Shown here: positions 1 through 64,000 of the stretch, piece by piece | Layout: each line of letters opens with the position of its first letter | Position numbering within the stretch: the first letter of the stretch is position 1 | Origin: Changpingibacter yushuensis | Lineage (GTDB): Bacteria > Actinomycetota > Actinomycetes > Actinomycetales > Actinomycetaceae | Assembly: GCF_014041995.1 (NCBI RefSeq) | Contig: NZ_CP059492.1 | Span: forward strand, 1-64,000 | Direction of reading: 5' to 3' | Length of the DNA: 64,000 nucleotides | Notes under the pieces: generated by a model | Seen by the model: only the letters and a program-made list of their open reading frames with translations | Told to the model about the DNA's origin: nothing | Database searches by the model: none | Program-made: the position numbers and the translations under genes

Positions 1-201
1 TGTGGATTTCTTCTGGGGACAGACTTTTCTTTGTGAGGCCGCAAAACCCAAAAAGAATAACAAAGATGTAATTTCCACACCTGTGGAGATTCCTGTGGAT
101 AAACCGGGTGCGTTGTGGACTAGACTCCCCTAGTATTGCCTCGACGACCGCGATCTCGATGTTCCCATCGGTGGCGCTGACACCTTTTGCAAGGAGACTT
201 C
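1..201. promoter_or_regulatory. dnaA upstream region with DnaA boxes
   Basis: This 201-bp stretch precedes dnaA and runs off the window. It holds a perfect DnaA box (complement of TTATCCACA) at 94-102 and weaker box-like matches at 1-9, 71-79, 82-90 and about 113-121. Such boxes in front of dnaA are the usual basis for autoregulation by DnaA. A TAGTAT at 131-136 could be a -10 element, but I find no well-spaced -35. In actinobacteria rpmH normally lies beyond this point on the opposite strand, but it is outside the window. Confidence 0.7.
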
Positions 202-1857
202 ATGAACGACAGCAACCCAGCTCGGGATGCTTGGTCTGCAGCAACGGAACTATTGCGGGCCGAAGGTTCTTTGTCTAACTCGCAAGTTGCGTTCGTGCGG
301 ATGGCACATCCACTAGCCACAGTCGACGAAGTTTTCATGATTGCTGTGGGCTCCGACTTCGTAAAGTCGTGGATTGATGAACACGTAGCTGAAGAGATGA
401 CCAGCAAGCTCTCTGACATCTTGGCCCGCGATGTTCGCCTCATGATCTCGGTGGATCCGAGTATCAACGAGATGCAGCCACCAACCTCTGCTGGTGTTGC
501 TGGTCAGACACCAAGCGATGCCCAGCCAGTTGATTCATCCCCACTTGGTCAGTTTGCGTCACCAACTCACATCCCTGCGGAACCTTCCCCTCACTACGCG
601 AGTACACCCGCTGCACAGGCAACTGCCTACAGTCAGCCAACAGAGTATGCCGAACCAGCCACTCCATCGCGCGCAAACCATGATTTCCGTGAGCTGCCCT
701 CTGATTATCGGGAGATTCAATCCGAGTACCGCGATACCTTTGTAGATCCGAGGCGAAATGACGATCACCATTCATCGCGGGACATGGATCGCTATCCTCG
801 CTATCAAATGGCTGATACCACCGCTCTGAGTGTTCAGGCGCGGCTCAATCCTCGCTACACATTCGACAACTTCGTTATCGGTGATTCCAATAGATTTGCG
901 ACGGCGACGTCGTTGGCCGTATCAGAATCTCCTGGTACCACGTACAACCCCCTCTTTCTCTATTCGGATTCGGGGATGGGCAAGACCCACCTCATGCACG
1001 CCATTGGCAACTATGCCTTGAGTTTGTACCCTCGCATCAAGGTCCGCTATGTCAGTGCCGAGGAATTCACGAATGCCTTTATCAACTCCGTGCGTGATGG
1101 CCGCCAAGCTGAGTTCAAGGACCAGTTCCGCACTGTAGACATCCTCCTTATTGATGACATCCAGTTCATTGGTGGGCGTAACACCACCGTGGAGGAGTTC
1201 TTCCATACGTTCAACGCCCTGACAAACGCCAACAAGCAAATCGTCATCACGTCCGACGTCGCCCCAAATCTTCTCAATGGTTTTGAAGAGCGAATGCTCT
1301 CTCGATTCAACTCCGGCGTGACGGCCAGCATTGATAAACCAAATCTCGAGACGCGAATCGCCATCTTGGACAAGAAAGCAAGTGCCGATGGTATCCAAGT
1401 ACCACGCGATGTCCAGGAGTTCATTGCGACAAACATGACCACCAACATCCGTGAGATGGAGGGAGCTCTCAGGCGCGTCACTGCCTTTTCGGACCTCTCA
1501 AACCAGCCCGTTGATCTCACTCTCTCCGAGATGGTGCTCAAGGACCTCATCTCCAACCCGGAATCCGTAGAGATCACCGCGAGTCTCATCATGGGTCAGA
1601 CGGCCAACTACTTCCAGATCTCCATTGACGATCTGACATCGGCAGATCGCTCCCGAGGACTCGTGACCGCACGCCAGATTGCAATGTACTTGTGCCGTGA
1701 GATGACAGATCTTTCACTACCTAAAATTGGCGAGATCTTTGGCGGCCGTGACCACACCACCGTGATGCATGCCTATCGCAAGATCGACAAGCAAATGGCC
1801 GAGAAGCAAACCACCTACAACCAAGTATCCGAACTGACCAGCCGCATTCGGCAGTAG
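202..1857 (+). CDS. dnaA: Chromosomal replication initiator protein DnaA
   Basis: DnaA binds DnaA boxes at oriC, melts the origin and loads the helicase. The 551-residue protein has an N-terminal interaction domain, a long Gln/Pro/Ser-rich linker (about 90-215), an AAA+ domain with a P-loop near 256-264 and Walker B near LLIDDIQF, and the C-terminal DnaA signature [15 protein letters not shown] at about 513-527. ATG 202 is preferred over an in-frame TTG at 187 because AAGGAG at 191-196 sits 5 nt before it and would lie inside the longer reading. Oddity: the P-loop reads SDSGMGKT, so the first glycine of the usual GxxxxGKT is Ser. A terminator at 1888 ends the gene and oriC follows. Confidence 0.98.
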
Positions 1858-1887
1858 ATAGTCAACGCTCATCGCCTTTGTCTTCTC

Positions 1888-1924
1888 GTGCCCATCGGAT
1901 TCCTCCGGTGGGCACCCTTTTTGC
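1888..1924 (+). terminator. Rho-independent terminator after dnaA
   Basis: A 12-bp stem (one G-U pair) with arms 1888-1899 and 1904-1915 and a TTCC loop is followed by CCTTTTTG. It lies 30 bp after the dnaA stop codon, so dnaA and dnaN are probably separate transcripts. Confidence 0.85.
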
Positions 1925-2386
1925 CTGAAAAGAAGCCAAAACCGTGAAATCCACAGCTTCTGTGAACATCGTGTTCGCAAGCCACAGAATTCTGAGGATC
2001 AACGAGGTCCATATGTGGACTATCCACCTGTGAAAAAGTTTCATCCACAATCCCCAACCTTTTTCCACACCCCAACCACAACCAGTTTGCACACTACAAT
2101 GGCAAGTGTTTCCAACGATTCGAACAGCTATCCACAGGATCCACAAGGCCTACTACTACCACCAGTAATTACAAGAAATGAGAACAACCACGGTCTTGGA
2201 CTGCACAACCCCAACCCATCGCGTCGAGTTCGCTTTCGAATCACAAGAAGTGTGGCTGTCTCGCGTAAGGTAGTGCTGGGCTATCAGTTCATCTGGGCCG
2301 AAGTTGTAGTTTCCTTAAGGAGCTCACGTTTCGACCGTTGAATCTAGATGCATGAAGATTTTGAAATCCGGAAGGAAGGTTCAGCT
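1925..2386. other. Chromosomal origin of replication (oriC), dnaA-dnaN interval
   Basis: The gap between dnaA and dnaN is AT-richer than its surroundings and crowded with DnaA-box-like sequences on both strands: 2014-2022 and 2020-2028 (back to back), 2041-2049 (TCATCCACA), 2061-2069 (TTTTCCACA), 2128-2136 (CTATCCACA) and 2137-2145. Most differ from TTATCCACA by one or two bases. Position between dnaA and dnaN and box density identify it as oriC. The exact unwinding element is not obvious; the A/C-rich stretch around 2040-2110 is one candidate. Confidence 0.9.
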
Positions 2387-3520
2387 GTGAAGCTTCGAGT
2401 TGAGCATGATGTGTTTACTGATGCTGTTTCGTGGGTTGCCCGCACAATTCCGTCGCGTCCATCGCTGCCGGTGCTAGCTGGGATCAAGATTGAGGCCTCA
2501 CGTGAGGGAACCATCGCTCTCAGCTCGTATGATCCAGACATCTCTTCATACGCACTCATCGAAGCCGATGTGGACGAACCTGGTGAGATTCTGGTTCATG
2601 GTCGCCTTCTGTCTGACTTCGCCAAAGCTCTACCTAATCGGGCAATCGACATGGAGACTTCAGGCTCAAAGCTTGAGATAGTCTGTGCGTCCTCGCATAT
2701 TGCAATGCAGTCAATGCCGCTCGAGGATTATCCGGAATCTCCTGAGATGCCAGCGGTGACTGGCCAAGTCGACGGCGCCACATGGCAAGAAGCGGTGTCA
2801 CAGGTTGTCACGGCGGCATCGAATGATGACACTCTGCCTCTGCTCGTCTCTGTTTGCATTGAGATCGAAGGTTCGAAGATCTCTCTCATGGCCACTGATC
2901 GCTACCGCTTAGCAGTGCGTGATCTGACCTGGCAACCAACAGATCCAACTGTTTCAGCGCGCATCCTAGTTCGTGCCTCGCGCCTCTCCGACATTGCGAA
3001 AGCACTCGGATCTGTTGGCAACGTTGAAGTATCTATAGATAACTCGGGCCGGGCGGGCCTCATCGGTTTCTCTGCAGCTGGTCGTCAGAATGTTGCACGT
3101 CTTATCGATGGCGATTATCCGCAAGTACGCGGCCTCTTCCCACCCGAGATGAGTGGTTTTGCAGTGGTTCGCCGTCAAGACCTCCTCGATGCGCTCAAGC
3201 GTGCGCGCCTCGTGGTTGAGAAGAACTCAGCAGTGAGGCTCTCCTTTAGCGAAGGGCAGGTGATTCTCGAGGCCGGGCAAGGTGACAATGCTCAGACAAG
3301 TGAAGCACTCGAGGCTTACCTCAACGGTGAGGACATCACGATGGCCTTCAATCCAACCTTCCTTCAGGAAGGGTTGAGTTCTGTCTCTTCGCCGTTCATC
3401 CGAGTTTCGTTCACACATTCCACGAAGCCTGCCGTCATGACGGCTCAGGATGAGATCGACGGTGATGATCTTGAGGATTTCCGACTGTTGCAGATGCCGA
3501 TCCGCATCTACGGAAACTGA
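2387..3520 (+). CDS. dnaN: DNA polymerase III beta subunit (sliding clamp)
   Basis: The protein forms the ring that tethers DNA polymerase III to DNA. It is 377 residues, the usual clamp length, and begins MKLRVEHDVFTDAVSWVARTIP, matching actinobacterial clamps. I chose GTG 2387 because GAAGGAAGG at 2370-2378 is well placed and family proteins start here; an ATG at 2348 would add 13 residues without a ribosome site. The C-terminus LLQMPIRIYGN resembles the usual (L)MP(V/I)R end. recF follows after 14 bp. Confidence 0.97.
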   Translation: MKLRVEHDVFTDAVSWVARTIPSRPSLPVLAGIKIEASREGTIALSSYDPDISSYALIEADVDEPGEILVHGRLLSDFAKALPNRAIDMETSGSKLEIVCASSHIAMQSMPLEDYPESPEMPAVTGQVDGATWQEAVSQVVTAASNDDTLPLLVSVCIEIEGSKISLMATDRYRLAVRDLTWQPTDPTVSARILVRASRLSDIAKALGSVGNVEVSIDNSGRAGLIGFSAAGRQNVARLIDGDYPQVRGLFPPEMSGFAVVRRQDLLDALKRARLVVEKNSAVRLSFSEGQVILEAGQGDNAQTSEALEAYLNGEDITMAFNPTFLQEGLSSVSSPFIRVSFTHSTKPAVMTAQDEIDGDDLEDFRLLQMPIRIYGN

Positions 3521-3534
3521 CAAGGCCGTGAGGC

Positions 3535-4779
3535 GTGTATCTGACTGATCTGGCACTGTCAGACTTTCGATCTTACGAGCAGGTACTTCTTTCTCTGCGA
3601 CCAGGCATTACCACTTTCGTCGGTGAGAATGGTCAAGGTAAGACCAACATTGTTGAAGCTATCGGTTATCTCGCAACGCTTTCATCTCACAGGGTTTCTT
3701 CCGACGCAGCTTTGATTCGGCAGGGATCCACAGCTGCGGTGGTGCGTGCCCGTGTGATGCACGGAGATCACCCAACAACGGTTGAAGTTGAGATCTACGC
3801 TGGTCATGCCAACCGGGCTCGGGTTAATCGGGGGCAGGTTCGTCCTCCAGAAATACTGGGGAACATTCGTGCTGTGACTTTTGCTCCTGAGGATTTGGAG
3901 TTGGTGCGCGCCGATCCGGGTGCAAGGCGCCGTTTTCTCGACGACGTCATGGTCCAGATCAGGCCTCGCCTCGCGGGCGTTTCAGCTGAATACGACAAGG
4001 TTGCCCGGCAGCGTGCCGCAGTTTTGAAGGCTGCGAGTGCTGCTCGCCGGCGCGGACGCAGTGTTAACCATGAAGCGATTGATGTCTGGGATGCCCAGCT
4101 CGCAAAGCTCGGTTCGCAGATCACTGCAGCGAGATCCCAGATAGTTACCGGGCTCCGCCCACATGTTGTGGACTATTATCGCTTGGTTTCGGGTGGTAGA
4201 GGCGAAGCGCGGATTGATTACAAAGCTAACGCGTTGCGCGGATTGTTTGAGCTGCCTTCGCCGCTTCAGATCCAAGATCCCGAGTTAGGGAAGTCAAGAG
4301 CTGCGGAGGTTGATCAACAAGAAGCGAAGTTGGCGGACGCCGGCGCTGTTGAGAAGATGCTGCTCGAAGCTATGGAACAGCGCCGCGATCAAGAGATTGA
4401 TCGCGGTGTGAACCTCGTCGGACCGCATCGTGATGAGTTGGTGCTTTCTCTGGGAACACTTCCGGCAAAGGGATTTGCGTCCCACGGTGAATCATGGAGT
4501 TATGCGTTGGCGCTACGGCTGGGGGCGTGGCAGTTCCTCCGCGAAGATGTTTCGGGTGAGTGGTCCGAGGATGGCGAACCGATCCTTATCCTCGACGACG
4601 TCTTCGCCGAACTCGACTCTCAACGCCGTTCGCGTCTAGCCGAGATCGTGGCCGACGCTGGCCAAGTATTTGTGACTGCCGCTGTGGGCGATGATTTGCC
4701 GGAAGGCCTTGTCGGGCAACGGTTTTTGGTTCACGATGGGACTGTGAATGAGGTCCACGATGAACAACAGCAAAGTTGA
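3535..4779 (+). CDS. recF: DNA replication and repair protein RecF
   Basis: RecF is an SMC-like ATPase that loads RecA at single-strand gaps. The 414-residue protein starts MYLTDLALSDFRSYE, has Walker A GENGQGKTN at about 31-39, and an ABC/SMC-type Walker B with D-loop (LILDDVFAELDSQRR) near 345-360. It starts at GTG 3535. Its 3' end overlaps the DUF721 gene by 20 bp, indicating translational coupling in the dnaN-recF-DUF721 unit. Confidence 0.96.
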   Translation: MYLTDLALSDFRSYEQVLLSLRPGITTFVGENGQGKTNIVEAIGYLATLSSHRVSSDAALIRQGSTAAVVRARVMHGDHPTTVEVEIYAGHANRARVNRGQVRPPEILGNIRAVTFAPEDLELVRADPGARRRFLDDVMVQIRPRLAGVSAEYDKVARQRAAVLKAASAARRRGRSVNHEAIDVWDAQLAKLGSQITAARSQIVTGLRPHVVDYYRLVSGGRGEARIDYKANALRGLFELPSPLQIQDPELGKSRAAEVDQQEAKLADAGAVEKMLLEAMEQRRDQEIDRGVNLVGPHRDELVLSLGTLPAKGFASHGESWSYALALRLGAWQFLREDVSGEWSEDGEPILILDDVFAELDSQRRSRLAEIVADAGQVFVTAAVGDDLPEGLVGQRFLVHDGTVNEVHDEQQQS

Positions 4780-5368
4780 GGCCGCTCGGCTAGCAGCAGC
4801 ACAAATGAACGGTGACGTTCTGGCGCTGCGAATACTCGACCGCGCGCGAGAAGCCGCGTTCTCGCGTGGTGAGACCAGGACTCGCCGCCCCAGCGCTGGT
4901 CAGATGGCCCGCGAGCTTGAACAGGGACAGGGCGAAGAAGGAATTGGTGATGAACCAGTTTCGCCCGGCCCTGGCTGGGGAGACGTCGGTTCGGGTCCAC
5001 GGCCGTCCCGGCGCGACCCGCATCCGATTAGTGATCTTCTTGAGCGCACGATCCGCGACAAAGGATGGGGAACTCAGCTCAAAGTGGCAGCTGTGCTCGC
5101 GAGATGGCCGGAGATTGTGGGGCCAACCATTGCCAAGCATTGTGTTGTTGAGTCTTTTGACGACGACGGCGTCTTGACGTTACGTACGTCGTCGACCTCG
5201 TGGGAAGCACAGATCAACGCACTTCTTGCAACTCTTGAGGCACGAGTTGTGGAAGAAGTGGGCGAAGGAATCGTCAAGAAGATCATGGTGATTGGCCCAA
5301 ACCGACCGTCTTGGAAGCATGGCAGGCTTTCGGTTCCGGGGAGAGGGCCACGGGATACATACGATTAG
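4760..5368 (+). CDS. DUF721 (DciA-like) protein
   Basis: DUF721/DciA proteins are helicase-operator factors in bacteria lacking DnaC/DnaI loaders; in actinobacteria the gene sits between recF and gyrB, as here. The 202-residue protein has a low-complexity N-terminal half (about 30-95) and a C-terminal DUF721 domain (about 96-190) with WPEIVGPTIAKHC and LRTSSTSWEAQINAL. ATG 4760 is favoured over ATG 4748, which has no separate ribosome site. The start lies inside recF. Role as helicase loader is inferred from the family and position. Confidence 0.88.
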   Translation: MNNSKVEAARLAAAQMNGDVLALRILDRAREAAFSRGETRTRRPSAGQMARELEQGQGEEGIGDEPVSPGPGWGDVGSGPRPSRRDPHPISDLLERTIRDKGWGTQLKVAAVLARWPEIVGPTIAKHCVVESFDDDGVLTLRTSSTSWEAQINALLATLEARVVEEVGEGIVKKIMVIGPNRPSWKHGRLSVPGRGPRDTYD

Positions 5369-5676
5369 CTGGGAAATCGCGGACTAGCCGCCCAACTCTG
5401 GCGATCCAGACTGCTGATTCAGATGGTGGTTTTCCACGGGTTCGGTGATGAACTCTGGAACGGAAATGGCGGCCGATGCCTGCGCAAGGCTTTCAAATCT
5501 CCATGTTTGGTGTGGTAATGGCGTTTTGGTGGGGAGGGTCGCTCTAACTGACGCCGTAGATACGCTAGAATGGATTTTGCAGCTTTGTGTGTAGGTCCCT
5601 ACTAAATGGGTGCCTAAACGAACTGAGAGCCATTCTGGCAAAACCTCATCGTCCATTGTGAAGGAGAAGCTCGAGC
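5369..5676 (+). promoter_or_regulatory. gyrB upstream region
   Basis: This 308-bp gap has no convincing ORF. TAGAAT at 5566-5571 resembles a -10 element, but the best -35 candidates are poorly spaced, so I do not fix a promoter. AAGGAG at 5661-5666 is the gyrB ribosome site. Confidence 0.45.
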
Positions 5677-7782
5677 GTGTCTGAAGACGTTTCGAACGTA
5701 CCGGATTCACCGATCTCAGAAGTGGAAGCCAGTGAAATGGCAACCGTGTCTGAAGCCCACCATGTTGGCGAGGTTTCCAGAGATCAATCATACGATGCCT
5801 CAAACATTACTGTTCTTGAAGGCCTCGAGGCGGTTCGGAAGCGCCCGGGTATGTATATCGGTTCCACCGGTGAGCGCGGCCTGCATCACCTTGTCTATGA
5901 AGTAGTGGACAACGCGGTTGATGAAGCCCTCGCCGGATACTGCGACCACATTGAGGTAACCATCCTTGAGAACGGTGGCGTCCGGGTGGTAGACAACGGC
6001 CGTGGCATTCCTGTTGATGAGCATCCTACTGAGCACCGCCCGGCCGTTGAGGTAGTTATGACTATCCTCCACGCGGGTGGAAAGTTTGGACAGGGTGGAT
6101 ACGCCGTGTCTGGTGGCCTTCACGGAGTGGGTGTTTCTGTTGTGAACGCCCTGTCTTACCGGATGGAGACCGAAATTCGGCGTGATGGATACGTCTGGCG
6201 CATTGCATTTGAGAACGGCGTGCCGGTTGCCCCGCTCGAACGCGGTGAGAAGACGGAAGAAGTCGGGACTACTCAGACATTCTGGGCAAACCCAGAGATC
6301 TTTGAAACCACGGACTACGATTTTGAGACGCTGCGCAAGCGTTTCCACCAGATGTCCTTCCTCAATAAGGACCTACGAATCACGCTGCTCGATGAACGTG
6401 CGTCAGCAGTCGCAGAAGGTGACGAAGTCACAGGTGATGCCGCCGGCGAAGCCGATGATGCTAAGCCTGGTCACCGCGAGGTCTCTTACATGTACTCGGG
6501 TGGTCTGCTGGACTACGTGAAGTACCTCAACTCAACCAAGAAGGTTGAAGTTGTTCATCCGGACGTCATCTACTTCGAGGCTGAAGATACCGAGAAGAAG
6601 ATCCAGTGTGAAGTCGCAATGCAATGGACCTCGGCTTACTCCGAATCCGTCAATACCTTCGCAAACACGATCAACACCACTGAGGGCGGCACACACGAAG
6701 AGGGTTTCCGCGCAGCATTGACCTCGGTCATCAACAAGTACGCACGCGATAAGAACTTGCTGAAGGACAAAGACCCAAACCTTTCTGGTGATGACATTCG
6801 CGAAGGCCTGACCGCCATCATTTCGGTCAAGCTTGGCAATCCTCAGTTTGAGGGTCAGACCAAAACCAAGCTTGGCAACACTGAAGCGCGCACCTTTGTG
6901 CAGCAGCAGGTCTACGCCAACCTCACGGATTGGCTGGATATTCACCCCAGTGAGGCACGGGAGATTATCCGGAAGGCTACCCAGGCATATGCTGCCCGCG
7001 CCGCCGCCCGGAAGGCTCGCGAAGCGACCCGCCGCAAGTCTGTTCTGGAATCGGCTTCCATGCCCGGAAAGCTCAAGGATTGCACCTCGCGTCACCCCGA
7101 AGAATGTGAAATCTTCATCGTTGAGGGTGATTCAGCAGGTGGCTCTGCGGTGAACGGTCGTGATCCAGAGCATCAGGCAATCATGCCCATTCGTGGCAAG
7201 ATCCTCAACGTGGAAAAGGCCCGCTTGGACCGTGCGTTGGGCTCCGATACCATCCAAGGACTCATCACAGCTTTCGGCACCAACATTGCCGACGACTTCG
7301 ACCTGTCTAAGCTGCGCTATCACAAGATTGTGTTTATGGCCGATGCCGATGTGGATGGTTCGCACATCGCGACCCTCCTTCTCACACTGGTCTATCGTTA
7401 CATGCGCCCGCTCGTCGAGAACGGCCATGTTTACCTCGCCATGCCACCGCTGTATCGCATCAAGTGGACCAATGCCCCTCATGACTATGTGTTCTCAGAT
7501 AAGGAACGTGACGTCAAACTTGTGGAAGGCAAGGAAAAGGGGTGGCGCCTGCCTAAGGATGAGAGTCAGCGTATCCAGCGCTACAAGGGACTTGGCGAAA
7601 TGAATGCCGAGGAACTGTGGGAGACAACCATGGATCCCGAACACAGAACCCTCAAGCAGGTCACCATCGGTGAGGCCGCCGCAACAGATGAAACCTTCTC
7701 CATCCTGATGGGTGAAGATGTGGAATCCCGCCGCAGCTTCATCCAGCGCAATGCGCACGACGTCCGCTTCCTCGACATCTAA
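5677..7782 (+). CDS. gyrB: DNA gyrase subunit B
   Basis: GyrB supplies the ATPase that drives negative supercoiling by the GyrA2B2 complex. The 701-residue protein has a 45-residue variable N-terminus, the GHKL ATPase domain ([45 protein letters not shown]), the transducer domain, and a TOPRIM domain with [11 protein letters not shown] (about 485-495), [12 protein letters not shown] and DADVDGSHI. It starts at GTG 5677 with AAGGAG 10 nt upstream. gyrA follows after 18 bp, so the two are co-transcribed. Confidence 0.98.
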
Positions 7783-7800
7783 ACACAAGGCTGAATTTTC

Positions 7801-10479
7801 GTGAACGACGATATTGACGATCTGAACCCAGAACACAACCGTCCAGCCGAAGGCGGTACATACCACCACGGCGCCATTATGGATGTGGACCTCCAGCGCG
7901 AGATGGAGAAGTCCTACCTCGACTACGCGATGTCCGTCATTGTGGGCCGTGCTCTTCCGGATGTACGTGACGGTATGAAGCCGGTACACCGCCGTGTTTT
8001 GTACGCGATGTACGACGGCGGATACCGGCCAGACAACTCTTTCTCCAAGGCAGCCAAAATCGTTGGCGATGTCATGGGCCACTACCATCCACACGGTGAT
8101 GCAGCCATTTATGACACGCTAGTGCGCTTGGTACAGCCATGGGCTCTGCGTTATCCGCTGGTTGCTGGTCAGGGCAACTTCGGTACTCCTGGTGATCTGG
8201 GAGCTGCAGCTCCTCGGTATACCGAGGCAAAGATGGCACCTCTGGCAATGGAGATGGTGCGTGACATCAAAGAGGGTACGGTCGATTTCGAGCCCAACTA
8301 CGATGGTTCCCTCCAAGAACCCATGGTTCTCACGGCACGGTTCCCCAACCTTTTGGTGAATGGTTCAGAGGGCATCGCAGTTGGTATGGCCACCCGCATC
8401 CCGCCCCACAACCTTCGCGAGGTCAACGAAGGCGTGCAGTGGTACTTGCAGCATCCAGAGGCCAGCAAGGAGGAACTGCTGGGAGAGTTGATGCGGCGCG
8501 TCAAGGGCCCAGATTTCCCAACAGGTGCCACCATTCTTGGAACTCGTGGCATTGAAGACATGTATCGCACCGGGCACGGTTCTATTACCCAGCGGGCAGT
8601 GGTGGAAGTGGATGAGATCCACAATCGTCAGTGCTTGGTTATCACTGATCTTCCATATCAGGTCAATCCAGATCGCCTCCTCGACAAGATGGTCGAAGGT
8701 ATCAAGGATGGCCGTCTTCCAGGCATCGCTGATATCCGTGACGAAACCTCGGGGCGTGCAGGGCAACGCATCGTCGTCGTTCTGAAGAAGGATGCCGTTG
8801 CCAAGGTTGTGCTCAACAACCTCTACAAGCACACCCAACTCCAGAACAACTTCCCAGCCAACATGCTGGCACTGGTGGATGGCGTTCCACGCACACTTTC
8901 GCTAGATGGTTTTGTGCGCCATTGGGTAACACACCAGATTGATGTTATTCGCAGGCGCACCCAATATCGCCTCAACGAGGCACTCAAGCGACTCCACATC
9001 TTGGAGGGCTACCTCAAGGCGCTCGATGTGTTGGACGAAGTAATTGCGTTGATTCGCCGCTCCCCAACAGTGGATGAGGCCCGCAACGGCCTCATCGCGA
9101 TGCTCGAAATCGATGCGGATCAGGCGAACGCAATTCTTGAGATGCAGCTGCGCCGCTTGGCCGCACTCGAACGTCAGAAGATCATCGACGAATACAACGA
9201 CAAGATGATCCTCGTGACCGACTACCGCGACATCTTGGCCCGCGAAGATCGTCAGCGCACAATCATTTCTGAAGAACTCCAGCAGATCGTAGACAAGTAC
9301 GGCGACGAACGCCGCACAACGATTCTTCCGTTCGATGGAGAGATGTCAGTTGAGGATCTCATCCCTGAAGAAGACGTGGTTGTAACCATCACGCGAGGCG
9401 GCTTTGTAAAGCGCACCAAGGTCAGTGAGTACCGGGCCCAGCATCGTGGAGGCAAGGGAATCAAGGGCGCACAGTTGCGAGGCGACGACGTCGTCGAACA
9501 TTTTGGTGTTTCCTCAACCCACGATTGGCAACTGCTCTTCACAAACTTCGGACGGATATACCGAATCAAGGGTTATGAGCTCCCCGAAGGAGGGCGCGAC
9601 GCCCGTGGGCAGCACGTTGCAAACGTACTTGCATTCCAACCAGATGAGAAGATCGCATCGGTCATCACGCTCAAGAATTACACCCAGGCCACGTACTTAG
9701 TACTCGCAACGGCCGACGGGTTGGTCAAGAAGACGCGTTTGGCGGAATACGATTCTTCCCGGGCAGCGGGACTCATCGCCATCAAGCTTCGGGAGCATGG
9801 CGATGGCACTATGGACCAGGTCGTGGCTGCGTGCTTGGTGGATGAGGGTGACGATATTCTGCTCGTCTCCCGCAAGGGGCAATCGCTGCGATTCACAGCC
9901 GACGACGAAACGTTGCGTCCGATGGGACGATCAGCTTCCGGTGTGCGTGGCATGAAGTTCCGCCAAGGGGATTCATTGCTCACGATGGACGTGGTCCACG
10001 AGGGTTCCGAGGTCTTCATTGTGACCGAGGGCGGATTCGCTAAGCGAACCCTAGAAAGCGAATACCGTGTTCAGGGGCGTTCGGGCCTTGGCATCAAGGT
10101 TGCGAAGCTGACTGAGGCTCGCGGTGACCTCGTAGGTGCGCTCATCACGCATTCGGGTGAAGAGGTTCTTGTGATCATGGAGTCAGGCAAGGTTATGCGT
10201 TCCTCCGTGGATGAGGTTTCGCTGACGGGCCGCACAACTCAGGGTGTGACCTTCACCCGTCCTGATGATGATGACCGGATCATTGGAATTGCGCGTAATG
10301 CTGAAGCCGAGCTCGAAGAAGAAATCGAAGAGCATGGCACAGATGAGGGCACTTCTGACCAGAGTGAAATGCCAACTGATGCGGCAGGACACACTGAGAC
10401 ATCAGGAAACGAAGAGAAAGAGGCGGTAGCCTCTGACGTAGTAGAAGCTGAAGAGTCCACCGAGGGCGACCTCGACTGA
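7801..10479 (+). CDS. gyrA: DNA gyrase subunit A
   Basis: GyrA is the DNA breakage-reunion subunit. The 892-residue protein has the winged-helix/tower region with the active tyrosine in [14 protein letters not shown] (Tyr about 140), [16 protein letters not shown] in the quinolone-resistance region, and C-terminal beta-pinwheel repeats; the GyrA box is [10 protein letters not shown]. The quinolone-sensitive position reads HGDAAIYD, so Ala occupies the site that is Ser in E. coli (Ser83 equivalent), as in some mycobacteria. The last 70 residues are very acidic (Glu/Asp/Ser rich). GTG start; AAGG at 7787-7790. Confidence 0.98.
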
Positions 10480-10494
10480 GTGCACGGAGAAGTT

Positions 10495-11148
10495 ATGAGC
10501 GATAACGAGCGCAGACAAGCGGAGCAACCCGCTGTTACAGGTGCCGCGGCTCCGATGCGGCGATCTGCGGTGGAACGGATGGCTGAGGAGGGTATGGGGC
10601 AAACTGCTTCAACCACACAGTCCTTTGGTACTCAGGAGAGCTTCAATAGAGCGAGCGGTTCGCCAACACTAGAAGCTGAGGCCGGGCTGGGTGCTGATCC
10701 ATTTGCTATGGGTGGCACGCAGGCACCAACAGGTGCCCGGCCAGAGGCAGCGCCTAAGGTGGCAAGGCCCGCTCCCAAGCGTGCAGTTGGCATTCGGCGG
10801 ATCCATATGACTATCTCGAAGGTCGATCCGTTCTCTGCCCTCAAGCTCGGCTTTCTCGTTTCCGTCGCCGTTGGCGTCATGACTGTTGTGGCGATGGCGC
10901 TCATCTGGTTTGTTCTGGATAGCATGCATGTGTTCTCACAGATCAACACCTTGATGACCACCCTGGGATCCGAGCAGCTGCTTCAACTCATCCAGTACCT
11001 AGAGTTCGGGAGGTGGATGAGCTTCGCGGTGATCGTAGCGATCATGGACGTGGTCTTGCTGACCGCACTCTCTGCTGTTGGGGCTCTGATCTACAACCTC
11101 ATTGCGGCACTCGTGGGAGGTATGAGAATTACTGTTACAGATGAGTGA
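10495..11148 (+). CDS. DUF3566 membrane protein
   Basis: This is the small membrane protein routinely found just after gyrA in actinobacteria; its biochemical role is unknown. It has 217 residues: a disordered N-terminal 100 (Gly/Ala/Pro/Gln rich) followed by the DUF3566 core starting RRIHMTISKVDPFSALKLGFL, with two membrane segments at about 117-140 and 171-200. ATG 10495 is chosen over GTG 10480 because GGAGAA at 10486-10491 precedes it. It starts 15 bp after gyrA and is probably in the same transcript. Confidence 0.9.
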   Translation: MSDNERRQAEQPAVTGAAAPMRRSAVERMAEEGMGQTASTTQSFGTQESFNRASGSPTLEAEAGLGADPFAMGGTQAPTGARPEAAPKVARPAPKRAVGIRRIHMTISKVDPFSALKLGFLVSVAVGVMTVVAMALIWFVLDSMHVFSQINTLMTTLGSEQLLQLIQYLEFGRWMSFAVIVAIMDVVLLTALSAVGALIYNLIAALVGGMRITVTDE

Positions 11149-11210
11149 TTCATACATCTGAAGCAGGCTGCCCGCCGGAAAGTGATACATATCGCCATGG
11201 CCTGTTCTGT

Positions 11211-11239
11211 TTGGACATTGGTGAGCGCGTTGTTGTAAT
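11211..11239 (+). promoter_or_regulatory. Candidate promoter of tRNA-Ile
   Basis: TTGGAC (11211-11216) and TGTAAT (11234-11239) are 17 bp apart and end 28 bp before the mature tRNA-Ile. The layout matches sigma-70-type promoters; assignment is from sequence only. Confidence 0.5.
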
Positions 11240-11267
11240 CTAATTCGGCACCCATAAGGGTGGCTTC

Positions 11268-11341
11268 GGGCCTATAGCTCAGTTGGTTAGAGCGCATCCC
11301 TGATAAGGATGAGGTCGATGGTTCGAGTCCATCTAGGCCCA
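11268..11341 (+). tRNA. tRNA-Ile (GAT)
   Basis: A 74-nt cloverleaf: acceptor GGGCCTA pairs with TAGGCCC, the D loop has AGTTGGTTAGA, the anticodon loop CTGATAA carries GAT, and the T arm has GGTTCGAGTCC. CCA is not encoded. The tRNA-Ile/tRNA-Ala pair near gyrA is a common actinobacterial arrangement. Confidence 0.97.
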
Positions 11342-11364
11342 CGAGTGACACAGAGGAGGACAAC

Positions 11365-11484
11365 ATGAAGAAGTTCTTACTCGCCGTGATTGCGGTTGTT
11401 ACAGGTTACGCGGTGATTCTTGAGGTTCAGAAGAACTCACAGGATCGGGCAATCTGGCACAAGGTCACTGATCCAATCGCGTAA
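11365..11484 (+). CDS. DLW-39 family small membrane protein
   Basis: A 39-residue protein (MKKFLLAVIAVVTGYAVIL then EVQKNSQDRAIWHKVTDPIA) with one N-terminal membrane segment and a short charged tail. Length, the tail with an IW residue pair and a final TDP, and position between the two tRNAs match the DLW-39 family. GAGGAGG at 11353-11359 is an excellent ribosome site 5 nt before ATG. Its function is unknown. Confidence 0.85.
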   Translation: MKKFLLAVIAVVTGYAVILEVQKNSQDRAIWHKVTDPIA

Positions 11485-11524
11485 GCGTTTGGATGGCCAC
11501 TTCTAGTGGCTGATAATTGAACAT

Positions 11525-11597
11525 GGGGACTTAGCTCAGCTGGTAGAGCATCGCCTTTGCAAGGCGGGGGTCAGGGGTTCGAGCCCCCTAGTCTCCA
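11525..11597 (+). tRNA. tRNA-Ala (TGC)
   Basis: A 73-nt cloverleaf: acceptor GGGGACT with AGTCTCC (one G-U pair), AGCTCAGCTGGTAGAG D arm, anticodon loop TTTGCAA with TGC, and T arm GGGGTTCGAGCCCC. CCA is not encoded. It is followed directly by a strong terminator. Confidence 0.97.
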
Positions 11598-11606
11598 CAA
11601 GAGAGA

Positions 11607-11642
11607 ACACCCGGCACCACTTCGATGGTGCCGGGTGTTTCC
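11607..11642 (+). terminator. Terminator after tRNA-Ala
   Basis: A perfect 13-bp stem (11607-11619 with 11626-11638), 6-nt loop, followed by TTTCC. It ends the tRNA-Ile/DLW-39/tRNA-Ala unit. Confidence 0.85.
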
Positions 11643-11646
11643 GTGT

Positions 11647-11685
11647 GTCTGGCACCCAGACCTTTGAGTCTTCTGGGTGCCAGAC
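11647..11685. repeat. Perfect 14-bp inverted repeat between tRNA-Ala and pepC
   Basis: Arms 11647-11660 and 11672-11685 are perfect complements around an 11-nt loop. Neither strand has a T-run after the hairpin. It lies at the 3' end of the minus-strand pepC gene and may protect or terminate that transcript. Confidence 0.6.
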
Positions 11686-11728
11686 GTAGTGCTTCGTCGG
11701 AATCCCTCGGTTACGCGGAGCCGAGCCT

Positions 11729-13072
11729 TTAGAAAACGTCCCAGTGTGGCAAAACGATGGGTTCTTCCGTGTTTGCCTGGCGTTGTGCCTCGGTGAGGCG
11801 TTCGGGTGCCACGATCACTTGGAAGACATATTCTTCGAACCAAGAATCATCCATGGTGAAGAACCCTTTGGTTCCCACCTCGTCGCCCCATGAATTCTCC
11901 ACACGCCAACGCTTGGGCTGCCCGTCAACAAGGTCAACACCCACCAAAGCCATGGCGTGAGTGGCTGACGATTCGTGCAGGCGCAGGCGGTCAGCCTTAG
12001 CAATGCTCATCCCAACGCCGTAGAGCGCCTCGTAATTGTGCAACTGGGCATCCCAGATACCGCTTTGGCGATCGAACTGTTGGCTTACATCGCAGCTGAA
12101 CCACACGGGCTCTCCGCTCCGAATTGTCTCGATTGCGGTGGACTTGAGGTCATCGATAGCTGCAGTCACGTGCGTGTACGGCGTGCCACCCTCCATGAAC
12201 GGGGTGTGATCGATAACGTACCGGTGTCCAACTGGATGCTCCTCGCGGGGATCATGCGTAAGGGCAACGTAGTCATAGATGTTGGCAGGCACGTACTTGT
12301 GTGCGAACTCCAGCGGAGTCATCGTGCCTTCAGTGTGGAACGCCTTATCCTTGTCACGGTATTGCCATGAGAATTCGGTGGGTGGCGTGCCCAAGTGAAT
12401 CGCGAGGATTCGCCAGATGTCGGCCATAGTAGCAAGGCGAATCTCATCTTGCTTTGCGGCGACGTCGTCGGGCACATCCGTGGAATCCACGTTCTTTGTG
12501 GAGCGAATTGAACCGATGGCGCGGCGCAGAACTGTGGAGAGCGCGCGGTTCATTTGGTCTGTGTTGCCAGCCGATTCGGTATCAGGCATGGCCCACTGAG
12601 GAACAATCCCGTACTTCTTGATGAGGTCGAGGAACTGAGTCCAGTAGCCACCGTCGCCGATTGGTTGAAGGACATCGCGTACGTCCTCGTCCTCTAGTGG
12701 CTGATCCGCTGTCTCAATCGCACGCACGAGGATGTGGTTGGCCTTCTCAAGCTTGTCGTGAAAAGCCACGAAGTTCTGCGAGAATGCGAAATCCTCAACG
12801 TTCAGTTCCTTGATCATGCGGGCGCGAAGCACGTTCAGCCCAGCGAACTCCCAGCAGCGCCCGGAGTGCTTCTGGTTAGTCACCGGCCACGCATCCAACC
12901 TTTCCGAGGTGGAATCATCGAGGCGGTTGATGACATCCCGGTCAAGGCTGACGGCATCGGCGCCCTGGGCGCTGACGGCATTCTGGACAATCTTGCCGAC
13001 CACATCGGCGCGGAACTGTTCTGCGTGGTGGGCGCTGAAATCGGGTGAGATGGGCGAAATGGTTGTACTCAT
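11729..13072 (-). CDS. pepC: C1 family aminopeptidase (PepC / bleomycin hydrolase type)
   Basis: A cytosolic papain-fold aminopeptidase that trims peptides. The 447-residue protein has the oxyanion Gln and catalytic Cys in NQKHSGRCWEFAGLN (about 66-81), catalytic His in SATHAMALVGVDLV (about 370), and Asn in NSWGDE (about 392). Length matches PepC (about 440-450). I start at 13072 because AGGAG precedes that ATG and family proteins start here; a longer reading to 13183 has no support. The residue two after the active Cys is Glu where Ile/Leu is usual. It is monocistronic, with divergent NYN gene upstream. Confidence 0.92.
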   Translation of the reverse strand: MSTTISPISPDFSAHHAEQFRADVVGKIVQNAVSAQGADAVSLDRDVINRLDDSTSERLDAWPVTNQKHSGRCWEFAGLNVLRARMIKELNVEDFAFSQNFVAFHDKLEKANHILVRAIETADQPLEDEDVRDVLQPIGDGGYWTQFLDLIKKYGIVPQWAMPDTESAGNTDQMNRALSTVLRRAIGSIRSTKNVDSTDVPDDVAAKQDEIRLATMADIWRILAIHLGTPPTEFSWQYRDKDKAFHTEGTMTPLEFAHKYVPANIYDYVALTHDPREEHPVGHRYVIDHTPFMEGGTPYTHVTAAIDDLKSTAIETIRSGEPVWFSCDVSQQFDRQSGIWDAQLHNYEALYGVGMSIAKADRLRLHESSATHAMALVGVDLVDGQPKRWRVENSWGDEVGTKGFFTMDDSWFEEYVFQVIVAPERLTEAQRQANTEEPIVLPHWDVF

Positions 13073-13213
13073 GTAGCTTTCTCCTGGAATTGGTGCACTC
13101 GCCACTATAGTCTGCGGTAATCCACCAAAACCGTGGGGTTCCTCGCGGGGAAGAACTAAGGTTGAGTGGTTGGAGAAGGCCATTTCGGCACACCCACAGT
13201 TCGGAGACTCGCA

Positions 13214-14179
13214 ATGCGTTCACAATCCGCGGTTTTTGTTGATGCTGGCTATTTCATTGCGGCAGCAGCAACGCGGCGCACTGGTTCTTCGCTGCGCCGC
13301 CTAGTTTCGGTGAACTACGAGTCGTTTGTAGCCGATCTCACCCGGCTCGTCGAAGAGCGTACCGGGTTACCACTTCTTCGGGTGTATTGGTACGACGCCG
13401 GCAAGAACGGCCTTCCAGACTACGAACAGGAGAAGGTTGCACGCCTACCCAAGGTGAAGCTTCGGCTTGGGCGGATCGATGTGGAGGGTGGCCAGAAGGG
13501 GGTTGATCTCCGAATCGGCTTGGACATGGTAGGTCATTCGCGTAATCGTGCTGTGGACGTCATCTACCTTCTTTCAGGCGACGACGACCTTACTGAAGCA
13601 GTCGAGGAAGCGCAGGCGCAAGGCGTCCAGGTGATTATTCTCGCCGTGCCTACAGCCCAGGGTGGGCCGCACGGTGTGAGTCGAAACGTCAGCATGGCTG
13701 CTGACGGTATTGAGATTCTGCCCTCCGAGATCATCGACAGATCGGTGGCGCCAGTAGTGAGTGCGCCACCCACCTCTGCCAGCCGCGTGACGCCGCAGGT
13801 CATGCGCAAGCAAGTGACGCCTGCAGATGTCCGGCGCTCCGCAACTACGGCCAAACCAGCCGTGCCGTCCACAGTTGTCTACAGCAGTGGCGGCGAGCAT
13901 GCCTCGTATGTGGCACCGGAGTATGAAGGCGTGACCGAGGAGTTGAGCCAAGCGATCACCGGCGTGGTGGGCCGAACCTTTGATGCTTGGTCGAGTTCGG
14001 CCACAGAGATACAGCGCAACGATCTGCTCCGTGGCCGCCCCACTATCCCAAGCGACCTTGACCGAGCCTTATTGGTGGATTTGGCAGATGTTATGAGCGA
14101 CTACAACCTCAGTGATGAAGCTCGAGTGGAGTTGCGGATTCAATTCTGGAAGAAGGCCGAGGAGGCACTTGGTGCTTGA
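13214..14179 (+). CDS. NYN (PIN-like) domain protein
   Basis: NYN/DUF88 proteins are PIN-fold putative ribonucleases. The 321-residue protein begins MRSQSAVFVDAGYFI, carrying the first conserved Asp, and has DLRIGLDMVGHSRNRAVDVIYLLSGDDD (split motif: Asp-rich metal site about 108-125) before a conserved ILAV strand. Residues about 180-245 are a variable linker, and 250-321 form a helical tail of unknown type. Start ATG 13214 has GGAG 7 nt upstream; an upstream GTG is rejected. It overlaps the HAD gene by 8 bp. RNase activity is inferred from the fold. Confidence 0.8.
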   Translation: MRSQSAVFVDAGYFIAAAATRRTGSSLRRLVSVNYESFVADLTRLVEERTGLPLLRVYWYDAGKNGLPDYEQEKVARLPKVKLRLGRIDVEGGQKGVDLRIGLDMVGHSRNRAVDVIYLLSGDDDLTEAVEEAQAQGVQVIILAVPTAQGGPHGVSRNVSMAADGIEILPSEIIDRSVAPVVSAPPTSASRVTPQVMRKQVTPADVRRSATTAKPAVPSTVVYSSGGEHASYVAPEYEGVTEELSQAITGVVGRTFDAWSSSATEIQRNDLLRGRPTIPSDLDRALLVDLADVMSDYNLSDEARVELRIQFWKKAEEALGA

Positions 14180-15125
14180 GAACCCGCAGGATGTAGAGCT
14201 CACCGAAGGGTTGGATCCGGGAAGGATGGCAGACCAAGTGGCCGTGCCGGCAGCCCTAGCAGTGTCTGAGCCAGACAAGATGGAACCCCACGTTATCTTT
14301 CTTGATGTGGATGGCACGGTTGTGGACTACTCCAATAACCTGCCAGATTCTGCGGTGGCGGCAATCCGGCGCGCCCGGGAGTTGGGTCATCTAGTTTTCC
14401 TCACCACGGGCCGCTCCAAGGCCGAAATGTACCAAGAACTGTGGGACATCGGGATTGACGGGATGATCGGCGGAAATGGCTCGTATGTCGAGCATGCTGG
14501 TGAAGTGGTTGCCCATCAGAGCCTGTCCTTGACCGAATGCACGGCCGTGGTGGATTGGCTTCTTGAGCGCGGGCTCGCGTTCTATCTGGAGGCGAACTCC
14601 GGGCTGTTTGCGAGTGACGGATTTGAGGTGGCCGCACTTCCGGCCATCCACGCCTACGCTGCGGGCAAGGGTAATCCGGACGCCAATACCTGGACTGCAG
14701 AGATGGTGTTCCCCGAGATGATCTATCACGCAGGCCTCTATCGCGACGACGTCAACAAGATCAGTTTTGTCTTGAGCCAGTACGAGGACTTCCTTGATGC
14801 CAAGGCCGCATTCCCGAACCTCAAGGCTGGAACGTGGGGTGGCCGTGATTCGCTGGCCCTCTTTGGCGACCTAGGGGTGCAGGGTATAGACAAGGCGCAC
14901 GCCATTGATGTTCTCCTTGCACATGTGGGATTCGATAGGTCCCACACCATTGCCGTTGGTGACGGCGCCGTGGACATTCCGATGTTTACGTATTGCCAGA
15001 TTGGAGTGGCGATGGGCAATAGCTCTGATGAAGTCAAGGCTGCTGCAGATTACGTCACCTCCGATGTGACAGAAGATGGGCTCTATCACGCCTTCGACCA
15101 GCTCGGACTTCTCACTGGATACTGA
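14172..15125 (+). CDS. Cof-type HAD hydrolase
   Basis: A HAD phosphatase of the Cof/YbiV (IIB cap) group acting on a small phosphorylated metabolite; substrate not predictable. Motif I is FLDVDGTVVDYSN (about 39-51), motif II TTGRSK, and motif IV AVGDGAVDIPMFTYCQIGVAMGN near 258-280; GDGAVD replaces the more usual GDxxND, retaining the first metal Asp. GTG 14172 overlaps the NYN stop and has GGAGG at 14161-14165; ATG 14280 lacks a ribosome site. Its stop codon lies at the edge of the copper operator. Confidence 0.85.
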   Translation: MLENPQDVELTEGLDPGRMADQVAVPAALAVSEPDKMEPHVIFLDVDGTVVDYSNNLPDSAVAAIRRARELGHLVFLTTGRSKAEMYQELWDIGIDGMIGGNGSYVEHAGEVVAHQSLSLTECTAVVDWLLERGLAFYLEANSGLFASDGFEVAALPAIHAYAAGKGNPDANTWTAEMVFPEMIYHAGLYRDDVNKISFVLSQYEDFLDAKAAFPNLKAGTWGGRDSLALFGDLGVQGIDKAHAIDVLLAHVGFDRSHTIAVGDGAVDIPMFTYCQIGVAMGNSSDEVKAAADYVTSDVTEDGLYHAFDQLGLLTGY

Positions 15126-15144
15126 TACCCCGTAGGGGTATACT
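15125..15144 (+). promoter_or_regulatory. CsoR operator over the copZ promoter
   Basis: Arms ATACCCC (15125-15131) and GGGGTAT (15135-15141) surround GTA, the classic CsoR/RcnR-type G-tract palindrome. TATACT at 15139-15144 is a likely -10 element overlapping the right arm, so bound CsoR would block the promoter; copper would release it. The site shares its first base with the HAD stop codon. Confidence 0.85.
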
Positions 15145-15219
15145 CTGAGGGGTTCCGGGCGATGATGCGCCCACACCGTGCCCCGCACACGCAGGGCACT
15201 AACTGGTTGAGGAGTAACC

Positions 15220-15429
15220 ATGGCAGTGCAGCAGTACAAGGTGACTGGTATGACGTGCGGACATTGCGAGATGTCAGTTCGTGAAGAAGTCGGCGAGATT
15301 CCTGGCATTGAGGCCATCGAAGTCAGTGCCAAGACAGGCGACCTCAAGGTAACCGCAGGCAGCGCAATTGACGATGCCAAGATCCTTGCCGCAGTTGAAG
15401 AAGCTGGGTACTCGGCGGTGCGGGCCTGA
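15220..15429 (+). CDS. copZ: CopZ-type copper chaperone
   Basis: A 69-residue HMA-domain protein that carries Cu(I) to CopA. It has the metal motif GMTCGHCEMSVREEV (Cys at 11 and 14; CxxC) and ends EEAGYSAVRA. GAGGAG at 15211-15216 precedes ATG. The small membrane protein overlaps its stop codon, and the upstream CsoR box indicates copper induction. Confidence 0.93.
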   Translation: MAVQQYKVTGMTCGHCEMSVREEVGEIPGIEAIEVSAKTGDLKVTAGSAIDDAKILAAVEEAGYSAVRA

Positions 15430-15614
15430 TGAAGGCCTCCACTAAACTCGCCGCTTACGTGGCGGGTCTGGCGGTCGTGTTCGGGGCGGCCTTCGGTATT
15501 GCCGGGGCCGTCATCCCGAGCAGCGTTGTAGAGAACTGGCAAGACCAAAGCGTCAGCGAGCACAGTTCCACAACGCCGGAGCCGACTACGGACATGACCA
15601 GCACCAGTCACTGA
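15429..15614 (+). CDS. Small single-pass protein of the copper operon
   Basis: A 61-residue protein starting inside the copZ stop (TGATGA). It has one N-terminal membrane segment (about 9-30, AAYVAGLAVVFGAAFGIAGAVI) and a short extracytoplasmic Ser/Thr-rich tail with two His. Similar short proteins commonly lie between copZ and copA in actinobacteria. It has no Cys, so it is not an obvious metal carrier. Role unknown; copper linkage is by context. Confidence 0.75.
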   Translation: MKASTKLAAYVAGLAVVFGAAFGIAGAVIPSSVVENWQDQSVSEHSSTTPEPTTDMTSTSH

Positions 15615-15666
15615 GGATTCCTGAACGCCACGCTGGCCCGTGGCGTCAAGTGAGAGCGAGAAGGCA

Positions 15667-17919
15667 ATGAGCACAACTGCGAGCACAAGCATCGAGCTAG
15701 ACATTGGTGGGATGACGTGTGCTTCCTGCGCAAATCGAGTGGAGCGCAAGCTCAACAAACTCGACGGCGTTGAGGCCTCGGTTAACTACGCCACGGAGAA
15801 GGCCAAGGTCATTGTTCCAGATGGCTACGATCCACTTCTCCTCATTACCGAAGTTGAGAATGCAGGTTACTCTGCCACCCTTCCCAAGAAGCAGCAGGTG
15901 GAACCTCAAGCTGATGGTAGCGAAGCAGACCCCGAACTCGATGCGCTTCGCCAGCGGCTCATCATTTCCATTATCCTGACGGTTCCGGTTATCGCGATGG
16001 CGATGATTCCGGCACTTCAGTTCACCTATTGGCAGTGGGCCTCGCTAACCTTGGCCGCGCCGGTGGTGGTGTGGGGCGCCTTCCCGTTCCACAGGTCCGC
16101 ATGGATCAATCTCAAGCATGGCGCGGCCACCATGGACACGCTCATTTCGATGGGTACGATCGCTGCGTTCGCTTGGTCGTTGTATGCACTGTTCTTTGGG
16201 ACCGCCGGTATGGCAGGCATGACCCACGCTTTCGAGCTCACTGTGGCTCCCAGCGACGGCGCTTCGAACATCTACCTCGAAGCAGCCTCAGGTGTCACAA
16301 CCTTCATTTTGGCTGGCCGCTACTTCGAGAAGAGGTCCAAGCGTCGAGCCGGTGCCGCACTGCGGGCACTGTTGGAGATGGGTGCCAAGGACGTCGCGGT
16401 GTTACGCGGTGCTACCGAGGTTCTCATTCCGATTGACGACCTTCGAGTGGGTGACCGATTTGTTGTGCGTCCTGGCGGAAAGATCGCGACCGACGGCGTC
16501 GTAGTCGAAGGAAGTTCTGCGGTTGACGAATCGATGCTCACTGGTGAATCTGTGCCAGTGGAAGTTGGGCCACAGGATCAAGTGACGGGCGCAACGGTCA
16601 ACGCCGGAGGCCGGCTAGTGGTGCGTGCAACGCGGGTGGGTGCCGATACCCAGTTAGCTCAGATGGCCCAGTTGGTTGAGGATGCACAGACGGGCAAAGC
16701 CCCGGTCCAGAGGCTGGCGGATCGTATCTCCGGAGTCTTCGTTCCAATTGTTATCGCAATTGCGGTGGCAACGCTCGGTGCTTGGTTGGGTGCGGGTTTC
16801 CCCGTCACCGCAGCCTTCACTGCCGCCGTTTCCGTTCTGGTTATTGCGTGCCCGTGTGCGCTTGGCCTAGCCACGCCCACCGCCCTACTCGTGGGAACCG
16901 GGCGAGGAGCCCAGATGGGTGTGCTCATCAAGGGACCAGAAATTCTCGAATCCACGCGCAAGGTGGATACCGTGGTTTTGGACAAGACGGGCACCGTAAC
17001 CGCTGGCAAGATGACGCTCATGGATGTCCTCACTGAGCCTGGTGTGGAACGATCTGACGTGCTGCGCCTTGCAGGCGCAGTTGAAGACGCTTCAGAGCAT
17101 CCCATCGCTCAATCGATCGCCAAAGCAGCTGTTCAAGAAGTCGGAATGCTGGCCACACCTGAAGATTTTAGGAACGTTGAAGGCAAAGGCGTCCAAGGTG
17201 TTGTGGACGGGCACGCCGTAGTTGTGGGGCGTGAGACCCTGCTCGCTGAATGGGCTGAGGAACTCAGCCCGGAGCTAGCCACGGCCAAGGCTGAGGCTGA
17301 ACGTGAAGGAAAGACGGTGGTCTGCGTCGGCTGGGACGGTCAGGCCCGTGGCATCCTTGTGGTTGCTGACGTCGTTAAGCCCACCAGCGCCGATGCCATC
17401 AAGCAGCTCAAGGCACTCGGTTTACGCCCGGTTCTGCTGACCGGAGACAACAAGGCTGTAGCTGCTGAGATCGCTCGCGAGGTTGGGATCGACGACGTCG
17501 TCGCCGAAGTACTTCCAAGCGACAAGGTTGATGTGGTGAAGCGCCTTCAAAGCAAGGGCAACGTGGTGGCCATGATTGGCGACGGCGTCAACGATGCCCC
17601 GGCACTCGCCCAAGCCGATTTGGGCCTGGCGATGGGAACCGGTACTGACGTTGCGATCGAAGCCTCCGATATCACGTTGGTACGTGGGGATCTGCGCAGC
17701 GCGGTGGACGCAATTCGGCTCTCACGCAGCACGCTCAAGACTATTAAGTCGAATTTGTTCTGGGCATTCGCCTACAACACGGCTGCGATTCCGATTGCGG
17801 CTCTGGGTATGCTCAACCCGATGCTCGCTGGAGCAGCCATGGGCTTCTCCAGCGTGTTCGTGGTGGGCAACAGCCTGCGGCTACGCGGGTTCTCGAGCGT
17901 GGTCCGCTCAAAGAACTGA
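15667..17919 (+). CDS. copA: Copper-exporting P1B-type ATPase
   Basis: CopA pumps Cu(I) out across the membrane. The 750-residue protein has an N-terminal HMA domain ([10 protein letters not shown], about 15-24), eight predicted membrane segments, TGES in the actuator domain (about 292), the transmembrane metal motif CPC (VIACPCALG, about 393-401), the phosphorylation site DKTGT (about 439), an SEHP-type HP motif ([10 protein letters not shown]) and GDGVND near 638. CPC with this layout indicates Cu(I). ATG 15667 follows GAGAAGG; an upstream GTG at 15640 is less likely. Expected CsoR regulation. Confidence 0.96.
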
Positions 17920-17926
17920 AGCAACG

Positions 17927-17971
17927 TGTAGATGGTGGGACTCGAATGCTGTTCCGGTCCTACCATCTACA
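17927..17971. repeat. 14-bp inverted repeat between copA and csoR
   Basis: Arms 17927-17940 and 17958-17971 pair over 14 bp with one G-U, around a 17-nt loop. No T-run follows on the plus strand, so a simple terminator is unlikely. It could be a processing/stability hairpin or partial terminator reducing csoR relative to copA. Confidence 0.55.
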
Positions 17972-18020
17972 GTGTGATGAAGATATGTGGCTACGTGCTG
18001 CATGAGGGAGATGAGTGAAA

Positions 18021-18506
18021 ATGACAATGAACATTCCGGAATCGATCTCTACGGCTGCGCCCACATTGACCATCCGATCGGCAGGAATGGATCAAGAATC
18101 TGCCGGTGAGGATCGCCAGAGTGCTGGTGTTGCGGGAGATTCCCACGATTCTGTGGCCGATTCGGCTCAACCACATGACCTTTCCAGCCAGACGGCAGGC
18201 GAAGAATGCGAATCGTGCGCCACCCACCACCATGGCTACATCAAAGAGAAGGATGCCTTTCTCAAGCGCATGCGTCGCATTGAGGGGCAAGCCCGCGGCA
18301 TCACCAAGATGATTGAGGATGAAAAATACTGCATCGACATCCTCACGCAGATCAGCGCCATGACCAAGGCTCTCGAAGCGGTGGGTTTGGGGCTGCTGGA
18401 TGACCACCTCAAGCACTGTGTGCTGGATGCCGCCAAGGCTGGTGGTGATGAAGCGGACGCCAAGATGAAGGAAGCGAGCGACGCCATCAAGCGGATGGTT
18501 CGCTGA
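18021..18506 (+). CDS. csoR: CsoR-family copper-sensing repressor
   Basis: CsoR represses the copper operon until it binds Cu(I). The C-terminal ~95 residues form the DUF156 helix bundle: GYIKEKDAFLKRMRRIEGQARGI, then the ligands Cys in KYCIDILTQ and His/Cys in HLKHCVLDA (C-HxxxC type). The protein is 161 residues, longer than the usual 90-120, because of a 60-residue acidic/Ser-rich N-terminal extension ending in CESCATHHHGY. ATG 18021 follows GAGGGAG; GTG 18015 is too close to it. About 100 bp after copA, with a hairpin between. Confidence 0.92.
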   Translation: MTMNIPESISTAAPTLTIRSAGMDQESAGEDRQSAGVAGDSHDSVADSAQPHDLSSQTAGEECESCATHHHGYIKEKDAFLKRMRRIEGQARGITKMIEDEKYCIDILTQISAMTKALEAVGLGLLDDHLKHCVLDAAKAGGDEADAKMKEASDAIKRMVR

Positions 18507-18644
18507 TCCACAGGGCTATTGGGAAGCAAATTGTACTCGTGTACGATGGGCCGCGCGCCCTGTTGTGGATGTAACTGACTGCAGCTGTGTAGCAGGAGCA
18601 TTCGGGTGCCCCACGTTGTATTTCGAGGAGCGCTGAGGAATCGC

Positions 18645-20396
18645 ATGCTGTGGAAAATAATCCGATCGTATAGCCGGCCTCATCTGGGGCGGATCTGGGC
18701 AGTGATTGTCCTCCAGTTGATCGCTACGATCGCTACCCTTTATCTGCCAAGCCTCAATGCTCGAATTATCGACGAAGGCATCGCCCAAGGTGACACGAAC
18801 CTCATCTGGCGCATTGGTGGCGTGATGCTGGGGGTGGCATTCGTTCAAGTAATCACCGCTATAGCTGCAGTGTGGTTTGCTGCGAAGGCCGCGATGGGGT
18901 TGGGGCGTGACCTGCGCGCAGCGGTCTATCGCCGGGTAAATTCCTTCTCAGTCCAAGATATCGGAGCTTTCGGCGCCCCCACCCTCATCACGCGCGGCAC
19001 AAACGACGTGCAACAGGTTCAGATGGTCCTGCTCATGGCGCTTACCTTCATGGTGATGGTTCCCATCATGTCAATCGGCGGAATAATCATGGCTGTGCGC
19101 GAGGATGCTGGCCTTTCGTGGCTGGTGTGGGTTTCTGTTCCCGTATTGCTTGTGATTGTTGGCCTTTTGGTTCGTCAACTGGTTCCCCTGTTCCAAATCA
19201 TGCAGAGCAACATTGACGACATCAACGCCGTGATGCGGGAGCAGATCATGGGTGTGCGCGTGGTGCGCGCATTCGTACGTGAACCGTATGAGAGGGAGCG
19301 TTTCAACGATGCAAACGCTGTGCTCACAGAAACCTCAGTGAGAATCGGCCGCCTGTTCGTCATCATGGGACCAGCGATAACGATGATCTTGCATCTGGCC
19401 ACCTCCGCAGTGTTGTGGTTTGGAGGTCACAGAGTGGACGCCAATGTTGTGGAGATCGGTGCTCTGACGGCCTTCATGCAGTACCTCCTCCAGATTCTGG
19501 TGGCGGTCATGATGGGGACCTTCATGTTCATGATGTTTCCGCGTGCCGTGGTGTGTGCCCGGCGGATCACTGAGGTTTTGGATGTGGAGCCCTCCATGGC
19601 CGAACCCCAAAACCCAGTACACATTGCTCATCCTCACGGCAAGCTGGAGTTCCGCGATGTCACCTTCGCATACCCTGGTGCGGAGCAGCCGGTACTTGAC
19701 GGCATTTCCTTCACGGTTCCCGCAGGATCCACCACAGCGATTATCGGTTCCACAGGTTCAGGCAAGTCCAGTTTGCTCAATCTGATTCCACGGCTCTACG
19801 ACGCGACGTCGGGGCACGTGCTTATCGACGGCGTACCCGTGACCAAGCTTTCGCGCCAGACCCTCACGAAGCTCGTGGGATTCGTTCCGCAGAAGCCATA
19901 CCTGTTTTCGGGTACCGTGGCCGCAAACCTCAGGTTCGGTTCCCCAGACGCAGACGAACGCAGTATGTGGGAGGCACTTGAGACCGCCCAAGCTGCGGAG
20001 TTCGTGCGTGAACGCGGGGCAGGAAGTGCTACCGGTGAAGGCTTGCATTCAACCATTTCCCAAGGTGGTACCAACGTCTCGGGAGGGCAACGCCAGCGCC
20101 TGAGCATAGCCAGAGCACTCATTGGGCGCCCACCCATCTACCTATTCGATGATTCTTTCTCCGCGTTGGACTTGACCACCGATTCCAAACTACGCGCCGC
20201 ATTGCCCCACTTCACGGGTGGAGCAACAGTGGTGATCGTTGCCCAGCGCATTTCCACGATTACCAATGCCGATCAGATCCTCGTTTTGGAGGAAGGCAAG
20301 ATTGTCGCTCGCGGCACGCATACCGAACTCCTCACAAGTTCACCCACGTATCAAGAGATCGTTGCTTCACAACTCAGTGCGCAGGAGGCGGCATGA
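18645..20396 (+). CDS. ABC exporter half-transporter, subunit A
   Basis: A 583-residue type IV ABC exporter half (six-segment membrane domain about 15-310, NBD about 335-580). Walker A GSTGSGKSS and signature NVSGGQRQR are intact, but Walker B reads LFDDSFSALD: Asp replaces the catalytic Glu. That is typical of the degenerate-site subunit of heterodimeric exporters (TM287/288, LmrCD type). ATG 18645 with GAGGAA just upstream is preferred to GTG 18606. It overlaps the partner gene by 4 bp. Substrate unknown; lipids or drugs are usual for the group. Confidence 0.88.
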   Translation: MLWKIIRSYSRPHLGRIWAVIVLQLIATIATLYLPSLNARIIDEGIAQGDTNLIWRIGGVMLGVAFVQVITAIAAVWFAAKAAMGLGRDLRAAVYRRVNSFSVQDIGAFGAPTLITRGTNDVQQVQMVLLMALTFMVMVPIMSIGGIIMAVREDAGLSWLVWVSVPVLLVIVGLLVRQLVPLFQIMQSNIDDINAVMREQIMGVRVVRAFVREPYERERFNDANAVLTETSVRIGRLFVIMGPAITMILHLATSAVLWFGGHRVDANVVEIGALTAFMQYLLQILVAVMMGTFMFMMFPRAVVCARRITEVLDVEPSMAEPQNPVHIAHPHGKLEFRDVTFAYPGAEQPVLDGISFTVPAGSTTAIIGSTGSGKSSLLNLIPRLYDATSGHVLIDGVPVTKLSRQTLTKLVGFVPQKPYLFSGTVAANLRFGSPDADERSMWEALETAQAAEFVRERGAGSATGEGLHSTISQGGTNVSGGQRQRLSIARALIGRPPIYLFDDSFSALDLTTDSKLRAALPHFTGGATVVIVAQRISTITNADQILVLEEGKIVARGTHTELLTSSPTYQEIVASQLSAQEAA

Positions 20397-22414
20397 GGTC
20401 CCGAAAAGGCACGAACCACCGCCACAAGAAGGTGGAACTCGAGACGTCGTCCAACAACGCCACGTTGAGTGAAGAAGAAATCAGCGAGCTTCAAGAACAT
20501 GCCGGCGGCGGATCGTGGGGCGAGAGCGGCCCGCCGCGCAAGGCAAAGGCCTTCTGGCCCTCGGCAATCCGGCTCCTTTCGCTGTTCAACACGGAACGCC
20601 TGCCGATGACGGGTGTGCTCGCCATGATCGTGGTGGCAGTTGTATTCAACGTCTGGGCTCCAAACGTCCTCGGCGATGCCATGAACGTCATTTTTGCTGG
20701 CGCAATGGCTTCCCGCATGCCCGATACGCTGACGCGCGATCAGGTTATAGAGCAGGCGCGCCAGTCGGGGCAGACTCGGATTGCTGACATGCTTTCAGCC
20801 ATGGACTTCGTGCCTGGCCAAGGCGTGGACTTTGGCCATTTGGGTAGGCTCATCCTCATCGTGTTGGGGATGTATGTGATCGCCCAACTCCTGATGTGGT
20901 TGCAGGGCCGCCTGCTCAATGACGTGGTGATGCGCATCGTCTACAGGTTGCGCCGCGACATCGAGGAGAAGATCAACCGCCTTCCGCTCTCACATTTTGA
21001 CAACGCCCAGCGTGGTGACATCCTCTCCCGCACCACGAATGACGTGGACAACGTTCAGGCCGCCCTCCAGCAGGCCTTCACTAGCCTCATCTACTGCGTG
21101 CTGACCATCATCGGTATTACAGCAATGATGTTCTACCTCTCATGGCAACTCGCTCTGATTGCTTTGGTCGCGCTGCCGCTTTCCGCAATAGTGGTGGCGG
21201 TGGTCGGCTCACGATCTCAGACTTTGTTTGCAGCGCAGTGGCGCGATACAGGGCGTTTGAATGGGCACATTGAGGAATCGTTTACGGGCCATGAGATCGT
21301 CACGGTGTTCGGGCGGCAAGCTGCCATGGCGGAACGGTTCGATGAGCGCAATGAAGCCCTCTACGATGCGTCATTCCGGGCGCAGTTCTTCTCCGGAATG
21401 ATCATGCCCATCATGCAATGGGTGAGCTACCTCGGATACGTGGGAATCGCTGTGGTAGGTGCGTTGCGTGTGGCTTCCGGCCAGATGACGTTGGGTGCCG
21501 TCACGGCATTCATTCAGTATTCGCGGGAGTTCAACCAACCCTTGGGCGAGGTTGCTTCGATGGCGAACATGATGATCTCCGGCGTGGCTTCGGCCGAACG
21601 GATCTTCGAGCTCCTTGATTCCCCAGAGGAAGAACCTGATCCTGCTGATCCTGCCGAACTGGTTCAGCCTGTGCGCGGAACAATCGAGTTCGACGATGTC
21701 TCCTTCTCATATTCGCCTGATGAGCCTCTGATTGACGGGCTCTCTATGAGTGCCGAACCGGGCCACACGATCGCGATCGTCGGGCCCACAGGCGCAGGCA
21801 AGACAACCCTCGTCAACCTCATCATGCGCTTCTATGAGATAGACGGCGGAGCGATTCGCTTGGACGGCGTAGACATCCACCGCCTAGCTCGTGGCACCGT
21901 ACGCGGCCAAGTGGGCATGGTTCTTCAAGATGCCGTGCTTTTCAAGGGCACGATTATGGAGAACATTCGGTACGGACGTCTGGACGCGACCGACGACGAC
22001 GTCGTCGGCGCAGCAAAAGCCACGTACGTAGATCGGTTCGTACGTTCTTTGCCGCTCGGATACCAGACGGTTGTTGAAGAAAATGGTGAGAACATTTCGG
22101 CTGGTGAACGCCAGCTGATCACAATTGCGCGTGCCTTCGTGGCCGATCCCGCGCTTCTCATCCTTGATGAGGCTACTTCTTCGGTAGATACCAGAACTGA
22201 GTTGCTTGTGCAGAAGGCCATGGCGGCGCTGCGCCTCAATCGCACGTCATTCGTTATTGCGCATCGTCTCTCCACTATTCGCGATGCGCACACCATCCTC
22301 GTGATGGAGAAGGGCGCGATCGTGGAACAAGGGAATCACCGCGAACTCATCGAAGCTGAGGGTGCCTACTATCGGCTCTACATGTCACAGTTCTCCGGGG
22401 TGTCCGAGGAGTAG
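20393..22414 (+). CDS. ABC exporter half-transporter, subunit B
   Basis: The 673-residue partner of the preceding gene; start ATG 20393 overlaps its stop. A charged N-terminal tail of about 60 residues precedes six membrane segments and an NBD with Walker A GPTGAGKTT, Walker B LLILDEATSSVD (catalytic Glu present) and a divergent signature NISAGERQL in place of LSGGQ. Together the pair would have one competent composite ATP site (Walker motifs of B, signature of A). The NBD is closest to the lipid/multidrug exporter group. Confidence 0.88.
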   Translation: MRSRKGTNHRHKKVELETSSNNATLSEEEISELQEHAGGGSWGESGPPRKAKAFWPSAIRLLSLFNTERLPMTGVLAMIVVAVVFNVWAPNVLGDAMNVIFAGAMASRMPDTLTRDQVIEQARQSGQTRIADMLSAMDFVPGQGVDFGHLGRLILIVLGMYVIAQLLMWLQGRLLNDVVMRIVYRLRRDIEEKINRLPLSHFDNAQRGDILSRTTNDVDNVQAALQQAFTSLIYCVLTIIGITAMMFYLSWQLALIALVALPLSAIVVAVVGSRSQTLFAAQWRDTGRLNGHIEESFTGHEIVTVFGRQAAMAERFDERNEALYDASFRAQFFSGMIMPIMQWVSYLGYVGIAVVGALRVASGQMTLGAVTAFIQYSREFNQPLGEVASMANMMISGVASAERIFELLDSPEEEPDPADPAELVQPVRGTIEFDDVSFSYSPDEPLIDGLSMSAEPGHTIAIVGPTGAGKTTLVNLIMRFYEIDGGAIRLDGVDIHRLARGTVRGQVGMVLQDAVLFKGTIMENIRYGRLDATDDDVVGAAKATYVDRFVRSLPLGYQTVVEENGENISAGERQLITIARAFVADPALLILDEATSSVDTRTELLVQKAMAALRLNRTSFVIAHRLSTIRDAHTILVMEKGAIVEQGNHRELIEAEGAYYRLYMSQFSGVSEE

Positions 22415-22438
22415 TACTAGGGAGTGAGTGCCACCCCC

Positions 22439-22502
22439 GGCCCACCGGCATGAACTGTGCCCAGCCCACCGGCGTGAACTGTGCCCGGCCCACCGAAGTG
22501 AC
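22439..22502. repeat. 24-bp tandem repeat, about 2.6 copies
   Basis: Units at 22439-22462 and 22463-22486 differ by two bases, and a partial third runs from 22487 to about 22502. It lies just after the exporter pair. No ORF or promoter function is evident. Confidence 0.75.
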
Positions 22503-22599
22503 CTCAGCCTGACGCGGTGATGACTGGCACCACCTGCGGAAAGGGTGGTGTGGAGATCTGGGATGTGGCCACTGTCACCTACCAGCATGTGGTCACTGA

Positions 22600-22632
22600 T
22601 TGCAGGCCGCGTAATACGCGACTAATCTAGTC
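22600..22632 (+). promoter_or_regulatory. Promoter with two adjacent palindromes, leader/importer operon
   Basis: TTGCAG (22600-22605) and TAATCT (22623-22628) are 17 bp apart, a modest match to a promoter. The spacer holds a perfect palindrome, CGCGTA-A-TACGCG (22608-22620), and the -10 is inside a second, GACTA-ATC-TAGTC (22620-22632). The two abut. The arrangement suggests one or two transcription factors controlling the operon; I do not recognise the regulator. Confidence 0.55.
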
Positions 22633-22683
22633 ATTAATCCCACCAACATGGTAGGAAATGTGGAATTGTGAGAGGAGCTCAGC

Positions 22684-22779
22684 ATGGAACACGTCACCGT
22701 TGATTCCTGCCGCATCGACTCCCGAATGTCCGGTTCCATGTGTTGCCAGTGCCGAATGTGCCTGGCCACCAACTGCTGA
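22684..22779 (+). CDS. Cys-rich leader peptide (candidate cysteine attenuator ORF)
   Basis: A 31-codon ORF with six Cys codons, five of them in the last 12 codons (..MCCQCRMCLATNC, stop). AGAGGAG at 22671-22677 is a strong ribosome site 6 nt before ATG. It lies after the candidate promoter and 170 bp before the importer genes, and competing hairpins follow its stop. Cys-rich leader ORFs that make downstream sulfur genes respond to cysteine are known in mycobacteria; the same role here is inference. It is too short to be an enzyme and has no membrane segment. Confidence 0.7.
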   Translation: MEHVTVDSCRIDSRMSGSMCCQCRMCLATNC

Positions 22780-22792
22780 GCTAGCTGTCTAA

Positions 22793-22860
22793 AGCGCACC
22801 GCGTGCGCTGACACCTCACGGTTACGAACGCATCGATTTAGGCGCACCATCTTGAGCGCC
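22793..22860 (+). promoter_or_regulatory. Attenuator-like alternative hairpins after the Cys leader
   Basis: Four segments can pair in competing ways: GCGCAC (22794-22799), GTGCGC (22803-22808), GCGCAC (22842-22847) and GCGCC (22856-22860). Segments 1:2 (arms 22793-22799 and 22803-22809), 2:3 and 3:4 are mutually exclusive. The first hairpin begins 14 nt after the leader stop. There is no T-run after the last hairpin, so control would act through Rho or ribosome access rather than an intrinsic terminator. Confidence 0.5.
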
Positions 22861-22952
22861 AATCGTTAGCACCCCGCTGCCTGTTCCATGGCACAACCAT
22901 GCTCGAACGGCGGTAATCCTCCCAAAGAACTTCCCCGGAGAAGAGGGAATCT

Positions 22953-24026
22953 GTGTCCATTTTGCAGGATACAAGTGCCATTTCTGACCAAGAAATTGGT
23001 GTGGCAGATACCGAAGGTGCGCTCCAGACGGATCGCCAGCCACAAGACTCACGAGTTGGCGGAATCCGCCGTTCTGAAGCGCTGGTCAAATTCCTGGCGG
23101 CGCGGCTGTTCCAAGCAGTCCTTGTGGTGTGGTCGGCCGTGACCCTCACATTCATTGCTGTACATGCGGCGCCAGGCAACATTGTGGACAACCTCTTGAC
23201 CGACGCCGAACGTTCCAACGTGGAACTTCGAGCCCGAGTTATTCAAGAGTGGGGCCTGGACCGTCCGGTGTTCATCCAATACCTCGGATACTTGGGCAAA
23301 CTCGTACGCGGTGACCTTGGAACCTCCTACGTGCAGCACAAGAGCGTGAATGCCATCTTTGCTGAGCAGTTCCCATACACAATCCAACTGACGATCACTG
23401 CCATGATCATCGCGACGGCAGTGGCGCTTCTGGGATCCCTCCTCATCTCCAACACCACACACCCACTCATTCGTGGCCTCTATGAAGGAACAGAACTCAC
23501 GCTTCTTTCCACACCTCCGTTCTGGTTCGGAATCCTGTTGCTGGCAGTCTTTTCTTTCCAGCTCGGTTGGTTCCCTGTGGCAGGGGCGTCTGGCTTGGCG
23601 GCTTTGGTGTTGCCCGCGCTGGCTATCGGGATACCTGAAGGTGGCAATCTCTCCCAGATTTTGCGGCAAGGGATCGGCAGAGGATTGGATCAACCGTTCG
23701 TCACGACCGCGCGTAGCCGGGGGCTCTCCGGTGGTCAGATTAAGCGGCGCCACCTTCTACGCCATGCCAGCATTCCGGCAGTGACGGTGGGAACCATGAT
23801 GATCGGCAATCTGTTGGGTGGTGCCGTGATTACCGAGCAAGTGTTTGGGCGCCCGGGCCTGGGGCAGATCGCAGTCAATGCCATTACCTCTAAGGACCTC
23901 CCGGTGATTCTTGCCGTGGCCTTCGTCAGTTCGCTCGTTTTCGTCATCGCTTCGACTGTTGTTGATCTGCTCTACTTCGCGATCGACCCGCGCATTCGCG
24001 GAGCACTTGGAAGGAAAGCCTCGTGA
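22953..24026 (+). CDS. Peptide-type ABC importer permease (DppB-like)
   Basis: The first permease of a dipeptide/oligopeptide/nickel-class importer. The 357-residue protein has an unusual 45-residue hydrophilic N-terminus, then six membrane segments; ARLFQAVLVVWSAVTLTFIAVHAAPGN is the typical first segment and RSRGLSGGQIKRRHLLRHA the cytoplasmic EAA loop (about 250). GTG 22953 follows AGAGGGA. It overlaps the next permease by 4 bp. In this operon I infer import of a cysteine- or peptide-linked organosulfur compound. Confidence 0.88.
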   Translation: MSILQDTSAISDQEIGVADTEGALQTDRQPQDSRVGGIRRSEALVKFLAARLFQAVLVVWSAVTLTFIAVHAAPGNIVDNLLTDAERSNVELRARVIQEWGLDRPVFIQYLGYLGKLVRGDLGTSYVQHKSVNAIFAEQFPYTIQLTITAMIIATAVALLGSLLISNTTHPLIRGLYEGTELTLLSTPPFWFGILLLAVFSFQLGWFPVAGASGLAALVLPALAIGIPEGGNLSQILRQGIGRGLDQPFVTTARSRGLSGGQIKRRHLLRHASIPAVTVGTMMIGNLLGGAVITEQVFGRPGLGQIAVNAITSKDLPVILAVAFVSSLVFVIASTVVDLLYFAIDPRIRGALGRKAS

Positions 24027-24892
24027 GCATCTTGCATAAGGAACGCACGGTCGACGTCGTCGTTGCCAAACCAACGTGGGCCGTTTCGCGTAACAAGACT
24101 GTGGTGGCAGCTGGAGCATACTTGCTGGTCATAGGGTTCTTCGTTGCCTTCCCGCACATAGTGACCAGCCACGATCCTCTTGAGACGGATCTCCTGGCAG
24201 TAAACCTCTCGCCGTCTGCTGAGCACTGGGCGGGTACCGATTACCTCGGGCGCGATCTGTTTGCCAGAATCGTCTACGGTGCCCGCTACTCCATTGGAAT
24301 TGGCCTCGCGGTAACACTCATTGCACTGGTATTCGGAACCATCTTGGGTGTGCTGGCCGGCACCACGCGGTCTCGGGCGGTAGACACCGTGGCGATGCGC
24401 TGCATCGATGTTCTCTCATCGTTCCCCTCCGTACTTCTCGCGCTGGTCATTGTGGGTCTGACGGGTGCCGGAATTCCCAATCTCATTGTGGCGCTGGGAA
24501 TCGGCGGAATTCCCTCGTTTGCTCGCATGATCCGCGCAGAAACAAAAGGCGTAGTGCTCTCCGAGTACGTCGAACAGGCCTCCACCTTTGGCCTGAGTCG
24601 CTGGCAAATCCTCATGCGGCACGTTCTGCCGAACTCTCTCGGAGTGATCCCGTACATGATCACCATCAGCTTGGGTGGGGCAATCATGGGCGTTTCAGGC
24701 TTGAGTTTCCTTGGAATTGGCCCGCAACCACCTACACCGGAATGGGGAACGATTCTCGCTGAATCGCGTAACTACTTGCGGATCGCCTGGTGGTCCGGAA
24801 TCCTCCCGGGCATCGTCTTGGTGCTCACCGTCATTTCATTCACCGTTGTGGGACGCGCCTGGCAGTCCAAGTTCGAAGGGAGAGGGCAATGA
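24023..24892 (+). CDS. Peptide-type ABC importer permease (DppC-like)
   Basis: Second permease of the importer, 289 residues, with the N-terminal segment characteristic of DppC/OppC, the TDYLGRDLFARIVYGARYS motif (about 72-90), the EAA loop EQASTFGLSRWQILMRHVLPN (split: about 178-198) and a final GRAWQ-type end. GTG 24023 overlaps the upstream stop, and its own stop overlaps the ATPase start, so translation is coupled throughout. Confidence 0.9.
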   Translation: MSILHKERTVDVVVAKPTWAVSRNKTVVAAGAYLLVIGFFVAFPHIVTSHDPLETDLLAVNLSPSAEHWAGTDYLGRDLFARIVYGARYSIGIGLAVTLIALVFGTILGVLAGTTRSRAVDTVAMRCIDVLSSFPSVLLALVIVGLTGAGIPNLIVALGIGGIPSFARMIRAETKGVVLSEYVEQASTFGLSRWQILMRHVLPNSLGVIPYMITISLGGAIMGVSGLSFLGIGPQPPTPEWGTILAESRNYLRIAWWSGILPGIVLVLTVISFTVVGRAWQSKFEGRGQ

Positions 24893-26676
24893 GCATTATC
24901 CAAAGCCCAGCCAAGAGGAAGCCCATCGTGGACGCATCCGAGCTTGGTGGTGTGCGCGGCGAGGCCCATTACAGCCCCGCAGCCCAACTTGCACCGAGCC
25001 GAGCCGCGGACCAGACCATTCTGGACATCAAGGACCTGCGCATCGGGTTCGCCTCCGGTCCAGCGGGATCTGATCTTCGTGTTAAGGACGTGGTCAAGGG
25101 AATCTCCTTCTCACTACGTGCTGGCGAAACGCTCGGTATTGTCGGCGAATCCGGTTCAGGCAAATCCGTGACCGTGCGCAGTTTGCTCGGACTCACGGCT
25201 TCGAACCAACGCCAATCGACCGGTGGATTTTCACTATTTGGCGACGACGTCGCCGATTATTCCGAGAAGCAGTGGGCGAAGATTCGTGGAACTCGCATTG
25301 GATTTGTCTTGCAGGACGCTCTTTCCTCGCTAGATCCACTCAAGACGATTGGGCAAGAAGTGGCTGAGGCACTGCGCCCAACAGGCCGCCCTGGCAGCCT
25401 CGCGAAGTCTCCTGAGGTGCATGCATTGCTCCAGGCCGCCGGAATCCCAGATCCTCAGGTGCGGGCACGCCAGTATTCTCACGAGTTGTCTGGGGGGCTT
25501 CGCCAGCGCGCACTCATCGCCAGCGCAGTGGCCCAGAACCCTGATCTCATCATTGCTGATGAACCCACAACTGCTCTGGATGTGACGGTTCAAGCCCAGG
25601 TACTCGATCTTCTGCGTTCGAAGGTGGCCGAAGGCCATGGCCTCATCCTTGTTTCGCACGATCTGGCCGTGGTGGCTTCTGTCTGCGATCGCATTCTCGT
25701 GATGAAGGATGGCGTGATCGTGGAGGAAGGCCGCAGTGATCAGATTCTTTCCGATCCTCAAGAGGAGTACACGAAGCTTCTTTTGGCTGCAGTGCCATCG
25801 GCCGCATCGCGCGGATACCGGCTCGCAACTGTGGAACGCGTACCACTTGCCGCCAGATCGAACGAGTTGGGTCACGATCAGCCGGTCATTCTTGAGGCAA
25901 CGGGCATCAGCAAGACGTTTGTTGGCCGCCACGGCGGTGTAGTGAAGGCGGTTGACGACACTTCCATCGCGCTCAAGAAGGGCCAAACCCTTGGGATCGT
26001 CGGGGAGTCCGGTTCTGGCAAGAGCACCCTTGCCCGCATAGTTGCCGGAATCATCGAACCTGATTCGGGCACGGTGAATCTCCAAGGCGAGCTATGGTCT
26101 CCCCTACCTGATCGCGTTCGCCGCAGCAGGCGCCACGAGATCCAGGTTGTTGCGCAGAATCCCCTCGCAACGTTCGAATCCCGCTACACCGTGGAACGCA
26201 TCATCGCTGAGCCGATTCGCCAACTCACAAAGGCTTCGCGGGAAGATGCGGCAAAGAGGGTCGCCGAAGCGCTGGATCTAGTGCAGCTCGCCTCCCAAAC
26301 CAAGGAACTCATGCCATGGAAACTCTCCGGCGGGCAGCGTCAGAGAGTCGCGATCGCCAGAGCGCTGGCCACCGATCCCAGCATCTTGGTTGCTGACGAA
26401 GCTGTTTCGGCGCTTGACGTATCCATCCAAGCTCAGATCCTTGATCTTCTTGCAGATATCCAAGCGGAAAAGGATGTGGCGATCCTCTTTATCTCCCACG
26501 ATCTTGGGGTGATCCACCACATCTCGGATTCGGTCATCGTTATGCGGCACGGCCAGATTCTCGAGACAGGCTCTCCCGAACACGTTCTGGTTCACCCGCA
26601 ACACGAATACACCCGCGAACTTATTCATTCACTGCCAGCACTTCCCGTGCCTACACACACAAAGGAAAACTCATGA
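24889..26676 (+). CDS. Fused double ABC ATPase of peptide importer (DppD-DppF)
   Basis: A 595-residue protein with two NBDs, which in many systems are separate DppD and DppF. NBD1 has [10 protein letters not shown] (about 85-94) and [11 protein letters not shown]2 has [10 protein letters not shown] (about 370-380) and LSGGQRQR, with Walker [13 protein letters not shown] and [12 protein letters not shown]. Each NBD has the OppD/F-type C-terminal extension. ATG 24889 overlaps the DppC stop and follows GGGAGAGGG; a reading from 24790 is an overlap artefact. It energises the two permeases. Confidence 0.92.
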
Positions 26677-28337
26677 GATCCATCCGGAAACGCTACGCTG
26701 CAGCTTTCGCTGCCGTGGCACTACTGCTCACTGGTTGCAGCGCACAGGCAGACACCTCATCGTCTGATTCCAGCGCTGAGTCTAGCTCTGAACCCATTTC
26801 GGGCCAGACGATTACATGGGCAATCGAAACTTCACCGACCACGCTCAATCCTCAGAAGAATAGCCAAGACGGCTTCGTGTTTATCGCGCGCAACTATGCC
26901 GATTCTTACCTGTACCTGGATGAAAACGGTGATTATCAGCCGTGGCTGGCTGAGGGCTATACGCTCAGCGACGACCAGCTGACCGTTACTCTCAATCTCC
27001 GTCAGGGAGTCACGTTCAGCGACGGCGAAGCCTTTAATGCAGATGCCGTTATCGCAAACTTTGATTACCTCACGTCGGATGAGAATTCCTCCACTCCACG
27101 ATGGACGGGCATCCTCGAAAGCTATGAGAAGACAGATGACTACACGGTGGTATTCCACCTGAACGCCATTTCGCCACTCTTCCTCGAATCGCTCTCCGCA
27201 GTCACCACTGCGCCGGTTTCTCCGAAATCGCTTGAAAAGACTGACAGCCTGGAAACAGGCGGTCCAGATCTTGCTTTCGTGGGCGCATACACAGTGTCCA
27301 GCTACACCGAAGGCAGCGAGTTGGTTCTGGAAAAGAACGACAACTACGACTGGTCCGATTGGGGCCCAAGCGCGTTGGTCGAGGCGAACCCGGGTGCTCC
27401 CTATGCCCAGACTCAAGTCTTCCGCATACTTCCTGAGGCTTCGACCCGCACCGGCGCTCTCACCTCAAGCCAAGTTGACGTCGTTTACGGCGTTCCCTCG
27501 CAGGATATTTCTTTGTTTGACGACGACGACACGTACACCTACGGCCAAGTCCTCAACTCAGGCACGGTCTATTCGCTCTATTTCAACACGACCAAGGCTC
27601 CGTTCGAGGATATTCACGTTCGCCAGGCCCTCCAACAAGGTGTGGATTACGCCGCCGTCGTCGACTCTGTGTACTACGGGACCGGTACCCAAGCCACCCA
27701 ATGGTTCTCTCCATCGAGCATCTTCTACGACGACGACTTCACGTCCAACGTGGCCTTCGATGCTGACGCAGCGAATGCACTACTCGACAAAGCTGGCTGG
27801 ACTTCGCGGGATTCGGACGGCTACCGCACCAACGCTGCCGGTGATCGTCTGACGATCGCACTCAACGCAGATGCTCCCTACATTCGTGATTCGCGCGATG
27901 TCCTGTTCCAGGCAATTGCCGCGGAACTCCAAGAGAATCTGGGTGTTGAGCTCGACTTCCAGGCACTTGACCCCGGCACGGTCACAACCTTGTGGGAGGA
28001 TAACAAGAACGACGCATTCGATAACTCGATGGGTTCCTCGGATATCTCGAGCTCCTTGGACCTCCTGCTGACCCCATGGAACCCACAGCGCATCTTCATC
28101 AACGAGGATGCCAAGGCTGCTGACCTCGTCAAGCAGGCGAAGGAAGCTCCCACCAAGGAAGAACGCAAGGCGCTCTACGACCAGGTGCAGGACTACGTGG
28201 TCAACGAACAGGCCTACATCCTCCCCTTGTACGTTCCGCGTGACAACTGGGCGGCCTCCGCCGCCATTCAGGGGATCAACGTCAGCGAGATCTCCGGCCA
28301 CATCTTCTCAACAGTCGCAGTTTGGAGAGCTGAGTAA
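26673..28337 (+). CDS. Peptide-type substrate-binding lipoprotein (SBP family 5)
   Basis: The periplasm-side binding protein of the importer, 554 residues. The signal peptide ends LLLTGCSAQ, with lipobox Cys at residue 22, so it is membrane-anchored outside. A Ser-rich linker (about 27-42) precedes the SBP_bac_5 fold (ETSPTTLNPQKNSQDGFVF, LNLRQGVTFSDGEAFNADAVI). The NPQKNSQDGF region resembles a sub-group whose members sit with dipeptide importers and flavin monooxygenases in other actinobacteria and enterobacteria. It overlaps the ATPase stop by 4 bp. Ligand not deducible. Confidence 0.9.
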   Translation: MRSIRKRYAAAFAAVALLLTGCSAQADTSSSDSSAESSSEPISGQTITWAIETSPTTLNPQKNSQDGFVFIARNYADSYLYLDENGDYQPWLAEGYTLSDDQLTVTLNLRQGVTFSDGEAFNADAVIANFDYLTSDENSSTPRWTGILESYEKTDDYTVVFHLNAISPLFLESLSAVTTAPVSPKSLEKTDSLETGGPDLAFVGAYTVSSYTEGSELVLEKNDNYDWSDWGPSALVEANPGAPYAQTQVFRILPEASTRTGALTSSQVDVVYGVPSQDISLFDDDDTYTYGQVLNSGTVYSLYFNTTKAPFEDIHVRQALQQGVDYAAVVDSVYYGTGTQATQWFSPSSIFYDDDFTSNVAFDADAANALLDKAGWTSRDSDGYRTNAAGDRLTIALNADAPYIRDSRDVLFQAIAAELQENLGVELDFQALDPGTVTTLWEDNKNDAFDNSMGSSDISSSLDLLLTPWNPQRIFINEDAKAADLVKQAKEAPTKEERKALYDQVQDYVVNEQAYILPLYVPRDNWAASAAIQGINVSEISGHIFSTVAVWRAE

Positions 28338-28339
28338 TC

Positions 28340-29635
28340 ATGACCGAAACCGTCGATCAGGCCCGAGTCATTGCGGCTACCCGCGTTATCACAGGAAAAC
28401 CGGGTGAGGTTATCGAGGACGGCGCAGTTGCGATCCGAGGAACCAGTATCGCTTGGGTGGGCCAGCGTGGTGAGCTGCCAGAAGAGTTTCAGGCAGTGCC
28501 ACTGGCTGAGTACCCGGGAGGCACGATTCTTCCGGGACTTGTGGAGACCCACGCGCACTTGGGTTCACGCCCAGGTTCGGGGCCCCGGGTACCGGATGTC
28601 GCCCGGCACGACCAAAGCTGGAATGCGCTCCATTCTGTCCATGTGTTGCGCCAACTCGGTTCTATCGGAATTACCTCTGCGCAGTCTCTGGGCTCCCGGT
28701 TCTATACCGACGTCGCCGTGCGGGAGGCAGTTGCTCAGGGCCTGATCGACGGTCCACGAATCGTGGCCGCAGGGCCAATGATCACCACTACAGCTGGCCA
28801 TGACTGGAAAGATGGCGCGGAGGTTGATTCAATCGACGACATCCGGCACGCTGTGCGCGAGCATCACAAGGCGGGTGCCGACGTGATCAAAGCTGCCGTA
28901 ACCGGTGGGTTCTTCACACCAGGTACTGCGCAGTGGAAGGCCCAGTTCTCAGTTGGTGAGATCAAGGTCTTGGTTGAGGAAGCTCATCGGCTTGGAAAAC
29001 ATGTGGCTGTGCATGCGCACGGTACCCAAGGTATTGAGCGAGCGGTTGAGGCCGGTGTGGACTACATTGCTCACGCCACCTTCATTTCCGACGACGGCAC
29101 TACCCGGTTTGAGCCGGAGTTGGCCGATCGCATTGCCCGCGCAGGCATATACGTGGATGTGGCGGCGCCGCCGTCCTATCCACTGGTGCCGGGCGAGACC
29201 ATCGCTCCTCGCGCCTACGAACTCTATTCGCACGGCGTGCGCATAGTGACGGGACATGATATCGGCGCGGTCATTCCGGCCCACGCCTACCTTTTCGGAT
29301 TGCAGCAGTTGGAGGAGGCGGGTATTCCTCGGGACGAAATCCTCCTTGCAGCCACCTCCCGTGCGGCCGCTGCCATCGGACTGGCGGGTATCACTGGGGT
29401 AATCGCTCCGGAGTACGCTGCAGATCTGCTGGTAGTGACGGGGAATCCGCTCGAGGACCTCCACGCTCTCGATCATCGCGAACTGATTCTCATGCGCGGA
29501 AAGCAGTTTGTTCCTGAACCACTTCCGGAGTTCGTGGGCCGCGAGGGGATTGCGGATGGAAAACCAGGCAGCACAGAAGGCGAGCTCGCTCGCAGGGCTC
29601 GCCAGCTGCACTTCAAGGAGCTGCAGCAATGGTAG
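28340..29635 (+). CDS. Metal-dependent amidohydrolase (imidazolonepropionase/prolidase-like)
   Basis: A 431-residue amidohydrolase-superfamily enzyme. HxH is VETHAHLGS (about 70-78); the metal-bridging Lys is likely in GADVIKAAVTGG (about 183-194); then HVAVHAHGTQG, YIAHATF and TGHDIG supply the remaining metal His/Asp. It most resembles Xaa-Pro-type or carboxylic-amide hydrolases of the imidazolonepropionase branch. Start ATG 28340 is 2 bp after the SBP gene; its end overlaps the M20 gene by 7 bp. Substrate probably an imported amide; this is inference. Confidence 0.85.
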   Translation: MTETVDQARVIAATRVITGKPGEVIEDGAVAIRGTSIAWVGQRGELPEEFQAVPLAEYPGGTILPGLVETHAHLGSRPGSGPRVPDVARHDQSWNALHSVHVLRQLGSIGITSAQSLGSRFYTDVAVREAVAQGLIDGPRIVAAGPMITTTAGHDWKDGAEVDSIDDIRHAVREHHKAGADVIKAAVTGGFFTPGTAQWKAQFSVGEIKVLVEEAHRLGKHVAVHAHGTQGIERAVEAGVDYIAHATFISDDGTTRFEPELADRIARAGIYVDVAAPPSYPLVPGETIAPRAYELYSHGVRIVTGHDIGAVIPAHAYLFGLQQLEEAGIPRDEILLAATSRAAAAIGLAGITGVIAPEYAADLLVVTGNPLEDLHALDHRELILMRGKQFVPEPLPEFVGREGIADGKPGSTEGELARRARQLHFKELQQW

Positions 29636-30756
29636 TTTTCGACCCCATCCAAGCACGCCATCACCTCCACCGCACGCCTGAGCTTTCCAACCGGGAGTAT
29701 CAGACGTCCGCATATGTGGAACGTGCGTTGCGCAGTATGGGCGTGACCATTGTTGACGCGGGCTTAGAGACGGGCGTGATCGGCGAGATCACGGGCGGAT
29801 CTGGACCTACCGTTGCACTGCGAGCAGATCTCGATGGCCTGCCAGTGACTGAAGATGCGAGCCATGCATTGCGTTCGCAGACTCAGGGGGTGATGCACGC
29901 TTGCGGGCACGATCTGCATATCGCTAGCCTGCTGGGCGCAGCAGCGCAGCTGAGCGAACGCGCCAGCGAGCTTCCCGGTTCTGTGAGGCTCGTGTTCCAG
30001 CCGGCAGAGGAGACAGGCCACGGATCCGACGTGATCCTTTCCTCTGGAGTTCTGGACGACGTCGCAGCCGTCATCGGCTTCCACAACAACCCCAACTACG
30101 CGCCAGGGAGTGTTGCTGTGGGTGAAGCGATGATGGCCGGATGCGTGCGGTTCGAGGTCAACCTGCGCGCCCAAGGCACCCATGGCGGATACCCAGAAAA
30201 AGGGACTGGCCCGATTGAAGCCCTGGCCACCATCGTTTCTGCATTGCAGACGATCGTGAGCCGGAACGTCTCTGCCTTCGATTCGGCCGTGCTGAGTGTA
30301 ACGGAGGTTCACGGAGGGGACGTCTGGAACGTTATCCCTGCCTCGGCAGGTTTCTCCGGAACGGTTCGCACCTTCTCGCAGGCCACAGAAGACAGGGTGG
30401 AGAACCGCTTCCGAGCATTGGTGGAATCACTGGCAGCCGGATTTGGTCTTGGCGTCGATATCACATGGGAGCGCCTCGCGCGCCCGCTGATCAACAACCC
30501 GGAACTCCTCCACGTGTTGCTGCCTCAGGTAGCAACCGTTGCTCATGTGGCTGATCTACAGCCGTCCATGGCTGGTGAGGACTTCGCCGACTACCGGGCG
30601 AAAGCTCCCTTGTTCTTCGCCTTTGTTGGCTCCAATGGCCAACCTGGAGCAGCCGATTGGCACAGCCCGCAGTATGTGGGACTTGATGCCACCATTCCAA
30701 CAGCAATCAGTTTCTATACACACAGCGCCGTAGCGGCGTTGCGCAATTTCGCATAA
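29629..30756 (+). CDS. M20D-type metallopeptidase / N-acyl-amino-acid deacylase
   Basis: A 375-residue M20 amidohydrolase of the group that removes N-acyl groups from amino acids and S-conjugates (YxeP, hippurate hydrolase relatives). Metal and catalytic residues: HACGHDLHIA (about 89-98), FQPAEETGHGSD with the catalytic Glu pair (about 124-135), GFHNNPN (about 148) and a late His in GEDFADYRAKAP region. It overlaps the amidohydrolase gene. With the downstream GNAT it could form an acetylate/deacetylate pair. Confidence 0.87.
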   Translation: MVVFDPIQARHHLHRTPELSNREYQTSAYVERALRSMGVTIVDAGLETGVIGEITGGSGPTVALRADLDGLPVTEDASHALRSQTQGVMHACGHDLHIASLLGAAAQLSERASELPGSVRLVFQPAEETGHGSDVILSSGVLDDVAAVIGFHNNPNYAPGSVAVGEAMMAGCVRFEVNLRAQGTHGGYPEKGTGPIEALATIVSALQTIVSRNVSAFDSAVLSVTEVHGGDVWNVIPASAGFSGTVRTFSQATEDRVENRFRALVESLAAGFGLGVDITWERLARPLINNPELLHVLLPQVATVAHVADLQPSMAGEDFADYRAKAPLFFAFVGSNGQPGAADWHSPQYVGLDATIPTAISFYTHSAVAALRNFA

Positions 30757-30773
30757 GAGAAAGAAGCATCGCT

Positions 30774-31901
30774 ATGACTATCAGCAAGACTGCACAAGCG
30801 GGACTCCTGAATGTAGCCTCGAGCGAGGCGTGCCTAGTTCCCGAGCCTTCCGAGCGTCCTTTCGAGGAAACGAGCGTAGAACAGACTCCTGATGGTGCCT
30901 TCCGCCGCCAACGCAACGCATACACGAAGCGGTTTGGCTCTGAAGAGGGCCAGGCTCCGGTGATCCCGGGGCGCTACCGCGTTCTTGGCTCAATCGGTTG
31001 TGGCTGGAATCGCCGTCAGCGCATTGTGATTCGTTTGCTCGGACTTGGCGGCGTCTTCGTTCCTGAAGTGGTATATGGCCGAGATTCTGAAGGCTGGAAG
31101 CTCACGGTAGAGCCAGGTTCGATCGGTGAGAAGTTTGGATACGACCGCCTCAATGACTTCTACCGGGCAACCTCTGGAGACTTTTCCGGGCGTGGGACGT
31201 CACCAACCGTCGTCGACTTTGAGACCGGCAAGGTGGTAACCAACAACTACCATCTGCTATCTATCGATCTGGAAACGGCGTGGAAGCCATTCCATAAGGA
31301 AGGTGCTCCGGACCTGTACCCTGAGGAGCTGCGTGCGGAGATCGATCTCCTCAATCAGCAGTTGTTCGACGACGTCAACAATGGAACGTACAAGGTCATC
31401 TTCGCTACGAGTGAAGGCGCCGCGAAAGCTGCTTACACAGTGTTCGCAGCGCGCCTAGCTGATTACAATTTCCGTTTGGCCTCACGCCGTTACCTCTTTG
31501 GACCATCGATAACGGACTCCGACGTGCGTCTGTTCCAGACTCTCGAATCGTATGAAAACGGGTATCGCCCTGGCATCGCCGCAAAGCTTGGCGACGATGT
31601 GCTGCACATCTGGGACTTCCCGAACCTGTGGGCCTACGCGAGGGACCTGTTCCAGACTCCAGGGTTTATCGACGGCCCCGAACTCTACGAGCTTGGTTAC
31701 GTTCCCGGAGAGGATGGCGAATACTCCCATGGATTCTCACGCCGAGAAGAAAACCCGTTCGGGCAGCCGGACTTCTCCGGGCGTGAAGCTCTGTACCAGA
31801 AGTGGCTCGAACCAGCAGGCCGCGAGAATCTAACTGGATCTCCGCTGTACTCCGGCCCTGGTGGCGGCGGCTCTTTTGAACTGTGGGATTTCGGCGAGTG
31901 A
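30774..31901 (+). CDS. Xi-class GST-like protein (glutathionyl-hydroquinone reductase family)
   Basis: A 375-residue relative of YqjG/Ecm4 glutathionyl-hydroquinone reductases: thioredoxin-fold N-half, all-helical C-half with DSDVRLFQTLESYENGYR and WDFPNLWAYARDLFQTPGF. The family motif CPWAHR is CGWNRR here (Cys about 79 retained), and the NES(S)EI segment that binds the glutathione gamma-Glu reads NNYHLL. Actinobacteria usually use mycothiol, so a thiol-dependent reductase or C-S cleaving enzyme with a different cofactor is plausible. ATG 30774 follows an AAGAAG; the next gene starts 2 bp after the stop. Confidence 0.8.
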   Translation: MTISKTAQAGLLNVASSEACLVPEPSERPFEETSVEQTPDGAFRRQRNAYTKRFGSEEGQAPVIPGRYRVLGSIGCGWNRRQRIVIRLLGLGGVFVPEVVYGRDSEGWKLTVEPGSIGEKFGYDRLNDFYRATSGDFSGRGTSPTVVDFETGKVVTNNYHLLSIDLETAWKPFHKEGAPDLYPEELRAEIDLLNQQLFDDVNNGTYKVIFATSEGAAKAAYTVFAARLADYNFRLASRRYLFGPSITDSDVRLFQTLESYENGYRPGIAAKLGDDVLHIWDFPNLWAYARDLFQTPGFIDGPELYELGYVPGEDGEYSHGFSRREENPFGQPDFSGREALYQKWLEPAGRENLTGSPLYSGPGGGGSFELWDFGE

Positions 31902-31902
31902 T

Positions 31903-33240
31903 ATGGGCCGTGGCGTGAACGCGAAGATACAGATCAAGGGGCAAGATTTTGAGCTCCGCGAGGCGGGTACTGATGAGTACACCGCCGTGGGAGAGATGTT
32001 AGTTGACGCGTTCACCCACGGCTGCTGGATTACTCCTGCCTATCGGAAGCGACTGACAAGCATTTCCGAGTGGGCGGCAACCTCTCACGTGTGGGTCGTT
32101 ACCCGTGACGATGAGCTTCAGGCGGCCGTGCTCACCCCCAAGCCAGAATTGCACAAAGATGAGAGCTTCACCTTCAACGTGCTTGGAGTAGCGCAAAGCG
32201 GCAGAGGGTTTGGGCTCGGAAACGTACTGGTGGAGCACTGCATTGCACTGGCAGATGAGCACGGTTATCGGACCATCGAACTTCATTCGAGCCCGCACAT
32301 GACCCACGCTCACAACCTGTATTACAAGCACGGCTTCCACCGGCGTATCGATTGGGAGACGATGGTCATCGATTCGGGCCAACGGCTTCTGACCTTCACT
32401 CGCAACGAATCATGGAGAGGATCAACCGCAATGGCACGTGCCAAGCTCGCGGAGCATCAACCAGCTGGCGCAGTTAACCCTGCGGTGGCCACAGAACCTG
32501 CTACGAAGGAGCCGCGCATCTTCCTGCCCTCCTCTCAACCCGGTTCGAGTTCACATGATCCAGCTCGCTTGAGGGCACAAGTTAGTGCAGGAACAGAGGT
32601 CACTCTGGACGCGAGTGCGCTCGATCCTCGTGCGTGGGCGAGTGTTGCAGCTGTGCGGCTGCGACATCTGCCCATCGAGGTGCGCCATGCGCCGGCAACA
32701 GAGAATCTTCCAGACGTGGCGCTCGCGGTGGATGGCACTGTTCTCAGCACGAACTGGCGGGAGATTTCGGCCGCTCTGTGGGGCGGTGAAGTTGAAAGCC
32801 ATCTTGTCAACACGATTGATTCGGATCTCATCGAGGCTCTGTTCGGGGTAATCGATACGAGTGTGGATGCGGCCCGACGGGACGCACTGCGTCGCGTTTT
32901 CTACGCACGGTTGGGCCTGTTCGACCAGGAGCTGAGCGCACAGAAGTACCTAGGTGGCGAGGAGCTGAATGAGGCTGATTCCCACCTGTTTGGTGTGCTT
33001 CTCACCTTCGATATTGGATACCGTTCGGCATTTCCGTTCGCGGATGCTGCCGTCGTCGACTACCCAAACCTCTGGCGATTCGCGCGCGACGTCTTCAACA
33101 ACTCGGCAATCGTGACGCAAGCTGAAGCTGTGGAAATCGGATTATTGCCTAAGCCCGACGGTGATTATGCGGATCCGTGGGGCCCGCCAGCTTTCACGGA
33201 GACCGTGGATGATCTTCGCACGGCGTGGTTGCAGGAATGA
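31903..33240 (+). CDS. GNAT acetyltransferase fused to a Cys-less Xi-GST-like domain
   Basis: A 445-residue fusion. Residues about 10-165 are a GNAT N-acetyltransferase with the acetyl-CoA loop SGRGFGLGNVLVEHC (about 100-114) and YYKHGF. About 225-445 is a shortened version of the preceding Xi-GST fold: DGTVLSTNWREISAALW aligns with its TNNYHLLSIDL region and NEADSHLFGVLLTFDIGYRSAF plus DYPNLWRFARDVF with its helical half. The catalytic Cys position is missing (LDPRAWASVAAV). I expect N-acetylation of an amino compound, with the GST part binding a conjugate. ATG 31903 is 1 bp after the upstream stop. Confidence 0.78.
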   Translation: MGRGVNAKIQIKGQDFELREAGTDEYTAVGEMLVDAFTHGCWITPAYRKRLTSISEWAATSHVWVVTRDDELQAAVLTPKPELHKDESFTFNVLGVAQSGRGFGLGNVLVEHCIALADEHGYRTIELHSSPHMTHAHNLYYKHGFHRRIDWETMVIDSGQRLLTFTRNESWRGSTAMARAKLAEHQPAGAVNPAVATEPATKEPRIFLPSSQPGSSSHDPARLRAQVSAGTEVTLDASALDPRAWASVAAVRLRHLPIEVRHAPATENLPDVALAVDGTVLSTNWREISAALWGGEVESHLVNTIDSDLIEALFGVIDTSVDAARRDALRRVFYARLGLFDQELSAQKYLGGEELNEADSHLFGVLLTFDIGYRSAFPFADAAVVDYPNLWRFARDVFNNSAIVTQAEAVEIGLLPKPDGDYADPWGPPAFTETVDDLRTAWLQE

Positions 33241-33262
33241 AGGGCGTGGTTCCACGTGTGAT

Positions 33263-33301
33263 CACGCTTCTTCTGCGCGCCTAGCGCGTGGGAGAAGCGT
33301 G
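33263..33301. terminator. Bidirectional terminator hairpin after the importer operon
   Basis: Outer arms CACGCTTCT (33263-33271) and AGAAGCGTG (33293-33301) enclose an inner CGCGC/GCGCG pair (33276-33280, 33284-33288). It sits between two convergent genes; the T-runs are weak. Confidence 0.55.
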
Positions 33302-33315
33302 GCGGCTCGCTGAAC

Positions 33316-34194
33316 TCAGGAGATCCTAGAACGGATCCGGGCGGCTCCGATTCCCGTGAATAGCAGTGTGATCGCAACTAGGAAGAAGATTGTGAACAGG
33401 GCCGGAACCTCCCACGATCCCACTGACAAGTCCAGCCCAAAACCGCTCCGCAGGGATTCCTCGGCACCGCTGTCACTGGCTGTAATCGAGGCAAGGGCCT
33501 CGCTGGCAAACTCGCGCCGCAGCAGCATACCGCCTTGTGCCCATGGCAACGCACTCACTACATTCGCAACGGTCTGGGGGAACGCCACGATCGGGATGTA
33601 GGCAGCGGCGATGAAGCCCGTCAGGGTACCAACGATGGTATTGAGGGCGGCTTGGGATGCAACCGTGGTCATGAACGAGACCAGGAATGCCGAGAGCGCA
33701 GTGAATGCCAGCGCGCAAAGAATGACGTATCCGAAGGAACGCAGTATGGGGCCGGTTCCCATAAGGTGCCCATCAATCGCCCATAGGTAGACCACGCTGA
33801 ACACGAGCGTGAAGGTTGACATGATGATGGCCACCACTGCTGCTGAAAGAACGTATCCGGCAACAAGCGGCGCCTTTTTGATCGGCGAGACTAGAAAATC
33901 CTTGAACCTTCCGGTTTGGCTGTCCTCCACTAAGGCGCTGAGGGCCGCCAGCCCGGTAGTCACTGTTGTTATGAGTACTATTCCGGAGAACATCCACGCA
34001 TTCATGAAGTGGGCGACGTCGGAGCGTGGAACGCCGGGCAGAGAGTCAGATATCGAGTTTACTTGGGAGTTGCCAAGGAACAGTGCGTACAGCAAGAACA
34101 GCACGATTGCGCCAAGTAGTGAGAAGAACACATTGAGTTTGTCGCGGAAGAAGACTTGAAGGTTTCGCCTCATGAGCGCCAAAGTGATTGTCAT
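33316..34194 (-). CDS. ABC-2 type permease (DrrB-like)
   Basis: The membrane half of an export system of the drug/antibiotic (DrrAB) type. The 292-residue protein has six membrane segments, starts MTITLALMRRNLQVFFRDKLNVFFSLLGA (split at about 15: amphipathic lead then first segment) and has the ABC-2 consensus loop around SALVEDSQTGRFKDFLVSP (about 86-104). It overlaps the ATPase gene by 4 bp. Confidence 0.9.
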   Translation of the reverse strand: MTITLALMRRNLQVFFRDKLNVFFSLLGAIVLFLLYALFLGNSQVNSISDSLPGVPRSDVAHFMNAWMFSGIVLITTVTTGLAALSALVEDSQTGRFKDFLVSPIKKAPLVAGYVLSAAVVAIIMSTFTLVFSVVYLWAIDGHLMGTGPILRSFGYVILCALAFTALSAFLVSFMTTVASQAALNTIVGTLTGFIAAAYIPIVAFPQTVANVVSALPWAQGGMLLRREFASEALASITASDSGAEESLRSGFGLDLSVGSWEVPALFTIFFLVAITLLFTGIGAARIRSRIS

Positions 34195-35123
34195 TCTGCC
34201 ACCTCCAGCTGAGATCCTGTCAGCGCCAGGAAGACGTCATCCATACGTCCATGCCTGAACTCAAAGTCCAGCACGTCGTCGCCTAATTCGGCCAGAATTA
34301 AGCGGGCCTGGGCGGCGTCGTCGATAGAAAAACGAATGGTCTGGCCTTCAACGATCGCAGAATCTGCGGCAATGGGATTGATACGAGAAGCCTTCTGCTT
34401 CACTGGCTCCACAGAATGCGCCGTAATGGTCAGGTAGCTGTGGCTGTAGGCAGCGCGAAGTTCTGCCGGGCTGCCAGTTGCAACGATCTTGCCTGCTTCG
34501 ATTATGCAAATGGTATCGGCTTCCTCTGTCTCCTCCATATAGTGGGTGGTGAGGAAGACGGTCAGACCCATGCCGGTGCGCAAGTCGTTGACCGCACGCC
34601 ACACATCCTTTCGGCTCGCGGGGTCCAGCCCAGTAGTAGGTTCGTCAAGGAAAATGACACTGGGGTTGTGGATCAAGGCCCGGGCAATATCAGCGCGCCG
34701 GCGCTGACCCCCAGAAAGCGCACCGTAGGGTCGCCTGCGATAGTCTGCGAAGTTGAGCAGATCAGCTAGTTCTGTGATTCGCTTTTCGATGGCCGCGCCT
34801 TTGAGACCGTTTAGTTGGCCCCGAAATCTCAGATTCTCATCGATAGAAAGAAGCGGATCCAGCAAGGAGTCCTGAAACACCACTCCGATTTGCTTACGCA
34901 CCTCTTGGCTTTGCCGAACTACATCAAAGCCAGCAACTTCGAGTGTTCCTGATTCGAAAGGAAGAACAGTGGTCAGGCAGCCAATTGTTGTGGACTTCCC
35001 AGCGCCATTTGTTCCTAGGTAGGCAAAGGTTGAGCCTTCGCGAACCTGAAAACTGACGTCGTTTACGGCCAGAACCTTGCCGTAGCTCTTGGTCAAATGA
35101 GATATGGAGACTGCTGCGGGCAT
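34191..35123 (-). CDS. ABC-2 type transporter ATPase (DrrA-like)
   Basis: The 310-residue ATPase for the preceding permease. Walker A GTNGAGKST (about 39-47), signature LSGGQRRR (about 135-142), Walker B VIFLDEPTTGLDP (about 155-167), switch His in LTTHYMEE, and the DrrA-type C-terminal domain. I start at 35123 (MPAAVSISHL) because GGAAGAAG precedes it; an upstream reading to 35210 has no ribosome site. Substrate unknown; self-resistance or lipid export are typical. Confidence 0.92.
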   Translation of the reverse strand: MPAAVSISHLTKSYGKVLAVNDVSFQVREGSTFAYLGTNGAGKSTTIGCLTTVLPFESGTLEVAGFDVVRQSQEVRKQIGVVFQDSLLDPLLSIDENLRFRGQLNGLKGAAIEKRITELADLLNFADYRRRPYGALSGGQRRRADIARALIHNPSVIFLDEPTTGLDPASRKDVWRAVNDLRTGMGLTVFLTTHYMEETEEADTICIIEAGKIVATGSPAELRAAYSHSYLTITAHSVEPVKQKASRINPIAADSAIVEGQTIRFSIDDAAQARLILAELGDDVLDFEFRHGRMDDVFLALTGSQLEVAE

Positions 35124-35471
35124 CGGCTTCTTCCCGTCGGTCGCTGTGCAGAAACGCAAATCTGCGCTCGGGGCAACCATACTCGGCAAAGGCCGGCGGA
35201 GGGAGTGCATTACTTCCGGATATATGAGGCAGTGAACGCTTCGGCAGCATTACGCAGGGCCGTCAAGCGATCCCCACGTAATGCTGCACGCATCAGGCCT
35301 CACTGTTCTCCAGCTCTCCAGCGAAGTGCTGGCACGGACCGCATAGCCAGGTGTTCATGCCCAGCCTGCTGGAACGGTCGTATCAAACCAGCCCGGCCCT
35401 ATGCTGATTGTTTGGCCGACCAAGAGGATTGTGAAAGGTTGAGTCTCGTTCCTTCTTGATTACTTGCTCAA
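35124..35471. other. Non-coding interval with an 11-bp inverted repeat
   Basis: No gene is supported. Perfect arms GCAGCATTACG (35244-35254) and its complement (35277-35287) are 22 nt apart. On the minus strand, around 35300-35360, a short reading MNTWLCGPCQHFAGELENSEA appears but stops; a gene remnant is possible, not shown. Confidence 0.5.
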
Positions 35472-36482
35472 TCACCGACGACGATTAGCAGGCAGAAGCT
35501 CGTTGGCGCCATAGCTGTTGTCATCAGGGTTGATGGTCACGCCGGGTGCCACGATCGTATCGATGCGGTCCAAAACCTCATCAGAGAGGTTCACATCGAG
35601 TGCAGGAAGGTAGGACTCGAGTTGCTCCATCGTGCGAGGCCCCACGATCGCGGAAGTGACTCCGGGATGGCGAATAACAAATGCGATTGCCAGTTCGATC
35701 ATGCTGATTCCGGCTTCGTTTGCAACCTCCTGCAAGGCCTCAACTACCTCGAGCTTGCGCTTGTTGCCGGGTAGAGACATGTCAAAACGCAGATGAGGGC
35801 GAGCTCCCGACGTTGGTGCCGCGTTACGACCCCACTTGCCGGAAAGCCAGCCTCCAGAAAGTGGGCTGTATGTCAGGATGCCCATGCCGTGGCGTTGCGC
35901 AGTAGGCAGCACGTCCTCCTCAATGCCACGAACCAACAGAGAATAGGGAGGCTGTTCCGTGACGAAACGCTCGAGGTTGCGCTCGCGAGCCGTCCACTGC
36001 GCCTCCACGATCTGGCTTCCAGAATACGAGGAGGATCCAATCATCCGGATCTTGCCTTGATGGACGAGGTCGCTGAGGGCGCCGGGCGTCTCGCTGACGT
36101 CGGTATCCGGACTTGGGCGATGGACCTGATAGAGATCGATGTAATCAGTGCCGAGGCGGCGAAGGGAGTCCTCTACCGCCTTCATAATCCAACGGCGCGA
36201 TCCTCCGCGCGTATTCAGATCTTCACTCATAGGCATGAAGAACTTGGTTGCGAGCACCACGTCATCACGGCGTCCTTTGAGTGCCTTCCCAGTGATCTCT
36301 TCCGAAACGCCAGCCGAATAGACATCGGCAGTATCAACGAAGTTAATGCCGGCATCAAGCGCAGCGTGAATGATTCTGATGGAGTCGGACTCGTCCTGGT
36401 TGCCCCAGGGGCCGAACATCATTGTGCCGAGGCACAGCGGACTGACACGCACGCCAGTGCGTCCAAGTGGTCGATATTCCAC
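35472..36482 (-). CDS. Aldo/keto reductase
   Basis: An NADPH-dependent TIM-barrel oxidoreductase, 336 residues. It has EYRPLGRTGVRVSPLCLGTMMFG, DTADVYSAG with the catalytic Asp/Tyr pair (Asp about 54, Tyr about 59), ATKFFM (Lys about 87), the YQVHRP His (about 128), and AIVGPRTMEQLES in the cofactor site. GTG 36482 follows GAAGGAA; 45 further residues upstream (to 36617) lack family similarity. Substrate not predictable. Confidence 0.9.
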   Translation of the reverse strand: MEYRPLGRTGVRVSPLCLGTMMFGPWGNQDESDSIRIIHAALDAGINFVDTADVYSAGVSEEITGKALKGRRDDVVLATKFFMPMSEDLNTRGGSRRWIMKAVEDSLRRLGTDYIDLYQVHRPSPDTDVSETPGALSDLVHQGKIRMIGSSSYSGSQIVEAQWTARERNLERFVTEQPPYSLLVRGIEEDVLPTAQRHGMGILTYSPLSGGWLSGKWGRNAAPTSGARPHLRFDMSLPGNKRKLEVVEALQEVANEAGISMIELAIAFVIRHPGVTSAIVGPRTMEQLESYLPALDVNLSDEVLDRIDTIVAPGVTINPDDNSYGANELLPANRRR

Positions 36483-37004
36483 AGGTATTCCTTCAAGTTG
36501 AAATGAATGATTGAGATGAATGAGCTGAGGTGATTGGCGTCTGCAATGTGCGCCAACGGGAGCGGAGAGGGGTGCGACGCGCACATCGCCGGCGCCGCCC
36601 ATTCTGGTTGCCCCCATGATGCCAAGGTAACGCGGTGATCGAGCAGAAGGGAGTGACTGATGAGCCGGGTACTGGAAGTACCACCTCTAGGCGGCTTGCT
36701 GTGGTCTCAAGGTGAGGAGCCAATGCTTCCGCGGCACGCGGGCCGGGCAGCGCAGTACTCTAAAGTGAAGTTTGACACATCGTGTCCTAACGTGCGTTAA
36801 CTGAGTGCAAAAGTCCGAAGTTTGCCCCAAGGGGGCAGGATGGCCGTTGTCTAGGTGACCGTTATGCACAGAAGGTGCATAACGTGTGGGCAGTGATGTG
36901 GCACAGGTCTGAATTCGTGCCAAATGGGCGAAGGATCCTTGATAATCGAATACATGACGGGGCTTCCAGCGTGGGGAGTCCCATTCCTAAATGAGGAGCA
37001 AAAG
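36483..37004. promoter_or_regulatory. Interval upstream of glucokinase with two operator-like palindromes
   Basis: Arms GTTATGCAC (36861-36869) and GTGCATAAC (36875-36883), 5 nt apart, form a perfect operator-like repeat; GACAC-ATC-GTGTC (36774-36786) overlaps a TTGACA at 36772-36777. GATAAT at 36941-36946 is a possible -10 for the kinase. No gene is supported in the 522 bp. Confidence 0.5.
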
Positions 37005-37754
37005 ATGGCTGAGTATGCATGTGGAATCGACATTGGTGGATCGGGCGTCAAAGGAGGCGTCGTAAATCTCTCCACGGGTGAGTTGGTCTCCGATGTTGCT
37101 AGTGTTCGAACTCCTGTGCCTTCAACGCCCGCATCTGTAACGGCCGCCTGTGGCGAGGTGCTAGAGATCCTCGGCGTTTCTGCTGACACTCCCGTCGGAA
37201 TCACTTTCCCGGCACCTATCAAGAAGGGCATCATCCCGTTCATCGCCAACCTTGATGAGTCATGGGTCGGTGTGAACATTGCGGAACTAATGTCGAAGCA
37301 GCTGGGGCGATCCGTGGTAGTTATTAACGACGCCGACGCCGCCGCACTTGGCGAGGTCTACTTCGGTGCGGCTCGCGGAGTTCCTGGCGAAGTCATCGTT
37401 ACCACTCTAGGTACCGGAATCGGATCTGGTGTGATCGTAGATGGCAGACTCATCCCAAACGTTGAGCTCGGACATCTGGAAATCGACGGGTTCGACGCCG
37501 AAACGCGAGCATCTGCCCGTGTGAAAACAGCTGAGAATCTCAGTTGGGAGCAGTTCGCCCAGCGCCTGCAGAGGTACTACTCGTTTGTGGAAATGCTCTT
37601 CTCCCCTGATCTGTTCGTCGTGGGAGGTGGAGTCTCTGAGAATCACGAAAAGTTCATGCCGTTGCTCAACCTGCGTACCCCAATTATCCCTGCCAGCCTG
37701 CAGAACAAGGCAGGCATTGTTGGTGGCGCATGTGCCGCAACTGGGCGGATGTAG
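37005..37754 (+). CDS. ppgK: ROK-type glucokinase, polyphosphate-glucokinase family
   Basis: Phosphorylates glucose, probably with polyphosphate or ATP. The 249-residue protein has the phosphate loop GIDIGGSGVKGGV (about 6-18), NDADAAALGE with the catalytic Asp (about 106), TLGTGIGSGVI (about 137-147) and ELGHLEIDG. This length, the missing ROK zinc motif and the DAET segment fit actinobacterial PPGK. ATG 37005 has GAGGAG 7 nt upstream; the longer reading from 36924 is unsupported. Convergent with the ROK regulator. Confidence 0.88.
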   Translation: MAEYACGIDIGGSGVKGGVVNLSTGELVSDVASVRTPVPSTPASVTAACGEVLEILGVSADTPVGITFPAPIKKGIIPFIANLDESWVGVNIAELMSKQLGRSVVVINDADAAALGEVYFGAARGVPGEVIVTTLGTGIGSGVIVDGRLIPNVELGHLEIDGFDAETRASARVKTAENLSWEQFAQRLQRYYSFVEMLFSPDLFVVGGGVSENHEKFMPLLNLRTPIIPASLQNKAGIVGGACAATGRM

Positions 37755-37839
37755 GAGCGGATTGGTCCACGTGGCACAGCGGAATCATCACGTGATTGGT
37801 CAGTAGGCCGATCGCCACCTCGGAGAGGAAAGTGCTCGT

Positions 37840-39054
37840 TTAGGAGATCACTCGGGCGGAGGTCGCTCGGCCAAAGGCTTCCTCCACCACCATAAGTGCG
37901 CAGCCGCGAATCCCGTCGTCTTCAGGCGAAGACGCCACTTCGAGTGATAGCTGTGATGCGGCAAGGGGAAGTGCTTGCTCTTTGATTGTGCGCTCCACCG
38001 ACGTACTGAATAGTGAACATTTGGTTGGAATTGCGCCAGCCAAGACCACCTTGTCCGGATTGTAGAAGCTGACCAGCATAGACATGATGGTTCCAACAGC
38101 GATGGCTGCGGTGGCAACAAGTTCGATGCAGGAAGTGTCTCCCGCCAGAGTGCCTCGTATGATGTCGTCCGTGGAGATCGTGCCATGAGAATCGCGCGCT
38201 TCCGAAAGAAATGGACTCATGCCGTCGGAGGCAAGCCGCAAAGCAGATCTTTCTAGGGCCCAACCACCGGCTGCAGCTTCTAGACAACCAAATCGTCCAC
38301 AGCGGCATACCGCTTTGTCATACCCAGGTATGCGGGTATGCCCGAGGTCGCCGGCTGCGCCACCTGTACCTCGATGAATGCGCCCAGCCGAAAGTATGCC
38401 AGCTCCCACGCCTGTGCTCATGAGGAAATAGATGGAGTTGTTTCCTCCATGTTTGGCACGATGCCCTAACGCCATAGCATTCACGTCGTTTTCGACGACG
38501 ACGGAGAGGTCCAGCTTGTCTGAGAGATACTTTCCTACCTCGAATCCGTCCCAGCCATTCATGATTGGCGGATTGATGAGGCGTCCGGAGGCGTGGTCAA
38601 TGGGCCCAGGAAGAGAGACTCCGAGTCCCCATACGGGGGCTCCGGCACCATCGCCAAGTGTTATGAGACGGTCAGCCACTTCCTGAAGTGTTGCCTCTGG
38701 GCCAACTTGAAGGTCCCATGCCTGAGAGAACTCAGAGAGAACCGTGCCTTTGAGGTCGGTCAAGGCAAGCCGCATCGAGTGCACGCCGATGCACGCGGTA
38801 AGAACGGTGCCAGCTTGTTCGTTGAACTTCCACGTGATTGGCGCGCGGCCACCCTTTGATGCACCTCGGCCGGACTGGGTGACCAATCCTTCAGACGTCG
38901 AGGTAGCTAGGTGGGTAGATACAGAGTTGCGTCCGAGTCCGCTGCGTTCGATCAGCTCTGCCCGGGTGCATGCTTCGCCAGTCCTGATGAGGTCCGCAAT
39001 AAGTGCCACATCTTTGTCTGTGGGAGGTTGGCCGCGGTCAAAGGCTGTGCGCAT
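37840..39054 (-). CDS. ROK family transcriptional regulator
   Basis: A 404-residue NagC/Mlc/XylR-type regulator. Residues about 15-75 form a winged helix-turn-helix (CTRAELIERSGLGRNSVSTHLATS); then a ROK domain with the sugar-site GIHSMRLALTDLKG and the zinc/structural Cys cluster GYDKAVCRCGRFGCLEAAAGG (CxCGxxGCxE motif, about 265-285). It likely responds to a sugar or its phosphate. I prefer ATG 39054 (GAGGAAC upstream) over 39066. Confidence 0.88.
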   Translation of the reverse strand: MRTAFDRGQPPTDKDVALIADLIRTGEACTRAELIERSGLGRNSVSTHLATSTSEGLVTQSGRGASKGGRAPITWKFNEQAGTVLTACIGVHSMRLALTDLKGTVLSEFSQAWDLQVGPEATLQEVADRLITLGDGAGAPVWGLGVSLPGPIDHASGRLINPPIMNGWDGFEVGKYLSDKLDLSVVVENDVNAMALGHRAKHGGNNSIYFLMSTGVGAGILSAGRIHRGTGGAAGDLGHTRIPGYDKAVCRCGRFGCLEAAAGGWALERSALRLASDGMSPFLSEARDSHGTISTDDIIRGTLAGDTSCIELVATAAIAVGTIMSMLVSFYNPDKVVLAGAIPTKCSLFSTSVERTIKEQALPLAASQLSLEVASSPEDDGIRGCALMVVEEAFGRATSARVIS

Positions 39055-39098
39055 GATGTTCCTCATGATCTGATTGCATCATGCGCTCGAAATAAGTG

Positions 39099-39749
39099 TC
39101 AGTACGCCACCGTGAAACGCGTGCATGAATGCTTGGGGTGCAAGATCTCGTCAACCACGGCCAGTGCGAGGTCCGCGCCGGAGATGAACGACTTTCCTTC
39201 GGCGTCGGTTAGGACGACGTCGCCACCCACACGGTACACGCCCGTGGCTTCGCCTGGGTTGTGGCTGCCAAACTCCGCTGCTGGGCTCACGTAGAACCAG
39301 TCAATACCAGAGGTGTTGGCGTTCAGATCGTCCAAGACGCCGGCCATTTCGATTGCTTCAGGCTTGACTGCCTCGGGGAATTCGGAACCTTCGTGGAGCA
39401 TTGGCCCGCCTTCGGCTGTTCGAAGCGATCCTGCGCCGCCGACCACACCCAAACGAGCGCCTTCTACCATCGTGAGCTTTGCGATCTTCTTCTCAACGGA
39501 ACGAAGGATGTTGTTCCCTGCCAGTTCGCCGCGCGGAGAAAGTGCGGAAACGACCACGTCGGCGCCTTCGATTGCGTGCTGGAGGGCGTCGTCGTGCTGC
39601 ACACTGCCGAGCTGGTAATCCACGCCGGTGATGGGAGATTCTGGGGCCGTTCGGCTCAACGAGACCACAACCAGGCCACGCTTGGCCGCCTCCGCCACGA
39701 TATTGGATCCGACGTATCCTGTTCCGCCTAGAACTGTAATGCGTGTCAT
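39099..39749 (-). CDS. NAD(P)H-binding oxidoreductase (atypical SDR, YwnB/NmrA-like)
   Basis: A 216-residue Rossmann protein with the extended/atypical SDR cofactor loop TVLGGTGYVGSNIV (about 5-18), FISGADLALAVVDEI and the C-terminal HPKHSCTRFTVAY. It is of the short NAD(P)-binding group with uncertain substrate (YwnB-like). AGGA ribosome site upstream of 39749. It lies 44 bp from the ROK regulator, same strand, so it may be co-transcribed with it. Confidence 0.83.
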   Translation of the reverse strand: MTRITVLGGTGYVGSNIVAEAAKRGLVVVSLSRTAPESPITGVDYQLGSVQHDDALQHAIEGADVVVSALSPRGELAGNNILRSVEKKIAKLTMVEGARLGVVGGAGSLRTAEGGPMLHEGSEFPEAVKPEAIEMAGVLDDLNANTSGIDWFYVSPAAEFGSHNPGEATGVYRVGGDVVLTDAEGKSFISGADLALAVVDEILHPKHSCTRFTVAY

Positions 39750-40122
39750 GGGAGAATCCTTTTCTGGTTGAGACGACTTCTCTTGGGGTTAGCCCGTCCT
39801 AACAATCCTCTCAGATACATGTGGGAAGGAATAGGGCCCAAAGTAGGGGCCAGCGCAGCTTAAGTTGTGTTGTGTGCCGCAGCTTTCCTTACAAAACCAC
39901 TGTATCCGAAGGGTGTTGATTGGATTTGTGAGGACAACGTTCGCCGCGCTCGTCCGATGTGTTCGACGACGTCGCCAAACACATCGCAACGTCCCTACGT
40001 CTTCACAATTTGCAGACTGTACCGCGTACTAGGGACTACTCTGGGATTAGCACCAACGTTGGCCCCGTCTTATGAATCCTGCTCCCGTCTCATGAACCTT
40101 GGACCCCATCTGGAGGAACGCC
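39750..40122. promoter_or_regulatory. Divergent interval with palindromes and direct repeats
   Basis: This 373-bp gap between divergent genes contains a 32-bp imperfect palindrome (39955-39986: 9-bp arms around a centred CGACGTCG), a perfect palindrome CCAACGTTGG (40053-40062), and two direct repeats starting CCCGTCT at 40064 and 40084, exactly 20 bp apart. I see no protein gene. These are plausible operator sites for the alcohol dehydrogenase. Confidence 0.5.
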
Positions 40123-41169
40123 ATGACGAACATCCCCGCTTACGTCGCACTGACTCCGACTGGCCCGTTGGTGCCCGGAAAAATCCGGCGCCGTGAAGTG
40201 GGGCCCAAGGATGTCCGGATCAAGATTCGCTGGGCTGGCATCTGCCACTCGGACATACATACGGTTAAAGGCGACTGGGGTCCACAGCACTACCCTCTAA
40301 CGGTGGGCCACGAGATCGCCGGGTATGTGGCGGAAGTGGGTTCTGCAGTCAAGAAGTTCCGCGTTGATGAGAAGGTTGGCGTGGGTTGCCTTGTCAACTC
40401 GTGCAAGGAGTGCGCGAACTGCCGCGCGGGACTCGAACAATATTGCACCAATGGAGCAGTGGGTACATACGGTTCCCTTGACCGGGATGGCACGATCACT
40501 CAGGGTGGCTACTCCACGGAGATAGTGGTCAACGAGGATTTCGTGCTGCACGTGCCGGATTCGCTTCCATTCGAAAGGGTCGCTCCGCTCCTGTGTGCGG
40601 GCATTACTACATACTCCCCGCTCAAGCATTGGTCGGCTGGCCCTGGCGTCCGGGTGGCCGTTGTGGGGCTTGGTGGCCTTGGGCATATGGCTGTCCAGAT
40701 CGCGAACGCGCTGGGAGCCGAGGTAACAGTGCTTTCGCAATCCTTGAGGAAGAAGGATGATGGCCTCAAGCTTGGGGCCAGTGCCTACTACGCAACGAGC
40801 GATCCCGCCACGTTCACTGACCTGAAGGAGTCCTTTGACCTGATCATTAACACGGTCAGTGCTCCGATCGATCTGGACGCCTTTCTCCGACTGTTGGCCG
40901 TGAACGGGACACTCGTGAGTGTTGGCGCGCCGGCCGAGCCCATGAGTCTTCGGGTGGGTTCCCTCGAAGCGATGCGGCGATCCTACGCGGGGTCAAGTAT
41001 CGGCGGTATCGCGGAGACTCAGGAGATGCTGGACTTCTGCGCACAGGCAGGGATTGCGCCGATTGTGGAGATCATCGCGGCAGATCGCGTGAACGAGGCG
41101 TGGGAGCGGGTTCTGGCTTCCGATGTCCGTTTCCGGTTCGTTATCGATATCGATTCGTTGAAGAAGTAG
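40123..41169 (+). CDS. Zinc-dependent alcohol dehydrogenase (YahK/cinnamyl-type)
   Basis: NADP-dependent reduction of aldehydes is typical of this group. The 348-residue protein has the catalytic zinc site GICHSDIH and GHEIAG, the structural zinc Cys set [15 protein letters not shown] (about 94-108), and the Rossmann loop [11 protein letters not shown] (about 181-191). ATG 40123 is preceded by GGAGGA, favouring it over the upstream 40099. It converges on the YhdH-like gene 13 bp away. Confidence 0.92.
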
Positions 41170-41182
41170 CGCCCGGCTGGTC

Positions 41183-42190
41183 TTAGCCTTCTGAAGATAG
41201 TTCGACGACGACGCGGCCCACGGTCCGGTTTTCCACGATCGCTTCGAGTGCACCGCCGAGCTCGGTGAAGGCGATGGTCTGGGTGACTGCCTCGAGTACT
41301 GAGTGAGGGAGATCTGCGGCCACCTGTTCCCACATCTGAGCCCGAAATGCCGGATCAGGGAAGGATACGGTCACTCCAAGCAGATTGATCCCTCGCAAGA
41401 TGAAGGGCAGCACGGTGGTGTTGAGGGCGTTGCCGCCTGCGTTGCCGAAGGCGGCAACGGATCCGCCGGGCAGGGTGGTACGCAACAGCCACGCAAGTAC
41501 ATCGCCGCCAACTGTGTCAATGGCACCTACCCACGAGGCATGCTCGAGAGGGCGGGTACGGGCGGACACATCTGGGCGTGCCAACACTTGAGTGGCGCCG
41601 AGCTGGCGCAACAGAGCCTCGCTAGAGGGCGTCCCGGTGATGGCGGTGACGTCATAGCCGCGCTTGGCTAGCATCGCCACTGCCAATGTTCCCGAGCCGC
41701 CACTTGCGCCTGTCACAGCTACTGGGCCCGAGGAGGGATGAAGGCCACCGTTCTTTTCGAGCTTATGGATGGCCATGGCGGCGGTTAGGCCCGCCGTGCC
41801 AATTGCCATGGATTCCCAGGTGGTCATACCCTCTGGGAGAGGGGCAACCCACGAGCTTGGAACCCTCACAAACTCGGCAAACCCACCCGGATGCTTCTCG
41901 GAAAGGCTTGCGCCAACAACTGTCACCTTCTGGCCTGCATGCAAGCCGCTCTCTCCGGGGTCGGCCACGATTCCGGAGGCATTACATCCGCCAATAAGTG
42001 GCAGTGTCTGAGCAATCTTTGCGCGGCCAGTGGCCGCCAGCCCATCCTTGTAGTTCACGGACGAATGAGTGACGCGGATGAGCACATTGCCTTCCCCGAG
42101 ATCGTCGGGCCCAACGGTGGCCATAGCGCCGCGTACGCCCTCCGCTGTCTCGCGGAGGACGTACGCGGCGATGTTGTTTGGTGTACTCAC
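41183..42190 (-). CDS. YhdH/AcuI-type MDR oxidoreductase
   Basis: NADPH-dependent acryloyl-CoA reductase-like member of the medium-chain family, without zinc. The 335-residue protein has HSSVNYKDGLAATGRAKIAQ and the cofactor segment GPVAVTGASGGSGTLAVAML (about 140-160), plus FGNAGGNALNTTVLPFILRGI near 250. The family usually reads PLIPGID where this has PLIGGCN. GTG 42190 with AAGGA upstream; the 41-residue N-terminal extension to 42313 is unlike the family and rejected. Confidence 0.87.
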   Translation of the reverse strand: MSTPNNIAAYVLRETAEGVRGAMATVGPDDLGEGNVLIRVTHSSVNYKDGLAATGRAKIAQTLPLIGGCNASGIVADPGESGLHAGQKVTVVGASLSEKHPGGFAEFVRVPSSWVAPLPEGMTTWESMAIGTAGLTAAMAIHKLEKNGGLHPSSGPVAVTGASGGSGTLAVAMLAKRGYDVTAITGTPSSEALLRQLGATQVLARPDVSARTRPLEHASWVGAIDTVGGDVLAWLLRTTLPGGSVAAFGNAGGNALNTTVLPFILRGINLLGVTVSFPDPAFRAQMWEQVAADLPHSVLEAVTQTIAFTELGGALEAIVENRTVGRVVVELSSEG

Positions 42191-42230
42191 GTGGAGGATT
42201 CCTTTGTGCAAGCCCTTAGGTAGGACCTGG

Positions 42231-43127
42231 CTACTTTTCCGTGCTGTCCTTGATGGCGTGCTTGGCTGATTCGGCTGCTTGCGATGCGGCTTCCTTTGCT
42301 TGGGTGGCAGCATCAGACGCGGCCTCCTTCACCTCAGCAGCTTTCTCCGCCGCTCCTTCCTTGAGGTCGTCAGCCTTCTCAGCGGCATCTTCCGTGGCAT
42401 CAGCTACATCTTCCTTGACCGAAGCACCCGTTTCTTTGGCTTCGTCCCAGTAAGCTTCAGCCCACGGATCCTCTGTTGGCTGCATCCGCACCCACAGGTA
42501 GTATCCGGCTAGTCCGAGCCCAGCGATCAGACTGACTGTTGCGAAGACCTTGTGGCCGCGCTTCTTAGGCTTGGGATCTGCAAGTGCCTTAGTAGCAGAC
42601 TCCTGAACGAGCTGGGCACGAGTCTTCAGATCGCCTTCGCTCTCCTTGGCGGCTGCGGCAGCGGCCAAGGCAACGCGCTTTGCCTTGGGAACGTAATCAG
42701 AAACAACCTTGTCTTTGGTGTCTGAAGCCCGTGCGACGGCGTCGTCCACAACCGGACGGACCTTTTCAGCGGTTTCGGTCGCAATAGGGGTTGCCCATTC
42801 GATGCCTTGATGGGCAAGTTCCTGAGCTTGCTCGGCAAGGTGGCCTGCCTTGACCTTTGCTTCGCCTACTACAGGACGGAGCTTTTCTGCCGTTTCAGAG
42901 GCCTTCGCGACGGCGTCGTCGACCATCGGACGGACCTTTTCAGCGGTTTCGGTTGCAATGGGGGTTGCCCATTCGATGCCTTGATGGGCAAGCTCTTGGG
43001 CCTGATCGGCGAGGTGGGAAACGAACGCAGTTGCCTGCTTGGATGCTGCACCTGCCTGTGCGGCGAGGTCTGCGGAAACGCTCTTGGCTTCAGACTTCAC
43101 GTCAGCCTTCTTCTTATGGCAGAACAT
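42231..43127 (-). CDS. Hypothetical repeat-containing single-pass membrane protein
   Basis: Unrecognised family. The 298-residue protein is Ala/Glu/Lys rich and probably helical. Two near-identical 40-residue segments (LA[DE]QAQELAHQGIEWATP repeat type) recur with a 59-residue period (nt 42891-43013 and 42714-42836). A single membrane segment (about 193-212, VFATVSLIAGLGLAGYYLWV) precedes an acidic and Ala-rich tail with LEA/apolipoprotein-like heptads. AAGGAGG precedes ATG 43127; the 25 upstream codons are dropped. A cell-envelope or stress role is possible but unproven. Confidence 0.75.
   Translation of the reverse strand: MFCHKKKADVKSEAKSVSADLAAQAGAASKQATAFVSHLADQAQELAHQGIEWATPIATETAEKVRPMVDDAVAKASETAEKLRPVVGEAKVKAGHLAEQAQELAHQGIEWATPIATETAEKVRPVVDDAVARASDTKDKVVSDYVPKAKRVALAAAAAAKESEGDLKTRAQLVQESATKALADPKPKKRGHKVFATVSLIAGLGLAGYYLWVRMQPTEDPWAEAYWDEAKETGASVKEDVADATEDAAEKADDLKEGAAEKAAEVKEAASDAATQAKEAASQAAESAKHAIKDSTEK
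42714..43013 (-). repeat. Internal 59-codon tandem duplication in repeat membrane protein
   Basis: The two coding copies, 42891-43013 and 42714-42836, are nearly identical over about 123 bp, including most third-codon positions. This indicates recent duplication within the gene. Confidence 0.85.
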
Positions 43128-43358
43128 AGGGCGACCTCCTTGGTCAGTTCCCGTCTTGTTTATCCGGGCGGTCGCTCGAATTGACGGGAAGTTCTGTGTC
43201 ACCTTCTATTGTGGCCGAGCAGGATGGCAGATGTCAGCCAGACATGCAAAGTTCGCCAGCCGCCAAACTGGAGATACCCGCCATTTCACATGGGAAATCA
43301 GCACAAACTCATGTTCCATATGACGCGATGGAGTGCTCGCTATGCAAAGATGGACTGC

Positions 43359-43880
43359 ATGGAAGCTACTCTTCATACGAACCATGGCGATATCACCGTG
43401 GAACTGTTCCCTAATCACGCACCCAAGACGGTGGCCAACTTTGTTGAGCTAGCCGCTGGCGAACGCGAGTGGACTAACCCTCAAACGGGTGAGAAGTCCA
43501 CCAATGCGTTGTACGACGGCACGATCTTCCATCGCGTGATCTCGAACTTCATGATCCAGGGCGGAGATCCCCTTGGCACCGGTACCGGTGGTCCCGGATA
43601 TGAGTTCGACGACGAAATCCATCCCGAACTTAACTTCAACGAGCCCTACATCCTCGCGATGGCAAATGCTGGGAAGCGTTTCGGTCACGGCACCAACGGC
43701 TCGCAGTTCTTCATCACTGTTGCCCCGACTCCGTGGCTCATGGGTGCACACACCATCTTCGGAAAGGTGGTGGACGATGGATCAAAGGCCGTCGTCGACG
43801 AAATTGGCTTGGTGCCAACAGGCCGTGCAGATCGTCCTGTCGAAGACGTTGTGATCGAATCGGTGACAATCACCAAGTGA
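43359..43880 (+). CDS. ppiA: Cyclophilin-type peptidyl-prolyl cis-trans isomerase
   Basis: Catalyses prolyl isomerisation; cytoplasmic, with no signal peptide. The 173-residue protein has HTNHGDITVELFPNHAPKTVANF, the catalytic FHRVISNFMIQGGDP (Arg about 57), NGSQFFIT (about 106-113) and HTIFGKV. A gap of about 10 residues holding GEKSTNALYD occurs as in actinobacterial Rv0009-type cyclophilins. I start at ATG 43359 (MEATLHTNHG); upstream readings lack similarity. The rhomboid gene follows after 10 bp, as in mycobacteria. Confidence 0.9.
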   Translation: MEATLHTNHGDITVELFPNHAPKTVANFVELAAGEREWTNPQTGEKSTNALYDGTIFHRVISNFMIQGGDPLGTGTGGPGYEFDDEIHPELNFNEPYILAMANAGKRFGHGTNGSQFFITVAPTPWLMGAHTIFGKVVDDGSKAVVDEIGLVPTGRADRPVEDVVIESVTITK

Positions 43881-43890
43881 GGATCAACCC

Positions 43891-44691
43891 ATGAGCGCGA
43901 ATAGCGCGAATGACAATCCTGAAGGGCAGGACCCCAGCTCGAATCCCGGTTCATACGAGATGCCAGCTGGGGCCATGCCTGCAGGTTTTCCGCAAGGAGG
44001 CGGCGGATCTTTCTGGAGGCGTCTAGCTGAACGCCTCGGGTTTACTCCGGGCCGGAATGTGCCCGTGGTGACCTCAACAATTATCATTCTGTGCGTATTG
44101 GTTGCTCTCTCCGAGATGTTCAGCCAAAGAGTGGGTGCTTCGCTCGTTTTCGCACCGGTCATTGGCGATCACGAACCGTGGAGGTTCCTCGGATCAGCTT
44201 TCCTGCATGCCGGATTCTGGCATCTGCTGTTCAATATGTACGCGCTCTGGCTAGTTGGTTCCATTCTTGAGCCAGCCATAGGGCGGGTGCGGTTCCTTGC
44301 CATCTACTTACTTTCGGCCGTGGCGGGAAATGTGTTTGTTTTGCTTACCGCAGACCCAAGCGGCCAGAGCTGGATCACCGCTACAGTCGGTGCATCTGGC
44401 GCTGTTTTTGGCGTATTCGGTGCGGTCTTCGTGCTCATGAAGCACTTTGATTCCAATGCCACCAGCATCTTGGTTGTAATTGTTGCCAACCTTGCATTGG
44501 GCTTCATTCCGGGCATGAACATCTCGTGGCAGTCGCATGTGGGTGGCTTGATTGCGGGCAGCGTTGTCATGGCGCTCATGATGATGCGCCGCGGCCAGAT
44601 TAGCGTGAGGTGGAGAAGCATCCGCGATGTGGCGATCGTGATTGGCACCACGGCAGTCCTTGTCGGACTCATCTGGTGGGCGTATCAGTGA
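43891..44691 (+). CDS. Rhomboid family intramembrane serine protease
   Basis: Cleaves membrane-embedded substrates. The 266-residue protein has a Pro/Gly-rich N-terminus and six membrane segments. HLLFNMYALW (about 111-120) is the conserved HxxxN helix, the nucleophile Ser lies in GASGAVFG (about 168-175), and the catalytic His in SHVGGLIAG (about 213). The cyclophilin-rhomboid pair before crgA matches the mycobacterial order, but here a DnaA-box region intervenes. Confidence 0.9.
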   Translation: MSANSANDNPEGQDPSSNPGSYEMPAGAMPAGFPQGGGGSFWRRLAERLGFTPGRNVPVVTSTIIILCVLVALSEMFSQRVGASLVFAPVIGDHEPWRFLGSAFLHAGFWHLLFNMYALWLVGSILEPAIGRVRFLAIYLLSAVAGNVFVLLTADPSGQSWITATVGASGAVFGVFGAVFVLMKHFDSNATSILVVIVANLALGFIPGMNISWQSHVGGLIAGSVVMALMMMRRGQISVRWRSIRDVAIVIGTTAVLVGLIWWAYQ

Positions 44692-44697
44692 TGCGGA

Positions 44698-44726
44698 GGG
44701 CCAGGCACTCAGTGCCTGGCCCTTTC
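44698..44726 (+). terminator. Terminator after rhomboid gene
   Basis: Perfect 11-bp stem GGGCCAGGCAC (44698-44708) with GTGCCTGGCCC (44712-44722), 3-nt loop, followed by TTTCC; it ends the cyclophilin-rhomboid unit. Confidence 0.8.
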
Positions 44727-44766
44727 CATACTGTCACCCCGTGACCGAAACTTGCTATCTTCGATC

Positions 44767-44914
44767 TTTTCCACAGATCCACAACTAAGTTAGCCACAGG
44801 CGCCGTCCGTGGGCTTCCTAGTTGAACATTGGCGATTTTAAGCCAAAAGATCTCCACTCATCACCGAATTACATGGCTGTAATTATCCACAGATCTACCC
44901 ACAGATGTGGATAG
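44767..44914. promoter_or_regulatory. DnaA-box cluster away from oriC
   Basis: Within 148 bp: TTTTCCACA (44767-44775), a two-mismatch box (44775-44783), TTAGCCACA (44790-44798), a perfect TTATCCACA (44883-44891), CTACCCACA (44895-44903), and TGTGGATAG (44906-44914) in opposite orientation. The density equals that at oriC, but the cluster is 43 kb away, between rhomboid and crgA, with no ORF. It may be a DnaA titration or regulatory site. Confidence 0.6.
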
Positions 44915-44970
44915 ACGGAGCGTGAGTGTTGCATACGTCTTCACCTGGGCGTTGAAGCTTCTGGGTGTAG

Positions 44971-45004
44971 GTGAACGGGCGCAGATAGTGAACGGGCGTA
45001 GATA
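44971..45004. repeat. 17-bp tandem repeat, two copies
   Basis: Copies at 44971-44987 and 44988-45004 differ by one base (C/T). It is next to the crgA terminator; function not evident. Confidence 0.7.
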
Positions 45005-45006
45005 AC

Positions 45007-45042
45007 GAAAACGTGGGCCCAGCCGATTGGCTGGACCCACGT
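45007..45042 (-). terminator. Terminator of crgA
   Basis: A 14-bp stem (arms 45011-45024 and 45029-45042, one U-G pair, GATT loop) is followed on the minus strand by TTTTCG. It ends the crgA transcript 30 bp after its stop. Confidence 0.8.
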
Positions 45043-45071
45043 CTTGGTGCGAAGCTGATTGGGAAAGGGAA

Positions 45072-45398
45072 CTACTTCCAACCCATTGTCATCAGGAATC
45101 CAAGCAGCATAATGCCGATTCCCAAGAAAAGGTTGTAATTGCCCCAACCCGGGATAGGTAGATCGCCACTGAAGACGTACGCCAGTACAACGATGACAAG
45201 ACCAATAATCATGAGTGCCACCATGAGGGGTGCCCACCAGCGTGGAGAGTTCTTGCTCCCCGCGGGTTTGACCTTCTTCGGCTTTGCCTTCTTGGCTGCC
45301 TCCTGCGCAGCGATGCCGCGTTGCGTTCCCTTAGCCGGAGTCGCATTCTTGGAGGGCTGCGCCTTTGCAGGCTGTGATTTCTCTTCGGGCTCCGCCAT
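45072..45398 (-). CDS. crgA: Cell division protein CrgA
   Basis: CrgA is a small two-pass membrane protein that helps assemble the divisome and recruits cell-wall synthases in actinobacteria. The 108-residue protein has a Lys/Ala-rich N-terminal tail, SPRWWAPLMVALMIIGLVIVV (about 54-74), a short WGNYN loop and a second segment ending MTMGWK. ATG 45398 is preceded by AGGAAGGA. Lies next to the sortase and kinase block, as in mycobacteria; it diverges from srtE. Confidence 0.93.
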   Translation of the reverse strand: MAEPEEKSQPAKAQPSKNATPAKGTQRGIAAQEAAKKAKPKKVKPAGSKNSPRWWAPLMVALMIIGLVIVVLAYVFSGDLPIPGWGNYNLFLGIGIMLLGFLMTMGWK

Positions 45399-45585
45399 AT
45401 TGTTCCTTCCTGAGGTGACCAGACCTAGACTATCGGCAAGTTGATCCAGAAGCGATTCTATTGCCTTTGGCTGAATGGATTGGCGGTGTACCTCGTAGGG
45501 TGGACGGGTGGGTATGCTGTGGATCCCTGATGAACTCATTGCGCAGGCCAGTTATCCTTGATTTAACACGAAATGGGGGTTGTCC

Positions 45586-46575
45586 ATGGGTGGTCGCCAC
45601 TCTGCTGGTTCCGGCAACGCATCTGAGAATGCTGCCAACCGGCCCGCAGGCGAAGATCTGCGCACCTCGATCAACTCGCATCATCGCGTCGATCCGAACG
45701 TCCGGGGCACTGACGCGCGCACGCTGGGTGAACCCGATGATTCCGGCATTGGCACGCGCACGCTGGATTCTGCCGCGCAGACGCTGGGTGAACCCGATAA
45801 TCCCGGCATTGGCACGCTGCCTTCGGGCGCTTCGGGCGCTTCGGAACCGCCGGCTAAGTCTGACCCAGTGAAGAAGCGTCGCCGCTCGTGGTTCCGCACT
45901 TTCCTCTCCTTCGTAGGGGAGCTCCTCATCACAGCGGGCCTTGTGCTGCTGCTGTTTATCGTATGGCAGCTGTGGTGGACGGATGTGGAGGTTCACCGGG
46001 ATCAAGCCGTTCAACAGCAGGAGATCGTGCAAGATTGGTCCCCAGAGCCGTCAACTACTGGCACGCCCCGCACGGATGACCCTCCCGTCGCCGCACCTGT
46101 TGCAGATGGTGAGCCAATCGGAATCATCCATATTCCACGCTTTGGCTCCGACTACGCCTACACCATCAAACAGGGAACTGAAATGTCAGTTCTCAACCAA
46201 GGCGCGTTTGGGCATTACGCGAACACGCAGGGCGTGGGTGAAGTGGGTAACTTTGCTCTCGCTGCCCACAGGCAAACCTACGGTGCACCGCTGCGTGATG
46301 TACCCGAATTGCAGGAAGGCGACCCGATCATCATTGAAACCGGGGATGCCTATTACGTGTACCGCGTGACTGAGCACTACATCGTTGATCCCTCGGAAGG
46401 AGATGTGGTGCTCCCGGTACCCCGCCAACCGGGCGTGGAGGCAACGGAACGAATTCTCACGCTCACTACGTGCCATCCGCCTTTCGTATCGAATCAACGT
46501 TGGATCGTGCACGCCACCCTTGATTATTGGGTGCCTCGCTCCGACGGGCTACCGCCGGACATGGTGACGGACTAG
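45586..46575 (+). CDS. srtE: Class E sortase
   Basis: A membrane-anchored transpeptidase that attaches proteins to the cell wall. The 329-residue protein has a disordered cytoplasmic N-terminus (1-95) with a duplicated 20-residue unit (TLGEPD..GIGT), one membrane segment (about 103-130), and the sortase fold with His in FALAAHRQTYG (about 228), Cys in LTLTTCHPPF (about 300; TLTTC) and Arg in NQRWIVHA (about 311). ATG 45586 follows GGGGGT. Class E sortases favour LAxTG-type signals; no substrate gene is seen here. Confidence 0.9.
   Translation: MGGRHSAGSGNASENAANRPAGEDLRTSINSHHRVDPNVRGTDARTLGEPDDSGIGTRTLDSAAQTLGEPDNPGIGTLPSGASGASEPPAKSDPVKKRRRSWFRTFLSFVGELLITAGLVLLLFIVWQLWWTDVEVHRDQAVQQQEIVQDWSPEPSTTGTPRTDDPPVAAPVADGEPIGIIHIPRFGSDYAYTIKQGTEMSVLNQGAFGHYANTQGVGEVGNFALAAHRQTYGAPLRDVPELQEGDPIIIETGDAYYVYRVTEHYIVDPSEGDVVLPVPRQPGVEATERILTLTTCHPPFVSNQRWIVHATLDYWVPRSDGLPPDMVTD
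45721..45818 (+). repeat. 60-bp in-frame tandem repeat in srtE
   Basis: A 60-nt unit starting at 45721 repeats at 45781 with near-identity over about 37 bp; it encodes the repeated TLGEPD[DN][SP]GIGT segment of the disordered sortase N-terminus. A nearby GCTTCGGGC triplet unit also repeats (45828-45846). Confidence 0.8.
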
Positions 46576-46587
46576 AAGGAGCATAAG

Positions 46588-46746
46588 TTGTACGGATTCA
46601 TCTGGCGGCACCTGCCGGGGCCGGTCTGGTTCAAGTCAGTAGAGGCGTTGGCCCTTATTTTGGTGGTCGTAGCTGCGCTTTTCAATTATGTCTATCCTTG
46701 GGTCGTAGACACATTCCCGATGTTTGATAGCACGGTGGGGCAATGA
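46588..46746 (+). CDS. Small conserved membrane protein between srtE and pabA
   Basis: A 52-residue protein starting at TTG 46588 with AAGGAG at 46577-46582. It has one membrane segment (about 19-36, EALALILVVVAALFNYVY) flanked by HLPGPVWFKSVE and WVVDTFPMFD. Similar short proteins occupy this place in other actinobacteria. Its last codon and stop overlap the pabA ATG (ATGA), supporting expression. Function unknown. Confidence 0.75.
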   Translation: MYGFIWRHLPGPVWFKSVEALALILVVVAALFNYVYPWVVDTFPMFDSTVGQ

Positions 46747-47387
46747 CCCGGATTCTCGTCATCGATAACTATGACAGCTTCGTTTTCACAATCGTTGACT
46801 ACCTGCGCCTTCTTGGTGCTGAAACAACTGTGGTCCGCAACGATGTGGTCGCCATCGATTCGATTCACGAATACGATGGCGTCCTCGTGTCACCTGGTCC
46901 GGGCAGTCCGTCGGAGGCGGGAGCTTCCATAGCTGCCATCAGGGAATGTGCTCGACTGGCCATACCGATGCTGGGCGTTTGTCTGGGGCATCAGGCGTTA
47001 GCTGAGTCCTATGGAGCCACTGTGAGTAGAGCGCCGGAGCTCCTCCACGGAAAGACGTCATCCATCCAACACTCCGGCACGCATATCTTCGACGGGCTCG
47101 CCTCGCCGCTTCGTGTAACTCGCTACCACTCGTTGGCAGCGGAACCTGAGACGGTTCCCGCCGAACTGCGCGTGACCGCCACTACGGATTCCGGCATCAT
47201 TATGGCGCTGGAGCATCGCGAACTGCCTTTGTGGGGCGTCCAGTTCCACCCTGAATCAGTGTTGACTGAAGGTGGGCATCGCATGTTGGCAAACTGGCTT
47301 GCACTGTGTGGCTCACATGAGGCGCTGAGCCTTGCGGAAGGCAAGGCTCCCTTAGTACGGGGCAACGCAAACGCCAATCTGAACTGA
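46743..47387 (+). CDS. pabA: Glutamine amidotransferase, anthranilate/4-amino-4-deoxychorismate synthase component II
   Basis: Supplies ammonia from glutamine to a chorismate-using partner for folate or tryptophan. The 214-residue class I amidotransferase has nucleophile Cys in GVCLGHQAL (about 81-89), and His/Glu in VQFHPESVLTEGG (about 174-186). Orthologues in this place before pknB are annotated trpG/pabA. No component I gene is nearby, so the exact partner is unknown. Confidence 0.9.
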   Translation: MTRILVIDNYDSFVFTIVDYLRLLGAETTVVRNDVVAIDSIHEYDGVLVSPGPGSPSEAGASIAAIRECARLAIPMLGVCLGHQALAESYGATVSRAPELLHGKTSSIQHSGTHIFDGLASPLRVTRYHSLAAEPETVPAELRVTATTDSGIIMALEHRELPLWGVQFHPESVLTEGGHRMLANWLALCGSHEALSLAEGKAPLVRGNANANLN

Positions 47388-47414
47388 TCCATTGCTCGTG
47401 GATGCGCCTAAAGC

Positions 47415-47449
47415 AAGGAGGGGAGCACTTCACAAGTGCTCCCCTCCTT
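47415..47449. terminator. Bidirectional terminator between pabA and pknB
   Basis: A perfect 16-bp stem (47415-47430 with 47434-47449, 3-nt loop) lies in the 79-bp gap of two convergent genes. It likely ends both transcripts, though the T-tracts are short. Confidence 0.8.
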
Positions 47450-47466
47450 ACGCTTCAGTTTTCGCC

Positions 47467-49305
47467 TCAGCCTTGAGGATCCTCATCTGAACTCTGAGAA
47501 GTGGTCGGCGATGAGGTTGTTGATGCGGGTGACGTTGGGCTCTCCGACGGCGTGCTCGCGGCTTGCGCCACTACCAAGCCCACCCTTGAACCAGCGGCCA
47601 CAACCGTGTTCTCGCCGATGGTCTGGGCGATCACAGTGCCTGCTGATACGGTACTGGAATCCTCGTATTGGATCGTATCGTCCACCACTAGGCCCGCTTC
47701 GGTGAGGGCGGTACGGGCTGCATCGAGGCTCATGTTCGTCACCCTAGGAACCACAACGTTGCCGGATGCGATCGTGATGTTAACGGAGGTCCCGGGCGCT
47801 ACCGAGGTGCCTTCGGCTGGATCCTGCGAAACAATGCGATCCTTGGACTCGGAGGGGTCGTTGACAGTCTCGGACCTACCCACCACCAGTCCCGATGCCG
47901 CGAGGAGCTTAGTTGCCTGTTCCACTGTCACACCAGTGATGCTCGGAACTTCCACGCTATCAGGCCCGGATGAGAAATAGACGATGACTGTGTAGCCTTC
48001 GGCGACCTGCGTACCGGCTTCAGGGTTTGACGCCACGAAGAGGCCCTTGTCCACTGAGGTACTGGCCTGAGTGCCGCCGTTAGAGAATACTAAGCCCTCA
48101 CTTTCGAGGCTTTGGCGAGCCTGCGACTCGTTGAGTCCGGTGAGGTCTGGTACCGAAACGTTGGCCTGAGTGGTAGCTGTAGGAGTTGGTTCAACGTTGT
48201 TCTGATCGGAGTTGACCGCCCAAATGATTCCTGCGGCCGCAAGGAGAAGGATGACCACACCGACGATGATCATGATCCTGTTGCGCTTCTTCGTCTTCTT
48301 TTCGTCATCCGCCGAAATGCCGGTGGCAGTGGTAGCTGGGCCGACGTTGGTAGCAACGCCTGGAACGGCTGTTGCCACCATTGTTGGCGGGAAGGCGGGA
48401 GCCACTGGCTTGATGTTCCACGAGGTTACCGACGGCGCAGCGACGCCTTCACCACGAGCGGCGGACAAGAGATCATTTCGGAAGTCAGCTGCTGACTGAT
48501 AGCGTTCGTCGCGCTGTTTGGCCAAAGACTTCATGACCACGCGGTCGATAGCATCGGGGACGTCCGGCGCCACCAGAGAGGCCGGCCTCGGTGCTTCTGA
48601 GACATGTTGATAGGCCACTGCCACAGCGGAGTCTCCTGTGAACGGAGGCTTTCCAGTGAGCAGTTCATAGAGCAGACACCCGGTGGAGTACAGGTCAGAA
48701 CGGGTATCCACCACTTCACCGCGGGCCTGTTCAGGAGAAAGGTACTGAGCGGTGCCCACCACAGAGTTGGTCTGGGTCATGGTCGCTGCGGAATCGGCAA
48801 TGGCGCGCGCGATCCCGAAGTCCATCACCTTGACCTTGCCTTCGGGCGTCAACATGACGTTTCCGGGCTTGATGTCGCGGTGAATGATGCCTTCGTGATG
48901 TGAGTACTCGAGCGCGTTCAGAACACCTACGGTGATCTGAACAGCTTCCCCGATCGGCACCGGATCGCCACCGGACAACAGTGCGGATACAGTGCGGCCC
49001 TTGACGTACTCCATGATGATGTAGGGCAGCGATACGGGGCGTCCGGCCGCAGAGGTCAGTTGCTCTTCACCTGTGTCATATACGGACACAATCGATGGGT
49101 GGTTGAGCGCCGCAGCGGACTGGGCTTCCCGCCGGAAGCGGGCCAAGAACATCGGGTCCTGAGCGAGGTCCGTCCGAAGAATCTTGATGGCCACGGTGCG
49201 TGAGAGCCGGGTGTCATAGCCCAAATGGACTTGGGCCATTCCGCCACGTCCGATCAGCTCACCAACCTCGTAGCGTCCACCGAGAACGCGGGGAATATCA
49301 GTCAC
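47467..49305 (-). CDS. pknB: Ser/Thr protein kinase PknB with PASTA domains
   Basis: Membrane kinase that senses peptidoglycan fragments and controls growth and division. The 612-residue protein has a kinase domain (GRGGMAQVH about 19-27, AIKIL Lys about 40, HRDIKPGNVM about 136-145, DFGIAR, Hanks-type APE-like SPEQARGE), a juxtamembrane linker, membrane segment about 343-364, three PASTA domains (about 385-590) and a Ser/Thr/Pro-rich tail. Last gene of the fhaA-to-pknB unit; 45 bp from pbpA. Confidence 0.96.
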   Translation of the reverse strand: MTDIPRVLGGRYEVGELIGRGGMAQVHLGYDTRLSRTVAIKILRTDLAQDPMFLARFRREAQSAAALNHPSIVSVYDTGEEQLTSAAGRPVSLPYIIMEYVKGRTVSALLSGGDPVPIGEAVQITVGVLNALEYSHHEGIIHRDIKPGNVMLTPEGKVKVMDFGIARAIADSAATMTQTNSVVGTAQYLSPEQARGEVVDTRSDLYSTGCLLYELLTGKPPFTGDSAVAVAYQHVSEAPRPASLVAPDVPDAIDRVVMKSLAKQRDERYQSAADFRNDLLSAARGEGVAAPSVTSWNIKPVAPAFPPTMVATAVPGVATNVGPATTATGISADDEKKTKKRNRIMIIVGVVILLLAAAGIIWAVNSDQNNVEPTPTATTQANVSVPDLTGLNESQARQSLESEGLVFSNGGTQASTSVDKGLFVASNPEAGTQVAEGYTVIVYFSSGPDSVEVPSITGVTVEQATKLLAASGLVVGRSETVNDPSESKDRIVSQDPAEGTSVAPGTSVNITIASGNVVVPRVTNMSLDAARTALTEAGLVVDDTIQYEDSSTVSAGTVIAQTIGENTVVAAGSRVGLVVAQAASTPSESPTSPASTTSSPTTSQSSDEDPQG

Positions 49306-49350
49306 GTTCGGTCACCTTTCCACTTCCATCATTTGTCAGCTGCATGGGTA

Positions 49351-50802
49351 TCACTCATTCAGCAATGCTTCGATTACGGCCTTGGCAACTGGCGCTGCTG
49401 CGGTGCCACCATCACCCTCAGTTGAGTTCTCGAGGAGCACTACTATAGCGATTTGCGGATCGTCTGCTGGGGCAAAGGCTGCGAACCACGCATGTGCTAG
49501 CGTATCCGCATTGATCTCGGCTGTACCTGTTTTGCCGGCCACTTGGACTCCATCGATCGCTGCTCGGTACCCGGTTCCGTCCGTGACGTCAGCAATCATC
49601 ATCTGAGTCATGTAATCGGCGGTCTGTTCACTCATGGGAGTTGAATAGACTTCGGGGTCCGTAGTTGAAATCGTCTCTAAGTCCGAAGTCAGCGTGCGAT
49701 TAACTAAGTAGGGTTTCATGAGCACGCCGTCGTTTGCGATGGCTGCTGTGATCATGGCCATCTGCATGGGCGTCACGCGAATGTCTTGCTGGCCAAAGGA
49801 ATCCATGGCCAGCGCGGCTTCGGACTCAGGCTCAGGAAAACGTGATGCTGTGACCGTCAGAGGCGTGGAGATCGTATCGCCAAACCCAAACTTCTCAGCT
49901 TGCGCAATCATGGCGTCGGCACCCACCCCGGTGCCGCCAATCGCGAATGCGGTGTTACACGACTGTATGAATGCTTGAAGCAACGTAGCTTGCCCTGATC
50001 CATCACCGCATTCGGCCCGGCCCGGATTGTAGATCGAATGGTCGGACTGAGGGAGCTGCCAGCTTGTTGGAGCGTCGATCAGCGTCTGCGGTGTGAGGTC
50101 TGAATTGTTCTCAAGCATCGCCACTGCAGTGAGCATCTTGAAGGTTGAGCCTGGGGCATACTGGTCACCCCCGATGGTGCGATCCACGAGCGGGGTCGTC
50201 TCATCATCATTCAGCGTATTCCACGCAGATTGTGCTGCGGAGACATCCCGCACCGCCAGCGAATTGGCGTCAAATGTGGGGAGTGAGACCTGCGCAAGAA
50301 TAGCGCCCGTTTTGGGATTCAGCGCGACGACGGCGCCCTTCCGCCCGGCCATCGCTTTCACAGCAGCTTCTTGGAGAGTTGCGTCAATCGTCAGTTCCAC
50401 ACCGCCACCTGCTGGCGTTGTTCCTGTGAAGAGTTCTTGGACTCGTTGGGAGGCAAGTGAGGAATCGGATCCACCGAGCACGGAGTTCATGGAACGTTCG
50501 ATGCCCGTCATCGAGTTGAATGCCGTAGAGAAGTATCCGGTTAGGTTCGAATAGATCCCGCTGGAGTCATAGACGCGCTGGAACTTGTATGCGTCGTCGG
50601 ACTCAACGGAATAGGCTACCGAGTTTCCCGAAACGATGATCGGACCGCGATTGGTGCCAAACTCGCGGTAGAGCGTGCGTACGTTCCGGGAATCAGCGTT
50701 GAGGCTGGATGCTTGGAAGAACTGGATCGACGTCGCCGCGGCCATCAGACAAAGGAAGATGATCGTCGCGAGAGTCGCAAGTTGACGAATTGGACGATTC
50801 AT
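49351..50802 (-). CDS. pbpA: Penicillin-binding transpeptidase PbpA
   Basis: A class B PBP acting with RodA/FtsW. The 483-residue protein has an N-terminal membrane anchor (about 8-28), a dimerisation region, and a transpeptidase domain with SxxK GSTFKMLTA (about 217-225), SxN SCNTAF (about 280-285) and KTGT KTGTAEI (about 419-425). Start overlaps the RodA-like gene by 4 bp. Orthologues need PknB-linked signalling for septation. Confidence 0.95.
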   Translation of the reverse strand: MNRPIRQLATLATIIFLCLMAAATSIQFFQASSLNADSRNVRTLYREFGTNRGPIIVSGNSVAYSVESDDAYKFQRVYDSSGIYSNLTGYFSTAFNSMTGIERSMNSVLGGSDSSLASQRVQELFTGTTPAGGGVELTIDATLQEAAVKAMAGRKGAVVALNPKTGAILAQVSLPTFDANSLAVRDVSAAQSAWNTLNDDETTPLVDRTIGGDQYAPGSTFKMLTAVAMLENNSDLTPQTLIDAPTSWQLPQSDHSIYNPGRAECGDGSGQATLLQAFIQSCNTAFAIGGTGVGADAMIAQAEKFGFGDTISTPLTVTASRFPEPESEAALAMDSFGQQDIRVTPMQMAMITAAIANDGVLMKPYLVNRTLTSDLETISTTDPEVYSTPMSEQTADYMTQMMIADVTDGTGYRAAIDGVQVAGKTGTAEINADTLAHAWFAAFAPADDPQIAIVVLLENSTEGDGGTAAAPVAKAVIEALLNE

Positions 50803-52241
50803 TGAAACTTCACCACTTGGGTTTCTTGGGCGTCTTCTTGACGCGGTTCAACCGTGGGGTGCGCGATGTCTTTAGCGAGGAGCGAGTCCAGTACTTCGGG
50901 GGGTGGAAGAGGTTCGGTGGAGGCGGGCCTGCGGGCAGCATCGGACATGCGCATAAGCAGGCCAATAATGATCCAGTTCGTGAGCAGCGCTGAACCGCCA
51001 TGTGCCAGGAACGGCATGGCAAGGCCAGTCAATGGAATCAGGCGCGTGACGCCACCAACCACTAAGAGGCATTGGAGCGCCATGGTAAACGAGAGGCCGG
51101 TGGCAAACAGCTTCCCAAAGCCATCGCGCAGAAGGGTCGCCGTGCGCAGGCCTCGCATGATGATAATGAGGTAGATGGAGAGCAATGCGAGAAGGCCGGT
51201 CAAGCCGAGTTCCTCACCGAATGATGCGATGATGAAGTCGGAGTTAGCGGCGAACGCCAAATCGGGGTAGCCCTTGCCTAACCCGGTTCCAAACAGCCCA
51301 CCTGATGCCATGCCGAACATTCCCTGAACCAGCTGATATGAGCCGTATTTGGCGCTGTACACATCTTGGTCAAGGGCATGGAGCCACACGACGAAGCGAG
51401 CTTGAATGTGTGGAACCATGTGGACGATTGCGAAGATTCCAACCACTGTGAGCGCCGAGCCGATGATCAGCCACGAGACGCGTTCGGTTGCAACGTACAG
51501 CATCGCCACGAACAGCCCGAAGAAGAGAAGTGCTGTTCCGAAATCTTTCTCGACGGCAAGCGTTCCCATGCAGAACAGCCAAGCTAGCAGGATTGGGACG
51601 AAGTGCCGTGCCGTAGGAAGGCGAATTCCTAGTACCTTTTGGCCGGCTAGGCTCAAGTTGTCGCGTTCAGATACGAGGTATCCCGCAAAGAAGATCGCGA
51701 AGAAGATCTTGGCGAGTTCAGCTGGCTGGTAGGAGAAGCCTGCCACGTTAATCCAGATCCTAGCGCCGTACACCGAACGCCCAATTCCTGGAGCCATGGG
51801 AAGCAGAAGCAGCAGAGCTCCAAGAATCAGCGATATCCATGTGAAGCGACGCAACCAGCGGTGATCGCGAATGACCAGAACTGTGGCCACCATGAGTAGC
51901 ACACCAACAATGGTCAGGCTCATCTGGCCGCCAGCAAGCTTCTTGTCCTCCGCAATGTCCACGCGGTAGATCATCGCGAGCCCAAGTCCGTTCAGCGCAA
52001 GTGCCGCGGGGAAGAACACGGGGTCAGCATAGGGTGCCACGTGCCGCACCACGAGGTGGGAGACAAGTGTGAGAGCTCCGGCTGCACCTGCGACAGTCAC
52101 CAAGTTGCTTGGCATGCCTTCGTTGCCGACTCCGACGTAGACCAGCACGTAGGCGCCAAGTCCAATAGCCAAGGCAAGGATGAGGAACACGAGTTCGGGC
52201 CAGCGCCCTTTGCGTGCGGTCGGTTGCGAAACTACGCTCAT
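50799..52241 (-). CDS. rodA: SEDS peptidoglycan glycosyltransferase (RodA/FtsW family)
   Basis: Polymerises lipid II outside the membrane. The 480-residue protein has about ten to twelve membrane segments and SEDS signatures EKDFGTALLFFG, with the catalytic Asp (about 240) and the final GLAMPFLAHGGSALLTNWIIIGLLM. It belongs to the rodA of the dcw-like pbpA-rodA-pstP cluster rather than ftsW of the mur cluster. Overlaps pbpA and pstP by 4 bp each. Confidence 0.94.
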   Translation of the reverse strand: MSVVSQPTARKGRWPELVFLILALAIGLGAYVLVYVGVGNEGMPSNLVTVAGAAGALTLVSHLVVRHVAPYADPVFFPAALALNGLGLAMIYRVDIAEDKKLAGGQMSLTIVGVLLMVATVLVIRDHRWLRRFTWISLILGALLLLLPMAPGIGRSVYGARIWINVAGFSYQPAELAKIFFAIFFAGYLVSERDNLSLAGQKVLGIRLPTARHFVPILLAWLFCMGTLAVEKDFGTALLFFGLFVAMLYVATERVSWLIIGSALTVVGIFAIVHMVPHIQARFVVWLHALDQDVYSAKYGSYQLVQGMFGMASGGLFGTGLGKGYPDLAFAANSDFIIASFGEELGLTGLLALLSIYLIIIMRGLRTATLLRDGFGKLFATGLSFTMALQCLLVVGGVTRLIPLTGLAMPFLAHGGSALLTNWIIIGLLMRMSDAARRPASTEPLPPPEVLDSLLAKDIAHPTVEPRQEDAQETQVVKFQ

Positions 52242-53587
52242 GGCGTCTCCTCCCCACCCGTCGTAGGCGATCGCGAATTCGCATCTTGCGTCGGTGAGGC
52301 GGAGGCAGACGCTGAAGCACTGGCATCAGCGTCAGCTGTGGCATCCGCCGTTGGGTCCTGGCTGGGTGTGGCCATCTGGTCTCCGAAGTTCGCCACCAGT
52401 TGCTGGGCATCCTCAAGCGAGTCTCGGAGAATGGGAGTTTCGAGTCGAGACTGAGCTACTGGAAGCAGGTCCGCAACCCTCACAGCGCTCGTTTCTTCGA
52501 GCGATGAGAGCTCAATCCCCCCGATCGACTGCGGGATTCCGCGGTATATGGCCACGTATCCCTCGTTCGTCGAGACGTAATACTGGCCTTGCGTCCACCG
52601 ATATCCGGCGAATAGCCCACCAGCCACCATAGCGATGACAGCCACGATCACGGCAATTCGTGCGAACAATCGGGGGTGAACCGGTTCGTCGTCGTCGGGA
52701 AGAAGGTCTGGATCAGTGGCGCGCGAGGGAATGAACAGTGAGAAGGCCCGGCCTGCCGCTGAGGTTCCGCGGCGGGTTCTGGAACCGGCGTCGCGCGCAG
52801 CAGAACCTACCACGATTGGCTGTTGCCCTCCGGTATTGAGTTTTCCTACTGATGAATCGGAATCGTCGACGACGTCGGCAAGCACAACCGTGACGTTATC
52901 TGGAGCGCCCGCCGCCAGAGCGAGTTCGATGAGGTGCTCGCCGCATTCGGTCAGGCTGTGGTAGGTCTTAAGTGTGCGTTCAATGGTGTCATGTGCGACC
53001 ACGCCGAAGAGGCCGTCCGAACACAGCAGCCAGCGATCGCCCGGTACTGCCTCACGCACTGATTCATCGAGTTCCACCGGGCCGGGAGCATCTCCCAGCG
53101 CGCGCATGATGACATTTCGCTTGGGGTGGTGTTCGGCCTCTTCGGGTGTCAGTTGCCCGTGATCCACGAGAAACTGGACCAGTGTGTGGTCCTTTGTCAC
53201 CTGATTGAGTGCGCCTTCACGCAGCAGATATGCACGTGAATCGCCCACGTGAACCATGGCAAGTTTGTTGTTTGAGCGCAGGATTGCGATGCAGGTTGTG
53301 CCAAGTCCGGCTATCTCAGGGTCTTCGTCGACTCTCTCAATAAGGTCTTGGTGAGCGGTGTTGACCGCGGTGCGAAGTGCGGGTAAAAGTTCGTCGGCTG
53401 TGTGCAGGTCTTGATCCACTTGGGCCAGGAATCCCACAGTGACGCTTGAGGCGATGTCGCCTGCCGCAGCGCCGCCCATCCCGTCAGCGAGCACAAGAAG
53501 ATGCCCAGAGGCGTATCCGGCATCTTGATTACTCTTTCTGACCAGCCCGATGTCAGAAAACGCTGCGTATTGGAGCTGGACGCTCAT
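52238..53587 (-). CDS. pstP: PP2C-family Ser/Thr phosphatase PstP
   Basis: Reverses phosphorylation by PknB. The 449-residue protein has metal-site motifs SDIGLVRKSNQDAGYA (about 9-24), ADGMGGAAAGDIAS (about 35-48), GDSRAYL and CSDGLFGVV in the catalytic domain (1-240), then a linker, one membrane segment (about 310-332) and an extracytoplasmic domain ending in a Ser/Ala/Pro-rich tail. Overlaps fhaB. Confidence 0.95.
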   Translation of the reverse strand: MSVQLQYAAFSDIGLVRKSNQDAGYASGHLLVLADGMGGAAAGDIASSVTVGFLAQVDQDLHTADELLPALRTAVNTAHQDLIERVDEDPEIAGLGTTCIAILRSNNKLAMVHVGDSRAYLLREGALNQVTKDHTLVQFLVDHGQLTPEEAEHHPKRNVIMRALGDAPGPVELDESVREAVPGDRWLLCSDGLFGVVAHDTIERTLKTYHSLTECGEHLIELALAAGAPDNVTVVLADVVDDSDSSVGKLNTGGQQPIVVGSAARDAGSRTRRGTSAAGRAFSLFIPSRATDPDLLPDDDEPVHPRLFARIAVIVAVIAMVAGGLFAGYRWTQGQYYVSTNEGYVAIYRGIPQSIGGIELSSLEETSAVRVADLLPVAQSRLETPILRDSLEDAQQLVANFGDQMATPSQDPTADATADADASASASASASPTQDANSRSPTTGGEETP

Positions 53588-54075
53588 TGACGCAGCTCCA
53601 AGGTGGTTTTGCCAACCACCACAGGCACACCGGGGCGAAGCTTCATGGGCGCAGAAATACGCTGGCCTCCAACAAAGGTGCCGTTGGTTGAGTCGAGATC
53701 CTCAACCCACCATTCACCGTTGGATTGGAAGATACGCGCGTGGCGCGAAGACGAGTACGAGTCGTTGAGTACGAGGGCGGAGTCCGGTGATCTTCCGACG
53801 ACGACGGGCGCTTGCCCCAGTGGCAGTATGGTTCCGGCAAGTGGGCCGGCGGTCACGGCGAGCGTCAGTGCTGGCGGAGTTCTCCGTTCAACTGGCCGCG
53901 CCGGAGCGGACACTGCGCGGGCAGGTTTGTCTTTCCTAGTGTTGCGCAGCGCGGAGCGGTCACGGACGAGTGTGCCGTAGACATCGCGGCGCAGGGTGAG
54001 GGCAAGTCCTATCACGAAGATCCACAGCAACAAGAGGAACCCGAACCGAAGGAGGGTGAGGACGAGTGCGCTCAT
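53584..54075 (-). CDS. fhaB: FHA-domain protein FhaB (FipA)
   Basis: Phosphothreonine-binding adaptor that couples PknB-type kinases to the cell-division and wall machinery. The 163-residue protein has one N-terminal membrane segment (about 6-27), a basic linker and an FHA domain (about 75-163) with GRSPDSALVLNDSYSSSRHA and STNGTFVGG. Overlaps both neighbours by 4 bp. Confidence 0.93.
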   Translation of the reverse strand: MSALVLTLLRFGFLLLLWIFVIGLALTLRRDVYGTLVRDRSALRNTRKDKPARAVSAPARPVERRTPPALTLAVTAGPLAGTILPLGQAPVVVGRSPDSALVLNDSYSSSRHARIFQSNGEWWVEDLDSTNGTFVGGQRISAPMKLRPGVPVVVGKTTLELRQ

Positions 54076-54770
54076 GCAGCCTCCGAAGCGTTCCAGAACA
54101 TGATGTGAGTGCGGCCGATCGTGATCGTGTTTCCGTCAAGCAGAGTTGCGGCGGTGATCCGGTGGCCCTCCACGAAGGTTCCGTTCGTGGACCCCAGGTC
54201 GGTGGCAATGACACCGGAAGGCGTGACACGTAGTTCGAAGTGATGGCGCGATACCCCGGTGTCTTCAACAGGGATATCACAGTCTGAACCACGACCAACC
54301 ACAGTGACGGCACCTGTCAGGAGGTACTTCGAACTGCCGATCTCTAGCATCGGATAATGCCCTGAGGTGGCAGAAGACGTCACAGGCGCAACCGCACCCC
54401 GAACCGTAGTGGCTGCTACCTGAATCGAACCTGATTTTGCTGCTGGATTCTCAGTGAACTGCACACGTACCGGGCCGAGGAAAGCGAAGTCTTGTTCAGT
54501 GGCGTAATCGGTGATGACATTGACCATTTCGTCAGCGAAAGCGGCGCGGCCCCACTGTTCCACGTTCTCTAGGTCGGACGGCGCAAGTGTCACCAGGAAA
54601 TCGTTGGGACTGACGGTGCGTTCCCGCGATACTGTGGCCGCGTGTTCGTCTAGGGCCTTCTTCAGGGCTGACGCGATCTCAACGGGCTTGAGTTCTGACT
54701 TGAAGGCGCGGGAAAAGGCGTTTGCCACTGCGTTTTCGACGCCCTTTTCAAACTTATCGAATGCCCCCAT
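54072..54770 (-). CDS. fhaA: FhaA: DUF3662 and FHA-domain protein
   Basis: First gene of the signalling unit. The 232-residue protein begins MGAFDKFEKGVENAVANAF, a DUF3662 domain (1-125), then a linker and FHA domain (about 150-232) with GRGSDCDIPVEDTGVSRHHFE and STNGTFVEG. In mycobacteria FhaA binds phosphorylated MviN. The start is set at 54770 by family alignment; a reading to 54806 adds 12 non-conserved residues. Confidence 0.94.
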   Translation of the reverse strand: MGAFDKFEKGVENAVANAFSRAFKSELKPVEIASALKKALDEHAATVSRERTVSPNDFLVTLAPSDLENVEQWGRAAFADEMVNVITDYATEQDFAFLGPVRVQFTENPAAKSGSIQVAATTVRGAVAPVTSSATSGHYPMLEIGSSKYLLTGAVTVVGRGSDCDIPVEDTGVSRHHFELRVTPSGVIATDLGSTNGTFVEGHRITAATLLDGNTITIGRTHIMFWNASEAA

Positions 54771-55341
54771 GACACCTTCTTTCGCTACGGAGTTGCTCGT
54801 AGGCATGCTAGAACTGACGCCTGTTACGCGTCCACAACATCACCTTACGGGGTGAGCTACAAGTTGGCATCATCATGCGTGAGTTTTGCGTTGTAGGTGA
54901 AGTCTCCCCTTTGAGTAATGGGGTCGGCTGGTTCGGGGGCGGAGCTGGCTGCACCGTGACCATTGCCGCCCAGTCCCGTGAGTGGCCAGAATCGCAGTGT
55001 TGAATGGGATCGACCCAGTTATGGGCCATTGGTCCCGACGTGGCGGAAATATCTGGAATTATCACAGGTAAGTTTGGATTGTGGACGGTTCTTGGCTGGT
55101 ATTTTGATTCGCTCGAGGGTTAGCCTCTCCTTACCGCAAAAGAAACGGCATCTTCCCATATGGAATAAGGGTCGTGAGATTTCCGGGGTCCCTCCTTGTT
55201 GTCTAAAGTAAGGGTCGTCGATTGTGACATAGTTGAATCTTCCAGTGAGGAAGACGAAATCGAGTTCGCAAGCTTCACACATGCGTGGCCAAGACCCAGA
55301 ATTGGCCAAGAATCATCAGAAAAGAATGGAATAGGCCCAGA
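54771..55341. other. Interval between fhaA and membrane-protein gene, no clear gene
   Basis: A 571-bp region between divergently placed genes that should hold the fhaA operon promoter on the minus strand. I find no convincing promoter pair, palindrome over 10 bp or ORF that resembles a protein. Confidence 0.5.
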
Positions 55342-55917
55342 ATGCAAAGAATTGCATATGCAGCAATGGCGAAGGTCTTCGCCGTTGTCCTAGTGATCGT
55401 CGGTGCTGCAGCTATCTTCGGTGGTAGCTTCGCGCACAGCTTCATCACGGACCAGCTTTCCCAAGAAGAGATTTCCATGCCCACCGAGGATGGAATCTCT
55501 TCCCTCAGTGAGGAGTCTCAGAAGGTTCTGACTCCGTTCATCGGTCAGGAACTCACCACCGGCATCCAGGCCAAGGCGTTCGCTGACAACTACATCTACG
55601 AGCACATGCAGAACATCGCTGATGGACGGACCTACGAAGCCGTCTCGGGTGAATACACCAAGATGGCCAACGATCCAGATGCGGATCAGGATGAACTCGC
55701 AACCCTCGCCGCCCAGCGTCAGCAGCTCTTCATGGGCTCTACCCTGCGTGGCACACTCCTGAACGCATACGGTTGGTGGCTCGTCGGCTCAATCGCGTTC
55801 TACGTTGGTGTAGGCGCGATCGTCGCGGGCGTTGTGCTCGGTGGACTTGGCTGGGGAGTCCTTCGCCCCAAGAAGGATGCGACTGAAGCAGCAGCTACCG
55901 CACCAGCAACTGAATGA
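55342..55917 (+). CDS. Conserved actinobacterial two-segment membrane protein
   Basis: A 191-residue protein with membrane segments at about 8-30 and 144-170 and an extracytoplasmic Gln/Glu-rich domain between (SFITDQLSQEEISMPTEDG, about 37-55). The pattern matches a group of actinobacterial proteins often mislabelled LigA-like; function unknown. I start at ATG 55342 (MQRIAYAAMAKVFAVV) by family resemblance. The upstream ribosome site is weak and GTG 55285 remains possible. Followed by a strong terminator. Confidence 0.72.
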   Translation: MQRIAYAAMAKVFAVVLVIVGAAAIFGGSFAHSFITDQLSQEEISMPTEDGISSLSEESQKVLTPFIGQELTTGIQAKAFADNYIYEHMQNIADGRTYEAVSGEYTKMANDPDADQDELATLAAQRQQLFMGSTLRGTLLNAYGWWLVGSIAFYVGVGAIVAGVVLGGLGWGVLRPKKDATEAAATAPATE

Positions 55918-55996
55918 AGCATGTCTGAGACGATGACTCGCCAGACCAACTCAGGCTAGGCAGGGCATCGGATTGGGAAGTAGCTGAAAAGCTATC

Positions 55997-56045
55997 CGGG
56001 GCTGGTGTGGCACACCACGGTGTGCCACACCAGCCCCGAGTTTTC
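55997..56045 (+). terminator. Strong terminator after the membrane-protein gene
   Basis: Arms 55997-56016 and 56019-56038 can pair over 18-20 bp with no mismatch, followed by AGTTTTCCC. A second, smaller hairpin follows at 56060. Confidence 0.8.
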
Positions 56046-56059
56046 CCTGTAACGCGATA

Positions 56060-56080
56060 GAGAGGTGTCACACACCTCTC
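56060..56080. repeat. Small hairpin GAGAGGTGT/ACACCTCTC
   Basis: Arms 56060-56068 and 56072-56080, 3-nt loop, 22 bp after the terminator; followed by ACATTTTG. It could be a back-up terminator or an operator. Confidence 0.5.
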
Positions 56081-56176
56081 ACATTTTGAAAATGGCAGCA
56101 AGTGTCTATAAGCTTCTAGATGCTGCAATTGCCGGTAGGCCATTCACATGGAACCATCGGGATTTGTTGCCACTTT

Positions 56177-56263
56177 GCTCAAGTGGCGGAATTGGTAGAC
56201 GCGCACGGTTCAGGTCCGTGTGCCTGAAAGGGCGTGGGGGTTCGAGTCCCCCCTTGAGCACCA
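56177..56263 (+). tRNA. tRNA-Leu (CAG)
   Basis: An 87-nt class II tRNA with acceptor GCTCAAG/CTTGAGC, the anticodon loop TTCAGGT containing CAG, a long variable arm (TGCCTGAAAGGGCGT) and T arm GGGGGTTCGAGTCCCCC. CCA is encoded (56261-56263). A terminator follows at once. Confidence 0.97.
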
Positions 56264-56267
56264 ATGT

Positions 56268-56312
56268 GATCTCCTAGGACATGGGTTACAAATGTCCTAG
56301 GAGATCTTCTGT
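56268..56312 (+). terminator. Terminator after tRNA-Leu
   Basis: Perfect 15-bp stem (56268-56282 with 56292-56306), 9-nt loop, followed by TTCTGTTT. Confidence 0.8.
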
Positions 56313-56398
56313 TTCACGGGCCCCTTCATAGCGCGGCCTCAAGGGACGTTGAAGATCCCTCAGGTGGTGGGCGCTCGCGGGCTCGCTCAAGAGCTCTG

Positions 56399-57454
56399 TT
56401 ACGGAGAGACTTTTCCGCCATTGACGTGGAGCGTGGCTCCCGTGATGTATGACGCTTCGTTACTCGCAAGGAACACGTATGCGCCGGCCAGCTCCGCCGG
56501 CTGGCCCGCGCGGCCGAGCCACGTGTCCTCTCCAAAGTGTGGGAGTGCCTCAGGTGGCTGGCCAGGAGGGGGTTGTAGCGGAGTCCAGATGGGCCCGGGA
56601 GCTACTGCATTCACCCGGATTCCCTTGGGGCCAACTTGCTGGGCCAATCCCTTAGTGAACGCATTGATGGCGGCCTTGGTAGTGGCGTAATCCAGAAGGT
56701 GCCCGGAGGGGGAGTATGCCTGAATAGAAGTTGTGTTGATGATTGTGGCACCGCGGTTCATATGCGCCAATGCGTGTTTGGACAAAGTGAACATGGCTTT
56801 GATGTTCACATCAAAGGTCTCATCGATTTGATCTTCGGTCAGATCGGCGAGGTGCTCCACAGAGACTTGCCTGCCAGCGTTGTTGACGAGGATATCGATT
56901 CCGCCCATGAGGCCAACGGCCTTATCCACAAGTGAGTGCCGATACTCTGGGTCTAACAGGTTCCCGGGCAAACGATATATGGTCCCCACCTCGCCAGCAG
57001 ATCCCATCGCGCGGCCGGCGTTCTCGATTATTGAGGAGATCCGGTTGGCATCCGGTTCTTCACCCGGCAAGTAGGCCATGCACACAGTGGCGCCCTCGCG
57101 TGCAAAAGCGATAGTAATCGCTGCACCGATACCCGAATCGGCACCCGTGATGAGGGCTCGCTTGCCAGCTAGACGTCCGTGGCCGATGTACGTGCGTTCA
57201 CCGTGGTCGGCCTTGGGAATGAGATCCCGATCGAGCCCGGGCTCATCTTGGGAACGCCCTTGAGGTGCGCTGTGCACTGCCACATTCTCATCACCAGAGG
57301 CCCGTTCAGGAAGACTCGTGGCTGGCCCTTCGGCCAGAGCCCCGCCTTCACTGGCCCACTCGTGACCCTCCTCAACGTTGTACGCAGGATCTGAGGGTGG
57401 AGCGTCGTCGACGACGTCGTGCGTGTGCGGCTTTGGTGATCTTTCCTTTTTCAT
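56399..57454 (-). CDS. Short-chain dehydrogenase with N-terminal extension (stress-type SDR)
   Basis: A 351-residue SDR of the YhdF/YdaD-like group linked to general stress in other bacteria. Residues 1-95 are a hydrophilic, Asp/Glu/Pro-rich extension; the Rossmann domain has ITGADSGIGAAITIAFAREGA (about 101-121 motif TGxxxGIG), NNAGRQ, Ser in NTTSIQ and the catalytic YATTK (about 255). It lies alone between intergenic regions; no regulator is evident. Confidence 0.9.
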   Translation of the reverse strand: MKKERSPKPHTHDVVDDAPPSDPAYNVEEGHEWASEGGALAEGPATSLPERASGDENVAVHSAPQGRSQDEPGLDRDLIPKADHGERTYIGHGRLAGKRALITGADSGIGAAITIAFAREGATVCMAYLPGEEPDANRISSIIENAGRAMGSAGEVGTIYRLPGNLLDPEYRHSLVDKAVGLMGGIDILVNNAGRQVSVEHLADLTEDQIDETFDVNIKAMFTLSKHALAHMNRGATIINTTSIQAYSPSGHLLDYATTKAAINAFTKGLAQQVGPKGIRVNAVAPGPIWTPLQPPPGQPPEALPHFGEDTWLGRAGQPAELAGAYVFLASNEASYITGATLHVNGGKVSP

Positions 57455-57814
57455 CGTTCCCCTTTGTGTGAAGGTGTGAATCCGCGAGTATGGAGGTATG
57501 GGTTCCCAAGCACCTCTTCCTACTCATTGACTATGTCATAGCTCACAAAAGGCAACAAGAGTGCCGGGCGATCTGGTGACGAGCGGGCAGTCTTCGGTCC
57601 ACCCCAGAGGATTTCACGAATTCTGAGGGCATTCTTGGCTTGGTGCCTGACCTGCAGCGGTGTTAGCCTCGAACCATGTTTCATGTCTGCTTTAGCTGAT
57701 CCATCAGGGTTCATCACCCTACGCTGGATCTAAGAGAACATCCCACACGTCTGTCCGGTTGCTGGCGCTCCCTCTGCGCCTTCCGTACTGATCGATGTTT
57801 CGGAAAGCGGAACA
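57455..57814. other. Interval before ABC exporter pair, no clear gene
   Basis: A 360-bp divergent interval. I see no gene, long palindrome or firm promoter pair; GGAAAGCGGAA before ATG 57815 is the likely ribosome site. Confidence 0.45.
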
Positions 57815-59806
57815 ATGCCATATCCAGAGTCCTCTGGTTCATCTACGCAAAAACATCAAGGATTGGAAAGCACTTCCATGCCGCAAAAAGGCAACGGTGT
57901 GCGCCTCGGTCCGACTCCGTCCACATGGCCTCGTTTCATGCGCGAGCCGGTGACAGAGCCAGAGCAGGTTCCCACCTCACCACGCAAAATCATCGGGCAG
58001 CTCTTTTCCAGCAACTGGAAACTGCTACTCGGTTCTATAACAATTTCATCCCTGCTGTTTGTTGCAATGGCACTGTTGCCGCTGACGATCGGCAACATGC
58101 TCGACTCCGGGATTGAGCACGGCCTAACCAGCGCAATCGTTCCGAACGCGCTGTATACCGTGGGTCTCATCGTGGTTGTCGCGCTCTGCAGCATCCAAGA
58201 ACCCGTTGCCATCATCTTGTGGTTGCGGGGGACATGGCAGCCGATGCGGCGCCTGCTCCGAACAGTGTTCGGCCGCCGCACGGATGTTGGCAAGGAGATG
58301 CCATCAGGCGACATCGTCGCGGTGGTAACCACAGACGGCGACAAGCTGGGTCAGCTCATTGCATTCATTCCGGACGCAGTGGGTTCTGTTGTGGCGTTCG
58401 TAGTGGTGGCAGTACTCATGCTTAATGTGAATGTGCCGCTCGGGCTATTCGTGACGATCGGCATGCCCATCGTCCTGGCCATCATCACTCGCATCATTAA
58501 GCCGTTGAAGACGAAGATCACCGCGCAACGCGAAGAGCAAGGCAAACTCACAACGCTTGCCTCGGACGCCGTGGTCGGACTTCGTGTTCTGCGTGGAGTG
58601 GGTGGCGAGGATGTGTACAACGCAAAGTACCGCACTCAATCTGAGCAGGTGATGGAGGCTGGATTTAAGGTTGCATTTCAGCGTGCATTGCTCAATGCCG
58701 TTCAGACCGCAGGACCTGCGGTCTTCACGGCATGCGTAGTTGGGGCGGGCCTGTACCTCACCTACCAAGGCGAGATGACCACGGGCGAGTTGTTCTCCTT
58801 CTACGGATATACCGCCTTCCTGGCGATGCCGCTCAGCGCGATCTCCAACGCAATCCAGACCGGCACGCGAGGCTGGGTGGGCGCGAAGAAGATGTCGCGG
58901 CTCCTTTCCGCAACGCCGCTGGTCACCGATGCCGCCGTGGATCCAGAGGCGCCGGAAATCGATTGGCGCACCACCTCTTTGACTGACGCCACCTCCGGAG
59001 TCACGATTAGCGGCGGGAAAATCACTGCGCTCGTTTCGGATAATCCGGCAGCTTCTTCAGCCATCGCCACCCGTCTGACGAGGGTCGACGACGCCGATAC
59101 CACCTACGCGGGTGACATCGACTTGCGTTCAGTTCCGGTCAGTGAAGTGCGTGAGAACATCGTGCTTTCCGGCGCGATCGCTGAGCTTTTCACCGGCACG
59201 CTGCGTTCGGGGCTCCTTGGCCCAGAGGCGGCAGAGATCGATCCTCGTGGAGTTGACGAACAGATCGCGGATATTCATGCCCCAGGAGGCGAGACGCGCG
59301 CACTGTTTGACGAGCCGGAGTCAGATCATCCGGAGGACACCAAGCTTCATGAGGCGCTCTCCACTGCAGACGCTCATGACGTGTTGACCTCAGTGGATGG
59401 TGGGCTCGGGGGGCAGGTTGCCGAACGTGGCCGGTCTCTCTCAGGTGGTCAGCGCCAACGAGTCGCCTTGGCACGCGCTCTGACCCACGATCCGGCGATC
59501 GCAGTTTTGGTGGAACCCACCAGCGCGGTTGATTCGCACACGGAAGCTCGAATTGCGCAGCGCCTAGCCAGCAATCGCGCAGGTGAGACCACTGTTTTGG
59601 TGACTTCTTCTCCTTTGGTGCTCGACCAGTGCGATGAAGTCATCCTCATTGAGGAGGGCCACGAGGTGGCGCGCGGGCAGCACCATGCCATGCTGAAGGA
59701 TCCCCGCTACTACGCGGTCGTGCACCGAGAGGTGGGCCCATCTACTGATAAACCCGTGGACGTAAGTGCCGCCCAAGCCGGCATAAGCGGAAAGGAGGAA
59801 CGATGA
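57815..59806 (+). CDS. ABC exporter half-transporter with degenerate NBD (Walker-deficient)
   Basis: A 663-residue half-transporter. After a hydrophilic N-terminus of about 65 residues come six membrane segments (about 70-370) and an NBD. The Walker A position reads SDNPAASSA instead of GxxGxGKS/T, and Walker B reads IAVLVEPTSAVD, with Val for the Mg-binding Asp; yet the signature LSGGQRQR (about 545) is perfect. It cannot bind ATP normally on its own Walker side but can donate a signature. It overlaps the partner gene by 4 bp. A later ATG at 57878 also has a ribosome site. Confidence 0.87.
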   Translation: MPYPESSGSSTQKHQGLESTSMPQKGNGVRLGPTPSTWPRFMREPVTEPEQVPTSPRKIIGQLFSSNWKLLLGSITISSLLFVAMALLPLTIGNMLDSGIEHGLTSAIVPNALYTVGLIVVVALCSIQEPVAIILWLRGTWQPMRRLLRTVFGRRTDVGKEMPSGDIVAVVTTDGDKLGQLIAFIPDAVGSVVAFVVVAVLMLNVNVPLGLFVTIGMPIVLAIITRIIKPLKTKITAQREEQGKLTTLASDAVVGLRVLRGVGGEDVYNAKYRTQSEQVMEAGFKVAFQRALLNAVQTAGPAVFTACVVGAGLYLTYQGEMTTGELFSFYGYTAFLAMPLSAISNAIQTGTRGWVGAKKMSRLLSATPLVTDAAVDPEAPEIDWRTTSLTDATSGVTISGGKITALVSDNPAASSAIATRLTRVDDADTTYAGDIDLRSVPVSEVRENIVLSGAIAELFTGTLRSGLLGPEAAEIDPRGVDEQIADIHAPGGETRALFDEPESDHPEDTKLHEALSTADAHDVLTSVDGGLGGQVAERGRSLSGGQRQRVALARALTHDPAIAVLVEPTSAVDSHTEARIAQRLASNRAGETTVLVTSSPLVLDQCDEVILIEEGHEVARGQHHAMLKDPRYYAVVHREVGPSTDKPVDVSAAQAGISGKEER

Positions 59807-61545
59807 GATTACCTATCGCAAGTACGCGAACTATCCTGCACAAGCTCTCAGGCATTCTGCGCGAATACCGAGGAAAGTTTGTGTTGGTTGTGGCCCTACA
59901 GCTCTTTGTGGCGCTCGTCGCGGTTGTTAGCCCGTACCTCATCGGTGCCGCCATTGATGCCGTTTCACAAGGAACGAACTTCGGGTATATCCGGAACCTC
60001 GTCATCGTCCTGTTTGTTCTAGTCTTCGTTCAGGCCATCCTCTCCTTCTTTGGGGAACACGAAGCCATGAAGCTGGGCGAGCGGGTCTTCCTCGCTCTGC
60101 GTAACCGGGTGGTCTACGCAGTCACGCATCTGCCGCTCTCAGTTGTGGAGTCGGCGGGTACCGGCGACCTCCTTGGCCGCACCACACACGATGTGGACCG
60201 CGTGGCCGTGTTCGTCCAGCGTGGTATCTCCCGAGTGATCATCACAATCCTGACGATCGTGGTGACCATGGTGGCGGCGTTCGTGGCTGACCCGAGGGTC
60301 GGCGTCGTCGTCGTACTACCGATTATTCCGATGTACTTCATCATCAGGTGGTATGTGCGCCGTACGGTCCCGGCCTATCTCGCGGTATCTGCGCTGTGGG
60401 CGGGTTCTTCAGGCGTGGTCTCAGAGGCGATCGAACAAGGCGGCACGGTAGATTCGCTCGATTTGGGGCGCAATCGGATTTCGCGCATGGACACGCTGAT
60501 CCGGGAACTGTGGCGCAATGAGCGCTACACAGCTTGGATGCGGTTCCTGTTTATGATGCTCATGGTTCTAGCCGTGTATTCGCCTATGCTCATCACAGTG
60601 CTTTGGGGTGCGTTCCTCATGGGTCAAGGGCTCACGACGTTGGGTGCTGTAACCACTGTGGCGCTTTACGCCCAGCAGTTGCGTAGCCCATTGAACGAGT
60701 TGGGGTGGTGGGTTGACGAACTCCAGTTTGCTTCGGCGTCCTTCTCACGTATTTTCGGAGTGGAGGAGCTCAGCGATGAGTTGTCTGACGACGACGTCGC
60801 CGAAGAGCATCCTCGTGACGAAGAGTTGACGATCAAGGACGTGCGCTTCGCCTATCGCACAGGCGAAGAGGTGCTTCACGGCGTGAGCCTAGATGTACTT
60901 CCTGGCGAGACCTTGGCGATTGTGGGACCTTCGGGTGCTGGTAAGTCCACGCTCGGCCGCCTCATTGCCGGGATCAATCCACCAGAAGGTGGGCAGATCC
61001 AGGTGGGAGGTGCCGAAGTAACGCGTATTCCAGAGAAGGAACGCCACGCATCGGTCTCACTTGTGACTCAGGAACATCACGTGTTCGTGGGAACACTGGC
61101 TGACAACCTGCGGCTGGCGAAACCAGAAGCTACTGACGCCGAAATGTGTGAGGCCATGCGGTCGGTGGAGGCGGCTGAATGGCTTGAGTCTCTGGATAAT
61201 GGTTTGGAGACGAAGGTTGGCTCTGGTGGCGAGAAGCTGACGCCTGCTCAGGCACAGCAGATTGCGCTGGCACGCATCGTATTGCTCGATCCGCGCATCT
61301 TGGTGCTTGACGAAGCCACGTCACTTCTCGATCCGAATGCGGCCCGATCGCTCGAACGAGCGCTGGCTAATGTGTTGGCTGGGCGCACTGTCATATCGAT
61401 TGCGCATCGGCTCTACACTGCGCATGATGCCGATCGAGTGGCCGTCATGATTGATGGTGACCTAGCTGAGATCGGTAGCCACGATGAACTCATTGCGGCA
61501 AATGGGGAGTACGCCCATTTGTGGAATGTGTGGCAGCAGGACTGA
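59803..61545 (+). CDS. ABC exporter half-transporter with intact Walker motifs, divergent signature
   Basis: The 580-residue partner. It has six membrane segments and an NBD with perfect Walker A GPSGAGKST (about 376-384) and Walker B ILVLDEATSLLD, but the signature is LTPAQAQQ (LSGGQ expected). Thus the pair can form only one conventional composite site: this protein's Walker motifs with the other's LSGGQ. Substrate unknown; actinobacterial pairs of this kind may export lipids, peptides or siderophores. ATG 59803 lies in the upstream stop. Confidence 0.9.
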   Translation: MRLPIASTRTILHKLSGILREYRGKFVLVVALQLFVALVAVVSPYLIGAAIDAVSQGTNFGYIRNLVIVLFVLVFVQAILSFFGEHEAMKLGERVFLALRNRVVYAVTHLPLSVVESAGTGDLLGRTTHDVDRVAVFVQRGISRVIITILTIVVTMVAAFVADPRVGVVVVLPIIPMYFIIRWYVRRTVPAYLAVSALWAGSSGVVSEAIEQGGTVDSLDLGRNRISRMDTLIRELWRNERYTAWMRFLFMMLMVLAVYSPMLITVLWGAFLMGQGLTTLGAVTTVALYAQQLRSPLNELGWWVDELQFASASFSRIFGVEELSDELSDDDVAEEHPRDEELTIKDVRFAYRTGEEVLHGVSLDVLPGETLAIVGPSGAGKSTLGRLIAGINPPEGGQIQVGGAEVTRIPEKERHASVSLVTQEHHVFVGTLADNLRLAKPEATDAEMCEAMRSVEAAEWLESLDNGLETKVGSGGEKLTPAQAQQIALARIVLLDPRILVLDEATSLLDPNAARSLERALANVLAGRTVISIAHRLYTAHDADRVAVMIDGDLAEIGSHDELIAANGEYAHLWNVWQQD

Positions 61546-61558
61546 CGGTAGCAAGGAA

Positions 61559-61600
61559 AGAAGGGTTGGGAGGCCTCTGCGGAAGCCTCCCAACCCTTCT
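61559..61600. terminator. Bidirectional terminator between ABC pair and macrodomain gene
   Basis: A perfect 16-bp stem (61559-61574 with 61585-61600) and 10-nt loop between convergent genes. It probably serves both strands. Confidence 0.75.
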
Positions 61601-61625
61601 ATCTAGCTGGTGTGATACGCCGCGA

Positions 61626-62534
61626 TCAGTCTTCGATCCAGTTCGCAAGCAGATTGCTGTAGCGTTCTGCATCTTCATCTTCAAAGATGTTGAACACAAT
61701 GAGGCGAATAACCCCGGTGCCATGCTTGACAAGCCAACGATTGACTGTGGTCAGAGCAATGCTACTTGCCTCTTCAAAGGGGAACCCGTTCTCACCTGTG
61801 GAGAGTGCGCAGAACGAGACCGTGTGGATATCACCCTTCTCCAGCGCGAGGTCAAGGCATGAGGTGTAGCAGCTGGCGAGTGCCTCGCGGTCAGCATCTG
61901 TGATCACGCCGTTCTGAATGCGTGGACTGACGGTGTGTAACACGTACTTCGCTGGGAGGCAGTAGCCTCGGGTCAACTTGGCGCCGCCGATTTCTTCATC
62001 GGAGCCTTGAAGTTCATGAATGATCGCACAATCGTTGCGCAGCCAAGGGCCGGCTTGACCCTGAATATAGTTATCGATGCACGGGTGAAGCGAATTGCGG
62101 CAGCCCTGAAGATCGGGGAGCGCAGCGTTCACCACGGCGTCCACTACGAGTTCGCGAACGTCTCCACGCCACACTGCAACGTTTCGAGCTGAACCGTAAT
62201 CTGACTGCGGCCACATTTCATTGATCCGCATGAGGTTGGCGCCTGTGGTGCGGCCCAAGTGTGCGGAGTGGCGAACTAGGAGGCTCCGGATTGCGTTGGA
62301 GACTTCCTCAGGAAGTTCGCTGGGGGTGCGCTTCATCAGTTCCACACGAAGTGTGTTGAACAGGCCACTCATCGTGAAGACGGAGCGTTCTGGGCGCGGT
62401 TCGTCTAGCGGGCGGCCCTCGAGGCCGTTGAGCGCGACGTTAATGAGTTCGTCGAATGACCGCGGATCATTATCAGTGTCTGGGAGCGGCTCATCCAGGT
62501 GAATAGCGTCCCGATAAGCGGACAAGGGCAGCAT
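61626..62534 (-). CDS. Zinc-type macrodomain protein (ADP-ribosyl hydrolase candidate)
   Basis: A 302-residue protein with a helical N-terminal part (1-115) and a macrodomain (about 116-300). It has RGDVRELVVDAVVNAAL and the zinc-macrodomain signature LQGCRNSLHPCIDN, followed by GQAGPWLRNDC and STGENGFPFEEAS, as in the SirTM-linked Zn-macro family of Staphylococcus and Streptococcus. Those proteins remove ADP-ribose from a lipoylated GcvH-like partner. No SirTM, GcvH-L or lipoate ligase gene is near. AGGAG precedes ATG 62534. Confidence 0.85.
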   Translation of the reverse strand: MLPLSAYRDAIHLDEPLPDTDNDPRSFDELINVALNGLEGRPLDEPRPERSVFTMSGLFNTLRVELMKRTPSELPEEVSNAIRSLLVRHSAHLGRTTGANLMRINEMWPQSDYGSARNVAVWRGDVRELVVDAVVNAALPDLQGCRNSLHPCIDNYIQGQAGPWLRNDCAIIHELQGSDEEIGGAKLTRGYCLPAKYVLHTVSPRIQNGVITDADREALASCYTSCLDLALEKGDIHTVSFCALSTGENGFPFEEASSIALTTVNRWLVKHGTGVIRLIVFNIFEDEDAERYSNLLANWIED

Positions 62535-62647
62535 CTAGTGTCTCCTTCTATCGTTCTGACACCAATTTACCCGCCCCAGAGTGCCTGCGCAGATTGTGGG
62601 ACTCTTCCCTCACCGGATGTGTCTGTGGATCCAGCTACTCTTGAGCC

Positions 62648-63532
62648 ATGACAAACTGGCTTTCACCTGCTGATATCGCGGACATCCTAGGCCTACAGCC
62701 ACACGATGTCCTTGAAGGCTTGGCCAAGCTTCATCTGGCTGAAGGGTCGCACCCCACAGATTTGGCCGAACGTCACACTCTCGCGGGAACCCTCTTTGAA
62801 TCTGGGCGTCCCCAAACACTCTGGCACCCCGATACCCTCGATCTTCTCGAAGGCATCGGAATGCGTGCCTCTGCACCAGGGTTTCGCACACTGGACTCCG
62901 ATTTCTACTACGCCGATGATCTGTTTGGTGAGGAACTCGGGCTTGAGGTGGGATTGGCATCGGATACTGAAGGTGCGGCGGCGGTGCAGCCGTTGGCGGC
63001 GCAGGGTCCAAGTACCGTGAAAGCTCCCATAGGCGCGGCCGATGCACAACCGGTTACCGGGGAGGGTACCGGGCCGATCGGGAAAATCAAGCTGGGGTAC
63101 GCCGCCGTAGTCGCCACTGATGGTGCCTGTTCAGGAAATCCGGGGCCGGGCGGTTGGGCTTGGGTGGAACAGGTCAGTGGTGCGCGCAGCAGCGGTGGTG
63201 CCGCTCGCACTACCAACAACATTATGGAGCTCACGGCCCTCATTGAGGGACTTGAGTATGTGGGGCCAGCACCAGATCTGCTCATCCGTTGCGATTCGCA
63301 GTACGTGATCAACACGGTCACGAAGTGGGCACCCGCATGGCGTCGAAAGGGATGGAAGAAATCCGACGGCAAACCCGTGAAGAACCGCGAACTGGTGGAA
63401 CGATTGCTCAATCTTTATGAGAACCGTACTGGCCGCACTGACGTGGAATGGGTCAAGGGCCACGCAGGTGATCAGGCGAATGAGTTGTGCGACTCCCTCG
63501 CGGTAGCTGCCTCGCGAAAGTACGGGAAGTAG
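62648..63532 (+). CDS. rnhA: Ribonuclease HI with N-terminal extension
   Basis: Cuts RNA in RNA-DNA hybrids. The 294-residue protein has an N-terminal region of about 155 residues unrelated to RNase H, then the catalytic domain with TDGACSGNPGPGGWAW (Asp about 158), METAL-like IMELTALIEG (Glu about 199), RCDSQYVIN (Asp about 220) and GDQANELCDSLA (late Asp about 277). The extension looks like a predicted helical domain (MTNWLSPADIADILGLQ) of unknown role. It diverges from the macrodomain gene. Confidence 0.9.
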   Translation: MTNWLSPADIADILGLQPHDVLEGLAKLHLAEGSHPTDLAERHTLAGTLFESGRPQTLWHPDTLDLLEGIGMRASAPGFRTLDSDFYYADDLFGEELGLEVGLASDTEGAAAVQPLAAQGPSTVKAPIGAADAQPVTGEGTGPIGKIKLGYAAVVATDGACSGNPGPGGWAWVEQVSGARSSGGAARTTNNIMELTALIEGLEYVGPAPDLLIRCDSQYVINTVTKWAPAWRRKGWKKSDGKPVKNRELVERLLNLYENRTGRTDVEWVKGHAGDQANELCDSLAVAASRKYGK

Positions 63533-63551
63533 TGGGAAGTAGACTGAAACC

Positions 63552-64000
63552 ATGAATCTCACTCATCCGCCCGTGGCACGGAAAGTCCCCACGGAACGCC
63601 TGTTCCACGGTGATTCGTACACTGACAACTTCGAATGGTTCCGTGATAAGGCCAGCCCTGAGGTCATTGACCACCTCAATGCTGAGAACGCATGGACCTC
63701 CCAGAACACCGCTCACCTCGGGCCTCTGACGGAGAAGATCGTGGGCGAACTGGCTGCGCGTACGCAGGAGTCAGACATCGGCGTTCCTCAACGCGACGGC
63801 GATTGGTGGTACCTACGGCGCACGTGGGAGGGCAAGCAGTACCCGGCGGTATACCGCGTTCCTGCGCTGACGGAACTTCGTCCATCCCAAGCAGTGCTTC
63901 AGAGTGAAGCAGGTGAGCAGCTGGTATATGACGGCAACTCGTTGGCCGAAGGCCAGGAGTTCTTTGCCACCTCAGAGTTTGTTGCGTCGCCCAATGGAAA
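63552..64000 (+). CDS. ptrB: Oligopeptidase B (S9A) N-terminal part, cut by window edge
   Basis: An open reading frame from ATG 63552 runs off the window after 149 complete codons. PPVARKVPTERLFHGDSYTDNFEWFRDKASPEV matches the start of prolyl-oligopeptidase family oligopeptidase B proteins (split motifs at about 6-20 and 21-38). Only the start of the beta-propeller is visible; the catalytic triad lies outside. A cytosolic peptidase cleaving after basic residues is typical of the family. The ribosome site is weak. Confidence 0.85.
   Translation, partial: MNLTHPPVARKVPTERLFHGDSYTDNFEWFRDKASPEVIDHLNAENAWTSQNTAHLGPLTEKIVGELAARTQESDIGVPQRDGDWWYLRRTWEGKQYPAVYRVPALTELRPSQAVLQSEAGEQLVYDGNSLAEGQEFFATSEFVASPNG

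Follow-up and report, generated by a model that had tools for sequence, protein, structure and literature searches.

Upstream of a dppB-C-DF/SBP/amidohydrolase/M20/ECM4-like/GNAT operon, and separated from it by 173 nt, lies a short ORF of 31 codons that begins with the ATG at 22684 and ends with a TGA stop at 22777-22779 (Table 1). Six of its codons are Cys, five of them among the final 12, and four are Met when the start is counted; the strong ribosome site, ORF, stop and Cys clustering described by the first-pass annotation are all present in the sequence. In the window (the whole 64 kb stretch of DNA analysed), this is the only ORF on either strand that combines a Shine-Dalgarno sequence with at least five Cys in its final 12 codons, and the mean number expected by chance is 0.017 (60 dinucleotide shuffles of the window). 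The 31-aa peptide has no match in NCBIfam, and Rfam at gathering score finds three tRNAs only in the window, none of them at the leader.

Table 1. Positions of the leader, its surroundings and the operon genes in the window
Feature	Position	Strand	Basis or remark
Imperfect inverted repeat CCCACCAACATGGTAGG, 5' of leader	22639..22655	+	Aligns with CCTACTAACAGAGTAGG at the equivalent place in the genus relative G003 (L043 3029-3045)
Shine-Dalgarno of leader ORF, GAGAGGAG	22670..22677	+	Sequence
Leader ORF, MEHVTVDSCRIDSRMSGSMCCQCRMCLATNC then stop	22684..22779	+	Sequence; counterparts in other genera
First CGA-ATG (Arg-Met) codon pair of leader	22723..22728	+	Sequence
CGA-ATG-TGC (Arg-Met-Cys) core of leader	22753..22761	+	CGAATGTGY in 6 distinct loci
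Untranslated spacer, leader to dppB, 173 nt	22780..22952	+	Without + strand T-run terminator-like site
Predicted closed RNA domain	22780..22870	+	Outer stem 22780-22785/22865-22870, hairpin 1:2 22793-22809, hairpin 3:4 22834-22865
Candidate Shine-Dalgarno region of dppB	22938..22949	+	Sequence
dppB-type ABC permease, first operon gene	22953..24026	+	Pfam PF00528, PF19300
dppC-type ABC permease	24023..24892	+	PF00528
Fused DppD-DppF-type ATPase	24889..26676	+	Two PF00005 stretches, PF08352; start inferred, open frame from 24790
Family 5 solute-binding lipoprotein	26673..28337	+	PF00496; nearest NCBIfam TIGR04028, below cut-off
Amidohydrolase	28340..29635	+	PF01979
M20 amidohydrolase/deacylase	29629..30756	+	TIGR01891 above cut-off
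ECM4-like enzyme (Xi-class GST, glutathionyl-hydroquinone-reductase-like)	30774..31901	+	Profile matches 4pts, 3m1g, 3r3e, 4uss
GNAT acetyltransferase fused to GST-C-like domain	31861..33240	+	PF00583, PF00043

The 5' neighbour of the leader is an ABC exporter pair (18606-22414), upstream of which is a CsoR-type metal-sensitive repressor (18015-18506); a 24-nt tandem repeat of 2.5 copies (22436-22495) lies between the exporter pair and the leader. The inverted repeat CCCACCAACATGGTAGG/CCTACTAACAGAGTAGG may be an operator or a feature of the 5' end, and a second control of the operon is conceivable.

At the family level the importer is of the peptide type, as first annotated, while the rest of the operon points instead to scavenging of cysteine or organosulfur compounds. 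The permeases score best in NCBIfam against nickel and peptide transporter models, below cut-off, and a profile search with the ECM4-like enzyme hits Xi-class GSTs and glutathionyl-hydroquinone reductases of solved structure (4pts at E 1.8e-64, also 3r3e and 4uss). PF01507 (PAPS/APS reductase) was found in none of five genomes, the window's included (control 14/14), and PF00291 (cysteine synthase superfamily) is present in all five, suggesting that the window genome depends on reduced or organic sulfur. Among 12 loci scanned for leaders before PF00291 genes, there are two weak candidates, both short ORFs that are preceded by a Shine-Dalgarno sequence and lie just upstream of the gene: L138 1225-1317 (ending ...SPHCRCL), in the window's own genome, where the gene is cysteine synthase-like, and L149 1227-1322 (ending ...LACRCAALR), in G003. 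No such ORF was found at the cysteine synthase-like gene of G003 (L142).

The operon is probably an importer that scavenges organic sulfur. Its products would carry out import, N-acetylation/deacetylation and a thiol-dependent C-S cleavage by the ECM4-like enzyme. ECM4 enzymes strip thiols from S-conjugated hydroquinones, which makes an analogy with the Bacillus yxe pathway reasonable. In that pathway a GNAT N-acetylates S-(2-succino)cysteine, YxeK or a lyase breaks the C-S bond, and deacetylation of the N-acetylcysteine yields cysteine; the yxe cluster also encodes an ABC transporter (PMC9706529). Importer, GNAT and M20 deacylase are likewise encoded in the window operon, and its ECM4-like enzyme stands where C-S cleavage would be expected, suggesting for this enzyme a role in the salvage of cysteine conjugates along a route similar to yxe.

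Recurrence of the leader in other genera and families

Loci were gathered through homologues of dppB or of the ECM4-like protein, without reference to the leader, and 13 of the clusters obtained carry both Dpp-type and ECM4-like genes. Under a fixed criterion chosen after the window was seen (an ORF preceded by a Shine-Dalgarno sequence, with at least three Cys in its last 12 codons, at most 600 nt upstream), a leader is present at seven of the 13, a number that includes the window and two near-identical Actinomyces loci, versus 5 of 863 background tiles (p about 4e-13). Reading by eye gives a leader at 11 of the 13, window counted; the additions are G066 and B. psychraerophilum, and also G199 and L057, both without a clear Shine-Dalgarno sequence. 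No leader was found at the other two clusters (L040 and L050). The Cys-codon leader that the first-pass annotation placed ahead of an importer operon is therefore found again, in further genera and families, ahead of orthologous operons, and the conservation of Cys codons that it had proposed as a check is confirmed to that extent.

When Cys content alone is considered and no Shine-Dalgarno sequence is demanded, 8 of the 28 sites ahead of Dpp or ECM4-like genes have a leader, which is thus far from universal. None was found by Cys content at the Bifidobacterium ECM4-like genes lacking Dpp neighbours (L037-L039, L041, L042). Eleven dpp loci have no ECM4-like gene on the available piece; one of them has a leader (G403), and L102 and L103 have doubtful ORFs. 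Clusters with an ECM4-like gene and no complete Dpp set on the available piece contributed four further leaders (L044, L047, L052, L053). Across the class, one of 394 sampled genomes has the ECM4-like gene at E 1e-90, namely that of the window itself.

Two of these clusters share a conserved Cys/Arg-rich leader, MKR[RK]YCCRGIRRYVA[SA]CSC[VM]RMR[GS]PLA (L044 17692-17775, L047 17672-17755; Bifidobacterium thermophilum and B. apri), whose downstream neighbours are a different ECM4-like gene and then one resembling methionine synthase, the gene names being judged from sequence. At least two ECM4-like genes per locus are found at L041, L044, L046, L047, L054, L059-L062 and L067, in Bifidobacterium, Propionibacterium, several Firmicutes and a Treponema MAG, some of them near M20 or ABC genes.

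Closest to home are the leaders of the genus relative G003 (MERFNQVVFAGDHTMTCRFMCPMARMLCSASC) and of Ancrocorticia populi, another member of the Actinomycetaceae (MRKSMLTAQLSINCASACCCRMCCR), where it precedes the ECM4-like gene, first in the cluster there. The Actinomyces leaders contain ...MACCCRCMP (two near-identical loci) or ...MACCRCCMPKG..., and that of G199 reads MNEFRMCPC. Further leaders come from Bifidobacterium psychraerophilum (MSLSARIFRKPFKAFAESLLNIRMCVQRF), Propionicimonas (MSRPTPFVLVTPVATVGARMCPGSCCLH), a Propionibacteriaceae MAG (MSTALTFDGLAHLRCLARRCCR, without a clear Shine-Dalgarno sequence) and Propionibacterium cyclohexanicum (...TRCQLDCCSPSTAR). The leader of G403, on a short contig from another family, lies ahead of dppB and has Cys-Cys and two CGA-ATG pairs (VISLSTARLASNSCISLLRMRMAWLGSALPCCRPAASSLS). 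The two near-identical Actinomyces loci differ at one leader column out of 149, synonymously, and at seven spacer positions, of which one is a gap.

These peptides bear on the possibility that the ORF senses metal, its Cys-rich nascent chain binding copper, zinc or nickel and controlling an importer of metal or metallophore. The window peptide has CXXC spacings (C-C-Q-C, C-R-M-C), the permease and solute-binding protein match nickel transporter models below cut-off, and CruR of Bordetella (PMC9426467) offers a precedent. The CXXC arrangement, however, is not kept (F-R-M-C-P-C, I-R-M-C-V, A-R-M-C-P), and the partner M20, amidohydrolase, GNAT and ECM4-like proteins resemble enzymes acting on amides and thiol conjugates; we regard metal sensing as quite improbable. 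That translation of the leader is a prediction leaves some room for a chance or non-regulatory ORF, but the shuffle expectation given above and the recurrence before orthologous operons render this explanation very unlikely.

Predicted RNA structure between leader and dppB

The first-pass annotation had read the region after the leader as an attenuator of four segments, GCGCAC, GTGCGC, GCGCAC and GCGCC, whose pairings 1:2, 2:3 and 3:4 would exclude one another. The segments are in place and complementary as written; the mutual exclusion did not survive folding. We folded 22684-22975 in four states, one without a ribosome and three with masks at 22726-22757, 22744-22775 and 22762-22794 (ribosome at the stop). 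Without a ribosome or with either of the first two masks, 1:2 and 3:4 form together at 0.96-1.0 and 2:3 is at 0.00. With the ribosome at the stop, whose mask extends just into the start of segment 1, pairing 1:2 disappears, and 2:3 is still at 0.00 because 3:4 stays. The suggestion that a stalled ribosome would favour 2:3 thus finds no support, this pairing having a probability of about 0 in all four ribosome states modelled. Moreover, some 20 nt separate segment 1 from the edge of a ribosome positioned on the main Cys cluster (22741-22761), and only a ribosome on the last Cys codon (22774) would come near the segment.

The earlier observation that there is no T-run holds, no terminator-like site of this kind occurring on the + strand in 22400-23000. 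Conservation of the pairings, the other check proposed, gave the opposite outcome to that of the Cys codons: neither the segments nor any spacer structure is kept in the loci compared. The predicted closed RNA domain was not seen in the relatives folded, and no shared helix is visible in a three-way alignment of the window, G003 and A. populi. For the first 116 nt past the stop the predicted fold has no significant excess of structure over shuffles (z -1.48), 20 of the 200 shuffles being as stable; eight spacers (first 93-150 nt) are likewise not clearly more stable than their shuffles, their z values spanning -2.18 to +0.87. In 15 leaders, G403 being left out, the Arg-Met-Cys region is no more complementary to the spacer than in shuffles (mean z -0.39), L052 alone reaching p 0.03.

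A classical trp-type attenuator is accordingly rejected for this leader: its antiterminator 2:3 is unpopulated in the four states modelled, no U-run terminator was found on the + strand of 22400-23000, and masks at two positions of the main Cys cluster leave 1:2 at 0.96-1.0. The complementarity of the segments speaks for a four-segment attenuator, but their coexisting hairpins, the missing U-run site on the + strand, the distance of the main Cys cluster from segment 1 and the lack of conservation of the segments in the two relatives aligned make it very improbable.

Codon content of the leaders and the CGA-ATG pair

Leader length and peptide diverge across loci, and an enrichment in Cys, Met and Arg persists. 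The final 20 codons of 14 leaders (G094, a near-duplicate of G104, and G403 omitted) comprise 44 Cys, 39 Arg and 21 Met of 261. Cys was a selection criterion for most of the 14, and Met only indirectly, for two recognised via CGAATGTG. Met accounts for 8% of these leader ends versus 1.2% in shifted frames (p 2e-11) and an assumed 2% (p 1e-7).

Arg-Met is present in ten of 16 leaders, always as CGA-ATG and in twelve pairs; the six without it are from Actinomyces and three Propionibacteriaceae. The pair is followed by TGY in six leaders (wobble base C in three, T in three), by TTG-TGC in G003 and by CGT in two Bifidobacterium leaders, and G403 has CGA-ATG-CGA-ATG-GCG. The share of CGA among Arg codons in long ORFs of the same loci is 3-16%. 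Among short ORFs of the larger loci that contain CGN-ATG-TGY, the Arg codon is CGA in the six operon leaders and CGG, CGT or CGC in five others, duplicates counted once. A wider scan, admitting AGA/AGG and any next codon, separates leaders from other ORFs less cleanly, with Arg-Met also in three Cys-free short ORFs that are not leaders (CGA twice, CGT once). At dpp genes without ECM4, the Arg of Arg-Met is CGG in a Cys-free ORF of L098 and CGA in the doubtful ORFs of L102 and L103. Multiplying the local CGA frequencies gives 7e-10 over nine loci and 2.7e-6 over five unrelated loci found by Cys content alone, and G403, also found by Cys content, would multiply either by 0.09; these products are rough, the loci being related, and the CGA count is biased in that L036 and L080 were recognised through the CGAATGTG string.

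The tRNAs of the window's genome number 50 matches, 49 of them given an anticodon, with ACG, CCG, CCT and TCT for Arg and GCA only for Cys. No TCG tRNA-Arg was found among the 49, so that decoding of CGA would fall to the ACG tRNA alone, presumably with inosine and by inosine-adenine wobble, as is stated of the inosine for most bacteria (PMC3711424). CGA-AUG, extended to CGA-AUG-UGY in six loci, might then be a codon-level pause module within the Cys/Met cluster, a proposal that we put forward as doubtful. The invariant CGA, assumed to be slow in these bacteria, would detain the ribosome at the Cys/Met codons, making it more responsive to the supply of charged tRNA-Cys and tRNA-Met. Such a leader would be a general sensor of sulfur amino acids, for which one Cys codon would be enough and no hairpin switch would be needed. 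If the pair matters, attenuation would be tuned by a chosen slow codon and not by an RNA switch, and the pair would serve as a sequence signature for finding such leaders.

The same motif could matter as peptide, the residues around Arg-Met(-Cys) stalling the ribosome and sensing cysteine or another small molecule, not the supply of tRNA-Cys. Arg-Met recurs in ten leaders amid a diverging peptide, even where there is one Cys (B. psychraerophilum), and the nascent-peptide arrest and Rho termination of Bordetella CruR (PMC9426467) provide a precedent. However, the Arg is encoded by CGA in all ten, though arrest needs the residue and not the codon; the number and spacing of Cys vary, and the pair is missing from six of the 16 leaders. 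Arrest by the peptide is, on balance, unlikely.

As a general leader signature, TGYCGAATGTGY matches in 123 of 213 family genomes, and its matches exceed the reversed-pattern control. The idea that it marks leaders elsewhere was set aside, since scanning 30 listed matches and reading four neighbourhoods gave no such evidence in that part. Two Actinomyces-genus genomes have, around position 1500 of L122 and L123, Cys-rich short ORFs with CGA-ATG-TGY (...NCCGWCRMCVVMFITVM and ...ACRMCCCAGW); no sulfur-linked gene is in view, and these ORFs may be chance occurrences or stray leaders.

Proposed control of the operon and known cysteine leaders

We consider it probable that the ORF is a translated regulatory leader, serving an operon whose products take up organic sulfur compounds and free cysteine from them; translation of the ORF, its response to cysteine and the step downstream are what we infer. 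With charged tRNA-Cys (perhaps also tRNA-Met) scarce, the ribosome would pause in the Cys/Met cluster around CGA-AUG; with charged tRNA plentiful it would reach the stop, leaving the 173 nt spacer untranslated. Pausing under sulfur starvation would thereby relieve an attenuation of the Rho type or at the level of translation. The leader of B. psychraerophilum keeps a single Cys codon, which is few for a sensor that counts on Cys codons.

Switching of hairpins 1-4 is very unlikely to be the mechanism, and with neither a supported hairpin switch nor a T-run site, what is left is Rho-dependent termination or a translational effect, followed by peptide arrest. Rho-dependent termination in the spacer is a plausible, if tentative, choice, and translational control of dppB is tentatively held to be equally plausible. 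The spacer measures 93-286 nt in 12 loci (G403 left out), and C exceeds G in 10 of the 12, a count made with no control that points weakly to Rho. With a ribosome mask over the Cys codons, the main start is predicted to become more accessible in 9 of 12 loci, by 0.01-0.13, with hand-chosen start codons and no shuffle control; access is unchanged in the window (dppB 0.33 to 0.33) and in B. psychraerophilum and falls in L057. The modelled rise is weakly suggestive of translational control.

The nearest known relatives of this leader are the polycysteine short-ORF attenuators of mycobacteria, which have been shown to work (Canestrari et al. 2020, as cited in PMC9094748, PMC9031893 and PMC13236596). 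There, as here, Cys codons are clustered in a short ORF ahead of cysteine or sulfur genes in actinobacteria, and cysteine availability is read via ribosome speed, as we propose for the window leader. The mycobacterial ORFs are leaderless according to the title of the report, whereas the window leader has a good Shine-Dalgarno sequence, which speaks against a leaderless start, and it differs further in its Met and Arg enrichment, in the CGA-AUG found in ten leaders and in the Dpp/ECM4/GNAT/M20 cluster downstream. Leader peptides have also been predicted for cys operons of Mycobacterium and Propionibacterium acnes and for cbs of Bifidobacterium longum (Seliverstov et al. 2005, PMC1262725). These resemble ours in having Cys codons near the stop and no conserved terminator, with Rho suggested, but they precede cys operons and cbs, not a Dpp/ECM4 importer cluster; an Arg-Met core goes unmentioned in the Cysteine section of PMC1262725, although the alignment there may have one.

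Beyond the actinobacteria, uORFC-8-2 before cysS in Rhodobacterales is likewise a short uORF with Cys codons and acts as a ribosome-mediated attenuator; it has prominent stems and a U-run fitting an intrinsic terminator, neither of which was found at the window leader (PMC8632094). The Bordetella CruR, a copper-responsive upstream ORF that also bears Cys, works through translation arrest and Rho termination; it is a DUF2946 protein with CXXC and RAPP motifs (PMC9426467).

A literature search, whose coverage leaves out most subscription journals, found no paper on this operon or on the Arg-Met-Cys core. The window leader shares with actinobacterial Cys leaders the clustering of Cys codons near the stop and a position kept in relatives before an inferred sulfur operon. 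Actinobacterial Cys leaders as such are already known; what is new is the operon, the CGA-AUG signature and the co-enrichment in Met. Control by cysteine leaders would thus reach beyond the genes of cys biosynthesis, to a probable organic-sulfur salvage operon.
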